Source of the DNA: Chlorobaculum parvum NCIB 8327 | GTDB taxonomy: Bacteria > Bacteroidota > Chlorobiia > Chlorobiales > Chlorobiaceae | Reading direction: 5' to 3' | NCBI RefSeq assembly: GCF_000020505.1 | Contig: NC_011027.1 | Span: 728,001-792,000, forward strand | Length of the DNA: 64,000 bases | Shown: positions 1 to 64,000 of the stretch, in pieces | How the letters are laid out: each line of letters begins with the position of its first letter | Position numbering within the stretch: the stretch's first letter is position 1 | The notes under the pieces: generated by a model | Seen by the model: only the letters and a program-made list of their open reading frames with translations | Told to the model about the DNA's origin: nothing | The model's database searches: none | Position numbers and translations under genes: made by a program

Positions 1-7
1 TGCTGCG

Positions 8-35
8 TTGGATGGTGCTCGAAATCCTCACGTAC
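8..35. repeat. Short dispersed repeat, copy 1
   Basis: The stretch containing GGTGCT, one variable base, then GAAATCCTCACGT recurs near 47587-47608 with one difference in the core. Both copies are intergenic. The function is unknown, and the match is short enough that it could be a fragment of a larger repeat family. Confidence 0.35.
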
Positions 36-275
36 TTCTCAGTCCGCTTCAGCTTCTTCGCTCCATCCGCCTTGCTCTCAAGTCACTTATGGCTCTTGTT
101 AGTGGCTCCCATGTGAAGGAACGGCAGCTCTCTGCCCAGGCTTTTGTAAGGCGGTTCTGTTGCGCCGGTTATAACGCCGTAAGCCCGGAAGTCCGAGACG
201 CTCCGGGATGAAAGGGTAATCGTTATGTCGATGCAACAGAGCCTGCAAAGCCCAGCAGGAACTGTCAACAGTGCT

Positions 276-479
276 TCAATGTATCATTTTGCCGGAAAAA
301 TCAACGCCCTTAACCACAAACTCGTCAAGGTATTTGTTCATTTGCCTTTCCGTTGCTAAAATGAAGCCAAGTATCATCCCGTCGTGGTTTGTCAAAGGAT
401 CATCAGCTACACCGCCTCTGGCTTCAGCCACTTGTTTCCGGGCATCAGTTGAGACTGTTCGGAGGGTATTGCCGTAGAG
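276..479 (-). pseudogene. Possible remnant or short hypothetical gene
   Basis: On the minus strand an open frame runs from about 479 down to a stop at 276-278. Its translation has a natural-looking composition, including ATERQMNKYLDEFVVKGVDF near the end. There is no upstream ATG, only an internal GTG that would give about 51 residues, so this could be the 3' end of a decayed gene. I do not recognise a family. The rest of bases 1-518 shows no convincing gene. Confidence 0.25.
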
Positions 480-518
480 TTATTTCGTCCTTCTCCAGGT
501 TTTTGACCAAGGTGCTGC

Positions 519-2354
519 ATGCATCACTATGATTTTCTCGGGCAACTGGTACTGATCGGTACCCTTGCCATAGCCACCATTCTGCTGTTCCAGAGGATCC
601 GCATTCCTCCGGTGATCGGTCTGATTTTCACGGGCATCATGCTCGGCCCTACGGGGTTCGGTGTGGTCAGCGACAGCGGATTGATTTCGATCCTCGCCGA
701 GCTGGGTGTGGTGCTGCTGCTTTTTACCATCGGGCTGGAGTTTTCGCTCGACGACATGAAGAAGCTCCAGAAGATTGTTTTTGCGGGAGGTCTGGCACAG
801 GTGATGCTGACCGGGATGATTATAGCCGCGCTGGCTTTCTGGCTGCTGGAGGCGATTGGAAAAAAGATCAGCATCCAAGAGGCGATTGTGCTCGGTTTTT
901 CCTTTTCGGTAAGCAGTACCGCCTTGTGCCTGAAGATTCTCTCCGACCGCGATGAACTCAGCTTCGAGCACGGCAAGATTGCGCTCGGCATCCTGATTTT
1001 TCAGGACATGGCCATTGTGCCACTCATGATCGGCTTGACGTTTCTGACGCCCGGTAAGGTCATTTCGCCCGAAGCGACCTTTCAGGAGGTGGCGCTGCTG
1101 CTGCTGTTCGCCATCGGTATGTTCGGCGGATTCCGGCTTCTGATGCCGAGGATCGTGCGGATGATTACCGAGCTTCATGCCGGGGAGGTGCTGGTGCTCG
1201 GTGCGCTGGTGCTTTGCTTCGGTGCTGCGTGGCTTGCTTCGCTCATCGGCCTGTCGCTGGCACTCGGCGCGTTCATGGCCGGCATGGTGATTGCCAGCAC
1301 CGACGGAAGCCACCGCATCAGCAGAACCATCGATCCCTTCCGCGAAGCACTGACCAGCATCTTTTTTGTGTCGGTCGGGCTCCTGCTCGATGTGAACATG
1401 ATCGAGCTTCCGTGGCTGATCGGTGTGGCTCTCGTTGTGCTACTCGTCAAAGGCATCGTCATGACGGGCATTTCGATGGCTCTCGGCTTTTCAACGAGGG
1501 TGAGCCTGATGTCGGGCATGGTGCTGGCCCAGATTGGTGAGTTCTCGTTCGTGCTGGCCGGATCGGCAAAGAATACGGGGCTGCTCGACCAGCACATGTT
1601 TCAGTTGATGCTGACCATCATCGTCGTCACCATGATCGTTACGCCTGCGCTGATCTCGGCGGCTCCGGCATTTGCCGCGCAGATGGCTCCTGTGTTCAGG
1701 TTCATGCCGCTGATGCCCGAGCCGAAACCGAAACAGCCGACGCGCACCACGACAAGCTCAATCGCCTGCAAGGGTGAAATTCATGCGGTCATTATCGGCT
1801 ACGGTCTGATCGGCCGGAATGTGGCCGCCGTGATGAACGCCACCAACCTGCTCTACACGGTGCTCGACACCAACCGCAAGGTGGTCAGCACCATGCGCCG
1901 CAAAGGTGAACCGCTTTTTTTCGGCGACTGCACAGAGCGCAAATCGTTGCTTCGTGTCGGTACCGACCACTGTCGCTCCGTGGTGATCTGCATTCCCGAG
2001 ATCGAGGCGGCTATTCAGTGCATCCGTCAGGTGCGCATCATCAACAGTGAAGCCTTCATCATCGTCCGTGCACGCTCGTTCCAGTCCGCTTCGCAGTTCT
2101 ACAGAGCCGGAGCCGATGCGGTCGTGACCGAGATTTTCGAAACCTCGATTCAGATGTTTTCCGAGTTGCTCAGGCATTTCAAAGTCGATCCCGAAACCAT
2201 CTTCGAGCAGCAGGAGATCATCCGGCGTGAGGGCGGCAAGCTGTTTCTGGAGCCGACAGCTGAATCCTCCGCTTCCTCCAGCAAAAACGGCAAACCCGCT
2301 GGACGCAAGTCACCTGTGCCGCCAAAGCCCGCCAGCGATCAGCCACGGTCGTAA
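519..2354 (+). CDS. Kef-type monovalent cation/proton antiporter with TrkA-N domain
   Basis: The 611-residue protein belongs to the CPA2 cation:proton antiporter family, which exchanges K+ or Na+ for H+ across the inner membrane. About the first 390 residues form a dozen hydrophobic segments, starting right after MHHYDFLGQLVLIGT. A loop rich in Pro and Lys leads to a cytoplasmic Rossmann (TrkA-N/RCK) domain from about residue 420, with the nucleotide-binding motif GYGLIG. The C-terminus is polar, rich in Ser and Pro, and probably disordered. This arrangement is that of Kef/YbaL proteins, whose nucleotide domain gates transport. The ATG follows an AAGGTG ribosome site. The gene stands alone. 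Whether it moves K+ or Na+ cannot be told from sequence. Confidence 0.88.
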   Translation: MHHYDFLGQLVLIGTLAIATILLFQRIRIPPVIGLIFTGIMLGPTGFGVVSDSGLISILAELGVVLLLFTIGLEFSLDDMKKLQKIVFAGGLAQVMLTGMIIAALAFWLLEAIGKKISIQEAIVLGFSFSVSSTALCLKILSDRDELSFEHGKIALGILIFQDMAIVPLMIGLTFLTPGKVISPEATFQEVALLLLFAIGMFGGFRLLMPRIVRMITELHAGEVLVLGALVLCFGAAWLASLIGLSLALGAFMAGMVIASTDGSHRISRTIDPFREALTSIFFVSVGLLLDVNMIELPWLIGVALVVLLVKGIVMTGISMALGFSTRVSLMSGMVLAQIGEFSFVLAGSAKNTGLLDQHMFQLMLTIIVVTMIVTPALISAAPAFAAQMAPVFRFMPLMPEPKPKQPTRTTTSSIACKGEIHAVIIGYGLIGRNVAAVMNATNLLYTVLDTNRKVVSTMRRKGEPLFFGDCTERKSLLRVGTDHCRSVVICIPEIEAAIQCIRQVRIINSEAFIIVRARSFQSASQFYRAGADAVVTEIFETSIQMFSELLRHFKVDPETIFEQQEIIRREGGKLFLEPTAESSASSSKNGKPAGRKSPVPPKPASDQPRS

Positions 2355-2488
2355 GCGGTTTTTGCTTCCGGTTCTGACGTTTGCTCTCGCTTGACTGCTG
2401 ATGAAAAAAGCGTGAAAAAAGCCTTTTTTCTCTACATTGAGGGTGTAGCGTGCTTGCAAAGTTCTTGTGAACTTCACTTTTCGGGACT

Positions 2489-3445
2489 ATGAGCAGTTAT
2501 TCTGAACCCTCTTCAGAAAAATTCAGGGCATACCGGCAGAAGCTTTTCAATCAGCTCGAAAGCTCAACAAAAGGCGAGCGAAACCGGGCGGAGTACGAGC
2601 TCGATCTGATGGAGAAAAGCCATTTTGTCGAAGTCGGTGGACTGTTGCACCACTATCACGATTCAGGTTCGGAACAGCCGCGCGGCACGGTGCTGCTCAT
2701 TCATGGATGGGATTGCTGGTGGATGTGGTGGCATCACATTATCCGCGCGCTTAATGCTGAGGGGTACCGGACGATTGCGTACGATATGAAGGGGCACGGC
2801 TGGTCGGAAAACGATCCGGAAAACCGTTACCAGATCGACGACTTCGCCAGAGATCTGGACGGATTGGTCAGAGCTATCGGTCTGGAAGCCTTCCATGTCG
2901 CCGCGTTTTCATTCGGGCCGTTCGTGGCGCTCGACTATGCCCATCGCTATCCGAATAGCGTGCAGTCGATGACCTTTTTCAACTTCGGATATCTGCCGAA
3001 CAACGAAGTCATTTCGAAGGTTGCACCTGTAACTCTCAACTTTATTTTCAACCAGATGATGCGCAAGCTCACCTGGTGGCTTCCGGCCTACATGTTCGCC
3101 CGCCTTGCGCTGTCAAAGAATTCGATCATGATGCACGACATCAACGTCGGCTTTGAAAGCCTCGGGCTGTGCGCTTCAGAAGCCATCGAGCAGACGACCC
3201 GTCAGATCACGGCGCTTGAAACCACCGAGATGTTGCCAGAAAAGGTGCGCGCGCTCAAGGTTCCGGTCTTGTTCGTGGCGGGGGAGGGGGATGGTATCAT
3301 GAGGTGCGAGAACGCCCGGAAGTTACAGGAAATAGCCGAGTCTGGCACTTACCTCTGCGTGCCCGATTGCGGTCACCTCATTACGCTCGAACTGCCGGAA
3401 ACGGCCTCGGAGATTATTCTCGGGCACATCAGTCAGCAGCGGTAA
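2489..3445 (+). CDS. Alpha/beta-fold hydrolase
   Basis: This 318-residue protein has the alpha/beta hydrolase fold. The oxyanion region is LLIHGWDCWW (around residue 70), the nucleophile elbow is AAFSFGP with Ser at about 141, an acidic residue sits in VAGEGDG, and the histidine is in DCGHL near residue 295. The usual G-x-S-x-G is altered to F-x-S-F-G. No signal peptide is seen, so it is probably cytosolic. A polar helical stretch of about 50 residues precedes the fold. The substrate is unknown; the family includes esterases, haloperoxidase-like enzymes and BchO-like proteins. Its 3' end overlaps convergent trpF by 17 bases. Confidence 0.82.
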   Translation: MSSYSEPSSEKFRAYRQKLFNQLESSTKGERNRAEYELDLMEKSHFVEVGGLLHHYHDSGSEQPRGTVLLIHGWDCWWMWWHHIIRALNAEGYRTIAYDMKGHGWSENDPENRYQIDDFARDLDGLVRAIGLEAFHVAAFSFGPFVALDYAHRYPNSVQSMTFFNFGYLPNNEVISKVAPVTLNFIFNQMMRKLTWWLPAYMFARLALSKNSIMMHDINVGFESLGLCASEAIEQTTRQITALETTEMLPEKVRALKVPVLFVAGEGDGIMRCENARKLQEIAESGTYLCVPDCGHLITLELPETASEIILGHISQQR

Positions 3446-4094
3446 GCATCCGGTCGACCTCCCGTACAGCCTGGATGAAACTCGTGATTTTGCGGGCGTC
3501 CTTGATGCCTGGTGCCGATTCCACGCCGCTGGCCGTATCGACGCCCCACGGATTGATGAGGCGAACCGCGTCGGCCACATTTTCCGGGTTCAGTCCCCCC
3601 GCAAGCAGCGCCCAGCCTATGTCGCGCGTCTGTTCGAAAAGCATCGAAGCGGTCGATGATTCGATGGTTTTGCCCGTGCCGCCAGCCATTTCGGGACTGA
3701 ACGCATCGAAGAGAAACCCCCGGCAGCCGGTCTGTTTCGCGTAGGTTCTGACCTCATTGACGCTGAAGCCGGGGCCGGGACGGAAGACGCGGATCACCTT
3801 CGTTCCATGAATTCTCATCGTTGCTTCTGCCCCGTACTCATCCGAATGCAGCTGTGCGATCTGCAGGCCGCAGTAGCGACACAGTTCGTTAATCTCTTCA
3901 GCGGATTGCTCCACGAAAATGCCGACCGGGGCGACCAGCGGCGGAAGTGCGGCGATGATCTCCCGGGCTGTGTCGGGGCTGACGAGCCGGGGGCTCTTTT
4001 TGCTGAAATTGAAGCCGAGTGCGTCGGCTCCGGCAAGGGCAGCCGTTAGGGCGTCTTCAGCGCGGGTGATACCGCAAATCTTGATTCTGGTCAT
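3429..4094 (-). CDS. trpF: Phosphoribosylanthranilate isomerase
   Basis: TrpF catalyses the Amadori rearrangement of N-(5-phosphoribosyl)anthranilate in tryptophan synthesis. At 221 residues it has normal length for a single-domain beta/alpha barrel. The N-terminus MTRIKICGITRAEDA carries the catalytic Cys in KICG, GFNFSKKSPR follows, the general-acid Asp lies in FLFDAFSPE, and the phosphate-binding end is LAGGLNPENV and GVDTASGVE. It is a lone trp gene here, not part of a trp operon. The tail overlaps the end of the hydrolase gene on the opposite strand. Confidence 0.95.
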   Translation of the reverse strand: MTRIKICGITRAEDALTAALAGADALGFNFSKKSPRLVSPDTAREIIAALPPLVAPVGIFVEQSAEEINELCRYCGLQIAQLHSDEYGAEATMRIHGTKVIRVFRPGPGFSVNEVRTYAKQTGCRGFLFDAFSPEMAGGTGKTIESSTASMLFEQTRDIGWALLAGGLNPENVADAVRLINPWGVDTASGVESAPGIKDARKITSFIQAVREVDRMLTAAD

Positions 4095-4283
4095 AAAACG
4101 TTCTGTGGAGTTCAGCGGTCAAGGTCAAAACGAAAGGTAAAAAAAGCGCTGCAAAAACCTGTCGCTCCGGTTCAGCAATGTTCGAGCACAAATGGGGCTC
4201 CGGTTTCATGCGGGATCGAGTTGTGTTTTCGCCGATTTATCCTTATAATTCAAGCCGTTTATGACGGGGCATTCCGTCAATAA

Positions 4284-4355
4284 TGGGGCGTCGCCAAGTG
4301 GTAAGGCATCGGCCTTTGGAGCCGACATTCGCAGGTTCGAATCCTGCCGCCCCAG
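4284..4355 (+). tRNA. tRNA-Gln (TTG)
   Basis: Cloverleaf of 72 bases: acceptor TGGGGCG pairs with CGCCCCA, the anticodon loop is CTTTGGA giving anticodon TTG, and the T arm is GCAGG-TTCGAAT-CCTGC. The 3' CCA is not encoded. It lies upstream of the folate gene pair on the same strand. Confidence 0.96.
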
Positions 4356-4554
4356 CAAACTCATGCGCCGGGTCAAGCACCGCTCAGCAGCGGGCAAACC
4401 GGTTCAACGACTGGATTCCGCCTGCCATGTACTGCCTCGCAGCTCTGTTCGCCTCGTTTCGGAAGCATTTCGGACAAAGCGCAGCGTGCTCCGTCGGAGT
4501 CACCATCCCTCTCTTTTGCCCGTACAGATTTGTCACACACAGCCTTGTTGATTC

Positions 4555-5445
4555 ATGAAAGCACTTGACCCGAGCCCAATCGCCGCCGCATTTCGTGATG
4601 CCGTCCGCCGGGAGATCAGCGATGAAAAGCTGAGCATCAATATCGTCGGCATTCTGGCCTCCGATGATCCCGCATCGGCAACCTACGCAGACTACACTCG
4701 GGCGGGGTGTGAGGATGTCGGCATCAGCTTCGATCTGCGCAAAACCAGTCCCGAATCGGTCAGGAACATGCTTGAATCGGCCAATGCGGATTCAGACGTT
4801 CACGGCATTTTCGTCTATTATCCGATCTGGGGCGACAGCCGCGATGCCGAGCTTCGTGACCTGATTTCGCCGCACAAGGATGTCGAGGGGCTCTGTCCGC
4901 ACTGGATCAGCAAGCTCTACGCCAACGAGCGTTTCGACGATGAGGCGCGAAAGTTCAAGGCGATTCTGCCCTGCACACCGCTGGCCATCCTCAAGCTGCT
5001 CGAAGAGACCGAGGCCTACATTCCCTACGGCTTGCCGTTCGGCGGTCAGCAGATCACCATTTTCAACCGTTCGGAAGTGGTCGGCAGGCCGCTCGCCTAC
5101 ATGCTCTCAAACGACGGTGCGAGGGTCTATTCGTTCGACATCGACGGCGGCTTCGTGGTTGATGTCAACGATCCCGGCCACGAGCGCGTGCCAGTTACCC
5201 GCGAGGAGGCGTTGAGACAGTCGGACATCGTGATTACCGGCGTGCCTTCAAAAGTGTTCGACAAGATCAAAGCCGATGAGCTGAAGTCGGGCGCAGTTTG
5301 CCTGAACTTCTCTTCAATCCAGAATTTCGAGCCGGATGCCAAGGAATCGGCCGGGCTCTACATTCCGAGGGTCGGCCCCATGACGGTGGCCATGTGCATG
5401 CGCAACGCCCTGCAACTCTATCGCAACTACCATCATGAAGCCTGA
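4555..5445 (+). CDS. NAD-type (Mtd1-like) methylenetetrahydrofolate dehydrogenase
   Basis: The 296-residue protein belongs to the FolD superfamily and should oxidise 5,10-methylene-THF to 5,10-methenyl-THF. The motifs ILPCTPLAI, NRSEVVGRPLA, LSNDGARVYSFD, IVITGVPS and GAVCLNF resemble the monofunctional NAD-dependent yeast Mtd1 type more than bifunctional FolD. The lysine that FolD enzymes need for cyclohydrolase chemistry (Y-x-x-x-K-x-K) is replaced: here Tyr44-Ala-Asp-Tyr-Thr48-Arg-Ala50. The inference is a dehydrogenase without cyclohydrolase activity. The next gene, whose start overlaps this stop, encodes a likely separate cyclohydrolase. Automated annotation may call it folD. Confidence 0.85.
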   Translation: MKALDPSPIAAAFRDAVRREISDEKLSINIVGILASDDPASATYADYTRAGCEDVGISFDLRKTSPESVRNMLESANADSDVHGIFVYYPIWGDSRDAELRDLISPHKDVEGLCPHWISKLYANERFDDEARKFKAILPCTPLAILKLLEETEAYIPYGLPFGGQQITIFNRSEVVGRPLAYMLSNDGARVYSFDIDGGFVVDVNDPGHERVPVTREEALRQSDIVITGVPSKVFDKIKADELKSGAVCLNFSSIQNFEPDAKESAGLYIPRVGPMTVAMCMRNALQLYRNYHHEA

Positions 5446-6058
5446 CGGTACGCTTGAATCGACCACCATTGCCGCCTACCTCGGTCGGCTCGCCAGCGGT
5501 GATCCCACGCCGGGTGGTGGGGCGGCAGCGGCAGTGACGGCCGCACAGGGCGTCGCTCTGCTCTCGATGGTCTGCAACCTGACACTCGGCAAGAAGAGGT
5601 TCGCCGACGTCGAGGATGAAGTTCAATCGATTCTCGAAACGTGTGAAACGGCCCGCCGCCAGATGCTCGTTCTCGGCGACCGAGACATGGAGGTGTTCGG
5701 CGCGATCATGGAGGTTTACAGGCTGCCGAAAACGACGCCCGAAGAGACCGAGGCTCGCAGTGCCGCCATCCAGGCTGCGCTGAAGGCCAGCTCCGAAGTG
5801 CCGTTCGAGCTTTTCAAGCGGTGCCAAGCTCTGCGGCCTCTTGCTGATCGCCTTGAACAGATCGGTAATCCCAACGTACTCAGCGATGTGATCGTCGGTC
5901 GCCACCTGCTGATTGCAGGCATGCTGAGCGCCAGGGCCAACGTCGAGGTTAACCTCGACGGCATTGATGATGCCGAGTTCTGTGAGGCGAAGCGTACGGT
6001 CATGCAGCAGGCGCTCGACGGGCTTGGCGAAAGCTGCCAAGGCTTGGTGGGGAGATAA
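5435..6058 (+). CDS. FchA-like methenyl-THF cyclohydrolase (FTCD_C cyclodeaminase family)
   Basis: This 207-residue protein belongs to the formiminotransferase-cyclodeaminase C-terminal family, an all-helical fold that includes the methenyltetrahydrofolate cyclohydrolase FchA. The conserved N-terminal block ASGDPTPGGGAAAAVTAAQG is clear, and the later region NPNVLSDVIVGRHLL matches the family. The start overlaps the upstream dehydrogenase by about 11 bases, so the two are probably translationally coupled. The context supports hydrolysis of 5,10-methenyl-THF to 10-formyl-THF rather than histidine degradation, because no glutamate formiminotransferase is present. Confidence 0.85.
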   Translation: MKPDGTLESTTIAAYLGRLASGDPTPGGGAAAAVTAAQGVALLSMVCNLTLGKKRFADVEDEVQSILETCETARRQMLVLGDRDMEVFGAIMEVYRLPKTTPEETEARSAAIQAALKASSEVPFELFKRCQALRPLADRLEQIGNPNVLSDVIVGRHLLIAGMLSARANVEVNLDGIDDAEFCEAKRTVMQQALDGLGESCQGLVGR

Positions 6059-6111
6059 TCAGATCGGTCAGATCAGACGCATCCGACCGATCTGTCTGAT
6101 TTTTCAAACAC

Positions 6112-6146
6112 AAAAAAAAGCCGCCTTGAAAAAGGGCGGCTTTTTT
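6112..6146. terminator. Bidirectional intrinsic terminator
   Basis: GCCGCC and GGCGGC form a short stem, preceded by an A run and followed by a T run. It can therefore end transcripts from both the folate gene pair (+) and ahcY (-). An imperfect inverted repeat built from GATCGGTC/GACCGATC lies just upstream at about 6057-6102. Confidence 0.85.
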
Positions 6147-6172
6147 GCGTTGATCCGGCGAAAAACCGCAGA

Positions 6173-7588
6173 TCAGTAGCGGTAGTGTTCCGGCTTGTAG
6201 GGGCCTTCGACCGGTACGCCGATGTAGTCGGCCTGTTCCTTTGACAGGGTGGTCAGCTTGACGCCGATCTGTCCGAGGTGCAGGCGGGCGACCTCTTCGT
6301 CGAGGTGCTTCGGCAGGCGATAGACGTCCACGTCGTAGTTGTTTTTCCAGAGCTCGATCTGGGCGAGGGTCTGGTTGGTGAAGGAGTTGCTCATTACGAA
6401 CGACGGGTGGCCGGTGGCGCAGCCGAGGTTCACCAGGCGGCCTTCAGCGAGCAGGTAGATGCAGCGGCCGTCTTCGAAGACGTACTTGTCAACCTGCGGC
6501 TTGATGTTGATTCTAGTGGCACCTTTGAAGTTGTTGAGCGCATCGACCTGGATTTCGTTGTCGAAGTGGCCGATGTTGCAGACGATCGCTTCGTCCTTCA
6601 TCTTCTTCATGTGCTCGAGGGTGATCACATCCTTGTTGCCGGTGGTGGTGACGTAGATGTTGCCCTCTTCGAGCGCCTCTTCGATCGTGGTGACCTGGAA
6701 GCCCTCCATGGCGGCCTGCAGTGCGCAGATCGGGTCGATTTCGGTGACGATCACGCGGGCGCCGTAGGAGCGCATCGAATGGGCGCAACCTTTGCCGACG
6801 TCGCCGTACCCGAGCACGACGGCAACCTTGCCGGCGATCATGACGTCAGTGGCGCGTTTGATACCGTCGGCCAGCGATTCACGGCAGCCGTAGAGGTTGT
6901 CGAATTTCGACTTGGTGACCGAGTCGTTGACGTTGATGGCAGGGAAGAGCAGCTCGCCTTTTTCCATCATCTGGTACAGACGGTGCACGCCGGTGGTGGT
7001 CTCTTCGGAGACGCCCTTCATACCTGCGGCGACCTTGTGCCAGCGCTGGTTGTCTTCTGCGAAGACCTCTTTGAGCTGGGCGAAGAGCGCCCTCTCTTCG
7101 GCGTTGCCCGGAGTTTTGTCGAGCATCGACGGATCGTTCTCGATCTTGTAGCCGAGGTGGATCATGAGGGTGGCGTCACCGCCGTCATCGACGATGAGGT
7201 TCGGGCCGAGCCCGCCTTCGAACTCGAGGATCTGGCGGGTGCACCACCAGTACTCGTCGAGGGTCTCACCCTTCCAGGCGAACACCGGAACACCGGCGGC
7301 GGCAATGGCAGCGGCGGCGTGGTCCTGCGTCGAGAAGATGTTGCAGCTCGCCCAGCGCACGTCGGCGCCGAGTTCGACGAGTGTCTCGATCAGGACGGCG
7401 GTCTGGATGGTCATGTGCAGCGAACCGGCGATGCGAGCACCTGCGAGCGGTTTCTTGCCTTCGTATTTCTTGCGCGTAGCCATCAGGCCCGGCATCTCTT
7501 TTTCAGCGATTTCGATCTCTTTGCGGCCCCATTCGGCAAGCGAAATATCGGCCACTTTGTAGTCGAGCACTGCTGCTTCTGTTGTCAT
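6173..7588 (-). CDS. ahcY: Adenosylhomocysteinase
   Basis: AhcY cleaves S-adenosylhomocysteine to adenosine and homocysteine and so relieves product inhibition of methyltransferases. The 471-residue length, with the long-form insertion, is typical. Visible motifs are [14 protein letters not shown] near residue 80, the NAD site [10 protein letters not shown], and the near-universal C-terminus KPEHYRY. It is the second gene of a metK-ahcY operon, 84 bases behind metK. The heavy methylation demand of bacteriochlorophyll synthesis fits strong expression. Confidence 0.97.
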
Positions 7589-7625
7589 GATGTCAGCGTG
7601 TTTTTCAGTTTTTTCGGAATAGAAG

Positions 7626-7658
7626 AAAGCCTCCGGGACGCAAATCCACAGAGGCTTT
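7626..7658 (-). promoter_or_regulatory. Intercistronic hairpin between metK and ahcY
   Basis: AAAGCCTC and GAGGCTTT form an 8-bp stem in the 84-base gap. On the minus-strand transcript it is followed by a T/C-rich tail, TTTCTTCT. It could act as a partial terminator or an RNA-processing site that sets the metK:ahcY ratio. Only the pairing is seen; the role is inferred. Confidence 0.45.
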
Positions 7659-7672
7659 CAGAGGGTTTCGGA

Positions 7673-8887
7673 TCAGAGGCCGAAAGCTGCTTTCAGCTCG
7701 GCAACCTTCTCGGTCTTCTCCCACGGGAACTGTTCGCGACCGAAGTGGCCGTAAGCAGCCGTGTCGCGATAGCACCAGCCGTGCGGACGGTCGAGGTTGA
7801 AGCGACGGATGATGGCCAGCGGGCGAAGATCGAAGATCGCCTCGGCTTTCTCCTGGATCTGCGAGTCGCTCAAGCCGTGCTTGCCGGTGCCGTGGGTGTT
7901 GATGTAGATCGAGACCGGGCGGGCAACGCCGATGGCGTAAGAGACCTGCACGGTGCACTTGTCGGCAAGGCCGGCAGCCACGATGTTCTTGGCAACGTGG
8001 CGAGCTGCGTAGGCTGCGCTGCGGTCGACCTTCGACGGGTCTTTACCGCTGAATGCGCCGCCGCCGTGCGGAGCTGCGCCGCCGTAGGTGTCGACGATGA
8101 TCTTGCGGCCGGTCAGACCGGTATCACCGTGAGGGCCACCGATTTCAAAGCGGCCGGTCGGGTTGATGTGGAACTTGGTGTTCTCATCGATCAGCTCGGC
8201 GGGGATCACCTTGCGGATGACGTTCTCGATGATGTCGTTCTTGATGACCTCCTGGAACTCGGCCTCGCTCATGCCTGCCGGTTCGGGATCGTGCTGGGTC
8301 GAGACGACCACGGCGTCAACGCGGAGCACCTTGTCGTTCTCGTCGTATTCGAGCGTCACCTGGCTCTTGGAGTCGGGACGGAGGTAGGTCATGATCTTGC
8401 CCTCCTTGCGGATTTCGGCAAGCAATCTGACCAGCTCCTGGGCGTACTGGATGGCCGCAGGCATCAGCTCCGGGGTATCAGTGCAGGCGTAACCGAACAT
8501 CATGCCCTGGTCGCCAGCGCCGACGCGGTCGAACTCGTCTTCGATCTCTTCCTTGCGATCAACGCCGCGGTTGATATCGGGCGACTGCGAGTGCAGGGCC
8601 GAGAGTACGCCGCAGGAGTTGGCATCGAACATGTATTCGCCCTTGGTGTAGCCGATTTCAGTAATGGTCTTGCGGGCGATCGTCTGGATATCGACGATAC
8701 CTTTGGTGGTTACCTCGCCACCGACGATCACCTGACCGGTGGTGACGAAGGTTTCGCAGGCAACGCGAGAGTTGGGGTCCTGTTTGATGAACTCATCCAG
8801 CACGGCATCGGAGATCTGGTCGGATACCTTGTCCGGATGACCTTCTGAAACTGATTCTGAGGTAAAGAAATACCTTGAATGTGACAT
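7673..8887 (-). CDS. metK: S-adenosylmethionine synthetase
   Basis: MetK makes SAM from methionine and ATP. I take the start at 8887, giving 404 residues beginning [20 protein letters not shown], because GAAAGGGAAA lies just upstream and the canonical N-terminus starts there. The frame stays open for another 51 codons, but those residues are unlike MetK. Other family motifs are [12 protein letters not shown] and the phosphate loop [19 protein letters not shown]. The gene leads the metK-ahcY operon behind a structured leader. Confidence 0.97.
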
Positions 8888-8974
8888 AGTTTCCCTTTCG
8901 GTTATGGTTGAGAGAACGACAAGAACAACAGGCGTTCTGCAGGGCTGCCGAAAAGGAGAATTCGTGAGGGGGAA

Positions 8975-9060
8975 TGTCGTGAAACGACAGACTGGACACG
9001 GGACGCCTTCCGGCAAGCTCTGGGGACGAATCCTGCACAAGAGCTTTTGGCACCGTGTCC
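8975..9060 (-). ncRNA. Structured metK leader, probable SAM-Chlorobi RNA
   Basis: On the minus strand, upstream of metK, GGACACGG (9060-9053) pairs perfectly with CCGTGTCC (9001-8994). Inside it AAGCTCT pairs with AGAGCTT, and just downstream TGTCGT-TTC-ACGACA (8989-8975) forms a hairpin. From memory of the literature, a conserved SAM-Chlorobi RNA motif occurs only in Chlorobi, in 5' leaders of metK/ahcY operons, which matches this position. I could not align to its covariance model. No SAM-I core sequence is present. A possible promoter element, TATCTATG, abuts the 5' end but is uncertain. Confidence 0.65.
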
Positions 9061-9339
9061 ATAGATAATGGGGATGCCGAAAAAATTAACCACAAAATGT
9101 ACGCAATCAGAAAATGCGATGCAACCCAAATGTGATACCCGGCACAAGATTGTGGCTGTTTTGCAGCTTTGACAGAAGAAGGAGGAAGAGAACAGGCGCG
9201 ATAATAAAAGCTGGTAACCGGAGCTTAAAAGTGTTAGCATGAACGTAACACTACAGTTGCCGAGTGGTTGGATGCAATGCTCTATTTTCCGGTATTCTCT
9301 TTGCATGCCAGCTTCTTGTGTGATGGCTCTGTTCAGTAA
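9061..9339. other. Divergent intergenic region, metK leader / phosphoesterase
   Basis: This spacer between the metK leader and the phosphoesterase gene must hold promoters for both directions. It is AT-rich around 9080-9115. I see no further gene or convincing hairpin. Confidence 0.4.
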
Positions 9340-10584
9340 ATGGTGATTGTGCTTATGACCTTTGCCCGTTTCTTCCGAAAAGCTGCGCCACTGTTCGTGC
9401 TGTTCATGCTGCTGGGGCAGGCGACGCTGTGGGCCGAGCCCTGGAAGTTCGGCGTGATGGGCGATACGCAGTGGACGACCGCCGACCCTGCCGGAGAAAA
9501 TCCCTCCACAGTTCCGGTTTCCATCATCGAGCAGATCAACCGGCAGTTCATGAAAGCTGGGGTGAAATTCGTCATTCAGGTCGGCGACCTGAGCGATGAT
9601 GGCCGCGAGGTATCCGAAGAGGTGCGGCTTGAGGCTGCCCGGCCGCTGATCGATGCCGGTATCGGCTTTTTTGCTTTCCGGGGAAACCACGAGGCTCGAA
9701 GCGCTGACAACGGTTACGGTGCTCCCGGTTTCAGGAAGCGTTATCCCCAGACCCGCGATGGCGCGTTCGAGACGCGAAGCGGGCGGCGCTATGTGATCGG
9801 CTCGAACTTCAGCAGTCCGGTGCAGGTGAGCCGTGAACTTGACGGGTTGAGCTACTCGTTCGACTGCGGCGAAGGCAAGGAACGGACGCGTTTTGTCATC
9901 ATCGACAACTGGCCTGTTCCCGGCAGGGTCGTGCCCAATACGACCCATTACCCATCCGGTTACACCATCGCCGATCAGCAGCCGTGGATCAGTGCTCGGC
10001 TTGATCGGAGCAAGCGCGGCGCGCCGCACGCGTTTGTCTTTTCCCATCAGCCGCTCATCGGCCAGAACCATCAGGATACGCTTTTCAGCGGGCGTGCCGA
10101 CGAGCATCCCGACTGGCAGAACGCTTTCTTTTCAAGCCTGCACAGTAATGGTATCCGCCTTTTCATCTGTGGTCACGACCATCTCCACCAGCGCGCGATC
10201 ATCCACAGTCCCGACGGCAAATCTCAGGTCGAGCAACTCATCGCAGCTTCGGTTAGCAGCAAGTTCTACACGCCCAAACCGGCAACCCATCCCGGATGGC
10301 GTGGTCAGAAAAATCGCGAGATTTCCATTTCGCAGGAGCTTTCTGCGGTCGGTTACTATATTGTCACCATTGACGGTCCAAAGGTCACGGTCGACTACTA
10401 CGCCGATGATCACGGTGGCTGGCAGTCTGATGCCGCCTATCCGCAAGGCGTTGGACGCCCGGATACCGGCAGAACACCGACGTTCCATTTTGTTCTGAAA
10501 GAGCGCTGGAGTTATACGCTCGATGATGGAGAGTTTTTTCCCCGAGTCAGCCCAAAAGCGCTGACTGAGCAGTTCCGAAACTGA
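9340..10584 (+). CDS. Secreted calcineurin-like metallophosphoesterase
   Basis: This 414-residue protein has a hydrophobic leader ending near TLWAEPWK, so export to the periplasm is expected. The dinuclear-metal motifs of calcineurin-like phosphoesterases appear in order: GVMGDTQW, IQVGDLSDDG, FRGNHEA, VFSHQPLIG and ICGHDHLHQR. The C-terminal 100 residues form a beta-rich tail. The substrate is unknown; relatives include purple-acid-phosphatase-like and phosphodiesterase enzymes. The initiation codon at 9340 is ATG, and a second ATG at 9355 is possible. Confidence 0.85.
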   Translation: MVIVLMTFARFFRKAAPLFVLFMLLGQATLWAEPWKFGVMGDTQWTTADPAGENPSTVPVSIIEQINRQFMKAGVKFVIQVGDLSDDGREVSEEVRLEAARPLIDAGIGFFAFRGNHEARSADNGYGAPGFRKRYPQTRDGAFETRSGRRYVIGSNFSSPVQVSRELDGLSYSFDCGEGKERTRFVIIDNWPVPGRVVPNTTHYPSGYTIADQQPWISARLDRSKRGAPHAFVFSHQPLIGQNHQDTLFSGRADEHPDWQNAFFSSLHSNGIRLFICGHDHLHQRAIIHSPDGKSQVEQLIAASVSSKFYTPKPATHPGWRGQKNREISISQELSAVGYYIVTIDGPKVTVDYYADDHGGWQSDAAYPQGVGRPDTGRTPTFHFVLKERWSYTLDDGEFFPRVSPKALTEQFRN

Positions 10585-10634
10585 TAGCCACAACCGCGAT
10601 GCGCGGTGCAAAGATCAGGTGGAGATGAGCAATC

Positions 10635-11147
10635 ATGTTGCTGCATAAAGCCAAAGTCCTGGTGCTCAATGCGAGCTACGAGCCTCTGAGCATCTGCGAT
10701 GCGAGGAATGCCGTGCTGCTGCTTTTTGGCGGCAAGGCCATGGTGGTGGCAAGCCATCCGGAGCATCGTATTCGCACGGTCAGCGAGAGCTTTCCGCTGC
10801 CGAGCATCGTGCGCCTGACAGTGTACGTTCGGGTGGAGTATCGCCACGCGGTGCTGAGCCGGAAAAACATCTTCAGGCGGGACGGCTACCGCTGTCAGTA
10901 CTGCGGCAGAAATGACCTTCAGTTGACGCTTGATCACGTCATTCCGAAGTCCAGAGGCGGGGAAGACCGGTGGGATAACCTGATTACAGCCTGCAAACCG
11001 TGCAATACGCTCAAGGGCAACCGGACGCCGACCGAGGCAGGTATGACCATGTTGCAGAAACCATTCCGACCGAGCCACATCGCCCTGATGCGGCAGCATT
11101 TCCTCTCGATTTCCGACGACTGGAAACCCTACCTTTTTATGAGCTGA
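10635..11147 (+). CDS. HNH endonuclease
   Basis: The 170-residue protein has a C-terminal HNH nuclease domain: CQYCG and CKPCN form a zinc-binding pair, and between them [11 protein letters not shown] and WDNLITAC supply the His and Asn. The N-terminal 75 residues, beginning [20 protein letters not shown], are the region usual in this widespread single-copy bacterial HNH family. That family is not tied to a restriction system or intron, and neither is seen here. The cellular role is unknown. It lies 50 bases after the phosphoesterase gene and may be cotranscribed. Confidence 0.9.
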
Positions 11148-11177
11148 CCGGCCGGTTCGTGTCTTCCGGCTGCGGGG

Positions 11178-12155
11178 TCATTTCATCCGGATTTCCGAAT
11201 AATCACCGATATTCAGCTCGTGTCCCATGGCCGTGACGATGGCGTGATTGCCGATGATCGAACGGTCGAGCATAATGTCGCTGACGTGCGATTTCTGTCC
11301 GATAATCGAGTTCATGATGATGGCATCCTTGACGACGACATGCTCGGCGATGGTGGTGTTCGGCCCGATGATGGCGTTGGAAACCGAGGCGCTCTCTGCG
11401 ATGAAAACCGGCGGGTTGATGATGCAGCCAGGTAGTGATTTTGTCTGGTTATTCTTCTTCAGCAAAACCTCGTTGGTTTCAAGGAGCGTTTCCGGTTTTC
11501 CGCAATCGTACCACCCCTGCACCGGAAAGGTCGAAAAAACCTCGCCAAGGTCGATCAGATGCTGCAAAGCATCGGTGAGCTGAAACTCGCTTTTGGTCGT
11601 GATGTTGTGTTCAATGATGTGCTCGATGCTGCTGAACAGTGCTCCGGCATTCTGAAGATAATAGAGTCCGACAAGGGCGAGATTGCTGACTGGCTGTTCC
11701 GGTTTTTCGACGAGTTTGGTGATCCGTTCGCCTTCGGTGATCGCTACGCCGAAACGTCTGGGGTCTTCAACCTCCTTGACACCCAGCGTTGATACGTCGC
11801 TTTTCAGTACCGGCGCAAGATCGACATCAAAAATGGTATCGCCGAGAATGATGAACAGCGGTTCGTCATCGACGCAATAGGGTTTGCAAAGGTGGACGGC
11901 ATGAGCCAGACCGAGCTGTTTCGACTGAACCACGAAGGTCATCTTGATCGAATAACGTGATTTGAGGTGCTGTTCGATCTTGTCGCCGAGATAACCGACG
12001 ATAATAATCGCTTCATCGATGCCTGACTCGATGAGCTTGTCCATGATATGATCGATGATCGGTTTGCCAGCCACATTGAGCAGTACTTTCGGCTGCGAAA
12101 AGGTATGAGGGCGCAACCGGCTACCGATGCCGGCAACGGGGATGATGGCTTTCAT
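11178..12155 (-). CDS. Sugar-1-phosphate nucleotidyltransferase (RmlA/GlmU-type)
   Basis: The 325-residue protein begins with the nucleotidyltransferase signature IIPVAGIGSRLRPHTFSQPK and goes on with GKPIIDHIMD, ILGDTIFDVD and the sugar-site motif KLVEKPEQP, then GWYDCGKPETLLE. The C-terminal 80 residues, with hexad-like repeats such as IGPNTTIAEHVVVKDA, form a left-handed beta helix. It should make NDP-glucose or a similar activated sugar for cell-surface glycans. The exact nucleotide and sugar cannot be read from sequence. The gene stands alone, facing away from the Nudix gene. Confidence 0.86.
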   Translation of the reverse strand: MKAIIPVAGIGSRLRPHTFSQPKVLLNVAGKPIIDHIMDKLIESGIDEAIIIVGYLGDKIEQHLKSRYSIKMTFVVQSKQLGLAHAVHLCKPYCVDDEPLFIILGDTIFDVDLAPVLKSDVSTLGVKEVEDPRRFGVAITEGERITKLVEKPEQPVSNLALVGLYYLQNAGALFSSIEHIIEHNITTKSEFQLTDALQHLIDLGEVFSTFPVQGWYDCGKPETLLETNEVLLKKNNQTKSLPGCIINPPVFIAESASVSNAIIGPNTTIAEHVVVKDAIIMNSIIGQKSHVSDIMLDRSIIGNHAIVTAMGHELNIGDYSEIRMK

Positions 12156-12486
12156 ATCAAGGAAAGGGAAGCGTTAAAGAATATATGCTTCTAACGTACT
12201 CTAATTTTTTGAAATTGTCGAATCTTAGACCGTTGGTAACCCTTGTTTCAAAGGCGCGAACAGGTGCGCTGAAAAGCCGCGCACATCATGTTTCTCCGGA
12301 GCTTTTTTAGTGTCTCAGGGCTCCTCATGATGGTTGTCTGACTCCGTTGTGATTTGCCGTGTGACAACATGGTGAATTGGTCATGGAAAAAAGCTGCAAT
12401 GGCTTATCTTTTGCACAGGTTGACCGGTCTGTGTTCGACTGGTTTTCCGGTTTTTCCGAAATCAACAGCTCTTTTTCTGCATCGCC
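12156..12486. other. Intergenic region with divergent promoters expected
   Basis: This is a 331-base spacer between the divergently transcribed nucleotidyltransferase and Nudix genes. It contains an AT-rich stretch around 12175-12225. I see no convincing gene, RNA or strong hairpin in it. Confidence 0.4.
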
Positions 12487-12894
12487 ATGGCCAACGGATC
12501 GGGAAAAATAACCGCAGTACAGTCGGGTGTGTTGCCTATTGCCGGCGATATGGTCGTGCTGATTACGACGCGTAGTTCCGGCCGCTGGATCATTCCCAAG
12601 GGCTATGTTGAAAAAGGGATGACGCCCCACGAGTCGGCAGCCAAGGAGGCCTGGGAAGAGGCGGGGATCGTCGGCAAGGTCGAGCCTGAGCCGATCGGGA
12701 CCTATTCCTACCGACGCCCGTCAGGCATGTTTGCGGTGAAGGTCTATCCACTCGAAGTTGAATCGTTACTCGAACGCTGGGAGGAGATGCATGTTCGCGA
12801 ACGCCGCGTAGTCACTCCTGCCGAAGCCATCGACATGGTTTGCAACAAGGAGCTCGCGCAGATCCTTTCTTCCTTTTTCCACCTTTCGCTTTAG
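12487..12894 (+). CDS. Nudix hydrolase, diphosphoinositol/Ap4A-type
   Basis: The 135-residue protein is a minimal Nudix domain that hydrolyses a nucleoside diphosphate linked to another group. The Nudix box spans about residues 38-60: PKGYVEKGMTPHESAAKEAW followed by EEAG. The PKG opening and the Met after the second glycine resemble the DIPP subfamily, which acts on diphosphoinositol or diadenosine polyphosphates. The arginine of REUxEE is Lys. The start is ATG at 12487. The substrate is not established. Confidence 0.85.
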   Translation: MANGSGKITAVQSGVLPIAGDMVVLITTRSSGRWIIPKGYVEKGMTPHESAAKEAWEEAGIVGKVEPEPIGTYSYRRPSGMFAVKVYPLEVESLLERWEEMHVRERRVVTPAEAIDMVCNKELAQILSSFFHLSL

Positions 12895-13005
12895 CCCCCG
12901 GCGCTCTACTGTCTTCTCTATTTGTTATGTTTCGTGACATTATGTAGTAATCAGGGGCTCTTATCAGCAAATTAATGCGCCCTAATGACGAGACAACAGT
13001 AACAG

Positions 13006-14157
13006 ATGCAGTTAAAAAAATTTCAGCCCTATATCATTGCGGTGCTTATCATAGCTGCCGGTCTTCTGATTGGCAGGCTGCTCAGTACCCATAAGGATAC
13101 CCAGGAAGAGGCGGTTGCGAAAAAGGAATCAAGGCCGGTCAAGGTGCGGGTGATCGAAAATGGAACCGTGTTCCGGAAGGTTGCCCTGAGCGGCAAGCTC
13201 GAAGCGGTTCGCAAGATCGAATTGTACGCAGAGGTTTCAGGGGTTTTTGTCGAGACCTCGCATCCGTTCAGGGCGGGCAACGCCTTTAAAAAGGGTCAGG
13301 TGCTCGTCAGGATCGATGACGAAGTCTATCGCAGCACGGTGCTGGCTGAACGCAGCGGTTTGCTCAACGCTCTGACGCTGCTGCTTCCCGACCTGACCAT
13401 CGATTTTCCCGACCATGTCGCGCCGTGGCAAGCCTATGTGCGCAACTTCCGCATCGACGCGCCGTTGAAGCCGCTGCCGAAACCCGCGACCGACCGGATT
13501 CGCAACTATCTCGCCGCCCGCAACATCTACACCCGCTACTACTCGGTGCGGAGCATGGAGGAGACGCTCGGCAAATACCGCATCACGGCGCCCTTTGACG
13601 GCGTGGTGACGGTCTCGGATCTCAATCCCGGAATGCTCGTGCGGACGGGGCAGAAGATCGGCGAATTCTCGGCGGGCGGTCGCTACGAACTCGAAGCCTC
13701 CATCGGCGTCAAGGACGCGCCGTTCGTCAAAAAAGGGGAGCAGATCGAGCTGCACTCCGACGACTTCACTGGCACGGTGCGGGGCGTGGTGTCGCGGGTC
13801 AACACGGCCATCGACGAGAGCACGCAGACGGTCAAGGTCTATATCGTCGCCGAGGATCCGCGGCTGAAGGACGGCATGTATCTTTCGGGCGACCTCGAAG
13901 TTCCGGTCGATCAGGCGGTCACGGTGTCGCGCAACCTGCTCGGCGCTGACAAAAAGCTGTACGCTCTGCGCGATTCGGTCATCGTCGGAGTTCCCGTCGA
14001 AACCGTGGCGCTCGACGGGCGCACGGCGGTGCTCCGGGGCTTGAAGGACGGCACGAAGATCATCGCCGAGCCGGTGGAGGGGATGTTCGCGGGCATGGTG
14101 GTCGATCCTTCGCAGGTCGTCGTGACGGGTGAGAACAATCAGGAATCGGGAAAGTAA
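13006..14157 (+). CDS. RND efflux periplasmic adaptor (membrane fusion protein)
   Basis: This 383-residue adaptor should bridge the RND pump and the outer-membrane channel of the two following genes. It has an N-terminal membrane anchor (about residues 8-26) and a lipoyl-like half motif, AEVSGVFVETSHPFRAGNAF. The second half, YRITAPFDGVVTVSDLNPGM, leads to the beta-barrel and membrane-proximal domains. The segment between the two lipoyl halves (about 110-185) is rich in Pro and aromatics and does not look like the usual long coiled-coil hairpin. The three genes adaptor-pump-channel form one operon. Confidence 0.9.
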   Translation: MQLKKFQPYIIAVLIIAAGLLIGRLLSTHKDTQEEAVAKKESRPVKVRVIENGTVFRKVALSGKLEAVRKIELYAEVSGVFVETSHPFRAGNAFKKGQVLVRIDDEVYRSTVLAERSGLLNALTLLLPDLTIDFPDHVAPWQAYVRNFRIDAPLKPLPKPATDRIRNYLAARNIYTRYYSVRSMEETLGKYRITAPFDGVVTVSDLNPGMLVRTGQKIGEFSAGGRYELEASIGVKDAPFVKKGEQIELHSDDFTGTVRGVVSRVNTAIDESTQTVKVYIVAEDPRLKDGMYLSGDLEVPVDQAVTVSRNLLGADKKLYALRDSVIVGVPVETVALDGRTAVLRGLKDGTKIIAEPVEGMFAGMVVDPSQVVVTGENNQESGK

Positions 14158-14167
14158 GGGCGCTGCT

Positions 14168-17100
14168 GTGAAAGGAATTATCAGATATTTCGTCAGGTAT
14201 CCGGTTCTGGGCAACGCGATTTTCCTCGCGATTTTTCTGTTCGGCTTTCTGGCCTTCAAGGGGATGAAGACCACCTTTTTCCCCGATGTACCCTCCGACA
14301 CTATTTTTATCGCCGCCGCCTATCCCGGCGCATCGCCCGAAGAGATCGAGGAGGGGGTGACGCTCAAGATCGAGGACGAGCTGAAGGGGGTGACGGGCAT
14401 CGACCGTGTTACCTCGACCTCCAGCGAAAATTCGGCACTCATCACCGTCGAACTGCTGCCGGGCTACGACGCCAACGAGCTTTTGCAGGAGGTGACCAAC
14501 GCGGTCGATCAGATCAGCTCGTTTCCCGCCGGGCTTGAAAAGCTGAGGATTTACAAGCAGGAGATGACCGACTTCGTGGTGGCCTATTCCATTTACGGCG
14601 ATGTCGATCTCGGCGTGCTGAAGACCTACGCGCGGCGAATCGAGCGCGATCTGCGCAACCAGCTCGGCATCTCCAAAATCACCCTGAGCGGTTTTCCCGA
14701 AGAAGAGATCGAGGTGAGTCTGCGCGAGGACGCCATGCGCTCCTATGGCTTGACCTTTTCCGAGGTGGCTGCGGCGGTCAGCAAGGCGAACCTGAAGGTG
14801 ACCGGCGGCACCATTAGGGGTGCGGACGAGGAGTTTCTGATCCGCGCCGACAACAAGGGCTACTACGCCGCCGACCTCGAAAATCTTGTCGTGCGCACCA
14901 ACCAGAGCGGCGGAATCGTACGGCTGCGCGACGTGGCCGAAGTGAAGGATCGCTGGTCGGAGGATCCCAACCGCACCTACTTCAACGGCAAGCCCTCGGT
15001 GATTCTCGATATTTCCAAAACCGCCGACCAGGACATGTTCACTATCGCCCAAGCGGTCGCCGGGTACATGCAGTCGTTCGACGAGAAGCATGACGATATT
15101 TCGATCAGTCTGCTGCGCGACGGCTCGGCCATCGTGCGTGAACGCGCGGAAATTCTGACCGGCAACGGCGTGATCGGCATCGTGCTCGTGGTGCTCTTCC
15201 TCTCCTTTTCGCTCAATCCGCGCATGGCCTTCTGGGTTGCGCTTTCGATTCCGCTCTCGTTCGCGGGCATGTTCCTGCTCGGTCTCTGGTACGGCCTGAC
15301 GATCAACGTCGTCTCGCTGCTCGCCATGATTCTCGTGGTCGGTATTCTCGTCGATGACGGTATCGTGGTCGCCGAGAGCATCTACCAAGAGCACGAGAAA
15401 GGGGCGAAACCAATAGACGCCGCCATCACGGGCACGATGGCCGTTCTGCCGTCGGTCTTCGCGGCGGTGCTGACCACTATCGTCTTTTTCATGATCTTCC
15501 TGTCGCTCGACGGCGCGTTCGGGCAGCGCTTCAAGGACATCGGTTTCGTGGTGATCGCGACGTTGCTGATTTCGCTCATCGAGAGCATTTTCATCCTTCC
15601 CGGCCACATCGCCCATTCGCGCGCCATCCGCGAGGAGCCGGGCAAAAAGACCTGGCTGCTGAAAAAATCCGAAGCGTTCATCCACTTCCAGCGCGACCGG
15701 CTCTACGCTCCGGTGCTCCGTTTCTGCATCGACAACCCCGTGATTACGGTGGTGGTGCCCATCGCCCTGATGTTCGTCACCATCGGCGCGTTGCAGGGAG
15801 GCATCGTCAAGACCACCTTCTTCCCGATCATCGAGCGTGACAACGTGCAGGTGACGCTCGAAATGCCTGCGGGTACGCGCGAGACCGTGACCGAGGGGAT
15901 TCTGGCCGGGATGGAGGCGAAAGTGTGGCAGGTGAACGAACAGTACCGCAAGCAGCACGGCGGCGAGGGCGAGCTGATCGAGGCGATCGGGCGGAGCGTC
16001 GGGCCGACCGCCTACGAAGGCGGGCTGCGCGTTTCGCTTGTCGAGAGCCAGCGGCGCGAATGGTCGAGTATGAAGGTGGCCAACGTCATCCGCGAGAAGA
16101 TCGGCGAGGTTCCCGCCGCCGAAAAGTTGCAGGTCGGCGGCCTGGGATTGTGGGGAATGCCGGTCTCCATCGCGCTGAAAAGCGACAATCTGGAGCAGCT
16201 CCGGGGGGCGAAGGCCGCGCTCGAAGAGGAGCTGAAAAAGATGCCAGAACTGAAGGACGTGAGCGATAATGATCCGCCCGGCCTGCGAGAGGTGCGCATC
16301 CGGCTCAACCGGAAAGCGCAGGCCCTCGGCCTCACCGTCTCGGACGTCATGAACCAGGTGCGCAGCGGCTTTTTCGGCTACGAAGCGCAACGGATTCTGC
16401 GGGGCATCGACGAGGTGAAAATCTGGGTTCGCTACGACGAGGCCGACCGCTCGTCCATTCGCAATATGGAACAGATGCGCATCCGGCTCGCCGACGGACG
16501 GACCATTCCGCTCACGGAGCTGGCCGACATTTCGATCCGGCGCGGCGTTTCGTCGGTCAACCACATCGACGGGCAGCGCGTGGTGAAGGTGGAGGCGGAC
16601 ATCGCCAACTCGAAGGAGTCGGTGCCCGATCTGCTAAAAGGGATCGAAGCGGGTGTTCTGTCCAGTCTCACGGGGCAATATCCCGACGTCAGCTATGACT
16701 TCGAGGGCCAGAGCCGGGAGAGCGGCAAGACCACCGGCTCGATGAAAAAGATTTTTCCGATGCTGCTCGGCCTGATGTTCCTCGTGGTCGTATTCTCCTT
16801 CCGCTCGTTCCTGCAAGCAGCGATGGTGTTCATCATGATTCCGTTCAGCCTTGTCGGCGTGGTCTGGGGCCACTTCATCCAGGGCTACATCATGAGCATT
16901 CTTTCGCTCTTCGGCATCGTGGCGCTGATCGGCATCGTCATCAACGACTCGCTCGTGTTCGTCAACACCTTCAACAGCAAACTTAAGGAGGGCACGCCCT
17001 TCTCCGAAGCGGTCTTCGATGTCGGCATCAACCGTTTCCGCCCCATCGTGCTGACCTCGCTCACCACCATCGCCGGGCTTGGGCCGCTGATGTTCGAGCA

Positions 17101-17305
17101 GAGCCGCCAGGCGCAGTTCCTGACGCCGATGGCCATTTCGGTCGCCTATGGATTGCTGTTCGGAACCCTGCTCACGCTGGTAATGCTGCCCGCAATGCTG
17201 GTGCTTCTGAACCGCTCGAAGGTGTTCCTGCAAGGTTTGTTCACCGGCACGAAACCGTCACCCGAATCGGTGGAACCGGCGATACGCGAGGAGCGTCCGT
17301 TTTGA
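14168..17305 (+). CDS. RND family efflux pump
   Basis: The inner-membrane resistance-nodulation-division transporter is about 1045 residues long from the GTG at 14168, which has AAGGG a suitable distance upstream. An in-frame ATG at 14129 would instead overlap the adaptor gene. There is one N-terminal membrane helix, a large periplasmic domain, then helices including VVGILVDDGIVVAESIYQEH, whose Asp pair is the proton relay. A second periplasmic domain and five more helices follow, with GIVINDSLVFVNTFNSKL near the end. The overall pattern is closest to AcrB/MexB-like hydrophobe pumps. The substrate is unknown. Confidence 0.93.
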   Translation: MKGIIRYFVRYPVLGNAIFLAIFLFGFLAFKGMKTTFFPDVPSDTIFIAAAYPGASPEEIEEGVTLKIEDELKGVTGIDRVTSTSSENSALITVELLPGYDANELLQEVTNAVDQISSFPAGLEKLRIYKQEMTDFVVAYSIYGDVDLGVLKTYARRIERDLRNQLGISKITLSGFPEEEIEVSLREDAMRSYGLTFSEVAAAVSKANLKVTGGTIRGADEEFLIRADNKGYYAADLENLVVRTNQSGGIVRLRDVAEVKDRWSEDPNRTYFNGKPSVILDISKTADQDMFTIAQAVAGYMQSFDEKHDDISISLLRDGSAIVRERAEILTGNGVIGIVLVVLFLSFSLNPRMAFWVALSIPLSFAGMFLLGLWYGLTINVVSLLAMILVVGILVDDGIVVAESIYQEHEKGAKPIDAAITGTMAVLPSVFAAVLTTIVFFMIFLSLDGAFGQRFKDIGFVVIATLLISLIESIFILPGHIAHSRAIREEPGKKTWLLKKSEAFIHFQRDRLYAPVLRFCIDNPVITVVVPIALMFVTIGALQGGIVKTTFFPIIERDNVQVTLEMPAGTRETVTEGILAGMEAKVWQVNEQYRKQHGGEGELIEAIGRSVGPTAYEGGLRVSLVESQRREWSSMKVANVIREKIGEVPAAEKLQVGGLGLWGMPVSIALKSDNLEQLRGAKAALEEELKKMPELKDVSDNDPPGLREVRIRLNRKAQALGLTVSDVMNQVRSGFFGYEAQRILRGIDEVKIWVRYDEADRSSIRNMEQMRIRLADGRTIPLTELADISIRRGVSSVNHIDGQRVVKVEADIANSKESVPDLLKGIEAGVLSSLTGQYPDVSYDFEGQSRESGKTTGSMKKIFPMLLGLMFLVVVFSFRSFLQAAMVFIMIPFSLVGVVWGHFIQGYIMSILSLFGIVALIGIVINDSLVFVNTFNSKLKEGTPFSEAVFDVGINRFRPIVLTSLTTIAGLGPLMFEQSRQAQFLTPMAISVAYGLLFGTLLTLVMLPAMLVLLNRSKVFLQGLFTGTKPSPESVEPAIREERPF

Positions 17306-17314
17306 TGATGATGA

Positions 17315-18685
17315 ATGCAAATTTTTGAGACGATGACAATGAAGACGAATGAAACTCACGTGCGAAAAATGTGGAATCCAGTCGCTGTCGTTCTGCTTTC
17401 CCTGCTTGTGCTGACGGGTGTTTGTGGCGTTCCGGTCGAGTCGTGGGGTCGGGAAAAGCTGAGCCTCGACAAGGCGGTTTCCGAAGCGCTGGAGCGTAAT
17501 CCGGACATCCTGATCGCGCGGGGCGAGGCTCGGCAGAGCAGCAACAACGTCAACATCGGCAACGCCGGACTGCTGCCTCGCGTTGATCTTGTCGGTTCGG
17601 TGAACTATCAGGACAGGGATGAAGCCGCGCAGAACGGCCTGACGGAGTACACGTCGAGCGCTGCTTCTCTTCAGGCAAGCTACACGCTGTTCGATGGTTT
17701 CGGCAACATTTATACCTTCAAAAAGCTCAAGAGCGAGGGGCGGAAAGGGCGGCTTCAGGCGCGGAACACGATCGAGAACATCATCCTCTCGGTCAGTGAG
17801 GCTTACTACAATCTGGCCGACGCCATCGAGCAGGTGGCGGTTGCCGAAGAGTCGCTCGCTATCTCGGATGATCGGCTCAAGCGGGCGCGGCTGCGTTCCG
17901 AATACGGCCAGGCCAACGCACTCGAAGTACTCTCCGCCTCGGTCGATGCCAACGCCGACAGCGTATCGTGGAAGCAGGCGGTGCTGGGCCGCGAAAACGC
18001 CCGGCGCTCGCTGAACTTATTGCTCGACCGCCCGGTCAAGAGCGAATATGATGTCGAGACGGAGGTGTTGTTTGACAAAAGCCTGAATGAAGATGAGATT
18101 CTCGAAGCGGCGAAAAAGTCCTACTCCTCCTACCTCATCACGCTCGAAGCGGTCAAACAGGCCGAATATGGCGTCGCTATCGCGAGGTCAGACTTTTTCC
18201 CGCAGCTTGGAGTCGAGGCGTCGTATGGTTACAGCAAGACGCTCGAAGGGTTCAACGCAGGAATGAACGATCCGTCAGGAAGTTTAGCGGCAGCCCTCAC
18301 GCTCAGTTACAATATTTTCAACGGGTTTCAGTCGAGCATCAAAAGCCAGAATGCGCGCATCGAACTGAGGAACAAAAAGCTGCTCGAACAGAAAACGGTG
18401 GCGGAGCTTGAAAAGCAGGTCGCCGACACCTGGCAGTCGTACCGCAACAGTCTCGATATTCTCGAATTTCAGAAGAAGAACCTCGAAAGCGCGGAGCTGA
18501 ACTTCCGGCGCTCGAAAGAGCTTTTCGTGCTCGGTCAGCTTACCACCACCACCTTCAGGGAGGCCCAGCGTAACCTGATCGACGCCCGAAAAAGCATCGC
18601 TTCTGCGGCCTACGACGCAAAGATTCTCGAACAGCGCCTCCAGCGTTTCGCCGGCCGCCTGGTGGGCGAGGAGAACGATCAATGA
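17315..18685 (+). CDS. TolC-family outer-membrane efflux channel
   Basis: The 456-residue protein is an outer-membrane factor. After a Lys/Arg-containing start, a signal peptide (VAVVLLSLLVLTGVCGVPV) ends near residue 43. The mature part shows the duplicated TolC repeat: LSLDKAVSEALERNPDILIA near the start, SEAYYNLADAIEQVAVAEES, and in the second half QVADTWQSYRNSLDILEFQK and LGQLTTTTFREAQRNLIDAR. It is the last gene of the efflux operon, nine bases after the pump. The first ATG may not be the true start; 17333 is an alternative. Confidence 0.91.
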   Translation: MQIFETMTMKTNETHVRKMWNPVAVVLLSLLVLTGVCGVPVESWGREKLSLDKAVSEALERNPDILIARGEARQSSNNVNIGNAGLLPRVDLVGSVNYQDRDEAAQNGLTEYTSSAASLQASYTLFDGFGNIYTFKKLKSEGRKGRLQARNTIENIILSVSEAYYNLADAIEQVAVAEESLAISDDRLKRARLRSEYGQANALEVLSASVDANADSVSWKQAVLGRENARRSLNLLLDRPVKSEYDVETEVLFDKSLNEDEILEAAKKSYSSYLITLEAVKQAEYGVAIARSDFFPQLGVEASYGYSKTLEGFNAGMNDPSGSLAAALTLSYNIFNGFQSSIKSQNARIELRNKKLLEQKTVAELEKQVADTWQSYRNSLDILEFQKKNLESAELNFRRSKELFVLGQLTTTTFREAQRNLIDARKSIASAAYDAKILEQRLQRFAGRLVGEENDQ

Positions 18686-18862
18686 AAGAAAGAAAAAGAT
18701 TGGAGTTAGAGCTCTCGCTTGGAGAGTTGTAAGGCGGCGGGAGAGAGGATTGGTAAGTTGCTAACAAGCCCATTTGTCGTAAGCGAGAAAAAATAGATTT
18801 GTCTGATTGAAAAGGTTTGTATCCGAAGGAATTAGTCGTATATTACCAGCCTTCCGTTCAGA

Positions 18863-18935
18863 CGGGGCATGGCGCAGCTGGTAGCGTGCCTGCTTTGGGA
18901 GCAGGAGGTCCCGAGTTCGAGTCTCGGTGCCCCGA
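18863..18935 (+). tRNA. tRNA-Pro (TGG)
   Basis: Acceptor CGGGGCA pairs with TGCCCCG, and the anticodon loop TTTGGGA gives TGG. The 3' CCA is encoded at 18936-18938. First of four tRNAs in a cluster. Confidence 0.96.
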
Positions 18936-18969
18936 CCAGGGAGAGCAATGACTGATTGAAAAGCGCTAT

Positions 18970-19043
<74 letters not shown>

Positions 19044-19071
19044 CGAGGAAGATGTTTTTTGAGATGTACAT

Positions 19072-19146
19072 GGTGATTGTAGCTCAGCTGGTTAGAGCGC
19101 CAGGTTGTGGCCCTGGAGGTCGGGGGTTCGAGTCCCCTCATTCACC
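19072..19146 (+). tRNA. tRNA-His (GTG)
   Basis: The anticodon loop TTGTGGC gives GTG. The extra G at -1 expected for tRNA-His is present at 19072, opposite C at 19146. The acceptor stem has one apparent T-T mismatch (19077 with 19141). Confidence 0.94.
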
Positions 19147-19196
19147 CCGAGTCTGACGAAGTGTTTCTCCGGATTGCCGGAACGCCAGATTTTTCT

Positions 19197-19268
19197 GGCC
19201 CCATCGACTAGTGGTTAGGTCACCACCCTTTCAAGGTGGCAGCACGGGTTCGAATCCCGTTGGGGTCA
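19197..19268 (+). tRNA. tRNA-Glu (TTC)
   Basis: Acceptor GGCCCCA pairs with TGGGGTC. The anticodon stem-loop CCACC-CTTTCAA-GGTGG gives TTC. Last tRNA of the cluster. Confidence 0.95.
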
Positions 19269-19334
19269 CATAATATTGTTCCTGAACATTCAGCCAAACC
19301 GTTCGAGGGGCGATCAGCAAATACCGTAGTTTCC

Positions 19335-19369
19335 AAGCTCTGTGCTGTTGCAGGTTCAGAGCTTTTTTT
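19335..19369 (+). terminator. Intrinsic terminator after the tRNA cluster
   Basis: AAGCTCTG pairs with CAGAGCTT, followed by a run of T. It should end the Pro-Arg-His-Glu transcript before pheT. Confidence 0.8.
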
Positions 19370-19483
19370 GTTAGGTTTGGGCATTCCTGATCATTGGTGT
19401 CCCGCCTGTTTAGCCCGCAGACCGTTGCCGATGATTGTTCAGGGATTCCCGTTTATGAACGCACTGACTGTAATAACCGGCCC

Positions 19484-21916
19484 ATGAAAATCTCCGTCAA
19501 CTGGCTCAAAGAGTTCATTCCCTCGTTTTCATCCGATACTTCCGAACTTGTCGATCGACTGACCTATCTCGGCCTGGAGGTCGAGGAGGTTTTCGAGCAG
19601 AAGCTGCCCGATCCGAAGGTGATTGTCGGAAAGGTGGCCGAGGTGCGGCAGCATCCCAACGCTGACCGTCTTCGCATCTGCATGGTCGATACCGGAGAGC
19701 CCGAGCTTCAGCAGATTGTCTGCGGCGCACCTAACGTCGAAGAGGGAATGGTCGTTCCGGTGGCGACGATCGGAGCGGTGCTGACATCAGGTGACGAGAG
19801 CTTCACCATCAAACCGGCAAAGATTCGCGGCGAACGTTCGTTCGGCATGATCTGCGCGGCTGACGAGCTTGGCCTGTCGGACGACCACGACGGCGTGATG
19901 GTGCTTGACGAGGCGTGCGAGGTGGGTAAGCCGCTTGCCGACTATCTCGAAACCGACACGGTGCTCGACATAGCCGTGACGCCGAACCGTTCCGATGCTC
20001 TGTCGCATCTTGGTGTGGCCCGCGAGTTGGCCGATTGCCACGAGATCGTCTTTCCCCAGGCGCCGGTGATTGAGTTCACCCGTGGCGGTGGACTGGTGGA
20101 GGTGCAGGACGAGGACGCCTGTCCCTACTATTCAGCAACCGTTATCCGGGGTGTGACCGTTGGGCCTTCTCCCCGCTGGCTTGCCCGGCGTCTCGAACAG
20201 ATTGGTCTGCGTCCGAAAAACAACATTGTTGACATTACCAACTACATTCTCCACTCGTTCGGCCAGCCGCTGCATGCTTTTGATATGCACCGCCTTGCCG
20301 GAAGCCGTATCGTGGTGCGCAGCGATGCTGAAAGCTCCTTCATGGCGCTGAATCAGGAGGAGTATAAGTTGCAGCCCGGCATGGCGGCTATCTGCGATTC
20401 CCGGGAGCCTGTGGCCGTCGGCGGCGTTATGGGCGGCCTTTATTCGGCTGTGACCGAAAAGACCACCGATATTCTGCTCGAAGCGGCCTATTTCAACCCT
20501 GCCTCGATCCGGAAGACCGCCAAGCTCCTCCAGCTCTCTACCGACTCCTCATACCGTTACGAGCGGGGTATTGATCCGTGCAACGTCAAGCGAGTGGCCG
20601 AATACGCCATTGCGATGATTCTTGAAATCGCCGGCGGCAAGGTTGAAACCGCTGAGGCGTGGGGTAGCATGCCTTCGACCCAGAAGATCGTCAATCTTCG
20701 CCCGAAGCGCGCCAACGCGGTGCTCGGCAGCTCGATTACCGCTTCCGAAATGATGCGTCTGCTCGAAAAAATCTGCATCAAGGCGGTTTCGCAGGGCGCC
20801 GTGTCGAACGATGCCGACCAGATCGCTTTTGCAGTGCCCTCGCACCGGGTGGACATCGAACAGGAGATCGATCTCATCGAAGAGGTCGCACGCCTGTATG
20901 GTTATAACAACCTCGAACCTTCGTCCGCGATGGTTTCCAGCTATCCGGTTTCGCGCAAGATCCCCGAGTATTTCCCCGATTACCTGCGCAATATCATGAT
21001 CGGCCTCAACTTCAGGGAGGTGCTCACCAATCCGCTTATCAGAAAAGCTGAAGCGAGTTGTTTCAGTGACCAGCCGGTCAGTGCCCTGAATCCGATCAGC
21101 GAAGAGCTCGAAGTGCTTCGACCCTGCCTTGCTCCTTCACTGCTCAGGATCGTCGGCCACAACATCCGTCACGGCAATCGCGACCTTCGCCTGTTCGAGG
21201 TTGCACACGGATTCGAGATGCTGCCGGAAGCCGAGCGCAGTGGTTCCGGACCACTTGCAAAGTATCGTGAACGCGAGCTGCTCTCGATGGTCATCACCGG
21301 GCGTCGAGAGCCACGAAGCTGGAACCATTCCGGCGAAGAGGTCGATTTTTACGATCTCCGGGGTGTGGTCGAGATGTTGCTTGAGAAGCTGAATTTACTT
21401 GATAAATCAGCACTTAATATTTATAATGCCAACACGATTGGTATTGAAATCACATCGGCCGAAAACGGAAACAGCCCGGCTCTGAAAGCCGGAACGGTTC
21501 AGCAGGTCAGCAAAGAAGTGCTCGCCGCCTTTGATCTCGATCAGGATGTTTTTCTTGCTGAAATCGATGTTTCCGTACTGGAGCGCTGCTTCGAGTCCGG
21601 CGTGGTTTATGAACCGCCGTCGAAGTTTCCTGTCGTCGAAAGAGACCTGTCATTTGCTCTTCCCCGACATATTCCGGCACAGCGCCTGGTCGATCTGGCA
21701 ACAGAGAGCGATCCGCTGGTCAGGTCCGTGCGCATCTTCGATGTGTTTGACCGCGGCGAGTCCGGAGGCCATGGGCAGGCCGAACGCAGTGTAGCGATTT
21801 CGCTTGAGCTTGCCGACAGAACAGGAACGATGAACGAGGAAACGATCAACGCTGTTGTTCAGAAAGTGAGTGACAATGCCAAGAGTGAACTTGGTGCGGA
21901 AATCAGGCAAGTTTGA
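19484..21916 (+). CDS. pheT: Phenylalanyl-tRNA synthetase beta subunit
   Basis: This is the beta subunit of the alpha2-beta2 enzyme that charges tRNA-Phe, 810 residues from the ATG at 19484 (MKISVNWLKEFIPSF). The frame is open upstream for 30 more codons without family similarity. Domains in order: a tRNA-binding OB fold (about 40-150, PNADRLRICMVDTGE), the B3/B4 editing region, B5 with LRPKRANAVLGSSI, and a C-terminal anticodon-binding fold (about 715-810, KFPVVERDLSFALP). pheS is not adjacent. It is followed by the coiled-coil gene and zapA on the same strand. Confidence 0.96.
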   Translation: MKISVNWLKEFIPSFSSDTSELVDRLTYLGLEVEEVFEQKLPDPKVIVGKVAEVRQHPNADRLRICMVDTGEPELQQIVCGAPNVEEGMVVPVATIGAVLTSGDESFTIKPAKIRGERSFGMICAADELGLSDDHDGVMVLDEACEVGKPLADYLETDTVLDIAVTPNRSDALSHLGVARELADCHEIVFPQAPVIEFTRGGGLVEVQDEDACPYYSATVIRGVTVGPSPRWLARRLEQIGLRPKNNIVDITNYILHSFGQPLHAFDMHRLAGSRIVVRSDAESSFMALNQEEYKLQPGMAAICDSREPVAVGGVMGGLYSAVTEKTTDILLEAAYFNPASIRKTAKLLQLSTDSSYRYERGIDPCNVKRVAEYAIAMILEIAGGKVETAEAWGSMPSTQKIVNLRPKRANAVLGSSITASEMMRLLEKICIKAVSQGAVSNDADQIAFAVPSHRVDIEQEIDLIEEVARLYGYNNLEPSSAMVSSYPVSRKIPEYFPDYLRNIMIGLNFREVLTNPLIRKAEASCFSDQPVSALNPISEELEVLRPCLAPSLLRIVGHNIRHGNRDLRLFEVAHGFEMLPEAERSGSGPLAKYRERELLSMVITGRREPRSWNHSGEEVDFYDLRGVVEMLLEKLNLLDKSALNIYNANTIGIEITSAENGNSPALKAGTVQQVSKEVLAAFDLDQDVFLAEIDVSVLERCFESGVVYEPPSKFPVVERDLSFALPRHIPAQRLVDLATESDPLVRSVRIFDVFDRGESGGHGQAERSVAISLELADRTGTMNEETINAVVQKVSDNAKSELGAEIRQV

Positions 21917-21928
21917 GCCATTTCAGCC

Positions 21929-22234
21929 ATGGATGCAATAGATGAGCATAATGGTCATGACCTGCTGGCTGGTCTCGAAGAGAACGTTGCGAGGCTTGTC
22001 GAGCAGTTGACGGAGTGCAGGAAAGAAAACGAGTTATTGAAAGCTGAGGTTTCGAGTCTTCAGAACATATTGCGATCATTCAAGCTGCCGGGAACTGAAG
22101 GCCCGTCGGCCGAGGTGCAGGGCGGGGCTGGTGACGGCTTGTCCTACGCCGGAATGCTCCAGATCAAACAGAAACTGGTTCTGGTTCTGCAGAAGATCGA
22201 AAGAGAACTGAGAGGCGAGAAAGCCGGATTTTGA
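21929..22234 (+). CDS. Small coiled-coil protein upstream of zapA
   Basis: This 101-residue acidic protein has a heptad-rich segment (about 12-50, LLAGLEENVARLVEQLTECR), a Gly-rich linker, then a second helix ending LVLVLQKIERELRGEKAGF. I do not recognise a named family. Its stop overlaps the zapA start (TGATG), so translation is probably coupled. By position and coiled-coil nature it may be a division-associated partner of ZapA, in the manner of ZapB-like proteins; that is inference only. Confidence 0.7.
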   Translation: MDAIDEHNGHDLLAGLEENVARLVEQLTECRKENELLKAEVSSLQNILRSFKLPGTEGPSAEVQGGAGDGLSYAGMLQIKQKLVLVLQKIERELRGEKAGF

Positions 22235-22503
22235 TGTCCATGGAAAAGATAACTGTCAATGTTTACGGCGACAACTATCCTTTAAGGGTAGAGAACAGTG
22301 AACTGACCGGCAAAGCTGCCGGTGATGTCGATGGCGTCATGAGGCGCTTCGCTGCGAAAGCTCCCGATCTGGAGCCTAAAAAGCTGGCCGTACTGGCAGC
22401 GATTCAGTTTGCTGAAAAAAAGAATGAACTTGAAGAAGAGCTGTCGCAGCTCAGGCAGAAAATGGCTCGGGTGAATGAATTTATCGAGCAGAATTTGCAC
22501 TAA
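22234..22503 (+). CDS. zapA: Cell division protein ZapA
   Basis: ZapA binds and bundles FtsZ filaments at the division site. The 89-residue protein has the ZapA N-terminal strand pattern KITVNVYGDNYPLRVE, then helices (AAIQFAEKKNELEEELSQLR) forming the C-terminal coiled coil. The ATG at 22234 overlaps the upstream stop; 22240 is an alternative. The RNA that follows and the rny gene lie directly downstream. Confidence 0.85.
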   Translation: MSMEKITVNVYGDNYPLRVENSELTGKAAGDVDGVMRRFAAKAPDLEPKKLAVLAAIQFAEKKNELEEELSQLRQKMARVNEFIEQNLH

Positions 22504-22531
22504 AGCGTTACATTGAAAGTAGACGAAATAT

Positions 22532-22752
22532 CCGCACCACGACAAGAGGTGTTTTGTAAGTAAAAGAACTAACACTTTAGAACAGGGAGTCCAAACTCTT
22601 CTTTTTGATTGCAGGCCTTGATGCTAAAAGGCGACAAGCCACAGGCATTGGCGCTTTTCGAAGCGACACATTGGAAGCAAAAAATCTGAAGGAGACGCCC
22701 ACCGTGATTTACGGGTTCTTGAATCTTACACATCTCTTAGGGTGCGGGTTTT
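22532..22752 (+). ncRNA. ssrS: Probable 6S RNA (ssrS)
   Basis: The 306-base gap after zapA folds into one long rod. CCGCACC (22532-22538) pairs with GGTGCGG (22741-22747), AAGAGGTG (22544-22551) with CATCTCTT (22731-22738), and TGTAAG (22555-22560) with CTTACA (22725-22730). An apical hairpin CGCTT-TTCG-AAGCG lies near the middle (22652-22665), with a large central unpaired region between. A T run follows the closing stem. A rod of about 215 nt with a central bubble just downstream of zapA matches the 6S RNA gene neighbourhood of many bacteria. 6S mimics an open promoter and sequesters RNA polymerase. No covariance model was run. Confidence 0.7.
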
Positions 22753-22809
22753 TTTTGTTCAATTTTGAAGGATCGGCCCTCTCTGGCCGGTTAAAAGGAG
22801 GTTTTTTTA

Positions 22810-24384
22810 ATGGGGATCGTAATAAATCTGTTTCTCATTATTGCGGCATCCGTGATCTTTTTTGCGGTCGGTTTCTACATCGGCCGGTTCTTTCTTGAGC
22901 GTATCGGTACTACTAAAGTTCTCGAAGCTGAGGAGCGTGCCGTGCAGGTTGTTCAGGAGGCCCAGAAAGAGGCCAATGAATACAAGGATCTGAAGGTCAA
23001 CGAAGTCAACCAGGAGTGGAAAAAGCGCAAGCGCGAGTTCGATAGCGAGGTGACGATCAAGAACAACAAGTTCGCTCAGATGCAGAAGCAGATTCGCCAG
23101 AAAGAGTCGTCGCTGAACAACCAGCAGCGGGATGTGCGTGAAACTGAAAAGAAACTTCAGGAGCAGAAAGCCGAGCTGAAACACCTGACTGAAACGGTGC
23201 AGGGCCGCTCCGAGGAGCTTGAAAAGATCATCTTCGAACAGAACCAGCGCCTCGAAAGCATTTCGAACCTGACTGCCGAAGAGGCCCGTCAGATGCTGAT
23301 TGACAACATGGTTTCGAAGGCCAGGGAAGAGGCGACCGAAACCATTCACCAGATTCACGAAGAGGCTACGCAGAAAGCTGACCGGGCTGCCGAAAAGATT
23401 CTGCTGACGGCCATTCAGCGCATCTCTTTCGAGCAGGCTACCGAGAACGCTCTTTCGGTGGTGCACATCCAGAGCGACGAGCTCAAAGGTCGTATCATCG
23501 GTCGCGAAGGGCGTAACATCAAGGCCTTTGAGAATGCAACCGGCGTTGACATCATTGTTGACGATACTCCGGAAGTGGTTATTCTTTCTTGCTTCGATCC
23601 GCTGCGTCGCGAAATGGCCAAGCTGACCCTGCAGAAGCTGCTCGTCGACGGCATCATCCATCCGGTCGCGATCGAGAAGGCCTATCAGGACGCCAAGAAA
23701 GAGATCGACGACGTCATCATGTCTTCCGGCGAAGAGGTGCTCTCGTCGCTGCAGATTCCCAACATGCCGGCCGAACTTGTTGCCCTGATCGGCAAGATGA
23801 AATTCCACACGGTTTATGGCCAGAATCTGCTCCTTCACAGCCGCGAAGTCGCTATGCTGGCGGGGCTCATGGCCGCCGAGCTGAAGCTCGACGCCAAGCA
23901 GGCCAAGCGTGCCGGCCTGTTGCACGACATCGGTCTTGTGCTTCCCGAAACCGAGCTGCCGCATGCGCTGGCAGGAATGGAGTTCCTCAGGAAATTCAAC
24001 GAGTCGCCGGTGGTGCTCAATGCGATTGGCGCTCATCATGGTGAAGTCGGTAAAGAGTCGCCCATCGCCGATCTGGTCGATGCCGCCAACGTTATTTCGC
24101 TCTCCCGCCCTGGTGCGCGTGGAGCCGTGACCGCCGAAGGCAACGTCAAGCGCCTCGAAAGCCTTGAAGAGATCGCCAAAGGCTTCCCCGGCGTCATCAA
24201 GACCTACGCTTTGCAGGCTGGTCGCGAGATCCGGGTGATTGTCGAAGGTGACAACGTCAGCGACTCGCAGGCCGATGTGCTCGCGCACGACATCGCCAAC
24301 AAGATCGAGTCCGAAGCACAGTATCCTGGCCAGATCAAGGTGACCATTCTTCGCGAAAAACGCTCGGTTGCCTTCGCGAAGTAA
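22810..24384 (+). CDS. rny: Ribonuclease Y
   Basis: RNase Y is a membrane-anchored endoribonuclease that starts mRNA decay. The 524-residue protein has one N-terminal membrane helix (FLIIAASVIFFAVGFYIG), a long charged coiled coil (about 35-205), a KH RNA-binding domain with GRIIGREGRNIKAFE, and an HD metal domain with GLLHDIG and AHHGE. Length and order are those of the family. The start has AGGAGG eight bases upstream. Confidence 0.96.
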   Translation: MGIVINLFLIIAASVIFFAVGFYIGRFFLERIGTTKVLEAEERAVQVVQEAQKEANEYKDLKVNEVNQEWKKRKREFDSEVTIKNNKFAQMQKQIRQKESSLNNQQRDVRETEKKLQEQKAELKHLTETVQGRSEELEKIIFEQNQRLESISNLTAEEARQMLIDNMVSKAREEATETIHQIHEEATQKADRAAEKILLTAIQRISFEQATENALSVVHIQSDELKGRIIGREGRNIKAFENATGVDIIVDDTPEVVILSCFDPLRREMAKLTLQKLLVDGIIHPVAIEKAYQDAKKEIDDVIMSSGEEVLSSLQIPNMPAELVALIGKMKFHTVYGQNLLLHSREVAMLAGLMAAELKLDAKQAKRAGLLHDIGLVLPETELPHALAGMEFLRKFNESPVVLNAIGAHHGEVGKESPIADLVDAANVISLSRPGARGAVTAEGNVKRLESLEEIAKGFPGVIKTYALQAGREIRVIVEGDNVSDSQADVLAHDIANKIESEAQYPGQIKVTILREKRSVAFAK

Positions 24385-24410
24385 ACGATTGCTACTGGCT
24401 GAAAATCAAA

Positions 24411-24437
24411 AGGCGGGATGTTCTCCCGCCTTTTTTC
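24411..24437 (+). terminator. Intrinsic terminator after rny
   Basis: AGGCGGGA-TGTTC-TCCCGCCT followed by TTTTT. It lies between rny and convergent hisB, and its A-rich left flank could serve hisB as well. Confidence 0.85.
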
Positions 24438-24458
24438 GTTTGTCGCCGTGGCGCTATT

Positions 24459-25043
24459 TTATAGCGACTCCTTGGTCGAGGGAATCCTCGTGCCGCTGAC
24501 TCTGACTGCCTGTTTCATCGCGTAGGCGAGCGATTTGAAGAGCGCCTCGATCAGGTGATGCGTGTTCTGACCTTCAAGGATCGCCAGGTGCAGGTTGGCG
24601 TTCATCGTTCGGGAGAGCGAGATGAAGAAGTGTTCCACCATTTCAGTCGAGAGCCCCTGAATGACCGGTCGCCTGAACTCCGCCTTGAAAACGCAGTAGC
24701 TTCGCCCACCCAGATCGATCGAGCAGCGCGCCAGCGCCTCGTCCATCGGAATGATCGCCCAACCGTATCGTTCGATGCCTTTTTTGTCTCCAAGCGCTTC
24801 CTCAATGGCTTTGCCGAGCACCAGAGCCACGTCTTCCACCGTGTGGTGGTCATCAACGTCGAGGTCGCCGCTGCACCTGAGCTGCACGTCGATGCCCGAG
24901 TGACGGCTGAAGCTGGTGAGCATGTGGTCGAGAAACACCACGCCGGTTTCTATGGCCGAAGTGCCGGTGCCGTCGAGGTTGACCGTGGCCGTAATATCGG
25001 TTTCTGCGGTTTTGCGGGAGTGTGAAGCGATGCGCTGCGTCAT
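24459..25043 (-). CDS. hisB: Imidazoleglycerol-phosphate dehydratase
   Basis: This enzyme of histidine synthesis dehydrates imidazole glycerol phosphate. The 194-residue protein is the monofunctional form, without the phosphatase domain fused in E. coli. Manganese-binding histidines appear in [32 protein letters not shown] and [14 protein letters not shown], the duplicated pattern of the family. It is a stand-alone gene, 27 bases after a small DUF2905 gene on the same strand, and may be cotranscribed with it. Confidence 0.96.
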
Positions 25044-25070
25044 GGATGCTGAATCTGTAATGAAAAGAAA

Positions 25071-25331
25071 TTATCTGAAGAACTTGGTGATGAGGCCGAA
25101 GACCAGGCTCAGGATGATCGAGAGTACAATCGAGCTGCCGATGGGGAAGTAGAAACGGAAATTCTCCTTCTGAATGTTAATGTCGAGAGGGAGGTTTCCG
25201 AACCATCCGAACCAACCGTTCCCGCCCGATTTCTGGGCCAGCATGAGCAGTAAGCCGAGAGCTGCGATCGAAGCTCCGACAAAAAAGAGCATTTTGCCCA
25301 TAGCTGAAAACGGGTCTTGCATATTGTTCAA
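25071..25331 (-). CDS. Small DUF2905-type membrane protein
   Basis: This 86-residue protein has two hydrophobic helices ([19 protein letters not shown] and [19 protein letters not shown]). They are joined by a loop with [20 protein letters not shown], the hallmark of the DUF2905 family. The function of the family is unknown. It lies upstream of hisB on the minus strand and divergently from secG. An alternative start is the Met at residue 4. Confidence 0.8.
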
Positions 25332-25409
25332 AAGTTGCTAAATTATGCCCTCACTATCGTAAGATACGATAGCAAAAGAGAATTTCGGAATTTACAGAAG
25401 TGGCCTGAC

Positions 25410-25784
25410 ATGCTCAACGGATTGATCGTCATCCTTGCTCTGATCGCCGCGATCCTGCTGATCGTGTCGGTTCTGCTGCAAAGCCCCAAGTCGGGCAGCG
25501 GTCTTACCGGTGGTATTGCAAGCTTGGGTACCGTGCAGACGCTTGGCGTCAGGCGTACCGGTGACTTCCTGAGCAAGGTTACGGCTGTTTTGGCCGGAGC
25601 CGTTATGGTTCTTTCGTTTATCGCCCAGTTCACCCTTCCGGCCCGTCACCAGGCTGGTAACGGGAACAGCATTCTGCAGAAGGACGTTCCGGCATCTCTC
25701 CCCGTTAACAACCTCCCGCAGGAACTTCCGGCAACCGGCAATCTCCCGTCTCCGGATCAGCAGCCAACAGAACCGGCACAATAA
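25410..25784 (+). CDS. secG: Preprotein translocase subunit SecG
   Basis: SecG assists SecYE in protein export. I place the start at 25410 ([20 protein letters not shown]), giving 124 residues; the frame is open further upstream without similarity. Two membrane helices flank the conserved cytoplasmic loop [19 protein letters not shown], with [11 protein letters not shown] before helix two. The C-terminal 45 residues are Pro/Gln-rich and poorly conserved, as is usual. tRNA-Lys follows after six bases. Confidence 0.92.
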
Positions 25785-25790
25785 ACTTCT

Positions 25791-25863
25791 GCACTCGTAG
25801 CTCAATTGGTAGAGCAACTGACTCTTAATCAGTGGGTTCAAGGTTCGAGTCCTTGCGAGTGCA
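25791..25863 (+). tRNA. tRNA-Lys (CTT)
   Basis: Acceptor GCACTCG pairs with CGAGTGC. The anticodon stem-loop ACTGA-CTCTTAA-TCAGT gives CTT. CCA is encoded at 25864-25866. Confidence 0.96.
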
Positions 25864-25876
25864 CCATACTGTCGCA

Positions 25877-25911
25877 AAGCCTCACAGATCAACGTCTGTG
25901 AGGCTTTTTTC
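25877..25911 (+). terminator. Intrinsic terminator after secG/tRNA-Lys
   Basis: A perfect 12-bp stem, AAGCCTCACAGA with TCTGTGAGGCTT, followed by a T run. Confidence 0.9.
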
Positions 25912-26146
25912 GTTTATGGGCGCAAGAGTGGGCGAGGCATTTTAATGTATGACTGGTTGTGCCGTTCTTTTGGCAAGGTCATCGGCTCTGGCGTGCGGTG
26001 ATGTTATCTAATCACCGAAAACGTAGGGATTTGTGTACCTTGAAATGGTAGGCTGTTTCCGCGGTAAACCTGTATTCTCCCGGAACAAATCTTTCTGTTT
26101 TACGGGCTGCCGTGTACATCAAAGAGGTAAGTATTCGAGGAGCGCT

Positions 26147-27610
26147 ATGAGCAAAACATTCACGAAAGCCGATATCGTCAATATCGCTGTTGATGCCATG
26201 CTGGTTAACGGGTTGGATCCCGATTTTTCGCCCCAGGCAAAGCAGCAGTTGGGCTCGATGCATGGGCCCACAGAGGGGTATGGTTCGGAGATTCTTGATT
26301 TGACCTCGTTGCTCTGGTGTTCGATTGACAACGACGACTCGCGTGATCTGGACCAGATTACCGCCTGTGAGGTGCTGGATGATTCCTCCACCATCATTTA
26401 TGTGGCTATCGCTGACGTCGATACGCTGGTGAAAAAAGGCTCGCCGATCGATGGCCACGCACGGACAAATACCACCTCCGTCTATACGTCAGCTAAAGTC
26501 TTTCCGATGCTGCCCTTGCGTCTTTCCACCGACCTGACCTCCCTCAATCCCGATCAGAACCGGCTGGCCATCGTCACCATCATGAAAATCGGCCCTGATG
26601 GCGAGTTGATCAACTCGACGGTCGAGCGCGCATGGGTGAGGAACAAGGCTCAACTCGCGTATGATTCTGTCTCGGCTTGGATCGATGGTAAAGACGAGCT
26701 GCCTGCGGCTGCAAAGGCCGTTCCGGGGATGGATGAGCAGTTGCGCCGTCAGGATGCTGTGGCGCAAAAATTACGGTTGCAACGGCATGCGAAAGGTTCT
26801 CTGGAATTCGAGACCTTTCAGCCTCGCGCCGTGTTCGAAGGGGATCGCGTTGTTGGCATCACTCAGCAGGAGAAGAACCGGGCGCGACAACTGATCGAGG
26901 AGTTCATGATTGCCACCAACGCCTGCACCGCCGATTTTCTTGCTGAAAAGGGTGTTGCGTCGATTCGTCGGGTGGTAAAGTCGCCTGAGCGATGGAAGCG
27001 CATTGTGGAGGTGGCCAAGGAGTACGGCTATTCGCTGCCCGGTGAGCCCGACGGAAAAGCGCTCGAAAAATTCCTAGCCGTGAGGCACAAGGCCGATCCA
27101 TTGCGTTTCCCTGACCTTTCGCTCACCATCATCAAGCTTATGGGAGCAGGAGAGTACGTCGTGGAATTTCCGGGGCAGAAACCCATCGGGCACTTTGGCC
27201 TTGCCGAGCGCGATTACACTCACTCGACGGCACCGAACAGACGCTATCCCGATCTGATTACCCTGAGAATGACCAAGGCTTTTCTGGCCAACTGCCCGTC
27301 CCCGTATGGCGTTGACGAGCTTGAAGAGTTGGCGGTTCATTGCACCCGCCAGGAGGATGCGGCCCGCAAGGTGGAGCGTCGCGTACGCAAGTCTGAAGCC
27401 GCGTTACTTCTGGGAACCATGATCGGTCAGCACTTCGACGCTGTTGTCTCCGGTCATTCGGAGCGGGGCACGTGGGTGAGGATCCTGACGCCGCCAGCCG
27501 AGGGGCGTCTGGTCAGAACTTACGGGAAAGTCAGCGTTGGTAAAAAGATCAAGGTAAAGCTTGTTTTGGCCGATGTCGAACAGGGGTTCATTGATTTTGA
27601 AAGGATATGA
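26147..27610 (+). CDS. RNase II/R-type exoribonuclease (RNB domain)
   Basis: The 487-residue protein, from the ATG at 26147 behind GAGGAGC, has an RNB catalytic domain: the metal-binding Asp cluster is in DNDDSRDLDQI, followed by VAIADVDTLVKKGSPID. The later part has HSTAPNRRYPDLITLR, the usual C-terminal RNB signature. The last 60 residues (SERGTWVRILTPPAEGRLVR) look like an S1/OB fold. It lacks the tandem N-terminal cold-shock domains of RNase II/R, so it is a short form. Expected role: 3'-to-5' RNA degradation. Confidence 0.86.
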   Translation: MSKTFTKADIVNIAVDAMLVNGLDPDFSPQAKQQLGSMHGPTEGYGSEILDLTSLLWCSIDNDDSRDLDQITACEVLDDSSTIIYVAIADVDTLVKKGSPIDGHARTNTTSVYTSAKVFPMLPLRLSTDLTSLNPDQNRLAIVTIMKIGPDGELINSTVERAWVRNKAQLAYDSVSAWIDGKDELPAAAKAVPGMDEQLRRQDAVAQKLRLQRHAKGSLEFETFQPRAVFEGDRVVGITQQEKNRARQLIEEFMIATNACTADFLAEKGVASIRRVVKSPERWKRIVEVAKEYGYSLPGEPDGKALEKFLAVRHKADPLRFPDLSLTIIKLMGAGEYVVEFPGQKPIGHFGLAERDYTHSTAPNRRYPDLITLRMTKAFLANCPSPYGVDELEELAVHCTRQEDAARKVERRVRKSEAALLLGTMIGQHFDAVVSGHSERGTWVRILTPPAEGRLVRTYGKVSVGKKIKVKLVLADVEQGFIDFERI

Positions 27611-27654
27611 CAACCGGTCATGGTCATTCGCATAACCGGTTGTCAAAAGACAGC

Positions 27655-28311
27655 TTACCACTCTGAAGAATGTAACCCGACGATCTCCTTGTACGCAATC
27701 GCGGCCGCGCAGGAGGTTACCGGTGCGCTGATCAGGAGGCCGACGCCGAGGGCAAGGATACCAAGCACATTGATGAGTGCGAGCACAAGGGCAAAGACGA
27801 AAAAGGCGAACCAGTTTTTCGTGATGATCTTTCTGCTGGTTTCCATCGCCTGCCAGAACTCCATCCGGTGATCGATGATGAGAAAGGTGGTCAACATGTA
27901 GCCGATAGCAAGATAGATGCCGGGAATGATGAGCAGCATGAACCCGACCGAGACAATGATGCCGCTTGCCAGTCCGGCAAGAAAAAGCGGCAGGAAGTAG
28001 TTGAAGCCTCTGAAAAAGTCGCTGAACTGGAGCGACTGGCCGTTTATGAGCCTGAACGCGGCGATACTGTAGCCGGCATAGAGCGGCGCGGCGAGAGCTG
28101 AAAAGAGCAGTGAGCCGAGCGCTTCCAGTTTCGCACTGGCAAGTGATATCGCAAAGACGAGCAGGGTGAAGCCGACGAATTCGCCGACGTGCTCCTTAAA
28201 CATTTCCCAACCTTTCTGCACGTAATCCGAGGTGTTGACCTCATAGCCATTCTCAATGAGCTGCCCGAAAAGCGCAGGATCGACTTTCTGCCCAAAATCA
28301 AATGCTGCCAT
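27655..28311 (-). CDS. Integral membrane protein, function unknown
   Basis: The 218-residue protein has a cytoplasmic N-terminus of about 40 residues (YVQKGWEMFKEHVGEFVGF) and five or six membrane helices. It contains the loop LLIIPGIYLAIGYMLTTFLI followed by HRMEFWQAMETSRKIITKNW, a pattern shared with DUF975-like and related bacterial membrane proteins. No catalytic motif is seen. It is monocistronic and convergent with the RNB gene. Confidence 0.75.
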   Translation of the reverse strand: MAAFDFGQKVDPALFGQLIENGYEVNTSDYVQKGWEMFKEHVGEFVGFTLLVFAISLASAKLEALGSLLFSALAAPLYAGYSIAAFRLINGQSLQFSDFFRGFNYFLPLFLAGLASGIIVSVGFMLLIIPGIYLAIGYMLTTFLIIDHRMEFWQAMETSRKIITKNWFAFFVFALVLALINVLGILALGVGLLISAPVTSCAAAIAYKEIVGLHSSEW

Positions 28312-28583
28312 GATTCCTCCAGGGTTTCCTTGTGTTCAATTGATGTCAATACTATGATCCATTGAAAGGTAGCCAAGGTTGACGAAATCTCAAGGTATAG
28401 TTGAAACGTGCAGGGGTGATTTTACGTATTGTCTACCATTATTTCGATGTTGCTACATTTGTCTGAACTTGAGAGCGCTGAATAGGGTATTGGGGAGGGT
28501 CTCTGAGGCGACCGATATTGCAGACACAGCCTTGCGCCGTATATTGCTGCACGTGGCTCGATTTGCAGCGTAAACGATTTTTG

Positions 28584-29906
28584 ATGAAAATATTCGATCG
28601 ATACATTCTCAAGACGCATCTCGGCACCTTCTTTTTTGCGTTTGTCACCATCATGTCGGTGTTCATTCTGTCGTTCGTGACCAAGTTTCTGGAACGGCTG
28701 ATCGGCAAGGGACTTGATTTCGGTATCATCGCCGAGGTGGTGCTGTTGCAGTCGGCATGGATGGTCGGGTTTGCCGTGCCGATGGCCGTGCTGGTGACCA
28801 CCGTGATGGCGTTCGGCGTGCTGACCAACAGCTCCGAGCTGACCGTGATGCGCGCAGGTGGCATTTCGATCTATCGACTCGTTGCGCCGGTGCTGCTGGC
28901 CGCACTCGCTCTTTCGCTGATGATGGAGCGGTACAACAATGTGCTGATGCCCGAAGCCAACTATCGGGCCAACGCGCTTTTTGCCGATATCACCCGCCTG
29001 AAACCGGCGCTGGGGCTCGACAAGAACGCCTTTTCGGATATGATCAAGGGCTACTCCATCATGGCGCGTGATGTTGATAACAAAACCGGCGAGCTTCGTG
29101 ACATTGTGCTTTACGATCGCGCCCAGCCCGATGTGCGCACGGTCATTCTGGCCGCCAGGGGCAAAATCGAGTTCACGCCCGACAATACTCACCTTGTGCT
29201 GACGCTTGAAGATGGGCAGATTCACGAGCTTCGGCTGCCTGCAATGGATCGTTACCGCACCATGTCGTTTTCGAAGAACCGCTATGTGTTCGACGCGACC
29301 GGTTACGATTTCGAACGTTCGGACGAAGGCCGCCGCCGTGGTGGTAAGGAGCTTTCAGCGTCTGATCTGCTGGCCGTAGCGCAGGAGTTTCGGCAGAAGG
29401 GAGATGCGGCAGAGCGCTCGGCGGTCAAGGGGGTAGATGAGCTGAAAGCTGCGGTTGAAAGGATTCGGAGCAGTCATGACAGCTCCGGATCAGAGCCTGC
29501 GGTGCTGCCGCCAGTCGTGCCTGGCCGGGCTACCGAAGCCGTGGATGCGATGCTCGGCGGCCTGAATGTTCAGCTTAAACAAATGCAGCAGCATCGAGAA
29601 GACTACCGCAAATACATGATCGAGTACCACAAAAAGTACTCGCTGGCGTTTGCCTGCCTCGTGTTCGCGATGGTTGGCGCACCCCTCGGTGTAATGGCCC
29701 GTCGAGGCGGATTTGGTGCGGGCGCGGCCTTGTCGCTCTTCTTTTTTGTGCTTTACTGGGTGCTGATGATTGGTGGTGAAAAGATTGCCGATCAGGGGCT
29801 GCTATCACCGGCGGTCAGCGTCTGGCTACCCAATGCGATTCTGACCTGCGCCGGGCTCTTCATGCTTTACCGCCTGAGCCATTCGGTCAACGCATCCGCG
29901 CGCTGA
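28584..29906 (+). CDS. LptF/LptG-type lipopolysaccharide export permease
   Basis: The YjgP/YjgQ-family permease passes lipopolysaccharide from the inner membrane to the Lpt bridge. The start at 28584 gives 440 residues (MKIFDRYILKTHLGTFFFAF). Three helices precede a periplasmic jellyroll (about 110-260), then a charged linker and three C-terminal helices with SLAFACLVFAMVGAPLGVMA. The linker of about 90 residues (RRGGKELSASDLLAVAQEFR onward) is longer than in E. coli LptF/G. LptF and LptG cannot be told apart from this sequence alone. Confidence 0.88.
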   Translation: MKIFDRYILKTHLGTFFFAFVTIMSVFILSFVTKFLERLIGKGLDFGIIAEVVLLQSAWMVGFAVPMAVLVTTVMAFGVLTNSSELTVMRAGGISIYRLVAPVLLAALALSLMMERYNNVLMPEANYRANALFADITRLKPALGLDKNAFSDMIKGYSIMARDVDNKTGELRDIVLYDRAQPDVRTVILAARGKIEFTPDNTHLVLTLEDGQIHELRLPAMDRYRTMSFSKNRYVFDATGYDFERSDEGRRRGGKELSASDLLAVAQEFRQKGDAAERSAVKGVDELKAAVERIRSSHDSSGSEPAVLPPVVPGRATEAVDAMLGGLNVQLKQMQQHREDYRKYMIEYHKKYSLAFACLVFAMVGAPLGVMARRGGFGAGAALSLFFFVLYWVLMIGGEKIADQGLLSPAVSVWLPNAILTCAGLFMLYRLSHSVNASAR

Positions 29907-29926
29907 CCGCGGGGTTAGCTTGACGG

Positions 29927-30295
29927 TCAACGCAAGGTTGCTGTCTTGATGGCGCGCTTATTGCCGTTTTCATCCACGCTCACGAAGGTGATCCGCGTCG
30001 TGAACACCAGCTCCTTCTCGCCAGTGGCGATCTCTTCGCGGGTGACATCCACAACATACTCGACTGAAGTTGTGCCGACGTGGTTTTTCTTCGATTCGAA
30101 ACAAAGGATCGTGCCCTGCCGGATGCTTTTCTTGAACTTGATATTGTCCATGCCGACCGTCACGAAGTTGCAGCCGGGGTAGTCGAGCGTAACGGCGATA
30201 TAGCTGACCTCGTCGATCCATTTGAGCAGATTTCCGCCGAACAGGAACCCGTAATGGTTCAGGTGTTCCGGCATGACGAGCTTGTGCGTTTCCAT
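29927..30295 (-). CDS. Acyl-CoA thioesterase, hotdog fold (YciA/BFIT-like)
   Basis: The 122-residue single hotdog domain has the conserved [20 protein letters not shown] followed by WIDEV, where the Asn/Gly region and the Asp are the active-site positions of the YciA type. The usual Asn is in LNHYG. It should hydrolyse acyl-CoA thioesters; chain length is unknown. It is convergent with the LptF/G gene, 20 bases away. Confidence 0.87.
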
Positions 30296-30468
30296 AAGTG
30301 TATTGATAAGAATTTTTTAAGTGCGGCCACCCGGTCGTCCTGGGTTTACTGTGGTAACAGGAACAATGTAGATTTTCAAGTACAAAGTTCCGTGCTTGCG
30401 CGGTTCCAGGCAACCGCAAGGGATCCCCCTACATTTTCAACCATCAACGATCAGTTGCCAACTATTTT

Positions 30469-32091
30469 TCACTCCTTCATCGGCTTCACCATCACGACCT
30501 TTTCGCGCTCGAGAATGACGCTGCCGGGACTTTTGCGGTCTTTTTTGACATACTTCTTTTCGGTGTACATCACCGGGACCAGTTCGGAGTGTTTGGCCGA
30601 GGAGTGCCAAGCGGCGATTTCGGCGGCGCGTTGAATTTCTGACAGGTTGTGCATGCCTGCGCCTTTGAGCACGCAGTGCGAGCCGGAGGCTCCGCGGGCG
30701 TGGAGCCAGATGTCGTTGGGTTTGGCGAAGCCGAAGGTGAGCTTTTCGTTGTTCGCGGCGCTTTTGCCGATGTAGAGGTTGATGTTGGGGCCAAGCGGAA
30801 TGGCGCGGAACGGGTGCTTTTTTTCCTGCTTCCGGTGCTGGTCCTTGTCGGATTTGCTGCCGGAGGTTTCAAGCAGCCTTCGCAGGCTTTCCGGCGAACC
30901 GGTAGCGTGGTCAAGCGCTTGGAGTTTCTGCCGCAGATCGTCGAGCTCCCTGTTGAGTTCGGCGTGGCGGAGCTTGTTGGCTTGGATGCGTTTGCGATTT
31001 TTCGTCGCCTGCGTGAAGTACCAGGCGGCGTTTTCCTGAAGGTTGATGCGTGGCTTGAGCGGAATCGTCACGTCAGACGAGCCGGGGTCAAAGAGGTTCG
31101 GCACCGTGATCGAGTCGCCGGAAGGCTCCGCGGTTCCGATTGCGCCGGTCAGCAGGTGGCCGTAGGTTTCGTACTGTTGCGCAAGCTCTTCCGGATCGTG
31201 CTTGTCGGCCGAGGCCAGCTCTTTTTCGATCTTGCCGATTTTTGCGCTCAGCTCCCGTTTCACTGAGGTCACCTTTTCCTGCTGGCGCAGGTGGCGGTAC
31301 ATTTTGCGGCTGTAGTGGTTGATCGCGTCGAGCACGCTCTCGAAGGGCGTGAATGGCCCGTCGTCGAGCGGCTCAAACAGCGAGAAGCGCGGCGGCTCGC
31401 CGAGGCGTTCGATGACGCACGGAGCAGGGGAGGTCAGGTCGTAAAAGAGCGCGACGAAAGTCCGATGGAGCTGCTCCGGCTCTTTGCTTTCCGCCACGTC
31501 GAGCAGTCGCCGCACCAGCTTGCGATCAAAGCCTGGCAGCGCTGTCAGCAATCGCCGGTCGAGTGGTTCGTCCTCTCCTGCCTCTTTTAGTTTTCGCACA
31601 AACAGTTCTGGATCGTTGGCGAGAGTTTCCAGCGCTCTGAAGTACGGTATGTCAGCGCTTGTCTCCTCAAACGGTGTATTTTCCAGTTTCCGTCCCTCCT
31701 TGAAGGTCTCGACGATCTTGCCGTCGCGCACCAGCAGCACGTTGGTTTCGGCGCTGAACATGCGCAGCACGATGGCGTGGCCATCGTCCAGCTCAAAGCT
31801 GATCTGCCGGTCGGCGGGCGAGATCGCTACGCCTGTGACCTGCCGCTCATACACCTCCTTCATGAGCCCGGCTGTGTTGCGGCGTTTGCGGTTCAGCCCT
31901 TCCTGCATGTGCAGCGAAAAGTGCGGCGAGCGCACCGTGACGACGAGCTGCTCGTGTCGGCCGTCCGGGGTGACGAAGGCCAGCATGACCTCGTTTTTCT
32001 GCTGCGAGTGAATCTCGAACAGGTAGCCGCCTGCCAGCCGTTCATGCAGCTCGTCGGCGATATGGTAGAGGGTGAAATAACTTCTGAGCAT
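30469..32091 (-). CDS. NFACT-family protein, RqcH-like
   Basis: The 540-residue protein has the NFACT layout: an N-terminal domain starting MLRSYFTLYHIADELHERLA, helix-hairpin-helix and coiled-coil regions in the middle (about 180-390), and a C-terminal NFACT-R (DUF814) domain from about 440 with NDIWLHARGASGSHCVLKG. Bacterial RqcH adds Ala tails to stalled nascent chains on 50S subunits, and its Asp-Arg motif is present here (Asp94-Arg95 in SPADRQISF). I chose the ATG at 32091; the frame extends to a TTG at 32124. The ribosome-rescue role is inferred from the family. Confidence 0.86.
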   Translation of the reverse strand: MLRSYFTLYHIADELHERLAGGYLFEIHSQQKNEVMLAFVTPDGRHEQLVVTVRSPHFSLHMQEGLNRKRRNTAGLMKEVYERQVTGVAISPADRQISFELDDGHAIVLRMFSAETNVLLVRDGKIVETFKEGRKLENTPFEETSADIPYFRALETLANDPELFVRKLKEAGEDEPLDRRLLTALPGFDRKLVRRLLDVAESKEPEQLHRTFVALFYDLTSPAPCVIERLGEPPRFSLFEPLDDGPFTPFESVLDAINHYSRKMYRHLRQQEKVTSVKRELSAKIGKIEKELASADKHDPEELAQQYETYGHLLTGAIGTAEPSGDSITVPNLFDPGSSDVTIPLKPRINLQENAAWYFTQATKNRKRIQANKLRHAELNRELDDLRQKLQALDHATGSPESLRRLLETSGSKSDKDQHRKQEKKHPFRAIPLGPNINLYIGKSAANNEKLTFGFAKPNDIWLHARGASGSHCVLKGAGMHNLSEIQRAAEIAAWHSSAKHSELVPVMYTEKKYVKKDRKSPGSVILEREKVVMVKPMKE

Positions 32092-32220
32092 GTCTGAAAA
32101 ATCGATCTCGCAAATTGTTGCCAAGCAAGAAGATGAGGGAGAAGGCTCAGCCGTTCAAAAATATTGCGCAGCCGCTTTCTTTACTCTATTTTCCTGAAAC
32201 AATCTAAAAAGAAGATAACT

Positions 32221-32742
32221 ATGCAGGAAGAAAGCAAAAGCGGTTGTGGTTGCAGTTCGCGAGGCGAAAATGGCGCTGGTGAGCAGGCGCGGCTCGGGTG
32301 GCACGAATATTTCATGTGCGTAGCGCACCTCATTTCACGCCGGGCGACCTGCACGCGGGGGCACATCGGTGCGGTGATCGTGCGCGACAACAACATCCTC
32401 TCGACCGGCTACAACGGCGCGCCTTCCGGACTGCCGCACTGCAACGAGACCAACTGCAAAATCTACCGCAGTACCCATCCCGACGGCACCGTCGAGGAGA
32501 ACTGCGTCAACACGATTCACGCCGAAATCAACGCCATCGCACAGGCCGCCAAGCACGGTGTATCGATAAAAGATGCCGATATTTACATCACCGCCAGCCC
32601 CTGCATCCACTGCCTGAAGGTGCTCATTAACGTGGGCATCAAAACCATTTATTACGACAAGCCCTACAAGATCGAGCACATCGCCGAGCTGTTGCGCCTG
32701 TCGGGTATCAAGCTGGTGCAGGTGCACGCCGAAAACTGCTGA
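32221..32742 (+). CDS. dCMP deaminase (ComEB-like)
   Basis: The 173-residue zinc deaminase begins at the ATG at 32221. The zinc site is [14 protein letters not shown] with the catalytic Glu, plus [15 protein letters not shown]. The substrate-side motif [12 protein letters not shown] matches deoxycytidylate deaminases, which make dUMP for thymidylate synthesis. The N-terminal 20 residues are polar and Cys-containing (SGCGCSS), an unusual extension. It lies 14 bases before ribD, another CDA-fold deaminase. Confidence 0.92.
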
Positions 32743-32756
32743 AGGGGGACGGCGCG

Positions 32757-33872
32757 ATGAATCCAAATGTGGGGATGCGTCCGGAGGACGAAGGCCACAT
32801 GCGGCGATGCCTTGAACTGGCCGAGCGCGGCGCGGGCAGCGTGAGTCCGAATCCGATGGTCGGTTCGGTGATCGTCCATGACGGGCGTGTCATCGGCGAG
32901 GGGTGGCACCAGAAGTACGGTGGGCCGCACGCCGAGCCGCACGCCATCGCGTCGGTCGAGGATGAGGCGCTGCTCCGGCAATCGACGCTGTACGTCAATC
33001 TGGAGCCGTGTTCGCACCACGGCAAGACGCCGCCGTGCGCCGACCTGATCGTTGAAAAGTGCATTCCGCGCGTTGTCGTTGGTTGCCTCGACCCGCACAA
33101 GAAAGTGGCTGGCAAAGGGATTGCCCGGCTCCGGGAGGCGGGCGTCGAAGTGACGGTTGGCGTACTCGAAGCGGAGTCGGAGCGGCTCAACGAGGCGTTC
33201 ATGACCTCGCATCGCAAGGGCCGACCGTTTGTGGCGCTCAAGACAGCGCAAACGCTCGACGGGCGTATCGCCACCTCGCTTGGCGCGTCGAAGTGGATCA
33301 CCGGCGAAGCGTCGAGGTGCGAGGTGCACCGGCTGCGATGCGCGTATGACGCCGTGCTGTGCGGCGCTTCGACTGCGCTGGCCGATGACGCCGAGCTGAC
33401 CGTTCGCTTCTGCGCTGGCCGCCAACCGCTTCGCGTGCTGCTCGATCCCCGGCTTCAGGTGCCGCACGAGTTCCGGATTTTTAACGATGCGGCCAAAACG
33501 CTTGTCTTCGCACTTCGAGATGAGGCTGAGCCTGTGTTGGTCAGCCAGCTCGAAGCACGAGGCGTCGAGGTGGTTCTAATCGGCCAGTCTGAAGGCACCC
33601 TCGATCTCGCGCAGGTGTTTGCGGAGCTGCACCGTCGGCGGGTGCTCTCGGTGATGGTCGAAGGCGGCAGCCGGTTGTCGGCCGCGATGGTCAGGTCTGG
33701 AATCGTGGACAAGTACTACGTGTTCATTGCTCCGAAACTCTTTGGTGACGATGGGTTGCCCTCATTCGGGCCACTCGACGTCATTCGTCCCGACATGGCC
33801 ACAAAGCTCAGTTTCACGCGAGTCGAGAGGTTCGGCGAAGACCTGCTGGTCGAAGCCTATCCGGTACGCTGA
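32757..33872 (+). CDS. ribD: Bifunctional riboflavin biosynthesis deaminase/reductase
   Basis: RibD deaminates the pyrimidine intermediate of riboflavin synthesis and then reduces its ribose. The 371-residue protein has an N-terminal deaminase with GGPHAEPHAI and LEPCSHHGKTPPCAD as zinc ligands, then a reductase domain from about 150 with FVALKTAQTLDGRIAT and VMVEGGSRLSAAMV. Length and order are normal. No other rib genes are adjacent; the partner upstream is the dCMP deaminase gene. Confidence 0.95.
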   Translation: MNPNVGMRPEDEGHMRRCLELAERGAGSVSPNPMVGSVIVHDGRVIGEGWHQKYGGPHAEPHAIASVEDEALLRQSTLYVNLEPCSHHGKTPPCADLIVEKCIPRVVVGCLDPHKKVAGKGIARLREAGVEVTVGVLEAESERLNEAFMTSHRKGRPFVALKTAQTLDGRIATSLGASKWITGEASRCEVHRLRCAYDAVLCGASTALADDAELTVRFCAGRQPLRVLLDPRLQVPHEFRIFNDAAKTLVFALRDEAEPVLVSQLEARGVEVVLIGQSEGTLDLAQVFAELHRRRVLSVMVEGGSRLSAAMVRSGIVDKYYVFIAPKLFGDDGLPSFGPLDVIRPDMATKLSFTRVERFGEDLLVEAYPVR

Positions 33873-33941
33873 TGGCAGGATTTTTTCAAACGTAACGGCA
33901 ACAACAATCGAGAGAGTGTAAACGCTTTTTCCGGAGGATTC

Positions 33942-34340
33942 ATGAAGAACGACGATCTTGGTAAACTGATTCTGCGTTTGTGCGTCGGGGGGCTTATGCT
34001 CTTTCACGGCGTGCACAAGCTGATCTATGGCTACAGCTTTATCATCTCGAAGCTCAAAGATGCGCATTTGCCCTGGCTGCTGGTTCTGGGCGTGCCTGTC
34101 GGCGAGGTGGTGGCTCCGTTGCTCATCGTGTTGGGGCTTTACACCCGGCCTGCCGCGCTCATTCAGGCTTTCCTGATGGGCATGGCTGTCTGGCTCGTCC
34201 ACATGGGCCAGCTCGCCTCGCTTGGTCCGCACGGTGGCTACGCACTCGAACTTCAGGCCTTCTACTTCTTTGGTGCTCTTGCCGTGGCTTTTCTCGGCGC
34301 GGGTCGTTACGGCGTCGCGAAGCCGGGTAAATGGAACTGA
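33942..34340 (+). CDS. DoxX-family membrane protein
   Basis: The 132-residue protein has four membrane helices and the DoxX pattern: [20 protein letters not shown] at the N-terminus, then [20 protein letters not shown]. DoxX-like proteins are often linked to redox or oxidative-stress functions, and the role here is unknown. A GGAGG site precedes the ATG. A terminator follows. Confidence 0.86.
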
Positions 34341-34377
34341 GCAGGGCCTTCCCTTTTTCCACCCGCTGCGATTGATT

Positions 34378-34425
34378 GCCATTCCGTCCGAGCCCCTCTC
34401 AGGACGGGATGGCTTTCTTTTTTTT
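34378..34425 (+). terminator. Intrinsic terminator after the DoxX gene
   Basis: GCCATTCCGTCC pairs with GGACGGGATGGC (one G-T pair) and is followed by a T-rich tract. Confidence 0.85.
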
Positions 34426-34584
34426 GCGGTTTCGCATCAGATCAACTTACCAGACATACGACAAGTGAATGGCCACGTTATTCACGAGTGAAACGGTGAT
34501 CGATGCTTGATTGCGCAGGAGCAGGGGAATCGGTGGGCATTTGCGTTATATTGAATCCTTTTTTAGCGCTAAACAGGATGGGGC

Positions 34585-36489
34585 ATGGTTCTTCTGACGG
34601 TCGAGGGGATTGGCAAGACGTACGGGTTGAAAACGCTGTTCACGGATGTGTCGTTCGGCATCGATGACCGCGACAAGGTGGGCATCATCGGCGCGAACGG
34701 CAGTGGCAAGAGTACGCTGATGAAAATTCTGGCCGGCAGCGAGACGCCCGACACCGGGAGGGTGATGGTGTCGAAGGAAAAGAAAATCTCCTACCTGCCG
34801 CAGGTCTCGCCGTACGACGCGGACGATACCGTGCTCGAAGCGGTGCTGAAGTCGGGCGATAAAGTCATGGCGCTGATCTGCGAGTACGAACTGGCTCTTG
34901 AGGCGCTCGACCATGCAGACGGTGACCAGACCGCGCTGATCGAGAAGGTGACGCACCTGTCGCATGAACTCGACGTGAAGGGCGCGTGGGAGCTGGAGTC
35001 GAACGCCAAGGCGGTGCTCGGCAAGCTCGGCCTGAACGATCTGACGGCGAAAATGGGCACGCTCTCCGGCGGCCAGCGCAAGCGCGTCGCGCTCGCCCAC
35101 GCCCTTGTGGTGCCGAGCGACGCGCTGATTCTCGACGAGCCGACCAACCACCTCGATGCCGACAGCGTCGAGTGGCTCGAAAGCTACATCCGCCGCTACG
35201 CCGGGGCGGTGATTCTCATCACGCACGACCGCTACTTCCTCGACCGCGTTGCCACCCGTATGATCGAACTGGACGGCAAAACGGCCAAAACCTACACCGG
35301 CGGCTACGCGAGCTACCTCGTTCAGAAGGAGGAAGAGGAGGCGCAGGAGATTCGCGACGAGTGCAAGCGCAACGCACTCGCCAAGCAGGAACTCGAATGG
35401 ATGCGCACCGGCGCTAAGGCCCGCACCACCAAACAGAAAGCGCGCTTGCAGCGAGCCGAAACGCTGGTCTATGCGCCGAAAAAAGAGCAGAAACAGGAGA
35501 TGGAGATCGGCTTCGGCGCGGAACGGCTCGGCAACAAGATCGTCGAGTTTCACGACGTCTCGAAATCGTGGGGCGAGAAGAAGCTGCTTCGCTCGTTCGA
35601 CTACCTGCTCGAAAAGGGCGACCGCATCGGCATCATCGGCCCGAACGGTTCCGGCAAGACCACGCTGCTCGAAATGATCGCCGGACGCACGAAGCCCGAC
35701 AGCGGGCGCATCGAGATCGGCCCGACGGTCAAAATCGGCTACTACGATCAGGAAAGCCGTTACCTCGACGACGAAAAGCGCGTCATCGAGTACATCAAGG
35801 AGGAGGCCGAGCAGATCAAAACGAAGGACGGCACGCTGGTCTCGGCGGCCAAAATGCTTGAACGGTTCCTCTTCGCCCCGTCGGCGCAGTACAATCCCAT
35901 CGGCAACCTCTCCGGCGGCGAGCGGCGGCGGCTCTACCTGCTGCGTCAGCTCATCGGAGCACCGAACGTGCTCCTGCTCGACGAGCCGACCAACGACCTC
36001 GACATCCCCACCCTGCGCGTGCTCGAAGACTACCTCGACACCTTTCCGGGGTGCCTCGTCGTCGTCAGCCACGACCGCTACTTCCTCGACCGCACCGTCG
36101 AGCACATTTTCGCCTTCGAGGGCGACGGCATTGTGCGCCGCTATCCAGGCAACTACAGCGTCTATCTCGAAATGAAAGCCGCCACCGCTGCCGAAGAGCA
36201 GGCCGCCAAGCCCAAGCCCGCGCCCGCCGCAAAACCCGCGTCCGAGTCGCCGAAGCCGACATCATCGCCCAAGCAGCGCAAACTCAACAGCAAGGAGAAG
36301 CGCGAACTTGAGCAACTCGAGCAGGCCATCGCCGAAGCCGAAGAGCGTCAGGAAGCGATCAACGCCGAACTCTCCGCCGCCGGTTCTGACTTCGAGGCGG
36401 TACAAAGGCTGGGTGACGAACTGCACAAGATTCAGGAGAAGCTCGAAAGCGACATGGAGCGCTGGGGCGAGTTGGCAGAGCTGGCGTGA
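34585..36489 (+). CDS. ABC-F family ATPase (Uup-like)
   Basis: The 634-residue protein has two ABC ATPase domains in one chain and no membrane part, the ABC-F plan of translation-associated ATPases. The first domain has Walker A GANGSGKST, signature LSGGQRKR and Walker B ALILDEPTNHLD. The second has GPNGSGKTT, LSGGERRR and VLLLDEPTNDLD. The inter-domain linker is about residues 250-320. After residue 540 there is an Ala/Pro/Lys-rich stretch and a coiled-coil tail (ELEQLEQAIAEAEERQEAIN), typical of Uup. Confidence 0.93.
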   Translation: MVLLTVEGIGKTYGLKTLFTDVSFGIDDRDKVGIIGANGSGKSTLMKILAGSETPDTGRVMVSKEKKISYLPQVSPYDADDTVLEAVLKSGDKVMALICEYELALEALDHADGDQTALIEKVTHLSHELDVKGAWELESNAKAVLGKLGLNDLTAKMGTLSGGQRKRVALAHALVVPSDALILDEPTNHLDADSVEWLESYIRRYAGAVILITHDRYFLDRVATRMIELDGKTAKTYTGGYASYLVQKEEEEAQEIRDECKRNALAKQELEWMRTGAKARTTKQKARLQRAETLVYAPKKEQKQEMEIGFGAERLGNKIVEFHDVSKSWGEKKLLRSFDYLLEKGDRIGIIGPNGSGKTTLLEMIAGRTKPDSGRIEIGPTVKIGYYDQESRYLDDEKRVIEYIKEEAEQIKTKDGTLVSAAKMLERFLFAPSAQYNPIGNLSGGERRRLYLLRQLIGAPNVLLLDEPTNDLDIPTLRVLEDYLDTFPGCLVVVSHDRYFLDRTVEHIFAFEGDGIVRRYPGNYSVYLEMKAATAAEEQAAKPKPAPAAKPASESPKPTSSPKQRKLNSKEKRELEQLEQAIAEAEERQEAINAELSAAGSDFEAVQRLGDELHKIQEKLESDMERWGELAELA

Positions 36490-36528
36490 CGGGAAGCGTG
36501 GACGGCGTGGACGGGAAATGAAACGGTG

Positions 36529-36608
36529 TCGTAGGGGCGAACCTGTGTGTTCGCCCTTGCGGGAGATTACCGGGAATTTGTAGGGGCAACCCTTGCGGTT
36601 GCCCATTT
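36529..36608. repeat. Two adjacent short palindromic repeats
   Basis: GTAGGGGCGAACC...GTTCGCCC is followed by TTTGTAGGGGCAACC...GGTTGCCC. The core TTTGTAGGGGC recurs near 56804 with a different arm. These resemble REP-like intergenic palindromes; function unknown. Confidence 0.6.
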
Positions 36609-36725
36609 GGGAATGCCGAAGAATATCGCGCTTAACAAAATCAGCACCCTGCGCTGTATCGTCGTCTTTTCTTACTCCCAATCGTCCTTTAAGACCCATT
36701 CTTCGCACAAAACGCACAACCCGCC

Positions 36726-37424
36726 ATGATCTCGACAATCAACACTCGCCTCGAAGCGCTCGCTGACTTGCCTACGGCGGCAATTCTTCGAGGCTTTTTC
36801 AAGACCGGCCCCGGCGAGTATGGCGAGGGCGACCGGTTTCGCGGGATTCGCGTGCCGGTGTTGCGTAAACTTTGCCGGGAGTTCCGGCACGCGGGCATCG
36901 AGGTGATCTCAGAGCTGCTCGAATCGCCGTGGCATGAAGACCGGATGCTTGCTTTGTTGCTGCTCATGGAGCGCTATCGCGCGTCGAGCGAAAGCGGCAG
37001 GGAAGAGCTGTACGACTTCTACTGCTCACGAAGCGACCGCGTCAACAACTGGGATCTGGTCGATGTCTCTTGCCCGCACATCGTCGGCCGCCACCTGCAG
37101 ACCCGCGATCGCTCGCCGCTCTACCGCTTCGTCGAGTCCTCGAATCTCTGGGAGCGCCGCATCGCCATCGTTTCCACCTTTCACTTTATCCGCGACAACA
37201 ATTTTACCGATACTCTCATTCTCGCCGAACGCCTGCTCGCCGACCCCGAAGAGCTGCTCCACAAAGCCACCGGGTGGATGCTCCGTGAAGTCGGCAAGCG
37301 CGATCAGCCCCAGCTCGAAGCCTTCCTCGAAGAGTATGCCACAGTCATGCCGCGCACCATGCTTCGGTATGCTATCGAGCGTTTTCCAGAGGAGGAGCGG
37401 CTGGCCTATCTGAAAAAGCGCTAA
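36726..37424 (+). CDS. DNA alkylation repair protein (AlkD-like)
   Basis: The 232-residue all-helical protein belongs to the DNA_alkylation_repair (AlkD/AlkC HEAT-like) family of glycosylases that remove N3/N7-alkylated purines. Family motifs include GVRVPVLRKLCREF-like GIRVPVLRKLCREF, NNWDLVDVSCPHIVG with the catalytic-region Trp-Asp, and ERRIAIVSTFHFI followed later by HKATGWMLREVGKRD. Length is normal. It marks the last GC-rich gene before the AT-rich accessory region. Confidence 0.9.
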   Translation: MISTINTRLEALADLPTAAILRGFFKTGPGEYGEGDRFRGIRVPVLRKLCREFRHAGIEVISELLESPWHEDRMLALLLLMERYRASSESGREELYDFYCSRSDRVNNWDLVDVSCPHIVGRHLQTRDRSPLYRFVESSNLWERRIAIVSTFHFIRDNNFTDTLILAERLLADPEELLHKATGWMLREVGKRDQPQLEAFLEEYATVMPRTMLRYAIERFPEEERLAYLKKR

Positions 37425-37986
37425 GTGCCGAGCAGCGAGAGGATGGTTCTTTTTACAGGGGAACTTTTATGACTTCTTACGCTGTTTAAATAAAACAGTG
37501 AGCAGTAGAAAGCCTGACGTGGCTCTAAGAACTTGTTCGTAAATAAGATGCTCTTTGCTGGAGCCATTGATTGTGTCCATTTTTATTGAGCAAAACCGTA
37601 TAAAAAACGAACTCATAGCGACTGGAGTTGTTCCTGATAGAGTTCTGTAGCACCATCAAATTTATTTACGAACAAGATCTAAGTATCTGACCACTTACGT
37701 CATATCTCTTACTTGAACTTGTGCCATCCACAGTTCCGTATCAAATGAACAAGTCATTTGATACAATCAGTACCCAGTACATTATTGTTTAATCGCTTGC
37801 GCAACAATGAGTTATTTGTTGAGGCAGGAGGTGTTTATCGTCTTTTTCATAGGGCGCCTCGAAACGTGATTATTGCTTTTTATTACTGCATTTTTTTGTT
37901 TGCTCGCTGTTGTTCAGTCCGCTTCACTCTCGTCGATCAGATGCGGGCATAACGATTTTTCAATGAAAACAAAGGGACGGTGTAAA
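37425..37986. other. Long AT-rich intergenic region with a MITE-like element
   Basis: 562 bases between the AlkD-like gene and the small membrane-protein gene. It contains the inverted-repeat element described separately. The remainder is AT-rich with only short, unconvincing open frames, and it must hold the promoter of the downstream small-gene set. Confidence 0.5.
37530..37678. mobile_element. MITE-like element (149 bp)
   Basis: Terminal inverted repeats of 17 bp with one mismatch (left AACTTGTTCGTAAATAA, right TTATTTACGAACAAGAT) bound 149 bases. On each side lies the same pentamer, CTAAG (37525-37529 and 37679-37683), as expected for a target duplication. There is no coding capacity. It looks like a non-autonomous element mobilised by a transposase elsewhere; the parent family is unknown. 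Confidence 0.6.
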
Positions 37987-38136
37987 ATGCTTGAGACCAT
38001 TGCCATCATATTGATAATCCTCTGGCTGCTTGGATTGGTAACCTCTTACACCATGGGAGGGCTGATTCATATACTTCTCGTTATTGCGATCGTGGTGATT
38101 GTGATTCGTCTCATTCAAGGACGACGGATTTTGTGA
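37987..38136 (+). CDS. Small lmo0937-type membrane protein
   Basis: This 49-residue protein is almost entirely two hydrophobic helices (LETIAIILIILWLLGLVTSY and IHILLVIAIVVIVIRLIQG) joined by TMGG. The pattern, ending I-x-G-R, matches the lmo0937-type small membrane proteins, several of which are stress induced. An AGGGAC ribosome site lies about ten bases upstream. The function is unknown. Confidence 0.75.
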   Translation: MLETIAIILIILWLLGLVTSYTMGGLIHILLVIAIVVIVIRLIQGRRIL

Positions 38137-38199
38137 TGTGATGACTGAATTCAGCAAAGCAGGTCGTTGCATCAGCAGGTCAGCCACTGGTATGAGCGC

Positions 38200-38239
38200 G
38201 ATCGGCGTGATGAGAAGAGAATGAGGCATTACGCCGATC
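38200..38239 (+). terminator. Hairpin after the small membrane-protein gene
   Basis: GATCGGCGTGATG and CATTACGCCGATC form a 13-base stem with one G-T pair, 60 bases after the stop. There is no clear T run, so it may be a terminator or an mRNA-stabilising hairpin. Confidence 0.5.
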
Positions 38240-38348
38240 CTCCGAATCGAGATGAAAAACGATAGTGGACTGTGTGTGATGAGGGATTGTTGGCTGATGG
38301 AGCGATCTGGAAAGTTTTTGATAAAAAACATGTTAGCAGGAGATGATA

Positions 38349-38789
38349 ATGAGAAAAAGTATTTGTCTTGCAACAGCAAGCGTCGTGATGGCATTCGTAA
38401 GTTTTACTGCAAATGCCAACAATGCACAGGCTATGTCGAACAGGAGAGGAGGTCCCTCCATTGTGATCAGTTCACACCCTGATTTTATCTACCTGACCGA
38501 TCAGGGATTTTCAATATCTGTAGGCAGCCCCTATGATATTATCAGCTACGACAACCTGTATTACCTCTACCAGGATGGCGGCTGGTACAGATCACCTGAT
38601 TACCGGGGGCCATGGGTATATATCAAGGAGAGCAGGTTGCCAGACCGGATAAGACGTCATCGCATCGAGGATATACGCAGATACCGCGACGTCGAGTACA
38701 GGAGACACGACAACCGGAATAACATGGATCAGCGACGCAACGATAACCGGAATAATATGGATCAGCGACGCGACGACAACCGGAGGTAG
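38349..38789 (+). CDS. Secreted basic protein with C-terminal 11-residue repeats
   Basis: The 146-residue protein starts at the ATG at 38349, six bases after AGGAG. A signal peptide (CLATASVVMAFVSFTANA) is followed by a tyrosine-rich domain, GSPYDIISYDNLYYLYQDGG then WYRSPDYRGPWVYI, and a very basic helix (RIRRHRIEDIRRYRDVEYRR). The tail repeats DNRNNMDQRRN from a 33-bp tandem DNA repeat. The family looks like a periplasmic or cell-surface protein found in several Gram-negatives, but I cannot name it. A damaged paralogue follows. Confidence 0.75.
   Translation: MRKSICLATASVVMAFVSFTANANNAQAMSNRRGGPSIVISSHPDFIYLTDQGFSISVGSPYDIISYDNLYYLYQDGGWYRSPDYRGPWVYIKESRLPDRIRRHRIEDIRRYRDVEYRRHDNRNNMDQRRNDNRNNMDQRRDDNRR
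38709..38789 (+). repeat. 33-bp tandem repeat in coding sequence
   Basis: About two and a half copies of a 33-base unit beginning GACAACCGGAATAA. The repeat keeps the reading frame and encodes the D-N-R-N-N-M-D-Q-R-R-x tail. Copy number could vary between strains by slippage. Confidence 0.7.
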
Positions 38790-38797
38790 CGCCGGGA

Positions 38798-38839
38798 CGA
38801 AATACGCTTGTAACTGTTACAGATTGCAAGCGTATTTCG
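38798..38839 (+). terminator. Strong hairpin between the two paralogues
   Basis: CGAAATACGCTTG and CAAGCGTATTTCG form a perfect 13-bp stem just after the first secreted-protein gene. There is no T run after it. Confidence 0.6.
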
Positions 38840-38936
38840 CCCTGCTCTGAGGCGATAAACAGATTTGGTTTGCAAGTCCCATGACGTCAATGAAAGGGCA
38901 AGTTTTGATGGGAAAAAGGTTAACGGAAGAATCACC

Positions 38937-39394
38937 ATGAAAAAGTACATAGGGTTGAGTGCTGTCATTGCGGGAATGCTTCTTGGTGTTCCATCGGTCA
39001 ATGCACCAGCGGCAGTCCATACGACATAATCTACTACGGGAACCGCTACTATTTGTACCATGCCGGTCGCTGGTACCGTTCCTATAGTTATCGCGGGCCG
39101 TGGTTTTTCATCCAGAACGCCCGGATTCCTTTAAGGATAAGAAGACACCGCTGGGAGGATATTCGCAGGTACCGCGACATAGAGTATCGTCGGTCTGACT
39201 GGCGAAATAACAGGTATCAACGCAACGATGATGGCCGAAGGAGATTACTCGAGAAAAAGTACAAGGCACCAGAGGGCAGGCAGCTCCAGGAACAACCAAA
39301 CAGAATTCCAGAGGGTCGGAAGGTCTCGGAGCCGTCAAGAAAGAGTGATGACAAAGATGGGAAAAAAGGCGAGAACGATAAACGAGCAGATTAG
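38937..39394 (+). pseudogene. Broken paralogue of the upstream secreted protein
   Basis: The signal peptide is intact (MKKYIGLSAVIAGMLLGV), but translation stops at an in-frame TAA after VNAPAAVHTT. The rest of the homologous protein continues in another frame from about 39010: GSPYDIIYYGNRYYLYHAGR, then WYRSYSYRGPWFFI and a basic tail ending at 39394. Compared with the gene upstream, about 35 codons after the signal peptide are missing together with the frame change. Either the gene is dead, or the second part is expressed from the ATG at 39053 without export. Confidence 0.65.
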
Positions 39395-39452
39395 GGGAAG
39401 GGAAAGAGAGCTTTATTCTATGTATAGCATAACGTTAGCCGATGGAGGAACC

Positions 39453-39896
39453 ATGATTGATGTGAAAAAAATGCCAATTGACTTGATGGATGATATATAT
39501 AGTCTTGCTTATTGGATGACAAGCTCTGAAAAATCTGCGAGTGATCTTTTAAACAGGGTATATCTGAATGTCGATATTGAAAGCTCTGAAAAAGAGGTTA
39601 TCAAAATGTTCAGAAACTGTTATTTCGATAGTATTGGAGTTGAACTTATTTCCGGTTTTACGAATAATCTGTACCGAGCAGAAAATAATTTTACGCAATC
39701 ATTTTTGCGATGGTTTGAGGATATAAAGCTCTCGGTTCTGCTGTCTGAGATATCCTGCCTTAAACATCGTGATATTTCTGAAATAACAGGAGAGTCTCTC
39801 GAAACAATAAGAATGTGGTTATCCTGGGGGCGCAAACAGGTCGGCAATGGCAATCTGTTTAATTATTGTCCCTTGTCGAAAGCTGTGGGCTTCTGA
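39453..39896 (+). CDS. Divergent ECF-sigma-like protein
   Basis: The 147-residue protein starts at the ATG at 39453 behind GGAGG. Residues about 10-40 (IYSLAYWMTSSEKSASDLLN) resemble sigma region 2 of ECF factors, which reads roughly 'YRLALRLTGNREDAEDLVQ'. The C-terminal part (KHRDISEITGESLETIRMWL then SWGRKQV) resembles the region 4 helix-turn-helix. The sequence is otherwise strongly diverged and AT-rich. It may be a specialised sigma factor or a sigma-derived regulator for the neighbouring small envelope genes. No anti-sigma gene is obvious. Confidence 0.6.
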   Translation: MIDVKKMPIDLMDDIYSLAYWMTSSEKSASDLLNRVYLNVDIESSEKEVIKMFRNCYFDSIGVELISGFTNNLYRAENNFTQSFLRWFEDIKLSVLLSEISCLKHRDISEITGESLETIRMWLSWGRKQVGNGNLFNYCPLSKAVGF

Positions 39897-39981
39897 AACA
39901 AAGGTTACTATAGACTTATTTTGTGTGTCTCAGGAATGATGGTGCAATGAATGGCAATTAAAAGAATAAAGGAGAATTGTG

Positions 39982-40272
39982 ATGAACACGAAAGATGCCT
40001 ACAAACAAAAGGCTGAAGCAGAACTGGAGATCGCGCACGCCAGAGTCGCTGAATTCAAGGCCAAAGCGAAGAATTTTACTGCCGATACTCGTATCAAATA
40101 TGCCAAACATCTCGACGAGCTTGAGCATGGTGTTGAAACGGCAAAGGCCAGGTTGAAGGAATTGGGCGAGGCGGGAGAGGATGGTTGGGAAAAATTGAAG
40201 GATGGCGTTGAAAAGGCAATGAATGGATTACGCAAAGCCATTCATGATGTTGCGGAAAAGTTTAAGGATTGA
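39982..40272 (+). CDS. Small coiled-coil protein (sll1863-like stress protein)
   Basis: The 96-residue, highly charged helical protein runs from MNTKDAYKQKAEAELEIAHA to AIHDVAEKFKD. It has near-continuous Ala/Lys/Glu heptads and a Gly-Glu break in the middle. The composition resembles the sll1863-type stress-response proteins. AGGAG lies seven bases before the ATG at 39982. No enzyme motif. Cytoplasmic, since there is no signal peptide. Confidence 0.72.
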   Translation: MNTKDAYKQKAEAELEIAHARVAEFKAKAKNFTADTRIKYAKHLDELEHGVETAKARLKELGEAGEDGWEKLKDGVEKAMNGLRKAIHDVAEKFKD

Positions 40273-40317
40273 GGATGATGCTTTGATTGGCAATAAAATA
40301 AACTAAAGGAGCTTATC

Positions 40318-40473
40318 ATGAAAATCTATGCATTGTTGGTAATTATGTTGCTGGCAATTTTCGGATGCACAACAACATACAAAGGCTCAATAAAAGGATC
40401 ATCCAATCAGGATGCCTCAAAAAGCAACAAAGATATCGTTGGTAATTCAAATGAAAATCCAACAAGGCCTTAG
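40318..40473 (+). CDS. Very small putative lipoprotein
   Basis: A 51-residue frame opens with MKIYALLVIMLLAIFGC, a hydrophobic leader ending in a lipobox-like IFGC (Phe before Gly is unusual), then a short Ser/Asn/Lys-rich tail. AAGGAG sits eight bases upstream. It lies 45 bases after the coiled-coil gene and may share its transcript. If processed at Cys17, the mature lipopeptide would be only 35 residues. Function unknown. Confidence 0.65.
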   Translation: MKIYALLVIMLLAIFGCTTTYKGSIKGSSNQDASKSNKDIVGNSNENPTRP

Positions 40474-40879
40474 CTATTTATCAAGCGTTTTGAGGACGAT
40501 GCTTATTGAGCGCAAAAGATTGAATGTTAGCAGCCAGGATTTATCGTTCGACTGCTGACATTCTAAATCTTCCTCCTAAAAGCATTGTATTTCATAGCCT
40601 TGAGATGAAGATTTCAAATACCTGATGACGTTGCTTTTCGAATCGCTGAACCAATCCATGACGGCGCCCTGTCAATGCCGTCCAGAATCACTATGGGGCT
40701 CAGTGAGGATGCCGTAGGTAACAAATACGAAACAATGTGCCTGTCGCTGATAGAAAGCTTGGCAGATGAGGTCTGACTTGCTGGTCAACGTCATGTTAAG
40801 CGGTTATTATAAAATTGTTTAGGTTATTGTGGCTTATAGTCATGACGCGTTACTTTTCTGAAGATAAAAGTCTACTTCG
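40474..40879. other. Intergenic region, no convincing gene
   Basis: 406 bases. A stop-free frame of about 55 codons at 40605-40779 encodes DVAFRIAEPIHDGALSMPSR and onward, which could be a fragment of a lost gene. It lacks a start with a ribosome site and I do not recognise it. The last 80 bases are AT-rich and probably contain the radical SAM gene promoter. Confidence 0.4.
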
Positions 40880-42388
40880 ATGAACGTTCTGCTCATCTAT
40901 CCTGAATTTCCAGATACGTTCTGGAGCTTTAAGCATGCGCTGAAATTTGTCGGCAAGAAAGCTGCTTTACCACCTCTTGGATTGCTAACCATAGCGTCGA
41001 TGCTTCCTGAACAGTGGGGCCGAAAGCTTCTTGATCTCAATGTAAGTCCGCTTAAAGCAAAAGATCTTTTATGGGCTGATATGGTTTTTATCAGCGCAAT
41101 GGCTGTTCAGCAGAAGTCTGCAAAGGAAGTGATTGAGCGATGCCATAATGTCGGCATAAAACTGGTTGCTGGTGGCCCATTGTTTACTGCCGGGTATGAA
41201 CAATATCCGGATGTCGATCATTTCGTGTTAAATGAGGCAGAACTGACCTTTCCTCCTTTCCTTGAAGATATGAAACAAGGGTTGCCTGACAGAATCTATA
41301 CCACGGATAAGTTTGCTGATATAACGAGCACACCGGCACCAGAGTGGCAACTGCTTGACATGGAAAAATATGCATCTATGGCCATACAGTTTTCAAGAGG
41401 ATGTCCTTACCAGTGTGATTTTTGTAATATCACCGCCCTCCTGGGCCATAAAATACGCACCAAAACAAGCGCTCAAATTATCAGAGAGCTTGACGCTCTT
41501 CGTAAGCTTGGATGGAAAGGTACTGTTTTTTTTGTTGACGATAATTTCATTGCCAATAAATCGTATCTGAAAAAAGAGCTGCTTCCGCAACTGATCGCCT
41601 GGCGAAAGGCGAACTCACTGACAAATCAGTACTATACCGAATGTTCCATAAATCTGGCTGATGATCCGGAACTCATGGATCTCATGGTGCAGGCAGGCTT
41701 TAACCAGGTCTTTATTGGCATTGAAACACCTGATGATTCTGCCTTGAAGGCGTGTGGAAAACAGCACAATACTTCGAGAAATCTTCTTGACAACATCAGG
41801 CTGATTCAGCATGCCGGTCTGGAGGTCATGGGTGGGTTTATCGTCGGTTTTGACAGCGATACCCCTTCGATTTTTTCAAAACAAATCGAATTTATTCAGC
41901 AAAGCGGTATTGTGACTGCCATGGTAGGTATTCTGCAGGCATTGCCAGGTACGAAATTGTATGAACGGATGAAGCTCGAAGGCCGGCTGTTGAACAATTC
42001 AAGCGGCGACAATGCTGATGGCAATACCAATATCATACCCAAAATGGATTCCGAGCTTCTGCGAAAAGGCTATATGAAGATGATGCTCTATCTCTATGCG
42101 CCAAAGAACTACTACCAACGCATACGGACATTGATTAAGGAATACAAGGTACCGGAAATAAAAAACCGTATCAGGATATCCCAGTTTATGGCTTTTGTGC
42201 GTTCGGTAGTACTGCTTGGTGTTGTTGGAAAGGAGCGCGTTCAGTACTGGAGTATGTTGATCTGGACCATTGTACATCACCGCCGTGCACTGCCTCTTGC
42301 AATAACGCTGGCTATTTACGGTAATCATTTTCGCAAAGTTTCGCAGTTGTATATCAGGAAGGAAGATTCGCTGGTGAATCCGGTTTGA
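40880..42388 (+). CDS. B12-binding radical SAM protein (DUF4070-type)
   Basis: The 502-residue protein has an N-terminal cobalamin-binding-like domain (LLIYPEFPDTFWSFKHALKF onward). The radical SAM core follows from about 170, with the cluster motif RGCPYQCDFCN (CxxxCxxC). The C-terminal part (about 365-500) fits the DUF4070 region seen in hopanoid- and pigment-related B12 radical SAM enzymes. Such enzymes methylate unreactive carbons or rearrange ring systems. The substrate is unknown; the bacteriochlorophyll C-methylases BchQ/BchR belong to the same broad superfamily. The gene is AT-richer than its flanks and precedes an SRPBCC gene by 38 bases. Confidence 0.85.
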   Translation: MNVLLIYPEFPDTFWSFKHALKFVGKKAALPPLGLLTIASMLPEQWGRKLLDLNVSPLKAKDLLWADMVFISAMAVQQKSAKEVIERCHNVGIKLVAGGPLFTAGYEQYPDVDHFVLNEAELTFPPFLEDMKQGLPDRIYTTDKFADITSTPAPEWQLLDMEKYASMAIQFSRGCPYQCDFCNITALLGHKIRTKTSAQIIRELDALRKLGWKGTVFFVDDNFIANKSYLKKELLPQLIAWRKANSLTNQYYTECSINLADDPELMDLMVQAGFNQVFIGIETPDDSALKACGKQHNTSRNLLDNIRLIQHAGLEVMGGFIVGFDSDTPSIFSKQIEFIQQSGIVTAMVGILQALPGTKLYERMKLEGRLLNNSSGDNADGNTNIIPKMDSELLRKGYMKMMLYLYAPKNYYQRIRTLIKEYKVPEIKNRIRISQFMAFVRSVVLLGVVGKERVQYWSMLIWTIVHHRRALPLAITLAIYGNHFRKVSQLYIRKEDSLVNPV

Positions 42389-42425
42389 TAATACACGGTA
42401 GTCATAATCACTCATTCGATAGACG

Positions 42426-43127
42426 GTGAACTCAGGATTTTCATTATCACGATCCATTGGATCATCAGGTCTCTTGTTAACTGGTCGTTTGCGTCTGGCA
42501 ACGATCACGATTGTTGCTGTCATGCAACTCATATTTTCACTCTATCCGCGTCTATGCAAAGCAGAAGAGTTTCCTCAAGCACAGCCTTCAGAAGCTGCCA
42601 GGGAATACGAAAAACTGCTTGAAATTGATCTCTCAAAGATGCCGGATGGCGTTACCGGCATGAAAAGTACTGTTTACATCAACGCACTTCCTGTTACGGT
42701 ATGGAAGGTTCTTACCGATTACAATAACCTCAAGCGTTATATCCCGAGAATGACGGAAAGTGATCTTGTTGAGGAAAATGGCGACTTGAAAGTGATTGCT
42801 TTAATCGGTGAGTTTCGAGTACTTTTTTTTAAAAAAACCATTCGATTATCAATCAACATGCATGAAACCTATCCTTCAAGAATCGATTATGAAAAAATTT
42901 CAGGTGATTTCGAAATCTACAGAGGCTCCTGGATACTTCAGGCCTATTCATCCAAAGGAACCATATTAACCTATAAATCAGAAATTAAACCTTCTTTTGT
43001 CGCACCAGACTTTATTTTTCAGGGCGTTCTTAAAAAAGACATGGTTGCAGGACTTACTGCACTAAAAGCAGAGGCGGAACGGTTGCAAGTGATTGATTCT
43101 GGCAAGCCGGCAGACCAAAAGAAATGA
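42426..43127 (+). CDS. Secreted SRPBCC (polyketide cyclase/START-like) protein
   Basis: About 233 residues from a GTG at 42426; the start is uncertain. A basic segment and hydrophobic stretch (RLRLATITIVAVMQLIFSLY) resemble a signal peptide cleaved near CKAEE. The rest is one SRPBCC hydrophobic-pocket domain: INALPVTVWKVLTDYNNLKR at about 80-100, then IPRMTESDLVEENGD. The fold binds lipids, pigments or polyketides. The likely operon with the radical SAM gene suggests the pocket may hold its product, which is inference. Confidence 0.78.
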   Translation: MNSGFSLSRSIGSSGLLLTGRLRLATITIVAVMQLIFSLYPRLCKAEEFPQAQPSEAAREYEKLLEIDLSKMPDGVTGMKSTVYINALPVTVWKVLTDYNNLKRYIPRMTESDLVEENGDLKVIALIGEFRVLFFKKTIRLSINMHETYPSRIDYEKISGDFEIYRGSWILQAYSSKGTILTYKSEIKPSFVAPDFIFQGVLKKDMVAGLTALKAEAERLQVIDSGKPADQKK

Positions 43128-43263
43128 ATTCTGGCCTGATTTTCGGAAATGGCGCTTCCGGGGAAGACGTCTCTTCCCGGGTCTGTCAGGAGGTTTGGCG
43201 TTGGCTTCTACAGCTTGTGCCTCACGTAAGGGAACACGGCGGTGCTCCGTTGCAATTCATTCA

Positions 43264-45441
43264 TCATTTCCCATCTTCACCCGTCTGCCACAGCCCGAAG
43301 CTCAGCATGTCAGCCAGCGATTCGAACTGCTTGGTCTTGGTGTCGCCTATGCCGTGACCGGCTTTGTAATCCGTGAAGAAGAGTACGGGCTTGCCGGAGG
43401 CGGTCGCTTCCTGTAACCTTGCGGCGAATTTGGCGGGTTGCCAGGCGGGGACTCGGGGGTCGTTCATGCCTGCGGTGATGAGTGCTGCCGGATACTTTAC
43501 GCCGTTGCGGATGTGCAGGTAGGCGTCCATTTCGAGGAGCGCTTTGCAATCGTCCGGATTCTTCACCGTGCCGAATTCGGGGACGTTGACCGGGCCGTTG
43601 GGGCTGAATTCGCCCCGAAGCGCGTTGAGCACGCCGACTTGCGGCATGGCGGCGGCGAAGAGGTCGGGGCGTTCGGTTATGGCGCGTCCGATGAGGATGC
43701 CGCCCGCGCTGCCGGCGTTGATGGCGATGTGCTCGGGCGAGGTGTAGCCCTCCTTAATCAAATATTCAGCGCAGGCGATGAGGTCTTTCCAGGTGTTCGG
43801 CTTGGTCGATTTCATGCCCGCCTTGTGCCAGTCGTCGCCCAGCTCGCCGCCGCCGCGTACGTGGGCCACGGCGATCATGCCGCCCCGGTGCGTCCAGAGC
43901 AGGAACGAGGGGCTGAAGAAAGGGGTGATCGAGTTGCCGTACGCACCGTAACCGTAGATCAGCACGGGGGTTTTGCCGTCCTTTTTCATGCCACGATTGA
44001 AGATTAGCGACAGCGGCACCTTGACGCCGTCGTGCGACGGAACCATCACTTCGCGGACTTCGAGGTTGTCGTATTCGGGATAGCTCGCCTTCGACGAGAG
44101 CGTTTCGTCGATGAAGCGGTTGTGCTTCGCATCGTAGCGGTAGCGGCGGTAGTCGTGGTTCCAGCCGCCCATGATTGCCCACAGTTCAGGCTGGTCGAAC
44201 CCTTTCGAGCTGATCGACATCGTGCCCGCCTCGAACGGGGTTTCGATCTTTTGCGGCTGCGTGTCGCCGTAGTTCAGATGATACAACTCCTCCCGGACGC
44301 CGTTGGTGGAGATGGTATAAAACAGTCCGTTGTCGGTCAGTGCAAGGGCGGTCAGCGTGCCTTCTGCCGGTTCCGGAATGACCGTTTCGGCGGTCGCCAG
44401 ATCAGGTCGGTCGAGCGAGGTTTTCAGTACCTTGAAGCGCGGAGCGTTTTTCGGTGTGAAGAGGTAGAGATCGTGCTTCGTTGCCGCGAAATCGTACACC
44501 TCGTCCTCCGCACGCAGGAGCGGCTTCCACGGAATTGATGCTTTGCGAATCGCGTCGTCATCGGCGTACCACGCGGTGATGCGCGGATCGACGCTGCTCA
44601 CGAAGGCGTAGAGTTTGCGGCTTTTGTCGTCGTACGAAACATACGGGATGTCCTCCGCTCTGATCTTCAGTTCGGGATCGTGCGTGCGCGAAAAGATTTC
44701 GGGGTCGGTCGAAGGGTCGGTGCCGACGAAGTGCAGATAAACGCGGCTGTCTTTCTGACGATCCTGGTCGAGCGGATCGTTGCTGTTCATGCGGGTGTAG
44801 AAAAACGCCTTGCCGCAGGGCAGCCACGATGGGGAGGCGAAGCGGCAACGGTCGATCCGTTCGGGCCAGATGTGGCCGTTTTTGACATCCATGACGAAAA
44901 GAATTGCGTCCTCCGACCCGTTTGCGGAGACGCCGATCACCACCTTCGAGCCGTCGATATTCGGCGAAACCCGGCTGATGACGAACGCGCCGTCGCTGCC
45001 GTCTTTGTAGGTCGTCGGGTCGAAGAGCAGTCGCTCCTTGCCTTTGTATCCTTTGCGGAAAAAGAGCTTGCCGGTTTCGTCCGCAGGCGTTTGCTTGAGG
45101 TAGAAGTAGCGGTCGTTGTCGGTAATCGAGAGGTTGTAAATCTTCTCCGGACGCCGCTTGTCGAACTCCACCATTTTTGCGATCAGCTCGCTACGTCCCG
45201 GAATGGCGTCAAGCACCGCGCGCGCATGATCAGCCTCACGCTTGTACCAGGCTTGGACTTTCGGGTCTTTGAGATTTTCGAGCGGGCGATAGGGGTCGGC
45301 GATGCGCTCGCCACAGACGGTTTCGACCACGTTGGAGGACGGCGCCTCCATGTTAGCCTTGCTTCCTGCAAAGGCCGGAAGCGACGAGATGAGCAGCAGG
45401 GCAACGAGGTGCAGGAGGGCGGGAAGTCGGAGCTTTCGCAT
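43264..45441 (-). CDS. Prolyl oligopeptidase family serine peptidase
   Basis: The 725-residue protein has a signal peptide (LPALLHLVALLLISSLPAFA) and so acts in the periplasm or outside. The N-terminal seven-bladed beta-propeller (about 70-440) restricts access to the C-terminal alpha/beta-hydrolase peptidase. The serine is in AGSAGGILIG instead of the usual GGSNGG, and the histidine is in KAGHGIGDTK. The family cleaves after Pro in short peptides. It stands alone between repeat-rich gaps. Confidence 0.92.
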   Translation of the reverse strand: MRKLRLPALLHLVALLLISSLPAFAGSKANMEAPSSNVVETVCGERIADPYRPLENLKDPKVQAWYKREADHARAVLDAIPGRSELIAKMVEFDKRRPEKIYNLSITDNDRYFYLKQTPADETGKLFFRKGYKGKERLLFDPTTYKDGSDGAFVISRVSPNIDGSKVVIGVSANGSEDAILFVMDVKNGHIWPERIDRCRFASPSWLPCGKAFFYTRMNSNDPLDQDRQKDSRVYLHFVGTDPSTDPEIFSRTHDPELKIRAEDIPYVSYDDKSRKLYAFVSSVDPRITAWYADDDAIRKASIPWKPLLRAEDEVYDFAATKHDLYLFTPKNAPRFKVLKTSLDRPDLATAETVIPEPAEGTLTALALTDNGLFYTISTNGVREELYHLNYGDTQPQKIETPFEAGTMSISSKGFDQPELWAIMGGWNHDYRRYRYDAKHNRFIDETLSSKASYPEYDNLEVREVMVPSHDGVKVPLSLIFNRGMKKDGKTPVLIYGYGAYGNSITPFFSPSFLLWTHRGGMIAVAHVRGGGELGDDWHKAGMKSTKPNTWKDLIACAEYLIKEGYTSPEHIAINAGSAGGILIGRAITERPDLFAAAMPQVGVLNALRGEFSPNGPVNVPEFGTVKNPDDCKALLEMDAYLHIRNGVKYPAALITAGMNDPRVPAWQPAKFAARLQEATASGKPVLFFTDYKAGHGIGDTKTKQFESLADMLSFGLWQTGEDGK

Positions 45442-45788
45442 ACGGTATCAGGGATCGTTTTGGATGGCTTAAGAAATTGGGCTGAAGCCCTGATTAATTT
45501 TGTCTCTATCCATAATCCCCGTCCCGAAAGCTTTCGGGACGGGGCAACTGACCTCAAATGTAAGAGGCTTAATGTCCGTCGGGATGAATCCCTCCTGAAT
45601 GTAAGAAGCCGGGGCAAAATGAATGCATGCCAGGTAGATTTCATCGCCTGTTCATGGGAGGCTGCTAATTGGCTTTTATTACTAATACTCTTGTAACAAT
45701 TGCCCCGGACTTTAGTCCGGGGTGTATAAGTAGATTAAAATATTATAGGGCTTTAGCCCAATCTCTGCCTGAGACGTCTTTTTTGTTT
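45442..45788. other. Repeat-rich intergenic region
   Basis: 347 bases without a gene. It contains a perfect palindrome (45517-45544), a GAATGTAAG-containing segment shared with the gap near 47630, and further palindromes CCCCGGACTTTAGTCCGGGG (about 45703-45722) and GGGCTTTAGCCC (about 45749-45760). Confidence 0.6.
45517..45544. repeat. Perfect 28-bp palindrome
   Basis: CCCCGTCCCGAAAG followed by its exact reverse complement. The downstream sequence (AATGTAAGAG, then AATGTCCG) is shared with the repeat at 47611, so this is one copy of a dispersed family. Confidence 0.75.
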
Positions 45789-46400
45789 TTAACTCGCATT
45801 CAGCTTCTTCAGCAGGAAGGCCATCGACTTGCCGAGGTCGCGCATGTTGTCCATGCCTTCGGTGTCGTTGACCACCTCGCCGCCGTCGCGTCCGCCGAAG
45901 CCGAGGTTCCAGTAGGTCGAGCCGACCATGAACATCTGGCAGATCTGGAAGAGATGGTTGATGCTGTCGTAGGCGTGCACGCCGCCGCCGCGACGGAGCG
46001 AGACGATCGATGCGCCCACCTTGTGGCGGAAGAGCTGGCCGTTGGTTCTCGACACAAAGCCTGAGCGGTCGATGAGCGCTTTCAGCTCCGGGGTGATGTC
46101 GGCGAAATAGACCGGCGAGCCGAGAATCATGCCGTTGGCCTCGACCATCTTTTCAAAAATTTCATTGAAGCCGTCTTTGGTCGAACACTTGCTGTTCTTG
46201 TTCCTGATGCAGGCGTAGCAAGCGCGACAGCCCTTGATGTCGGTGCCTCCGACCTGGATCAGTTCCGTTTCGATGCCCTCCTGTTCGAGCGTCTCGAAGA
46301 CGGTTTTGAGCATGATCGAGGTGTTGCCCGCCGGGCGGGGGCTGCCATTGATTCCGATGACTTTCATTGGTTTGCGCTGTTCCGGATGAGTATTCGCCAT
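45789..46400 (-). CDS. Iron-sulfur flavoprotein (NADPH-dependent FMN reductase family)
   Basis: The 203-residue flavodoxin-like protein has the FMN phosphate loop GINGSPRPAGNTSIML and a compact cysteine motif, CRACYACIRNKNSKC (C-x2-C-x2-C-x7-C). That motif is typical of Isf-type iron-sulfur flavoproteins, in which it binds a 4Fe-4S cluster. The later GSPVYFADITPELKALIDR is also family-typical. The start could be Met12 (46367). It likely carries two-electron to one-electron transfer in this anaerobe. Confidence 0.88.
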   Translation of the reverse strand: MANTHPEQRKPMKVIGINGSPRPAGNTSIMLKTVFETLEQEGIETELIQVGGTDIKGCRACYACIRNKNSKCSTKDGFNEIFEKMVEANGMILGSPVYFADITPELKALIDRSGFVSRTNGQLFRHKVGASIVSLRRGGGVHAYDSINHLFQICQMFMVGSTYWNLGFGGRDGGEVVNDTEGMDNMRDLGKSMAFLLKKLNAS

Positions 46401-46478
46401 CCGGAGAGTTCATAAAGAGATACCGGCAATATAAGCGATAAGCTCGGAGAAGTAACGCCGGGGAGCGGCAAACCGTTT

Positions 46479-47528
46479 TCAGGATTGAGAGGCCGTCATA
46501 ACGGTTCGGATTTTTTCAAGCACGAGCTCCATATCTTCCGGCAGGGGGGCGGAGAAGGAGAGCGGTTCGCCGGTGGTGGGCTGGCGGAAACGGAGGGTCT
46601 GGGCGTGCAGCGCCTGGCGGGACATCAGCTCCAGCAGATTGCGGGTGAACGGTTCGCTTTTGCTGAATGGCAGCGTGCGCGGTGTCGCGCCGCCGTAGGT
46701 TTCGTCGCCGAGGATGGAGTGGCCGAGGTGTTGCAGGTGCACACGGATCTGGTGCGTCCGACCCGTGTGCAGCGTCACATCCATCAGCGAGAAGTATCCG
46801 AGGTCTTCGACAACCTGGTAGTCGGTGATGGCGTGTTTGCCTTCAGCGCCTTCGTAAGGGAAGTTGGCCATTACCTTGCGGTTTTTGTGCGAGCGACCGA
46901 TGTTGGTTTTAATGGTGCCGGACTCCGCTTTTGGAACGCCCCAGACGATCGCTTTATAGACCTTTTCGACCTGCCGGTTGGCGAACTGCCGCGCGAGTTT
47001 GTGCAGCGCCGTCGGGTTTTTGGCGATGATGATGAGGCCCGAGGTGTCCTTGTCGAGCCGGTGCACGATGCCGGGTCGCATCTCTGTTTTGTCGAGCTCG
47101 TCGGCATCCTTGCCGAGGTGGTGCAGAATCGCGTTGGCGAGCGTACCCGTCCAGTTGCCGAACGCCGGATGCACCACCATGCCGGCCTCCTTGTCGATCA
47201 CCATGAGGTCGTCATCCTCGTAGAGAATGGTGATCGGAATGTCCTCCGGCGCAAGTTCCGGGGCGGGCGGGCGCAGGAAGGTGAGGTGGATGTGGTCGCA
47301 CGATTTGACGCGGTAGTTCGACTTGACCGGTTTGCCGTTGACCAGCACGCGCCCCTCCTCGATGGCCGCTTGCACCTTGTTGCGCGTCATGTTCTCGACC
47401 TGCTGGGTGAGGTAGCGGTCGATGCGCATCGGCGTCTGCACTTTGCTGACATCGAGGGTCATCGTCTTCGGCGCGGCTTCGGGCTGAAGCTCTTCCGGTG
47501 ATTCGGTTTTTAGCGGCTCTTTTTGCAT
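46479..47528 (-). CDS. RluA/RluD-family pseudouridine synthase
   Basis: The 349-residue protein has an S4 RNA-binding domain (MRIDRYLTQQVENMTRNKVQ, about 35-95), then the RluA catalytic domain with the motif HRLDKDTSGL, whose Asp attacks the uridine. GRTHQIRVH follows. It isomerises uridines in 23S rRNA, most likely the RluD positions. The extra 25-residue N-terminal stretch is Glu/Pro-rich. Confidence 0.92.
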   Translation of the reverse strand: MQKEPLKTESPEELQPEAAPKTMTLDVSKVQTPMRIDRYLTQQVENMTRNKVQAAIEEGRVLVNGKPVKSNYRVKSCDHIHLTFLRPPAPELAPEDIPITILYEDDDLMVIDKEAGMVVHPAFGNWTGTLANAILHHLGKDADELDKTEMRPGIVHRLDKDTSGLIIIAKNPTALHKLARQFANRQVEKVYKAIVWGVPKAESGTIKTNIGRSHKNRKVMANFPYEGAEGKHAITDYQVVEDLGYFSLMDVTLHTGRTHQIRVHLQHLGHSILGDETYGGATPRTLPFSKSEPFTRNLLELMSRQALHAQTLRFRQPTTGEPLSFSAPLPEDMELVLEKIRTVMTASQS

Positions 47529-47857
47529 TTTGTTGCGGCTTCGGTCGCGCCATGAAAAAATTGGTATCCCAACGAGTCAGGATTGGGTGGTGCTGAAAAT
47601 CCTCACGTGACCCCGGCTTGAAAGCCGGGGCAAAGTGAATGTAAGAGTTCTGAATGTCCGCAGGGTTGAAACCCCGCTGAAGAGCTCCGGTTTCTGTGCT
47701 TCAGCCGTCTTCCCCGACAAGTCGGGGTCGTGACATTTTTTCGAAGGCGCGTCATGACTCGTGAATGTTATTATAGTCAAAGAATCATCCTTTGCAACTT
47801 TGATCGTTTGTCTTCGCTGATTCGAGGCGTGGTTGCGGTCAATAAATTCAGAATTCC
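47529..47857. other. Repeat-containing divergent intergenic region
   Basis: 329 bases between the divergent rluA-type and lpdA genes. It holds copy 2 of the GGTGCTxGAAATCCTCACGT repeat (about 47587-47608) and the palindromic repeat at 47611. A CCCCGACAAGTCGGGG palindrome follows (about 47713-47728). The lpdA promoter must lie after 47730. Confidence 0.55.
47611..47630. repeat. 20-bp palindromic repeat
   Basis: CCCCGGCTTGAAAGCCGGGG, followed by CAAAGTGAATGTAAGAG and AATGTCCG. It shares its downstream sequence with the palindrome at 45517. Confidence 0.7.
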
Positions 47858-49267
47858 ATGCAGCAGTCAGAGAGTTCGTCAGCGCAGTTCGATGTGGCTG
47901 TCATCGGTTCCGGCCCCGGTGGTTACGAAGCGGCGCTTCATGCAGCCCGTCACGGCATGAAGGTGTGTCTTGTTGAAAAGGCTTCGCTTGGCGGGGTTTG
48001 CGTGAACTGGGGCTGTATTCCGACCAAGGCGCTGCTCCGGAGTGCCGAAGTGTACGATCTGGCGAAGAATCCGTCGGAGTTCGGCGTGAACGTCAGCGAG
48101 TTGTCGTTTGATCTCGCGCAGGCTGTCAAGCGCAGCCGGAAGGTGTCGCTGAAAAGTTCCAAAGGTGTCGAATTCATGCTGAAAAAGGCAAAGGTCGAGG
48201 TGTGGAGAGGCGAAGCGGTGCTGACTGGTAGTAAAGGTGTGAAGGTGACCGCGGAGGATGGTTCGGAGCGTTCGCTCGAAGCGGCGAACATCATCGTCGC
48301 GACCGGCGCGCAGCCGCGCGTAATTCCGGGGCTTGAACCGGACGGCAAGAAGATCATCACGAGCCGAGAGGCGCTGATTCTGAAAGATGTTCCGGAGTCG
48401 ATGATCGTGGTCGGCGGCGGGGCGATCGGCGTCGAGATGGCCTGGTTCTACGCCAAGGCGGGGGCGAAAGTGACCATCGTCGAACTGATGCCGCGCTTGT
48501 TGCCAGCTGAGGAGGCGGAGGTTTCCGAAGCGCTGAAACGCTCGTTCGAGAAGGTGGATATTACCGTGCAGTGCGGTGCGAAGCTCGGCAATGTCGCCAT
48601 CAGCGAGTTCGGTGTGAATGCCGATTTGCTCGCGGAGGGGAAGGAGCCTCAGAAAATCGAGGCTTCGTGTATGCTCGTGGCGGTGGGCGTGACTGGCGTC
48701 ATCGATGGCCTCGGCCTCGATGCGGCGGGCATCGAGACGGAGCGCGGATTCATTCGCACCGACGAACTGTGCCGCACCTCCGCATCCGGCATTTACGCTA
48801 TCGGCGACGTGCGTGGCGGAATGCTGCTGGCGCATAAGGCCTCGGCGGAGGCGGCGATTGCGGTCGAGGCAATCGCCGGAAAGTTGCCCGAGCCGCTATC
48901 CGAGCCGTTGATTCCTCGATGTGTCTATGCCCAGCCCTCGGTGGCATCGGTCGGCCTGACCGAAGAGGCTGCGATTGCGGCGGGTTACAAGGTGCTGGTC
49001 GGACGTTCGCAGTTTGCTGCATCCGGTAAAGCCAACGCCTACGGCCAGCTCGAAGGCTTCGTCAAGCTGGTCTTCAACGCCGAAACCGGCAAGATGCTCG
49101 GCGGCCACCTCATCGGCCACGACGCGGTCGAGCTGATCGGCGAATTGGGGCTGGCGTGCCGCTACGGCGTGACCGCCGAAGGGCTGGTCGGCACGGTGCA
49201 CGCGCACCCGACGCTCTCGGAGACGGTTCGCGAGGCCGCGTTCGCCGCGCTGCAAAGCAAGGGGTGA
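47858..49267 (+). CDS. lpdA: Dihydrolipoamide dehydrogenase
   Basis: The 469-residue flavoprotein disulfide reductase is the E3 component of 2-oxoacid dehydrogenase or glycine cleavage complexes. The FAD motif is GSGPGGYEAALHAARHG, the redox disulfide is GGVCVNWGCIPTK, and the NAD motif is GGGAIGVEMAWFYAKAG. The C-terminal HAHPTLSE supplies the catalytic His. Length is normal. No E1/E2 genes are adjacent. A strong terminator follows. Confidence 0.94.
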   Translation: MQQSESSSAQFDVAVIGSGPGGYEAALHAARHGMKVCLVEKASLGGVCVNWGCIPTKALLRSAEVYDLAKNPSEFGVNVSELSFDLAQAVKRSRKVSLKSSKGVEFMLKKAKVEVWRGEAVLTGSKGVKVTAEDGSERSLEAANIIVATGAQPRVIPGLEPDGKKIITSREALILKDVPESMIVVGGGAIGVEMAWFYAKAGAKVTIVELMPRLLPAEEAEVSEALKRSFEKVDITVQCGAKLGNVAISEFGVNADLLAEGKEPQKIEASCMLVAVGVTGVIDGLGLDAAGIETERGFIRTDELCRTSASGIYAIGDVRGGMLLAHKASAEAAIAVEAIAGKLPEPLSEPLIPRCVYAQPSVASVGLTEEAAIAAGYKVLVGRSQFAASGKANAYGQLEGFVKLVFNAETGKMLGGHLIGHDAVELIGELGLACRYGVTAEGLVGTVHAHPTLSETVREAAFAALQSKG

Positions 49268-49286
49268 CCGGGTGAGCGGGTTTTCG

Positions 49287-49328
49287 ATCAGTCGGATCAG
49301 ACCAATCGGTCTGATCCGACTGATTTTC
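49287..49328 (+). terminator. Intrinsic terminator after lpdA
   Basis: A perfect 17-bp stem (ATCAGTCGGATCAGACC with GGTCTGATCCGACTGAT), four-base loop, then TTTT. Its words echo those in the imperfect inverted repeat at 6057-6102. Confidence 0.88.
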
Positions 49329-49534
49329 CTTCTCCCAAAATCGCTCTTTAACCGCCTGTTTTCGCCATGCCGTTTTTCACGGTCACATTCGTGAAAAGCG
49401 TTTGTTATGTCTATGGTAAAAGCATAAATTCAGAGTTCATTATTGATTTTTCGTCTTTAGTCTTAACCAAGCAAGCCCCTGCCGGGAAACCGTGATCGGC
49501 GAGCCCGGGTCGGGTATTAACCAACCAAGTGACT

Positions 49535-50707
49535 ATGACCCAGACTGCCAAAGCCGCAAAAAAGACCACTTCAGCCAAAGCCACGGCCACCACTGCAGCC
49601 AAGGCAACTGCAGAAAAGAAGGCTGCGACGACTGCAAAGGCGCCCGCTGCCAAGAAGAAGAGTGCCATGGCATTCCCCTTTACTTCCATCGTTGGTCAGG
49701 AAGAGATGAAGCTCAGTCTGATTCTCAACATCATCGATCCGAGGATCGGCGGCGTTCTGGTCATGGGTCATCGCGGTACCGGTAAGAGCACGACCGTTCG
49801 CGCGCTGGCCGAGGTGCTTCCGCTCATCGACCGCGTCAAGGGCGACATCTACAACCGCACCGTCGAACAGTACATCGAAATGGAGTCCGGCGTCAAGGGC
49901 GCTCCGGTGCTCAAGGCTTCCGATGTCAAGACCGAAAAGATTCCCGTCCCTGTTGTTGACCTTCCGCTCGGCGCTACTGAAGACCGTGTTTGCGGAACCA
50001 TCGATATTGAAAAGGCTCTCACCAGCGGCGTCAAGGCTTTCGAGCCCGGACTGCTCGCCCAGGCCAACCGCGGCTTCCTCTACATTGACGAGGTCAACCT
50101 GCTCGATGACCACCTTGTTGACGTGCTGCTCGACGTGGCCGCCAGCGGTAAGAACGTGGTCGAACGCGAAGGTATCAGCATTCGCCACCCTGCCCGCTTC
50201 GTGCTGGTTGGTTCAGGTAACCCGGAAGAGGGTGAGCTTCGTCCGCAGCTGCTCGACCGTTTCGGTCTGCACGCCCGCATCATCACCATCAACGACGTGG
50301 CCAAGAGGGTCGAGATCGTCAAGCTCCGCCGTGAGTACGACGAGAATCCGGAAGCGTTTCTCAAGAAGGTCGTTCGCCAGCAGCAGAAGCTCCAGAAGGA
50401 GATCGTCGCTGCCCAGAAGCTCCTTCCGAAGGTTTCCATGGACGACTCGGTGCTGACCGACATCGCCCGTCTTTGCATGGCTCTCGGCATCGACGGCCAC
50501 CGCGGCGAGCTGACCATCACCCGCACCGCCCACGCCTTTGCCGCGCTGCAGGGCGACACGAATGTAACCATGGAGCACGTCCGCAAGATCGCCGGTCTGT
50601 GCCTCCGCCACCGTCTGCGCAAGGATCCGCTCGAAACCGTCGATGCGGGTGAAAAGATCGATCGCGAACTCGCTAAAGTATTGGGAGAGGCCGAAGTAGC
50701 AGCATGA
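49535..50707 (+). CDS. bchI: Magnesium chelatase subunit I
   Basis: BchI is the AAA+ motor that, with BchD and BchH, inserts Mg2+ into protoporphyrin IX, the committed step to (bacterio)chlorophyll. Walker A is GHRGTGKST (about residue 78), Walker B is FLYIDEVNLLDD, and sensor motifs follow in VGSGNPEEGELRPQLLDRFG. The first 45 residues are almost only Ala, Lys and Thr (from MTQTAKAAKKTTSAKATATT), an unusual low-complexity tail preceding FPFTSIVGQEE. A GTG at 49529 is an alternative start. The stop overlaps the bchD start. Confidence 0.96.
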   Translation: MTQTAKAAKKTTSAKATATTAAKATAEKKAATTAKAPAAKKKSAMAFPFTSIVGQEEMKLSLILNIIDPRIGGVLVMGHRGTGKSTTVRALAEVLPLIDRVKGDIYNRTVEQYIEMESGVKGAPVLKASDVKTEKIPVPVVDLPLGATEDRVCGTIDIEKALTSGVKAFEPGLLAQANRGFLYIDEVNLLDDHLVDVLLDVAASGKNVVEREGISIRHPARFVLVGSGNPEEGELRPQLLDRFGLHARIITINDVAKRVEIVKLRREYDENPEAFLKKVVRQQQKLQKEIVAAQKLLPKVSMDDSVLTDIARLCMALGIDGHRGELTITRTAHAFAALQGDTNVTMEHVRKIAGLCLRHRLRKDPLETVDAGEKIDRELAKVLGEAEVAA

Positions 50708-52563
50708 TAGCATTTACCGACATTGTAGGAATGGATCTGGCCAAGCAGGCGCTGATGCTCTTGGCCGTCGATCCCTCCCTTGGCGGTGTTGTGATTCCTT
50801 CAACCGTAGGTTCTGGAAAATCGACGCTCGCAAGGGCATTCGCCGATATTCTGCCTGAAGGCACTCCCTTCGTGGAGCTGCCGCTGAACGTGACCGAAGA
50901 CCGTCTTATCGGCGGTGTCGATCTTGAAGCGACCCTTGCCTCCGGCCAGCGCGTCGTGCAGCACGGCGTGCTTTCCAAAGCACATAAGGGTGTGCTTTAC
51001 GTCGATTCACTCAGCCTGCTCGACAGCTCCGCTGTGTCGCACATCATGGATGCCATGAGCCGCGGCGCGGTGATCGTCGAACGCGAGGGCCTCAGCGAGG
51101 TGCATCCGGCTGACTTCATGCTGGTCGGCACCTATGACCCGAGTGACGGTGAGGTGCGCATGGGCCTGCTCGACCGCATCGGCATCATCGTGCCGTTCAC
51201 CCCTGTCAACGACTATCGCGCCCGCAAGCAGATCGTCAGCCTCGTGATGGGCACGCGTAACGAAGAGGATACGCAGGATGAACTGCGCATGCTTCGCGGC
51301 ATCATCGGCGCCGCAAGGGAGCAGTTGCACCACGTCTCGATTACCAACGAGCAGATCAAGGGGCTCATTCAGACAGCCATCAGCCTCGGCGTCGAGGGCA
51401 ACCGCGTCGATATCTTCGCGATTCGCGCCGCCCTTGCCAACGCCGCGCTCGGTCAGCGCACCGAAGTGGACGACGAGGACCTCAAGCTTGCCGTCAAGCT
51501 TGTGCTTGTGCCTCGCGCTACCCGCATGCCCGAGCGCGAGCCCAGCGAGGAGGAGATGCAGCAGGAAGAGCCGCCACCGCCAGAGGAGCAGCCCGAACAG
51601 GAGGGGGAAGACGAAAACGCACCACCAGACGAGACCGATTCCGATGCCGACGAGGAGCAGGAGGAGACTCCCGACATGATCGAGGAGCTGATGATGGACG
51701 CTATCGAGACCGATCTTCCCGAGAACATTCTCAACATCTCGCTCGCATCCAAAAAGAAGGCCAAGTCCGGAAGCCGTGGCGAAGCGCTGAACAACAAGCG
51801 CGGTCGCTTTGTGCGCTCGCAGCCCGGCGAGATCAAGAGCGGCAAGGTCGCGCTCATCCCGACGCTCATCTCTGCCGCACCTTGGCAGGCAGCGCGAAAG
51901 GCCGAGAAGGCTAAAAAAGGCATCAAGACCGGCGCGCTGGTCATCAGCACGGACGATGTCAAGATCAAGCGTTTCCGCGACAAGTCCGGCACGCTGTTCA
52001 TCTTCATGGTGGATGCCTCCGGCTCGATGGCGCTGAACCGCATGCGCCAGGCCAAGGGCGCGGTGGCGAGCCTGTTGCAGAACGCCTACGTGCATCGCGA
52101 CCAGGTCTCGTTGATCTCGTTCCGCGGCAAGCAGGCGCAGGTGCTCCTGCCACCATCGCAGAGCGTGGATCGCGCCAAGCGTGAGCTTGACGTGCTGCCT
52201 ACCGGCGGCGGAACTCCGCTCGCCTCGGCGCTGCTCACCGGCTGGGAAACCGCCAAGCAGGCGCGCACCAAGGGGATCACGCAGATCATGTTCGTCATGA
52301 TTACCGACGGTCGCGGTAACATTCCGCTGGCCGCCGCAGTCGATCCCGCCGCCGCCAAAGCGCCCAAAGAGGAGCTGGAGAAAGAGGTGGAAGCACTGGC
52401 CCTCTCAATCCAGAGCGACGGCATCGCCTCTATCGTGGTCGATACCCAGATGAACTACCTCTCACGCGGCGAAGCCCCCAAGCTCGCCCAGAAACTCGGT
52501 GGCCGCTACTTCTACCTTCCCAACGCCAAAGCCGAACAGATCGTCGAAGCAGCCCTGAGCTGA
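50704..52563 (+). CDS. bchD: Magnesium chelatase subunit D
   Basis: BchD is the bridging subunit between BchI and BchH. The 619-residue protein has an N-terminal AAA+-like domain (TVGSGKST retains a P-loop). An acidic, Pro-rich linker follows (about 275-340, EEEMQQEEPPPPEEQPEQEG), then a C-terminal von Willebrand A domain with the MIDAS motif DASGSM near residue 437. Its ATG overlaps the bchI stop (ATGA), so the two are translationally coupled. Confidence 0.96.
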   Translation: MIAFTDIVGMDLAKQALMLLAVDPSLGGVVIPSTVGSGKSTLARAFADILPEGTPFVELPLNVTEDRLIGGVDLEATLASGQRVVQHGVLSKAHKGVLYVDSLSLLDSSAVSHIMDAMSRGAVIVEREGLSEVHPADFMLVGTYDPSDGEVRMGLLDRIGIIVPFTPVNDYRARKQIVSLVMGTRNEEDTQDELRMLRGIIGAAREQLHHVSITNEQIKGLIQTAISLGVEGNRVDIFAIRAALANAALGQRTEVDDEDLKLAVKLVLVPRATRMPEREPSEEEMQQEEPPPPEEQPEQEGEDENAPPDETDSDADEEQEETPDMIEELMMDAIETDLPENILNISLASKKKAKSGSRGEALNNKRGRFVRSQPGEIKSGKVALIPTLISAAPWQAARKAEKAKKGIKTGALVISTDDVKIKRFRDKSGTLFIFMVDASGSMALNRMRQAKGAVASLLQNAYVHRDQVSLISFRGKQAQVLLPPSQSVDRAKRELDVLPTGGGTPLASALLTGWETAKQARTKGITQIMFVMITDGRGNIPLAAAVDPAAAKAPKEELEKEVEALALSIQSDGIASIVVDTQMNYLSRGEAPKLAQKLGGRYFYLPNAKAEQIVEAALS

Positions 52564-52881
52564 CCTGCCTTTTGTCACGTACCGTCCCGCATGGGGCGGT
52601 ACGATGACTCTCACGTTATCCAACTCATTACCTGGATTGCCCTCTTATCGGACAAGCTCGTTCTGAACGTGTGTTTAGATGCTTGCATGGCATCGTTTCT
52701 GCTGATGAGAACGTGTAAGTATTTTGAGTTTTCCCCCTCATGTTTCCTCATTTCATGACTAATACATATAGGTTTCCATAGGAATTAATCTCGTCTTTTA
52801 TACATTGGATTATCGTCAGGCGGCAAGGCATTTTTATTACGCCAAACGGTTCTTAACTAATGTCAGTAGAATTCCCTGATC
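52564..52881. other. Intergenic region bchD-bchH
   Basis: 318 bases. A stem of 10 bp, GTACCGTCCC with GGGGCGGTAC around GCAT (52579-52602), lies just after bchD. It has no T run, so it may be a processing or attenuation hairpin. The second half is AT-rich and may carry a separate bchH promoter. Confidence 0.5.
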
Positions 52882-55800
52882 ATGGCACAAAGACGTAAAA
52901 TTACGGCTATTGTCGGGCTTGAGCAGTACAATGCCGGGCTCTGGAGGAAAATCAAGAGCATGCTCGACAAAGACGCCGAGCTGGTTCAGTTGAGCGATGT
53001 CGATCTCGAAAAGCAGAATCCCGAGGCGGCGACGGCCATCCGCGAGGCTGACTGCGTGTTCATGAGCATGATTAACTTCAAGGAGCAGATCGACTGGTTC
53101 AAGGAGCAGCTCGATCAGGCGATCAACGAGAAGACGATCTTCATCTTCGAGTCGATGCCGGAGGCGATGGCGCTCACCAAGGTCGGCAGCTATCAGGTGA
53201 CCGAGGGCAAGTCGGGGATGCCGGACATGGTGAAGAAGATCGCCAAGATGCTGGTGAAGGGGCGTGACGAGGATGCTCTCTACGGCTATATGAAGTTGAT
53301 GAAGATCATGCGCACGATCCTGCCGCTGGTGCCGAACAAGGCGAAGGACTTCAAGAACTGGCTGATGGTCTATTCCTACTGGCTCCAGCCGACGCCGGAG
53401 AATATCGTCAACATGTTCCGCCTGATTTTGCGTGAGTATTTTGACTCGAATGTCAAGGTGGAGCCGATTGTCGATGTTCCGAACATGGGGCTCTACCATC
53501 CCGACGCGAAGGAGTATTTCAAGGATGTGAAGAGCTTCAAGAGCTGGTCGAAGAAACGCGGTGTGAACTTCGACAAGTCGCAGAAGATGGCGTTGCTCTT
53601 CTTCCGCAAGCATTTGTTGCAGGAAAAAACCTATATCGACAACACCATCCGCACGCTTGAAAAGCATGGCGTGAATGTGTTCCCTGCTTTCGTGATGGGC
53701 GTTGAGGGCCACGTTCTCGTGCGCGACTGGCTGATGAAGGAGAAGATCGACCTGCTCGTGAACATGATGGGCTTCGGCCTCGTCGGTGGCCCGGCAGGTT
53801 CGACCAAACCCGGCACGGCGGCTGATGCGCGGCACGAGATTCTGACCGGCCTCGACGTGCCCTACATGGTCGCCCAGCCGCTGCTGGTGCAGGATTTCGA
53901 GTCGTGGCACGAGCTTGGCGTTTCGCCGATGCAGGTGACCTTCACCTACTCGATTCCTGAAATGGACGGCGCGACCGCTCCGGTGATTCTCGGCGCGTTG
54001 CAGGACGGCAAGGTCGAAACCGTGCAGGAGCGGCTCGACCGGCTGGCGATCCTTTCCAAAAAATGGATGCGCCTGCGGGCCACCTCGAACCGCGACAAGC
54101 GCGTGGCGCTGGTGGTTTACGACTATCCGCCCGGCCTCGGCAAAAAGGCGACGGCGGCCCTGCTCGACGTGCCGACCACGCTTCTGCGGATTCTGGAGCG
54201 CCTGAAGAAAGAGGGGTACAACGTCGGCACGCTGCCCGAGTCGCCGACGAAGCTTTTCGAAATGCTCGATCGCGCGACCGATTACCAGATCATGCAGAAC
54301 AAGCCGGAGGCCATCAAGGTGAGCCGCGAGAAGTACAACGAGCTGGCCACGTACCACGAGCGTGAGCGCATCGAGGAGCGGTGGCAAGCCTTCCCCGGTG
54401 AGATCGCGCCGGTTGGCTCGGAGGAGGTGTTCCTCGGCGGTTTGCGGCTTGGCAACATCTACATCGGCGTCCAGCCGCGCCTTGGCGTGCAGGGCGACCC
54501 GATGCGCCTGATCTTCGACAAAGCCAACACGCCACACCACCAGTACATCTCGTTCTACCGCTGGATCAGCCGCGAGTTCGACGCGCACGCGCTGGTGCAC
54601 GTGGGAATGCACGGCTCGGTCGAATGGATGCCGGGACTCCAGACCGGCCTGACCGGCGAGTGCTGGCCCGACGCGCTGCTTGGCGAAGTGCCGCACTTCT
54701 ACATCTATCCGGTCAACAACCCGAGCGAATCGACCATCGCCAAGCGCCGCGGACTGGCCACGATGGTTTCTCACGTGGTGCCGCCGCTGGCTCGCGCGGG
54801 ATTGTACAAAGAGCTTCCCGCGCTTAAGGATCTGCTCGCCGACTACCGCGAGCGCAATCAGGCTCAGGGCGAGGATGTCGAGCAGGTGCAGGAGGCGATC
54901 ATGACCAAGGCCGAGCTGCTCAACCTGACCGACGACTGCCCGCGCCGCCCCGACGAGCCGTTCAGCGACTTCGTCAGCCGCCTCTACATCTACATCGTCG
55001 AGCTGGAAAACCGGCTCATCTCCAACTCGCTGCACGTCTTCGGCGAAGCGGGGCCGCTCGAATCGCAGATCATCACGATTACCGAAACCATCAAGAATCG
55101 CGGCGAAAACGGTCGCTCGTTGCCCTACATTTTCATCGATACATCGGGCAGGAACGGCCACTACGGCAGCTACGAAGAGATTTCGAGCCTCTCGCGCAAG
55201 GGCGACGAAGCGGCGATCCAGCTCCGCGAGTGGGCCGAGAACGCCTGCCGCGAGTTCGTCAAGCAGACGATGTTCGACCGCAAGAATCCGATGCAGGTCT
55301 TCGAGTCGGTCACCGGCGGCGGCAGGATGCCGGAGGAGGACAAGCCCTTCATCCAGCGCATCATTCAGGAGGGCGCGATGATGATTCAGGCGCTCAGCGA
55401 CAACAGCAGCGAAATGAACTCGCTCGTCAAGGTGCTCGACGGCGGCTACATTCCCTCAGGCCCCGGCGGCGACCTGGTGCGCGACGGCATGAACGTCTTG
55501 CCGTCGGGACGCAATATCCACTCCATCGATCCGTGGCGCATCCCGTCCGAGACCGCTTTCAAGCGCGGCACACTCATCGCCGACGGCTTGATCTCGAAGC
55601 ATGTCGCCGAGAACGACGGCCAGTATCCCGAAACCATCGCCGAGGTGATCTGGGGTCTCGACACCATCAAGACCAAGGGCGAAGCGGTGGCCGTGGTGAT
55701 CCGGCTCATGGGCGCGGAACCGGCCTACGACGCCTTCGGCAAGATCAGCCACTACAACCTCACGCCGCTCGACAAGCTGGGCCGTCCGCGCGTCGATGTG

Positions 55801-56700
55801 CTGATGCAGCTCAGCCCGATCTTCCGCGACGCCTTCGGTATTCTGATGGATCAGCTCGACCGCCTCGTCAAGGACGCGGCGAAGGCCGACGAGCCGCATG
55901 AGATGAACTTCATCAAAAAGCATGTGGACGAAGCGCTGGCCGAAGGGATGGATTTCGAAGCGGCCACCTCGCGCCAGTTCACGCAGGCGCCGGGTGCTTA
56001 CGGAACCTACGTTGACGACATGATCGAAGACTCGGCGTGGGAGAACGAGGGCGATCTGGATGACCTCTTCATCCGTCGCAACAGCAGCGCGTACGGCGGC
56101 GGGCGCAAGGGCGAGAAGCAGTCGGAGATTCTGCAGAAGCTGCTCGGCTCGGTCGATCGCGTGGTGCACCAGGTGGACTCCACAGAGTTCGGTATTTCCG
56201 ACATCGACCACTACTTCTCCTCATCCGGTTCGCTCCAGCTCGCCGCGCGGCGTCGCAACACGAAGACTTCGGACATCAAACTCAACTACGTCGAGTCCTT
56301 CACCTCGGACATCAAGCTCGACGAGGCCGACAAATCGCTGCGCGTGGAGTATCGCTCCAAGTTGCTCAATCCAAAGTGGTTCGAGGGGATGCTCAAGCAC
56401 GGCCACAGCGGCGCGGGCGAAATCAGCAACCGCGTCACCTACATGCTCGGCTGGGACGCCGTCACCAAGAGCGTGGACGACTGGGTCTATAAAAAGACCG
56501 CCGAAACCTACGCGCTCGACCCCGAAATGCGCGAACGCCTCGCCACGCTCAACCCGCAGGCGATCAAGAACATCGTTGGCCGAATGCTTGAAGCGCACGG
56601 CCGTGGCATGTGGAAAGCCGATCAGAGTATGATCGAGGAGCTGCAGGAGATCTATGCCGACCTTGAGGACAGGCTGGAAGGTATGGCGGACGACGATTAG
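52882..56700 (+). CDS. bchH: Magnesium chelatase subunit H (BchH-family, possibly the BchT paralogue)
   Basis: This is the large porphyrin-binding subunit of Mg-chelatase, 1272 residues, beginning MAQRRKITAIVGLEQYNAGL. It has the CobN/Mg-chelatase fold throughout, with conserved parts such as VGMHGSVEWMPGLQTGLTGE and LPYIFIDTSGRNGHYGSYEE. Green sulfur bacteria carry three paralogues, BchH, BchS and BchT; from memory, in C. tepidum the copy next to bchI-bchD is bchT. Paralogue identity cannot be settled here. It is probably in the same operon as bchI-bchD, after a 318-base gap. Confidence 0.93.
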   Translation: MAQRRKITAIVGLEQYNAGLWRKIKSMLDKDAELVQLSDVDLEKQNPEAATAIREADCVFMSMINFKEQIDWFKEQLDQAINEKTIFIFESMPEAMALTKVGSYQVTEGKSGMPDMVKKIAKMLVKGRDEDALYGYMKLMKIMRTILPLVPNKAKDFKNWLMVYSYWLQPTPENIVNMFRLILREYFDSNVKVEPIVDVPNMGLYHPDAKEYFKDVKSFKSWSKKRGVNFDKSQKMALLFFRKHLLQEKTYIDNTIRTLEKHGVNVFPAFVMGVEGHVLVRDWLMKEKIDLLVNMMGFGLVGGPAGSTKPGTAADARHEILTGLDVPYMVAQPLLVQDFESWHELGVSPMQVTFTYSIPEMDGATAPVILGALQDGKVETVQERLDRLAILSKKWMRLRATSNRDKRVALVVYDYPPGLGKKATAALLDVPTTLLRILERLKKEGYNVGTLPESPTKLFEMLDRATDYQIMQNKPEAIKVSREKYNELATYHERERIEERWQAFPGEIAPVGSEEVFLGGLRLGNIYIGVQPRLGVQGDPMRLIFDKANTPHHQYISFYRWISREFDAHALVHVGMHGSVEWMPGLQTGLTGECWPDALLGEVPHFYIYPVNNPSESTIAKRRGLATMVSHVVPPLARAGLYKELPALKDLLADYRERNQAQGEDVEQVQEAIMTKAELLNLTDDCPRRPDEPFSDFVSRLYIYIVELENRLISNSLHVFGEAGPLESQIITITETIKNRGENGRSLPYIFIDTSGRNGHYGSYEEISSLSRKGDEAAIQLREWAENACREFVKQTMFDRKNPMQVFESVTGGGRMPEEDKPFIQRIIQEGAMMIQALSDNSSEMNSLVKVLDGGYIPSGPGGDLVRDGMNVLPSGRNIHSIDPWRIPSETAFKRGTLIADGLISKHVAENDGQYPETIAEVIWGLDTIKTKGEAVAVVIRLMGAEPAYDAFGKISHYNLTPLDKLGRPRVDVLMQLSPIFRDAFGILMDQLDRLVKDAAKADEPHEMNFIKKHVDEALAEGMDFEAATSRQFTQAPGAYGTYVDDMIEDSAWENEGDLDDLFIRRNSSAYGGGRKGEKQSEILQKLLGSVDRVVHQVDSTEFGISDIDHYFSSSGSLQLAARRRNTKTSDIKLNYVESFTSDIKLDEADKSLRVEYRSKLLNPKWFEGMLKHGHSGAGEISNRVTYMLGWDAVTKSVDDWVYKKTAETYALDPEMRERLATLNPQAIKNIVGRMLEAHGRGMWKADQSMIEELQEIYADLEDRLEGMADDD

Positions 56701-56730
56701 TTGATACTTGACCGTTGATCATGAATAGTG

Positions 56731-56762
56731 AAAGGCGGTCCCGACTTGTCGGGATCGCCTTT
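56731..56762 (+). terminator. Hairpin/terminator after bchH
   Basis: AAAGGCG-G-TCCCGA pairs with TCGGGA-T-CGCCTTT. The inner palindrome TCCCGACTTGTCGGGA also belongs to the dispersed palindromic class. The short T run makes termination plausible. Confidence 0.7.
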
Positions 56763-56803
56763 CGTGCGTCAGACCGCTTGCGCCTGCTTTTGTCCGGGGA
56801 ATT

Positions 56804-56831
56804 TGTAGGGGCGGGTTTCACGCCCGCCCTG
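56804..56831. repeat. Short palindromic repeat
   Basis: TTTGTAGGGGCGGGTTTCAC then GCCCGCCC. It shares the TTTGTAGGGGC core with the pair at 36529-36608. Confidence 0.55.
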
Positions 56832-56857
56832 ATCGGTCGGATTCATTCGAGCTTGCC

Positions 56858-57964
56858 TCAAATCCGCGTCCTCATACAGTGGATGAAGCGGCCTTTAACG
56901 CGGTTGGCGAACCATTTCGTCGTGAGGTTCTTGCTGACAAATTTCGGGCTGTGCAGGGAAATTTCAGGAAGCACGGCGTAGATAGTGCGGCCGTACTTTT
57001 TCTTGTACATTTCCGCAAGTGTTTTGTACGACCAGGTATCCTCAAAGTCGTAGCTCTTTTCTTTTGAGAAATCCTTTCTGATTTGCTCCTCGTCGAATAC
57101 GATCTCTTTGTCTTTCAACAACTCGATGAAGCTGGCGTAGGTTGCCGAGGGAACACCTTTGCCGTTTTCGTAACTGAGCAGGTCGCCGTCCAGATCGACG
57201 GTTTTCCGTGCTACACGCGCCAGCATTTTCTGGAACCCGGCATTGCGGCTTGAATAACGTCCGGCGTTGTAATCGGCGAACACATATTTCCAGTCATCAT
57301 AGTTGTGCTTATAGTCGAGCAGCCGGGCGGATCCGTAAAAGACGCCGCCCTTGCAGGTGTAGAGGATTTCACGGATGCTTCCGCTGCCGACGTTTTTCGG
57401 CTTTTTCGGGTAGTGCTCGGCGAACTTCACCGATACCTGCATCGAACCGAGGGTTGTGACCAGGTCGCTGATGTCTTTGTTGAACACGATGAGAATGGGC
57501 TTGGTGATGCTGGCCGAGGTGAACTCGTTGTACCAGAGCTCGAAATCGCGCTCGCTCTTGATCGAGTCGATGTTCTCGCGGAAGGTGTTGCCGTTCGCTG
57601 CGTGCTGGTCCAGCCTCAGCTGAATCAGTTGCTGTACAATGAGGTTGGAACTGGCGTTTTCAATCTTTTTCCGGAGGATGTTCGGCATGCCGCTATTTTT
57701 CGGAACGGTCTTGAAGCTGCTTTCCTGCATGATTACCGAGATTACAGCGCAGGCGTGTTCCTTGTCAACCGGTTGGCCCAATTCCTGAAGGCTCTCCCTG
57801 ATGGCTCTTGCCCAGATGTCGGGTGAATCGACATGCGGGCTGGCGGCAAGCACCAGCTTTTCGATTTGCCGTTGTGACAGGCCCTGTTCCTGGTCATGTG
57901 AGCAGCCGCTCAGGAACAGGTTTAAGAGGAACATGAGGGCGGCGAACCGGAATGCTCTGTTCAT
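56858..57964 (-). CDS. DUF1615-like lipoprotein
   Basis: About 368 residues from the ATG at 57964; an upstream in-frame ATG at 57982 lacks a ribosome site. A signal peptide ends in the lipobox LSGC, so the protein is lipid-anchored. The mature part has a lysozyme-like helical pattern, HACAVISVIMQESSFKT, whose Glu-Ser is reminiscent of lytic transglycosylases, and later VFADYNAGRYSSRNAGFQKM. It matches DUF1615-type proteins in length and layout. Murein-hydrolase activity is inferred, not shown. Confidence 0.8.
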   Translation of the reverse strand: MNRAFRFAALMFLLNLFLSGCSHDQEQGLSQRQIEKLVLAASPHVDSPDIWARAIRESLQELGQPVDKEHACAVISVIMQESSFKTVPKNSGMPNILRKKIENASSNLIVQQLIQLRLDQHAANGNTFRENIDSIKSERDFELWYNEFTSASITKPILIVFNKDISDLVTTLGSMQVSVKFAEHYPKKPKNVGSGSIREILYTCKGGVFYGSARLLDYKHNYDDWKYVFADYNAGRYSSRNAGFQKMLARVARKTVDLDGDLLSYENGKGVPSATYASFIELLKDKEIVFDEEQIRKDFSKEKSYDFEDTWSYKTLAEMYKKKYGRTIYAVLPEISLHSPKFVSKNLTTKWFANRVKGRFIHCMRTRI

Positions 57965-58094
57965 CGTGTTACTTCTTGTCATTGATGGTAAGGTGAAGAT
58001 TCAGCCATAAGAGGCCGACAGAGTTTCATGACCCGAAAATAATCATTTTCAGGATGGCTGGTAAGGAGTTCTGATGTGGTATGCTGTAAATCGA

Positions 58095-58121
58095 AAAACC
58101 CCGGTTCGGGCCGGGGTTTTT
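58095..58121 (-). terminator. Intrinsic terminator after guaB
   Basis: AAAAACCCCGG-TTCGGG-CCGGGGTTTTT. The arms are perfect and A/T runs flank both sides, so it could also act on the opposite strand. Confidence 0.85.
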
Positions 58122-58144
58122 CGAGTGTGGTGCTGAACAGTCGT

Positions 58145-59629
58145 TTAATGCGAAGTCGAGTAGTTCGGAGCTTCCCGGGTGATCATCACATCGTGCGGGT
58201 GGCTTTCGCGGAGGCCTGCGGAGGTAATGCGCACGAAGCGGGTGTTTTTCTTCAGCTCTTCGATGTTTTTGACGCCGCAGTAGCCCATCGAGGATTTCAG
58301 GCCGCCGATGAGCTGATAAACCACCTCGTCGAGCGGGCCTTTGGCCGGGATTCGGCCTTCGATGCCTTCGGGCACGTACTTCTTGGTTTCCGCCGAAGCG
58401 TCCTGGAAGTAGCGGTCGCTGCTGCCTTCCGGTTCGCTCATCGCGCCGAGTGAGCCCATGCCGCGGTACGCCTTGAAGCGGCGGCCTTCGTAAAGAATTG
58501 TCTCACCGGGGCTTTCGTCCGTACCGGCGAAGATGCTGCCCATCATGACCGTGTCGGCTCCGGCGGCGAGCGCCTTGGAGATGTCGCCGCTGTATTTGAT
58601 GCCGCCATCAGCGATGATCGGCGTATCGGTTTTGGCGGCCTCTTTGGCGCAGTTCATGATAGCGGTGAGCTGCGGCATGCCGACGCCCGCCACGACGCGG
58701 GTGGTGCAGATGCTGCCGGGCCCGATTCCGACCTTGACGGCGTCGGCACCGGCTTTGACCAGATCCCTGACGGCTTCCGGCGTGGCTACGTTACCGGCGA
58801 TGACTTCGAGTTCGGGATATTTCTCCTTGATGGTTGCGACCATGTCGAGCACCGCCTGACTGTGGCCGTGCGCCGTATCGACCGCCACCACATCGACGCC
58901 AGCCTCGACCAGGGCATCGACCCTCGTGATAGTGTTGGAGCGGATGCCGACTGCCGCGCCGACACGAAGCCTTCCATGCATGTCTTTGCAGGCATCCGGG
59001 CATTGCTTGCGCTTCTGAATGTCCTTGAAGGTGATGAGGCCCTTGAGATAGCCTTCCTCGTCGATGACGAGGAGCTTTTCAATTTTGTTTTGCATGAGGA
59101 TCTCCTCGGCGGCCAGCAGGTCGATGTCCTCCTGAGCCGTGATGAGGTCGGTCGTCATGATGGTGGTGATCTTCTCGTTGGACGAGGTGGTCATGCGCAG
59201 ATCCCTGTTGGTGACGATGCCTTTGAGCAGCAGGCAGCCTTCAGGGGTCGGGCGTTCGACGACCGGAATGCCCGAGATGGAGTGGCGGAGCATCAGGTCG
59301 ATCGCTTCCTGAATGGTCGCATCCTCGAACAGGGTGATGGGATTGCGGATGATACCGCTCTCGAAGCGCTTGACTTTTGCCACGTGCCGCGCCTGTACGT
59401 CGATCGACAGATTTTTGTGGATGATGCCGATGCCGCCAGCTCGTGCCAGAGCAATAGCCAGTTCCGCTTCGGTGACTGTATCCATAGCCGCACTCACCAG
59501 CGGGAGGTTGACCTCGATGTTGCGGGTCACGCGAGATTTGACGACGGTCTCCTTGGGCAGAACGTTGGAATAGGCGGGAACGAGCAATACATCATCGAAC
59601 GTCAGTGCATCGTACAGAATTTTGTCCAT
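58145..59629 (-). CDS. guaB: IMP dehydrogenase
   Basis: GuaB oxidises IMP to XMP, the rate-limiting step to GMP. From the ATG at 59629 ([20 protein letters not shown]) it has 494 residues. Two CBS domains sit at about 95-205. The catalytic Cys is in [17 protein letters not shown], and the flap follows with [12 protein letters not shown]. Length and motifs are typical. It ends at a strong terminator. Confidence 0.96.
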
Positions 59630-59806
59630 AGGTGGCTTGTTAAAATATTTGCGGCAAAAATGAATCAGCCAATTTACGAAAGTGAGCACGGAATGGCAAT
59701 GCCGCGCGGCTCATGGGCAGCGGTTTTAGTGATTTTTCCGGCCATGAAACCGTGATAAAAGTTTTAAAAATCAGAAAAGCGTTGTACATTGCAAACCATC
59801 GAAAAT

Positions 59807-59894
59807 GGAGAGGTCGCATAGTTGGTCTAGTGCGCTCGCCTGGAAAGCGGGTAGGGTGTAACAGCCCTCGAGGGTTCGAATCCCTCCCTCTCCG
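59807..59894 (+). tRNA. tRNA-Ser (GGA)
   Basis: Acceptor GGAGAGG pairs with CCTCTCC. The anticodon loop CTGGAAA gives GGA, and the long variable arm expected for Ser is present. CCA is encoded at 59895-59897. First of three serine tRNAs. Confidence 0.95.
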
Positions 59895-59979
59895 CCAGGA
59901 AAAAACAGGAGATGCAATTTTCTTCTGGCTATTTTCTGCGAAATCGCTATTTTCTTGCCCGTTCTTTACATACATCGTT

Positions 59980-60062
59980 GGAGGATTAGCCTAATTGGTA
60001 AGGCAGCAGTCTTGAAAACTGCCGGGTTTGCGCCCTTGGGGGTTCGAGTCCCTCATCCTCCG
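59980..60062 (+). tRNA. tRNA-Ser (TGA)
   Basis: Acceptor GGAGGAT pairs with ATCCTCC, and GCAGT-CTTGAAA-ACTGC gives anticodon TGA. CCA is not encoded. Confidence 0.93.
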
Positions 60063-60073
60063 CACACAGTTCA

Positions 60074-60159
<86 letters not shown>

Positions 60160-60163
<4 letters not shown>

Positions 60164-60182
60164 CTGAATAGAAAAAGCTTCC
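60160..60182 (+). repeat. Direct repeat at the end of tRNA-Ser (GCT), copy 1
   Basis: The 23 bases from TCCGCTGAATAG through AAAAAGCTTCC are repeated exactly at 60368-60390. In each case a hairpin and TTCAGGAGGT follow. Confidence 0.75.
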
Positions 60183-60205
60183 GGAAACACCGGGAGCTTT
60201 TTTTT
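60172..60205 (+). terminator. Intrinsic terminator after the serine tRNAs
   Basis: AAGCTTCCGG and CCGGGAGCTT form the stem, followed by eight T. A second, related hairpin is at about 60380-60413. Confidence 0.85.
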
Positions 60206-60367
60206 GTTTCAGGAGGTACGAATCAGGAAGAGGAAGGAGTCGAACCCGAAAAGAGGGTTTGAAATCTCGGGAGGGAGATAATGCCGGATGAGGTTCGATG
60301 CCAAAGACAACCCCCGCATGCGGGGTTGAGCAGAATCTGTTGGCTGAAGCTAATCAATCCCTTCCTT

Positions 60368-60390
60368 TCCGCTGAATAGAAAAAGCTTCC
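60368..60390 (+). repeat. Direct repeat, copy 2 (tRNA-Ser 3'-end relic)
   Basis: Exact copy of 60160-60182, preceded by CAATCCCTTCCTTTCC, which looks like a degenerate tRNA-Ser 3' end (compare GAATCCCTCCCTCTCC). It suggests a decayed tRNA copy or an attachment-site-like duplication. The whole region 60164-60466 holds no gene. Confidence 0.6.
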
Positions 60391-60466
60391 TGCAACATCG
60401 GAAGCTTTTTCTATTCAGGAGGTGCGACTTGAGGTGGGGTAGGAATAGTTAAGCGTAGCTGTTGTC

Positions 60467-61699
60467 TTAATCGATAGCAAAGACTTCGGGTTCTCTGCGG
60501 AGCTTTTTACCTTGTAAAGCGTATTCGTAACGCTTCCCGATAAGCCTCCAGCCTTTCCTTAATCTCCGCCATATGATCTCCGCCGAGCTTTTCCAGCAGG
60601 GCGTTGGCGATGACGGGGCTACGACGGCTTCGGCGACGATTCCGGCGGCGGGGACGGCACAGGTGTCGCTGCGTTCAAATCTCGACTGAACAGCTTCGAG
60701 CGTCGCCAGGTCGAAGGAGCGGAGGGGGGAGACGAGCGAGGAGATCGGTTTCATGGCGGCGCGGATGTGGATCGGCTGGCCGCTCGACATGCTGCCCTCG
60801 ATGCCTCCTGCGCGGTTGGTCTTGCGCCTCAATCCTTTCTCTCCACCGGCAAAGAGTTCGTCGTGCACCTCTGAGCCTGGTTTGCGGGCATTGTCGAAGG
60901 CCGGGCCGATTTCGACGCCCTTGATCGCCTGGATCGACATGATGGCGGCGGCGAGCGCCGAGTCGAGCCTGCGGTCATGCTGGACGTAGCTGCCGAGGCC
61001 CATCGGCACGCCGGTGATATAGACTTCGACGATGCCGCCGAGGGTGTCGCCGTCGGCTTTGGCTTGGTCGATAGCCGCGATGGCGGCCTCGCTGGTTGCC
61101 GGGTCGATCATGCGCACGGGCGATTTGTCCGCTTCGGCGGCGAGGCTTTCAGCTCCAGCGTCGAGCAGCTCTGGCAATGCGGCGGGAGCTGAGGCTTCGG
61201 AGACGGGACCTATGGTGGAGATGTAGCTTCCAATCTGGATGCCGAGCTGCCGCAAAAATGCTCGCGCGAGCGATCCGGCAGCGACTCTGGCGGCGGTTTC
61301 TCGGGCCGAGGAGCGGTCGATGACCGGGCGGATGTCGTCGAAGCCGTACTTGACGAAACCGGTCAGATCGGCGTGGCCGGGGCGCGGGATGGTGATTTTC
61401 TGTACCTCCGCGGAGTTGTCGTCGAACTGCGCCATCGGGACGGTCCAGTTCTCCCAGTCGCGGTTGCGGATGACCATCGCGACGGGCGAGCCTATGGTTT
61501 TGCCGAACCGGATGCCGGAGAGCACTTCGGCGCGGTCGGTTTCGATCTTCATGCGGCCGCCGCGACCGTAGCCCTGCTGGCGGCGGGCAAGCTGATCGTT
61601 GATGTCGGATTCGGTCAGCGCGACGCCAGCAGGCATTCCCTCGACGATTGCCGAAAGCGCCGGGCCGTGCGATTCGCCTGCGGTGAAGTAACGGATCAT
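60467..61699 (-). CDS. aroC: Chorismate synthase, frameshifted near the C-terminus
   Basis: AroC makes chorismate from EPSP in the last shikimate step. MIRYFTAGESHGPALSAIVE and RPGHADLTGFVKYGFDDIRP are classic motifs, as is ERSDTCAVPAAGIVAEAVVA near residue 360. After that the frame reads PSSPTPCWKS, which is not AroC-like. The next frame instead gives VIANALLEKLGGDHMAEIKE and a stop at 60507. One extra base in the G run at 60615-60618 would restore a normal 397-residue enzyme. As written the ORF continues to 60467 (410 residues). Either a sequence error or a real lesion. Confidence 0.9.
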   Translation of the reverse strand: MIRYFTAGESHGPALSAIVEGMPAGVALTESDINDQLARRQQGYGRGGRMKIETDRAEVLSGIRFGKTIGSPVAMVIRNRDWENWTVPMAQFDDNSAEVQKITIPRPGHADLTGFVKYGFDDIRPVIDRSSARETAARVAAGSLARAFLRQLGIQIGSYISTIGPVSEASAPAALPELLDAGAESLAAEADKSPVRMIDPATSEAAIAAIDQAKADGDTLGGIVEVYITGVPMGLGSYVQHDRRLDSALAAAIMSIQAIKGVEIGPAFDNARKPGSEVHDELFAGGEKGLRRKTNRAGGIEGSMSSGQPIHIRAAMKPISSLVSPLRSFDLATLEAVQSRFERSDTCAVPAAGIVAEAVVAPSSPTPCWKSSAEIIWRRLRKGWRLIGKRYEYALQGKKLRREPEVFAID

Positions 61700-61817
61700 A
61701 TCAGTGTGGTGAGAAAAATGTATCGGTTGTTTTTGGGCGCATCATAAAAGGGGATCGCGACTTATCGGGATACCCCTACAGAGATGTTCGAGTTTCAAGT
61801 GCAATAAAGATAATAAA

Positions 61818-61845
61818 AAAGCCCGGTGATGGTGCACCGGGCTTT
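61818..61845 (-). terminator. Intrinsic terminator after hemB
   Basis: AAAGCCCGGTG and CACCGGGCTTT form an 11-bp stem. On the minus strand it is followed by TTTTTT-type sequence, fitting the end of hemB. Confidence 0.85.
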
Positions 61846-61868
61846 GGTCATAACTTTTCAGCCGGGAA

Positions 61869-62873
<1,005 letters not shown>

Positions 62874-63018
62874 TTATGAAGAAAAACGAAGATAAGAAAA
62901 TCCGTCAACATCGTGAAGGCGCCCTTGTGTTTTTCAGCCTATATCGTTAGGTTCGGCCTCAGTTGATTATCTTACGTCATCATTTGCAGCATCAATCATT
63001 TGACAGAACCGTTTGCCT

Positions 63019-63797
63019 ATGACTCCCGACCTTCAGCTTGCGCTTGAACTGGCCGAAAAGGCCGGCAAACTGACGCTTGACTATTTTGGACGCAGGTCGC
63101 TTCAGGTCTTTTCCAAACGAGACGATACGCCGGTGACCGAGGCTGATCGAAATGCCGAGGAGCTGATCCGGCAGGGTATCTCGGCAAAGTTTCCTGATGA
63201 TGGCCTGTTCGGTGAGGAGTTCGACGAGCATCCGTCTGGCAACGGTCGGCGCTGGATCATCGATCCGATCGACGGTACCCGCTCCTTTATTCACGGCGTC
63301 CCGCTGTACGGCGTGATGATCGCGCTCGAAGTCGAAGGGGCAATGCAACTCGGCGTCATCAATTTCCCGGCTCTCGGCGAGCTTTACCAGGCCGAGCGGG
63401 GAGCGGGGCGTTCATGAACGGTTCGCCGGTGCAGGTTTCGGCTATCGCTGAGAATTCGGCTTCTACCGTGGTTTTCACCGAAAAGGAGTACCTGCTTGAC
63501 CCGCCGTCGAATCACCCTGTTGATCAGCTTCGCATCGACGCAGGTCTGGTGCGTGGATGGGGCGATTGCTACGGCCACATGTTGGTGGCGTCCGGTCGGG
63601 CCGAGGTGGCGGTGGACAAGATTATGAGCCCCTGGGACTGTGCAGCTGTCATCCCGATTGTCGAGGAGGCCGGGGGCTGTTGTTTCGATTACCGCGGCCG
63701 TCAGTCGATCATCGACGGCGAGGGTCTCGTGAGCGCCAACAACGCGATGGGCCGCAATCTTATTGCAGCCATCGGCAACGGGGAGCGTGACCGATGA
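63019..63797 (+). pseudogene. Inositol-monophosphatase-family phosphatase (HisN-like), frameshifted
   Basis: The N-terminal half (63019-63417) has the metal site DGLFGEEFDE and WIIDPIDGTRSFIHGVPLYG, then runs into a stop after GELYQAERGAG. The C-terminal half (to 63797) continues in another frame with MNGSPVQVS and MSPWDCAAVIPIVEEAGG. Adding one base to the G run at 63405-63408 joins them as AGAFMNG and gives a 259-residue protein of normal length. Members dephosphorylate inositol phosphate or histidinol phosphate; histidinol-phosphatase activity is plausible but not proven. Confidence 0.88.
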
Positions 63798-64000
63798 CGC
63801 TGGTGACGATTTTGCTTGCCGTGATTATTCTTCTGCTCGGCCTCATCATTTTTATGATGGTGACGGGGTGGCCCGGACGGCAGCGAGAAGAGATGGAACG
63901 GCTGGGCAACGGCTTGCGTCGCGAGATGGCCGAACAGCGTAGCGATAATCTTCAGCTCATGAAGGCTATCCGTATCGAGATCGAAGATGCTGTTCGCGAA
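63794..64000 (+). CDS. RmuC-like protein, 5' end only
   Basis: The frame starts at the ATG at 63794, overlapping the stop of the upstream gene, and runs off the window after 69 codons. A single N-terminal membrane helix (ILLAVIILLLGLIIFMMV) is followed by the start of a charged coiled coil (RQREEMERLGNGLRREMAEQ). This layout fits RmuC-family DNA recombination proteins, but other membrane-anchored coiled-coil proteins would look the same over this short stretch. Confidence 0.55.
   Translation, partial: MTLVTILLAVIILLLGLIIFMMVTGWPGRQREEMERLGNGLRREMAEQRSDNLQLMKAIRIEIEDAVRE

Follow-up and report, generated by a model that had tools for sequence, protein, structure and literature searches.

A probable two-state switch in the SAM-Chlorobi leader RNA of the metK-ahcY operon of Chlorobaculum parvum

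Introduction

The SAM-II riboswitch is an H-type pseudoknot. The SAM/SAH riboswitch (RF01727), which lies in a metK context, is described as having the same fold (PMC7367207). The RNA closest to the subject of this work is the SAM-Chlorobi motif (RF01724), which was reported by Weinberg in 2010 to precede all Chlorobi metK and ahcY genes, together with strong promoter sequences (PMC2864571). According to that report, preliminary in-line probing of several constructs revealed no binding of SAM or SAH, and its main text gives metK-ahcY as the sole context and offers no mechanism (PMC2864571). Later regulon papers list SAM-Chlorobi as a predicted SAM element (PMC3766115, PMC4239095), and we found no later mechanistic paper on it in the open literature. 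Since 2010 SAM-Chlorobi has thus had the status of an orphan, located in front of a SAM-making operon yet showing no SAM or SAH binding in vitro.

Two other systems regulate the same pathway. The SAM-I riboswitch (RF00162) resembles SAM-Chlorobi in its methionine-pathway genes, in its presence in the same genomes and in its terminator/antiterminator logic, but differs in structure and in the genes that it precedes (metY-metX and metB-like genes, not metK). The SAH-responsive SahR regulon has ahcY, metH, metF and metK as core targets (PMC4239095), which parallel those of SAM-Chlorobi; SahR, however, is a protein repressor, and the SAH riboswitch of proteobacteria is an unrelated RNA with no match at the C. 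parvum locus. Here we compare the metK leader of C. parvum with about 96 relatives, which yields a concrete two-state model and brings both mechanism and ligand within reach of experiment.

The metK leader of C. parvum is a SAM-Chlorobi RNA

The window, that is the whole stretch of DNA analysed, comprises 64,000 nucleotides of the C. parvum NCIB 8327 genome, and the leader and its genes lie on its minus strand. The original prediction, made from sequence, had proposed a structured metK-ahcY leader of the SAM-Chlorobi type at 8975-9060. A covariance-model search with RF01724 gave a full-length match (model positions 1-87 of 87) at 9079-8992 with 73.5 bits, far above chance (gathering score 35, E 6.3e-12). 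This was the sole Rfam match at the metK leader, where RF01727 gave none, and the single RF01724 copy in the 2.29-Mb genome. The metK gene (methionine adenosyltransferase, 7673..8887; TIGR01034, 559.5 bits, cut-off 309) begins 104 nt 3' of the motif and is followed by ahcY (adenosylhomocysteinase, 6173..7588; TIGR00936, 646 bits, cut-off 498). Both are assigned by equivalog models. The motif lies in the 5' UTR of metK-ahcY, the operon context that had been claimed. With the operon, clade, upstream promoter and full-length match of RF01724, the leader is a true member of an already known family and not a new element.

The three stems of 8, 7 and 6 bp proposed earlier are all present on the minus strand within 9060-8975, and the extent assigned to the leader was incomplete: it missed the 5' stem P1 (9079-9048) with its inner hairpin P1b. 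The 6-bp stem P3 (UGUCGU 8989-8984 with ACGACA 8980-8975) exists but is located 3' of the RF01724 model, outside the family match. In other Chlorobiaceae it has 4-5 bp in a shifting register, with a mean z of about -1, and we rejected it as a covarying third stem and regard it as a weak hairpin.

A -7 promoter element of the Bacteroidetes/Chlorobi type (TAnnTTTG type, TACATTTT, 9094..9101) stands 14 nt before the motif. TACATTT-type elements were found in nearly all Chlorobiaceae copies, mostly 12-17 nt from the motif, and in the other families the element is 6-12 nt from it. With a -7 element at a distance of 6-17 nt from nearly every copy, transcription is expected to begin very close to P1. 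A transcription start downstream of 8990, which would have spoken against the original prediction, is not what this element suggests; the predicted start, around 9083-9088, would lie upstream of the motif. The metK frame runs on without a stop as far upstream as a TTG at 9040, within the motif (8888-9040, minus strand); this extension looks accidental because the conserved metK start is the ATG at 8887.

The family is confined to one order, in line with its restriction to Chlorobi: RF01724 matched 87 of 394 genomes of the phylum, every one inside that order. A covariance model that we built from distant members detected the motif in 88 of the 98 genomes of the order, covering all nine genera. 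An exact-pattern scan of genome contigs returned at least 80 stretches, and the matches listed belong by record title to Chlorobiaceae, Chloroherpetonaceae and Thermochlorobacteraceae. The one outsider among them, in Marinicaulis, was dismissed as a chance pattern match because the tail is missing and neither metK nor metH lies in its neighbourhood. A divergent copy upstream of metK (CCAAUAUGUUUGGACACGG, tail CUGUGUCU; L097 in genome G133) was missed by the RF01724 search and recovered with our model; it retains P1, P1b and the long-range helix S2 described below, plus a terminator-like hairpin. Two related Chlorobium-group genomes (G114 and G338) have cleanly lost the whole motif upstream of metK; the promoter element TACATTTT and the leader that followed the motif are both still present and now adjoin each other. 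The motif is thus dispensable for expression as such, and this natural deletion fits a control element.

The conserved tail pairs with P1/P1b to form an alternative helix

P1 pairs 9079-9073 with 9054-9048, P1b (CCAU/AUGG) pairs 9071-9068 with 9062-9059, and the 7-bp hairpin P2 pairs AAGCUCU (9046-9040) with AGAGCUU (9021-9015). Compensatory changes in relatives, whose absence would have counted against the original prediction, were found in these stems. P1 and P2 covary across 61 Chlorobiaceae leaders. For distant families we used a set of 22 sequences dominated by families outside Chlorobiaceae, where both sides had changed in 5 of the 5 P1 pairs counted. P2 shows changes on both sides in 5 of 8 pairs, and in two genomes a U-A pair of P1b has become A-U by a double change.

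The 8-bp stem of the original prediction corresponds to a long-range helix, S2, in which the conserved 3' tail CCGUGUCC (9001-8994) pairs with GGACACGG (9060-9053) inside P1/P1b. The RF01724 model differs on this point, leaving the tail single-stranded. Unguided RNAalifold analysis of the 61 full Chlorobiaceae leaders returned S2 alone, and 99% of S2 cells are paired in this set and 96% in the 22-sequence set. In one distant copy (L198, G284) a double change has turned an A-U pair of the otherwise invariant S2 core into G-C; distant families also show G-U changes at three S2 positions, and one Chlorobiaceae copy (L074) a G-C to A-U change at one end. In three metH copies (L110, L153 and L159) S2 drops its CC end and extends on the opposite side to 11 Watson-Crick pairs. 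Where S2 varies, pairing is mostly kept, with few exceptions such as L075, L073 and L062. Because its two strands hardly vary, covariation in the S2 core amounts to few events.

S2 and P1b are mutually exclusive because they have the nucleotides GG in common, and S2 also excludes the top of P1. Pseudoknot-free folding (ViennaRNA) of 74 Chlorobiaceae copies predicted P1b with a median probability of 0.98 when the RNA was cut before the tail, and S2 with the same median probability when the tail was included. In the C. parvum leader, S2 has an advantage of 4.7 kcal/mol. Lower P1 and S2 together could form a candidate H-type pseudoknot; such a fold would be shared with the SAM/SAH and SAM-II riboswitches, from which the C. 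parvum locus differs by giving no Rfam match to them and the family by its negative SAM and SAH probing.

Distant relatives usually carry a terminator 3' of the motif

In Chloroherpetonaceae, Thermochlorobacteraceae and a fourth family, an intrinsic terminator usually lies directly after the tail, for example AAGCCUUUUCU-GUCGUA-GGAAAAGGCUUUUUU in L079. A terminator score of at least 18 was reached by 13 of the 20 copies outside Chlorobiaceae versus 2 of 74 within; altogether, a terminator is present in 13-16 of those 20 copies, and four have no convincing one. A terminator in the C. parvum metK leader was considered and rejected, as none was found on the minus strand, and nearly all other Chlorobiaceae are likewise without one.

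The segment J, which joins P2 to the tail (9002..9014 in C. parvum), is a candidate antiterminator strand in the relatives: it is complementary to the 5' arm of the terminator in distant members, with at least 10 pairs in L078. Ensemble folding of transcripts ending in the middle of the terminator gave, for most metK copies, P1b together with J:arm pairing; complete transcripts folded as S2 with the terminator in 12 of 12 tested. Compared with shuffled J, the J:arm pairing has a combined p of 0.003 over sequences that are related to one another, and it is individually significant in few copies. It is absent in L082, L086, L197 and L110, and the mid-terminator state with P1b and J:arm pairing was not seen in 3 of the 4 metH copies tested.

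The rest of the C. parvum leader (8888..8991, minus strand) has no intrinsic terminator and is C-rich and G-poor. Among the 100-nt stretches used for comparison, which came from the window and the loci, its excess of C over G (+15.5%) ranks in the top 3%. A rho gene is present in the genome, and this base composition hints that Rho-dependent termination might possibly act on the leader. Control of translation by hiding the ribosome-binding site is not supported, because most Chlorobiaceae metK starts have no clear Shine-Dalgarno sequence and the motif lies about 100 nt upstream.

A second copy precedes metH

In eight Thermochlorobacteraceae genomes of three genera, a second copy of the motif is located directly before metH, and the identity of MetH was confirmed. 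Neither these copies nor the switch model and the terminator platform of the deep lineages appear in the main text of the 2010 report, where metK-ahcY stands alone (PMC2864571). This second target confines the probable signal to the SAM cycle.

SAM-I riboswitches were detected in 89 of the order's 98 genomes, and in those inspected for gene context they precede metY-metX and metB-like genes. In C. parvum, SAM-I stands before metY-metX outside the window (C1:664814-664922), and second SAM-I copies in relatives precede the metB-like genes. By these positions, SAM-I covers homocysteine synthesis and SAM-Chlorobi the SAM cycle itself. The targets of SAM-Chlorobi resemble those of SAH-responsive SahR regulons (PMC4239095), and the resemblance suggests SAH, homocysteine, methionine or a similar compound as the signal.

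Proposed mechanism and alternative explanations

We consider it probable that the SAM-Chlorobi leader of metK-ahcY is a co-transcriptional two-state switch from P1 to S2. The sequence shows that motif positions 1-66, once transcribed, can fold as P1/P1b and P2, and that the conserved tail, by forming S2, is able to open P1b together with the upper part of P1. The ON state would be P1/P1b with the antiterminator of J and the terminator 5' arm, and the OFF state S2 with the terminator. The choice during transcription would be made by a metabolite of the activated methyl cycle or by a factor reporting such a metabolite, and metK-ahcY, plus metH in Thermochlorobacteraceae, would thereby be matched to the needs of the cycle. 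The terminator is missing in Chlorobiaceae, C. parvum included; there the exchange must rely on a different platform, for which Rho-dependent termination on the C-rich leader is a conceivable candidate.

More tentatively, and we hold this extension to be possible rather than probable, the RNA may be a kinetic switch over the whole SAM cycle. It would be open to its ligand in the short-lived P1/P1b fold, before the tail emerges, and its output, a terminator in the deep lineages, would have been replaced by another platform in Chlorobiaceae. Probing at equilibrium would then overlook the ligand, because the full-length RNA would be caught in S2; if true, this kinetic reading would explain the negative in-line probing of 2010. 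The leaders with a built-in terminator permit a simple test-tube read-out. The statement of the original prediction that ligand and mechanism are unsettled agrees with the 2010 report (PMC2864571).

The alternative that survives best, although we think it unlikely, is a conventional equilibrium riboswitch, in which lower P1, S2 and the loop UCCCCAUUACCUAU make up an H-type pseudoknot that is itself the aptamer for a small molecule other than SAM and SAH (for example methionine, homocysteine or adenosine) and that switches the operon off when it forms. The near invariance of UCCCCAUUACCUAU and the pseudoknot fold described for SAM-II and SAM/SAH riboswitches agree with such an aptamer. SAM sensing is already covered in the same genomes by SAM-I, and the combination of metK, ahcY and metH matches the SAH-responsive SahR regulons (PMC4239095). 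However, S2 is so stable that it is expected to form without ligand, and SAM and SAH themselves were negative in the in-line probing reported (PMC2864571).

A leader bound by a protein, through autoregulation by MetK or AhcY or through another RNA-binding protein acting on the same two folds, is distinctly improbable in our view. The narrow phylogenetic range and the same negative probing would agree with it, but there is no candidate protein, and copies before both metK-ahcY and metH argue for a pathway signal. A DNA operator, with a transcription factor binding the inverted repeat GGACACGG ... CCGTGTCC immediately 3' of the promoter, is hardly credible, since its nearly invariant, symmetric arms beside the promoter are set against an arm spacing that varies with P2 length, the covariation of P1 and P2 as RNA stems and the intrinsic terminators 3' of the motif in relatives. 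The preferred reading is the exchange of P1/P1b for S2 during transcription.

Other features of the locus

A further hairpin between metK and ahcY (7625..7659, minus strand; arms GAAAGCCUC/GAGGCUUUC) had been suggested as a possible second RNA element tuning the operon. The fold is real and strong (-23.6 kcal/mol, z -3.4), but a role as a conserved second regulator was rejected, as neither its sequence nor its presence is well conserved. The sequence is specific to Chlorobaculum and unique in the genome; some Chlorobium genomes have hairpins of unrelated sequence at this gap, and in most Chlorobium the gap is about 30 nt, unstructured and has no hairpin. We treat it as an element separate from SAM-Chlorobi. 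The window also contains two clusters of tRNA genes, four at 18863-19268 and three at 59807-60163.
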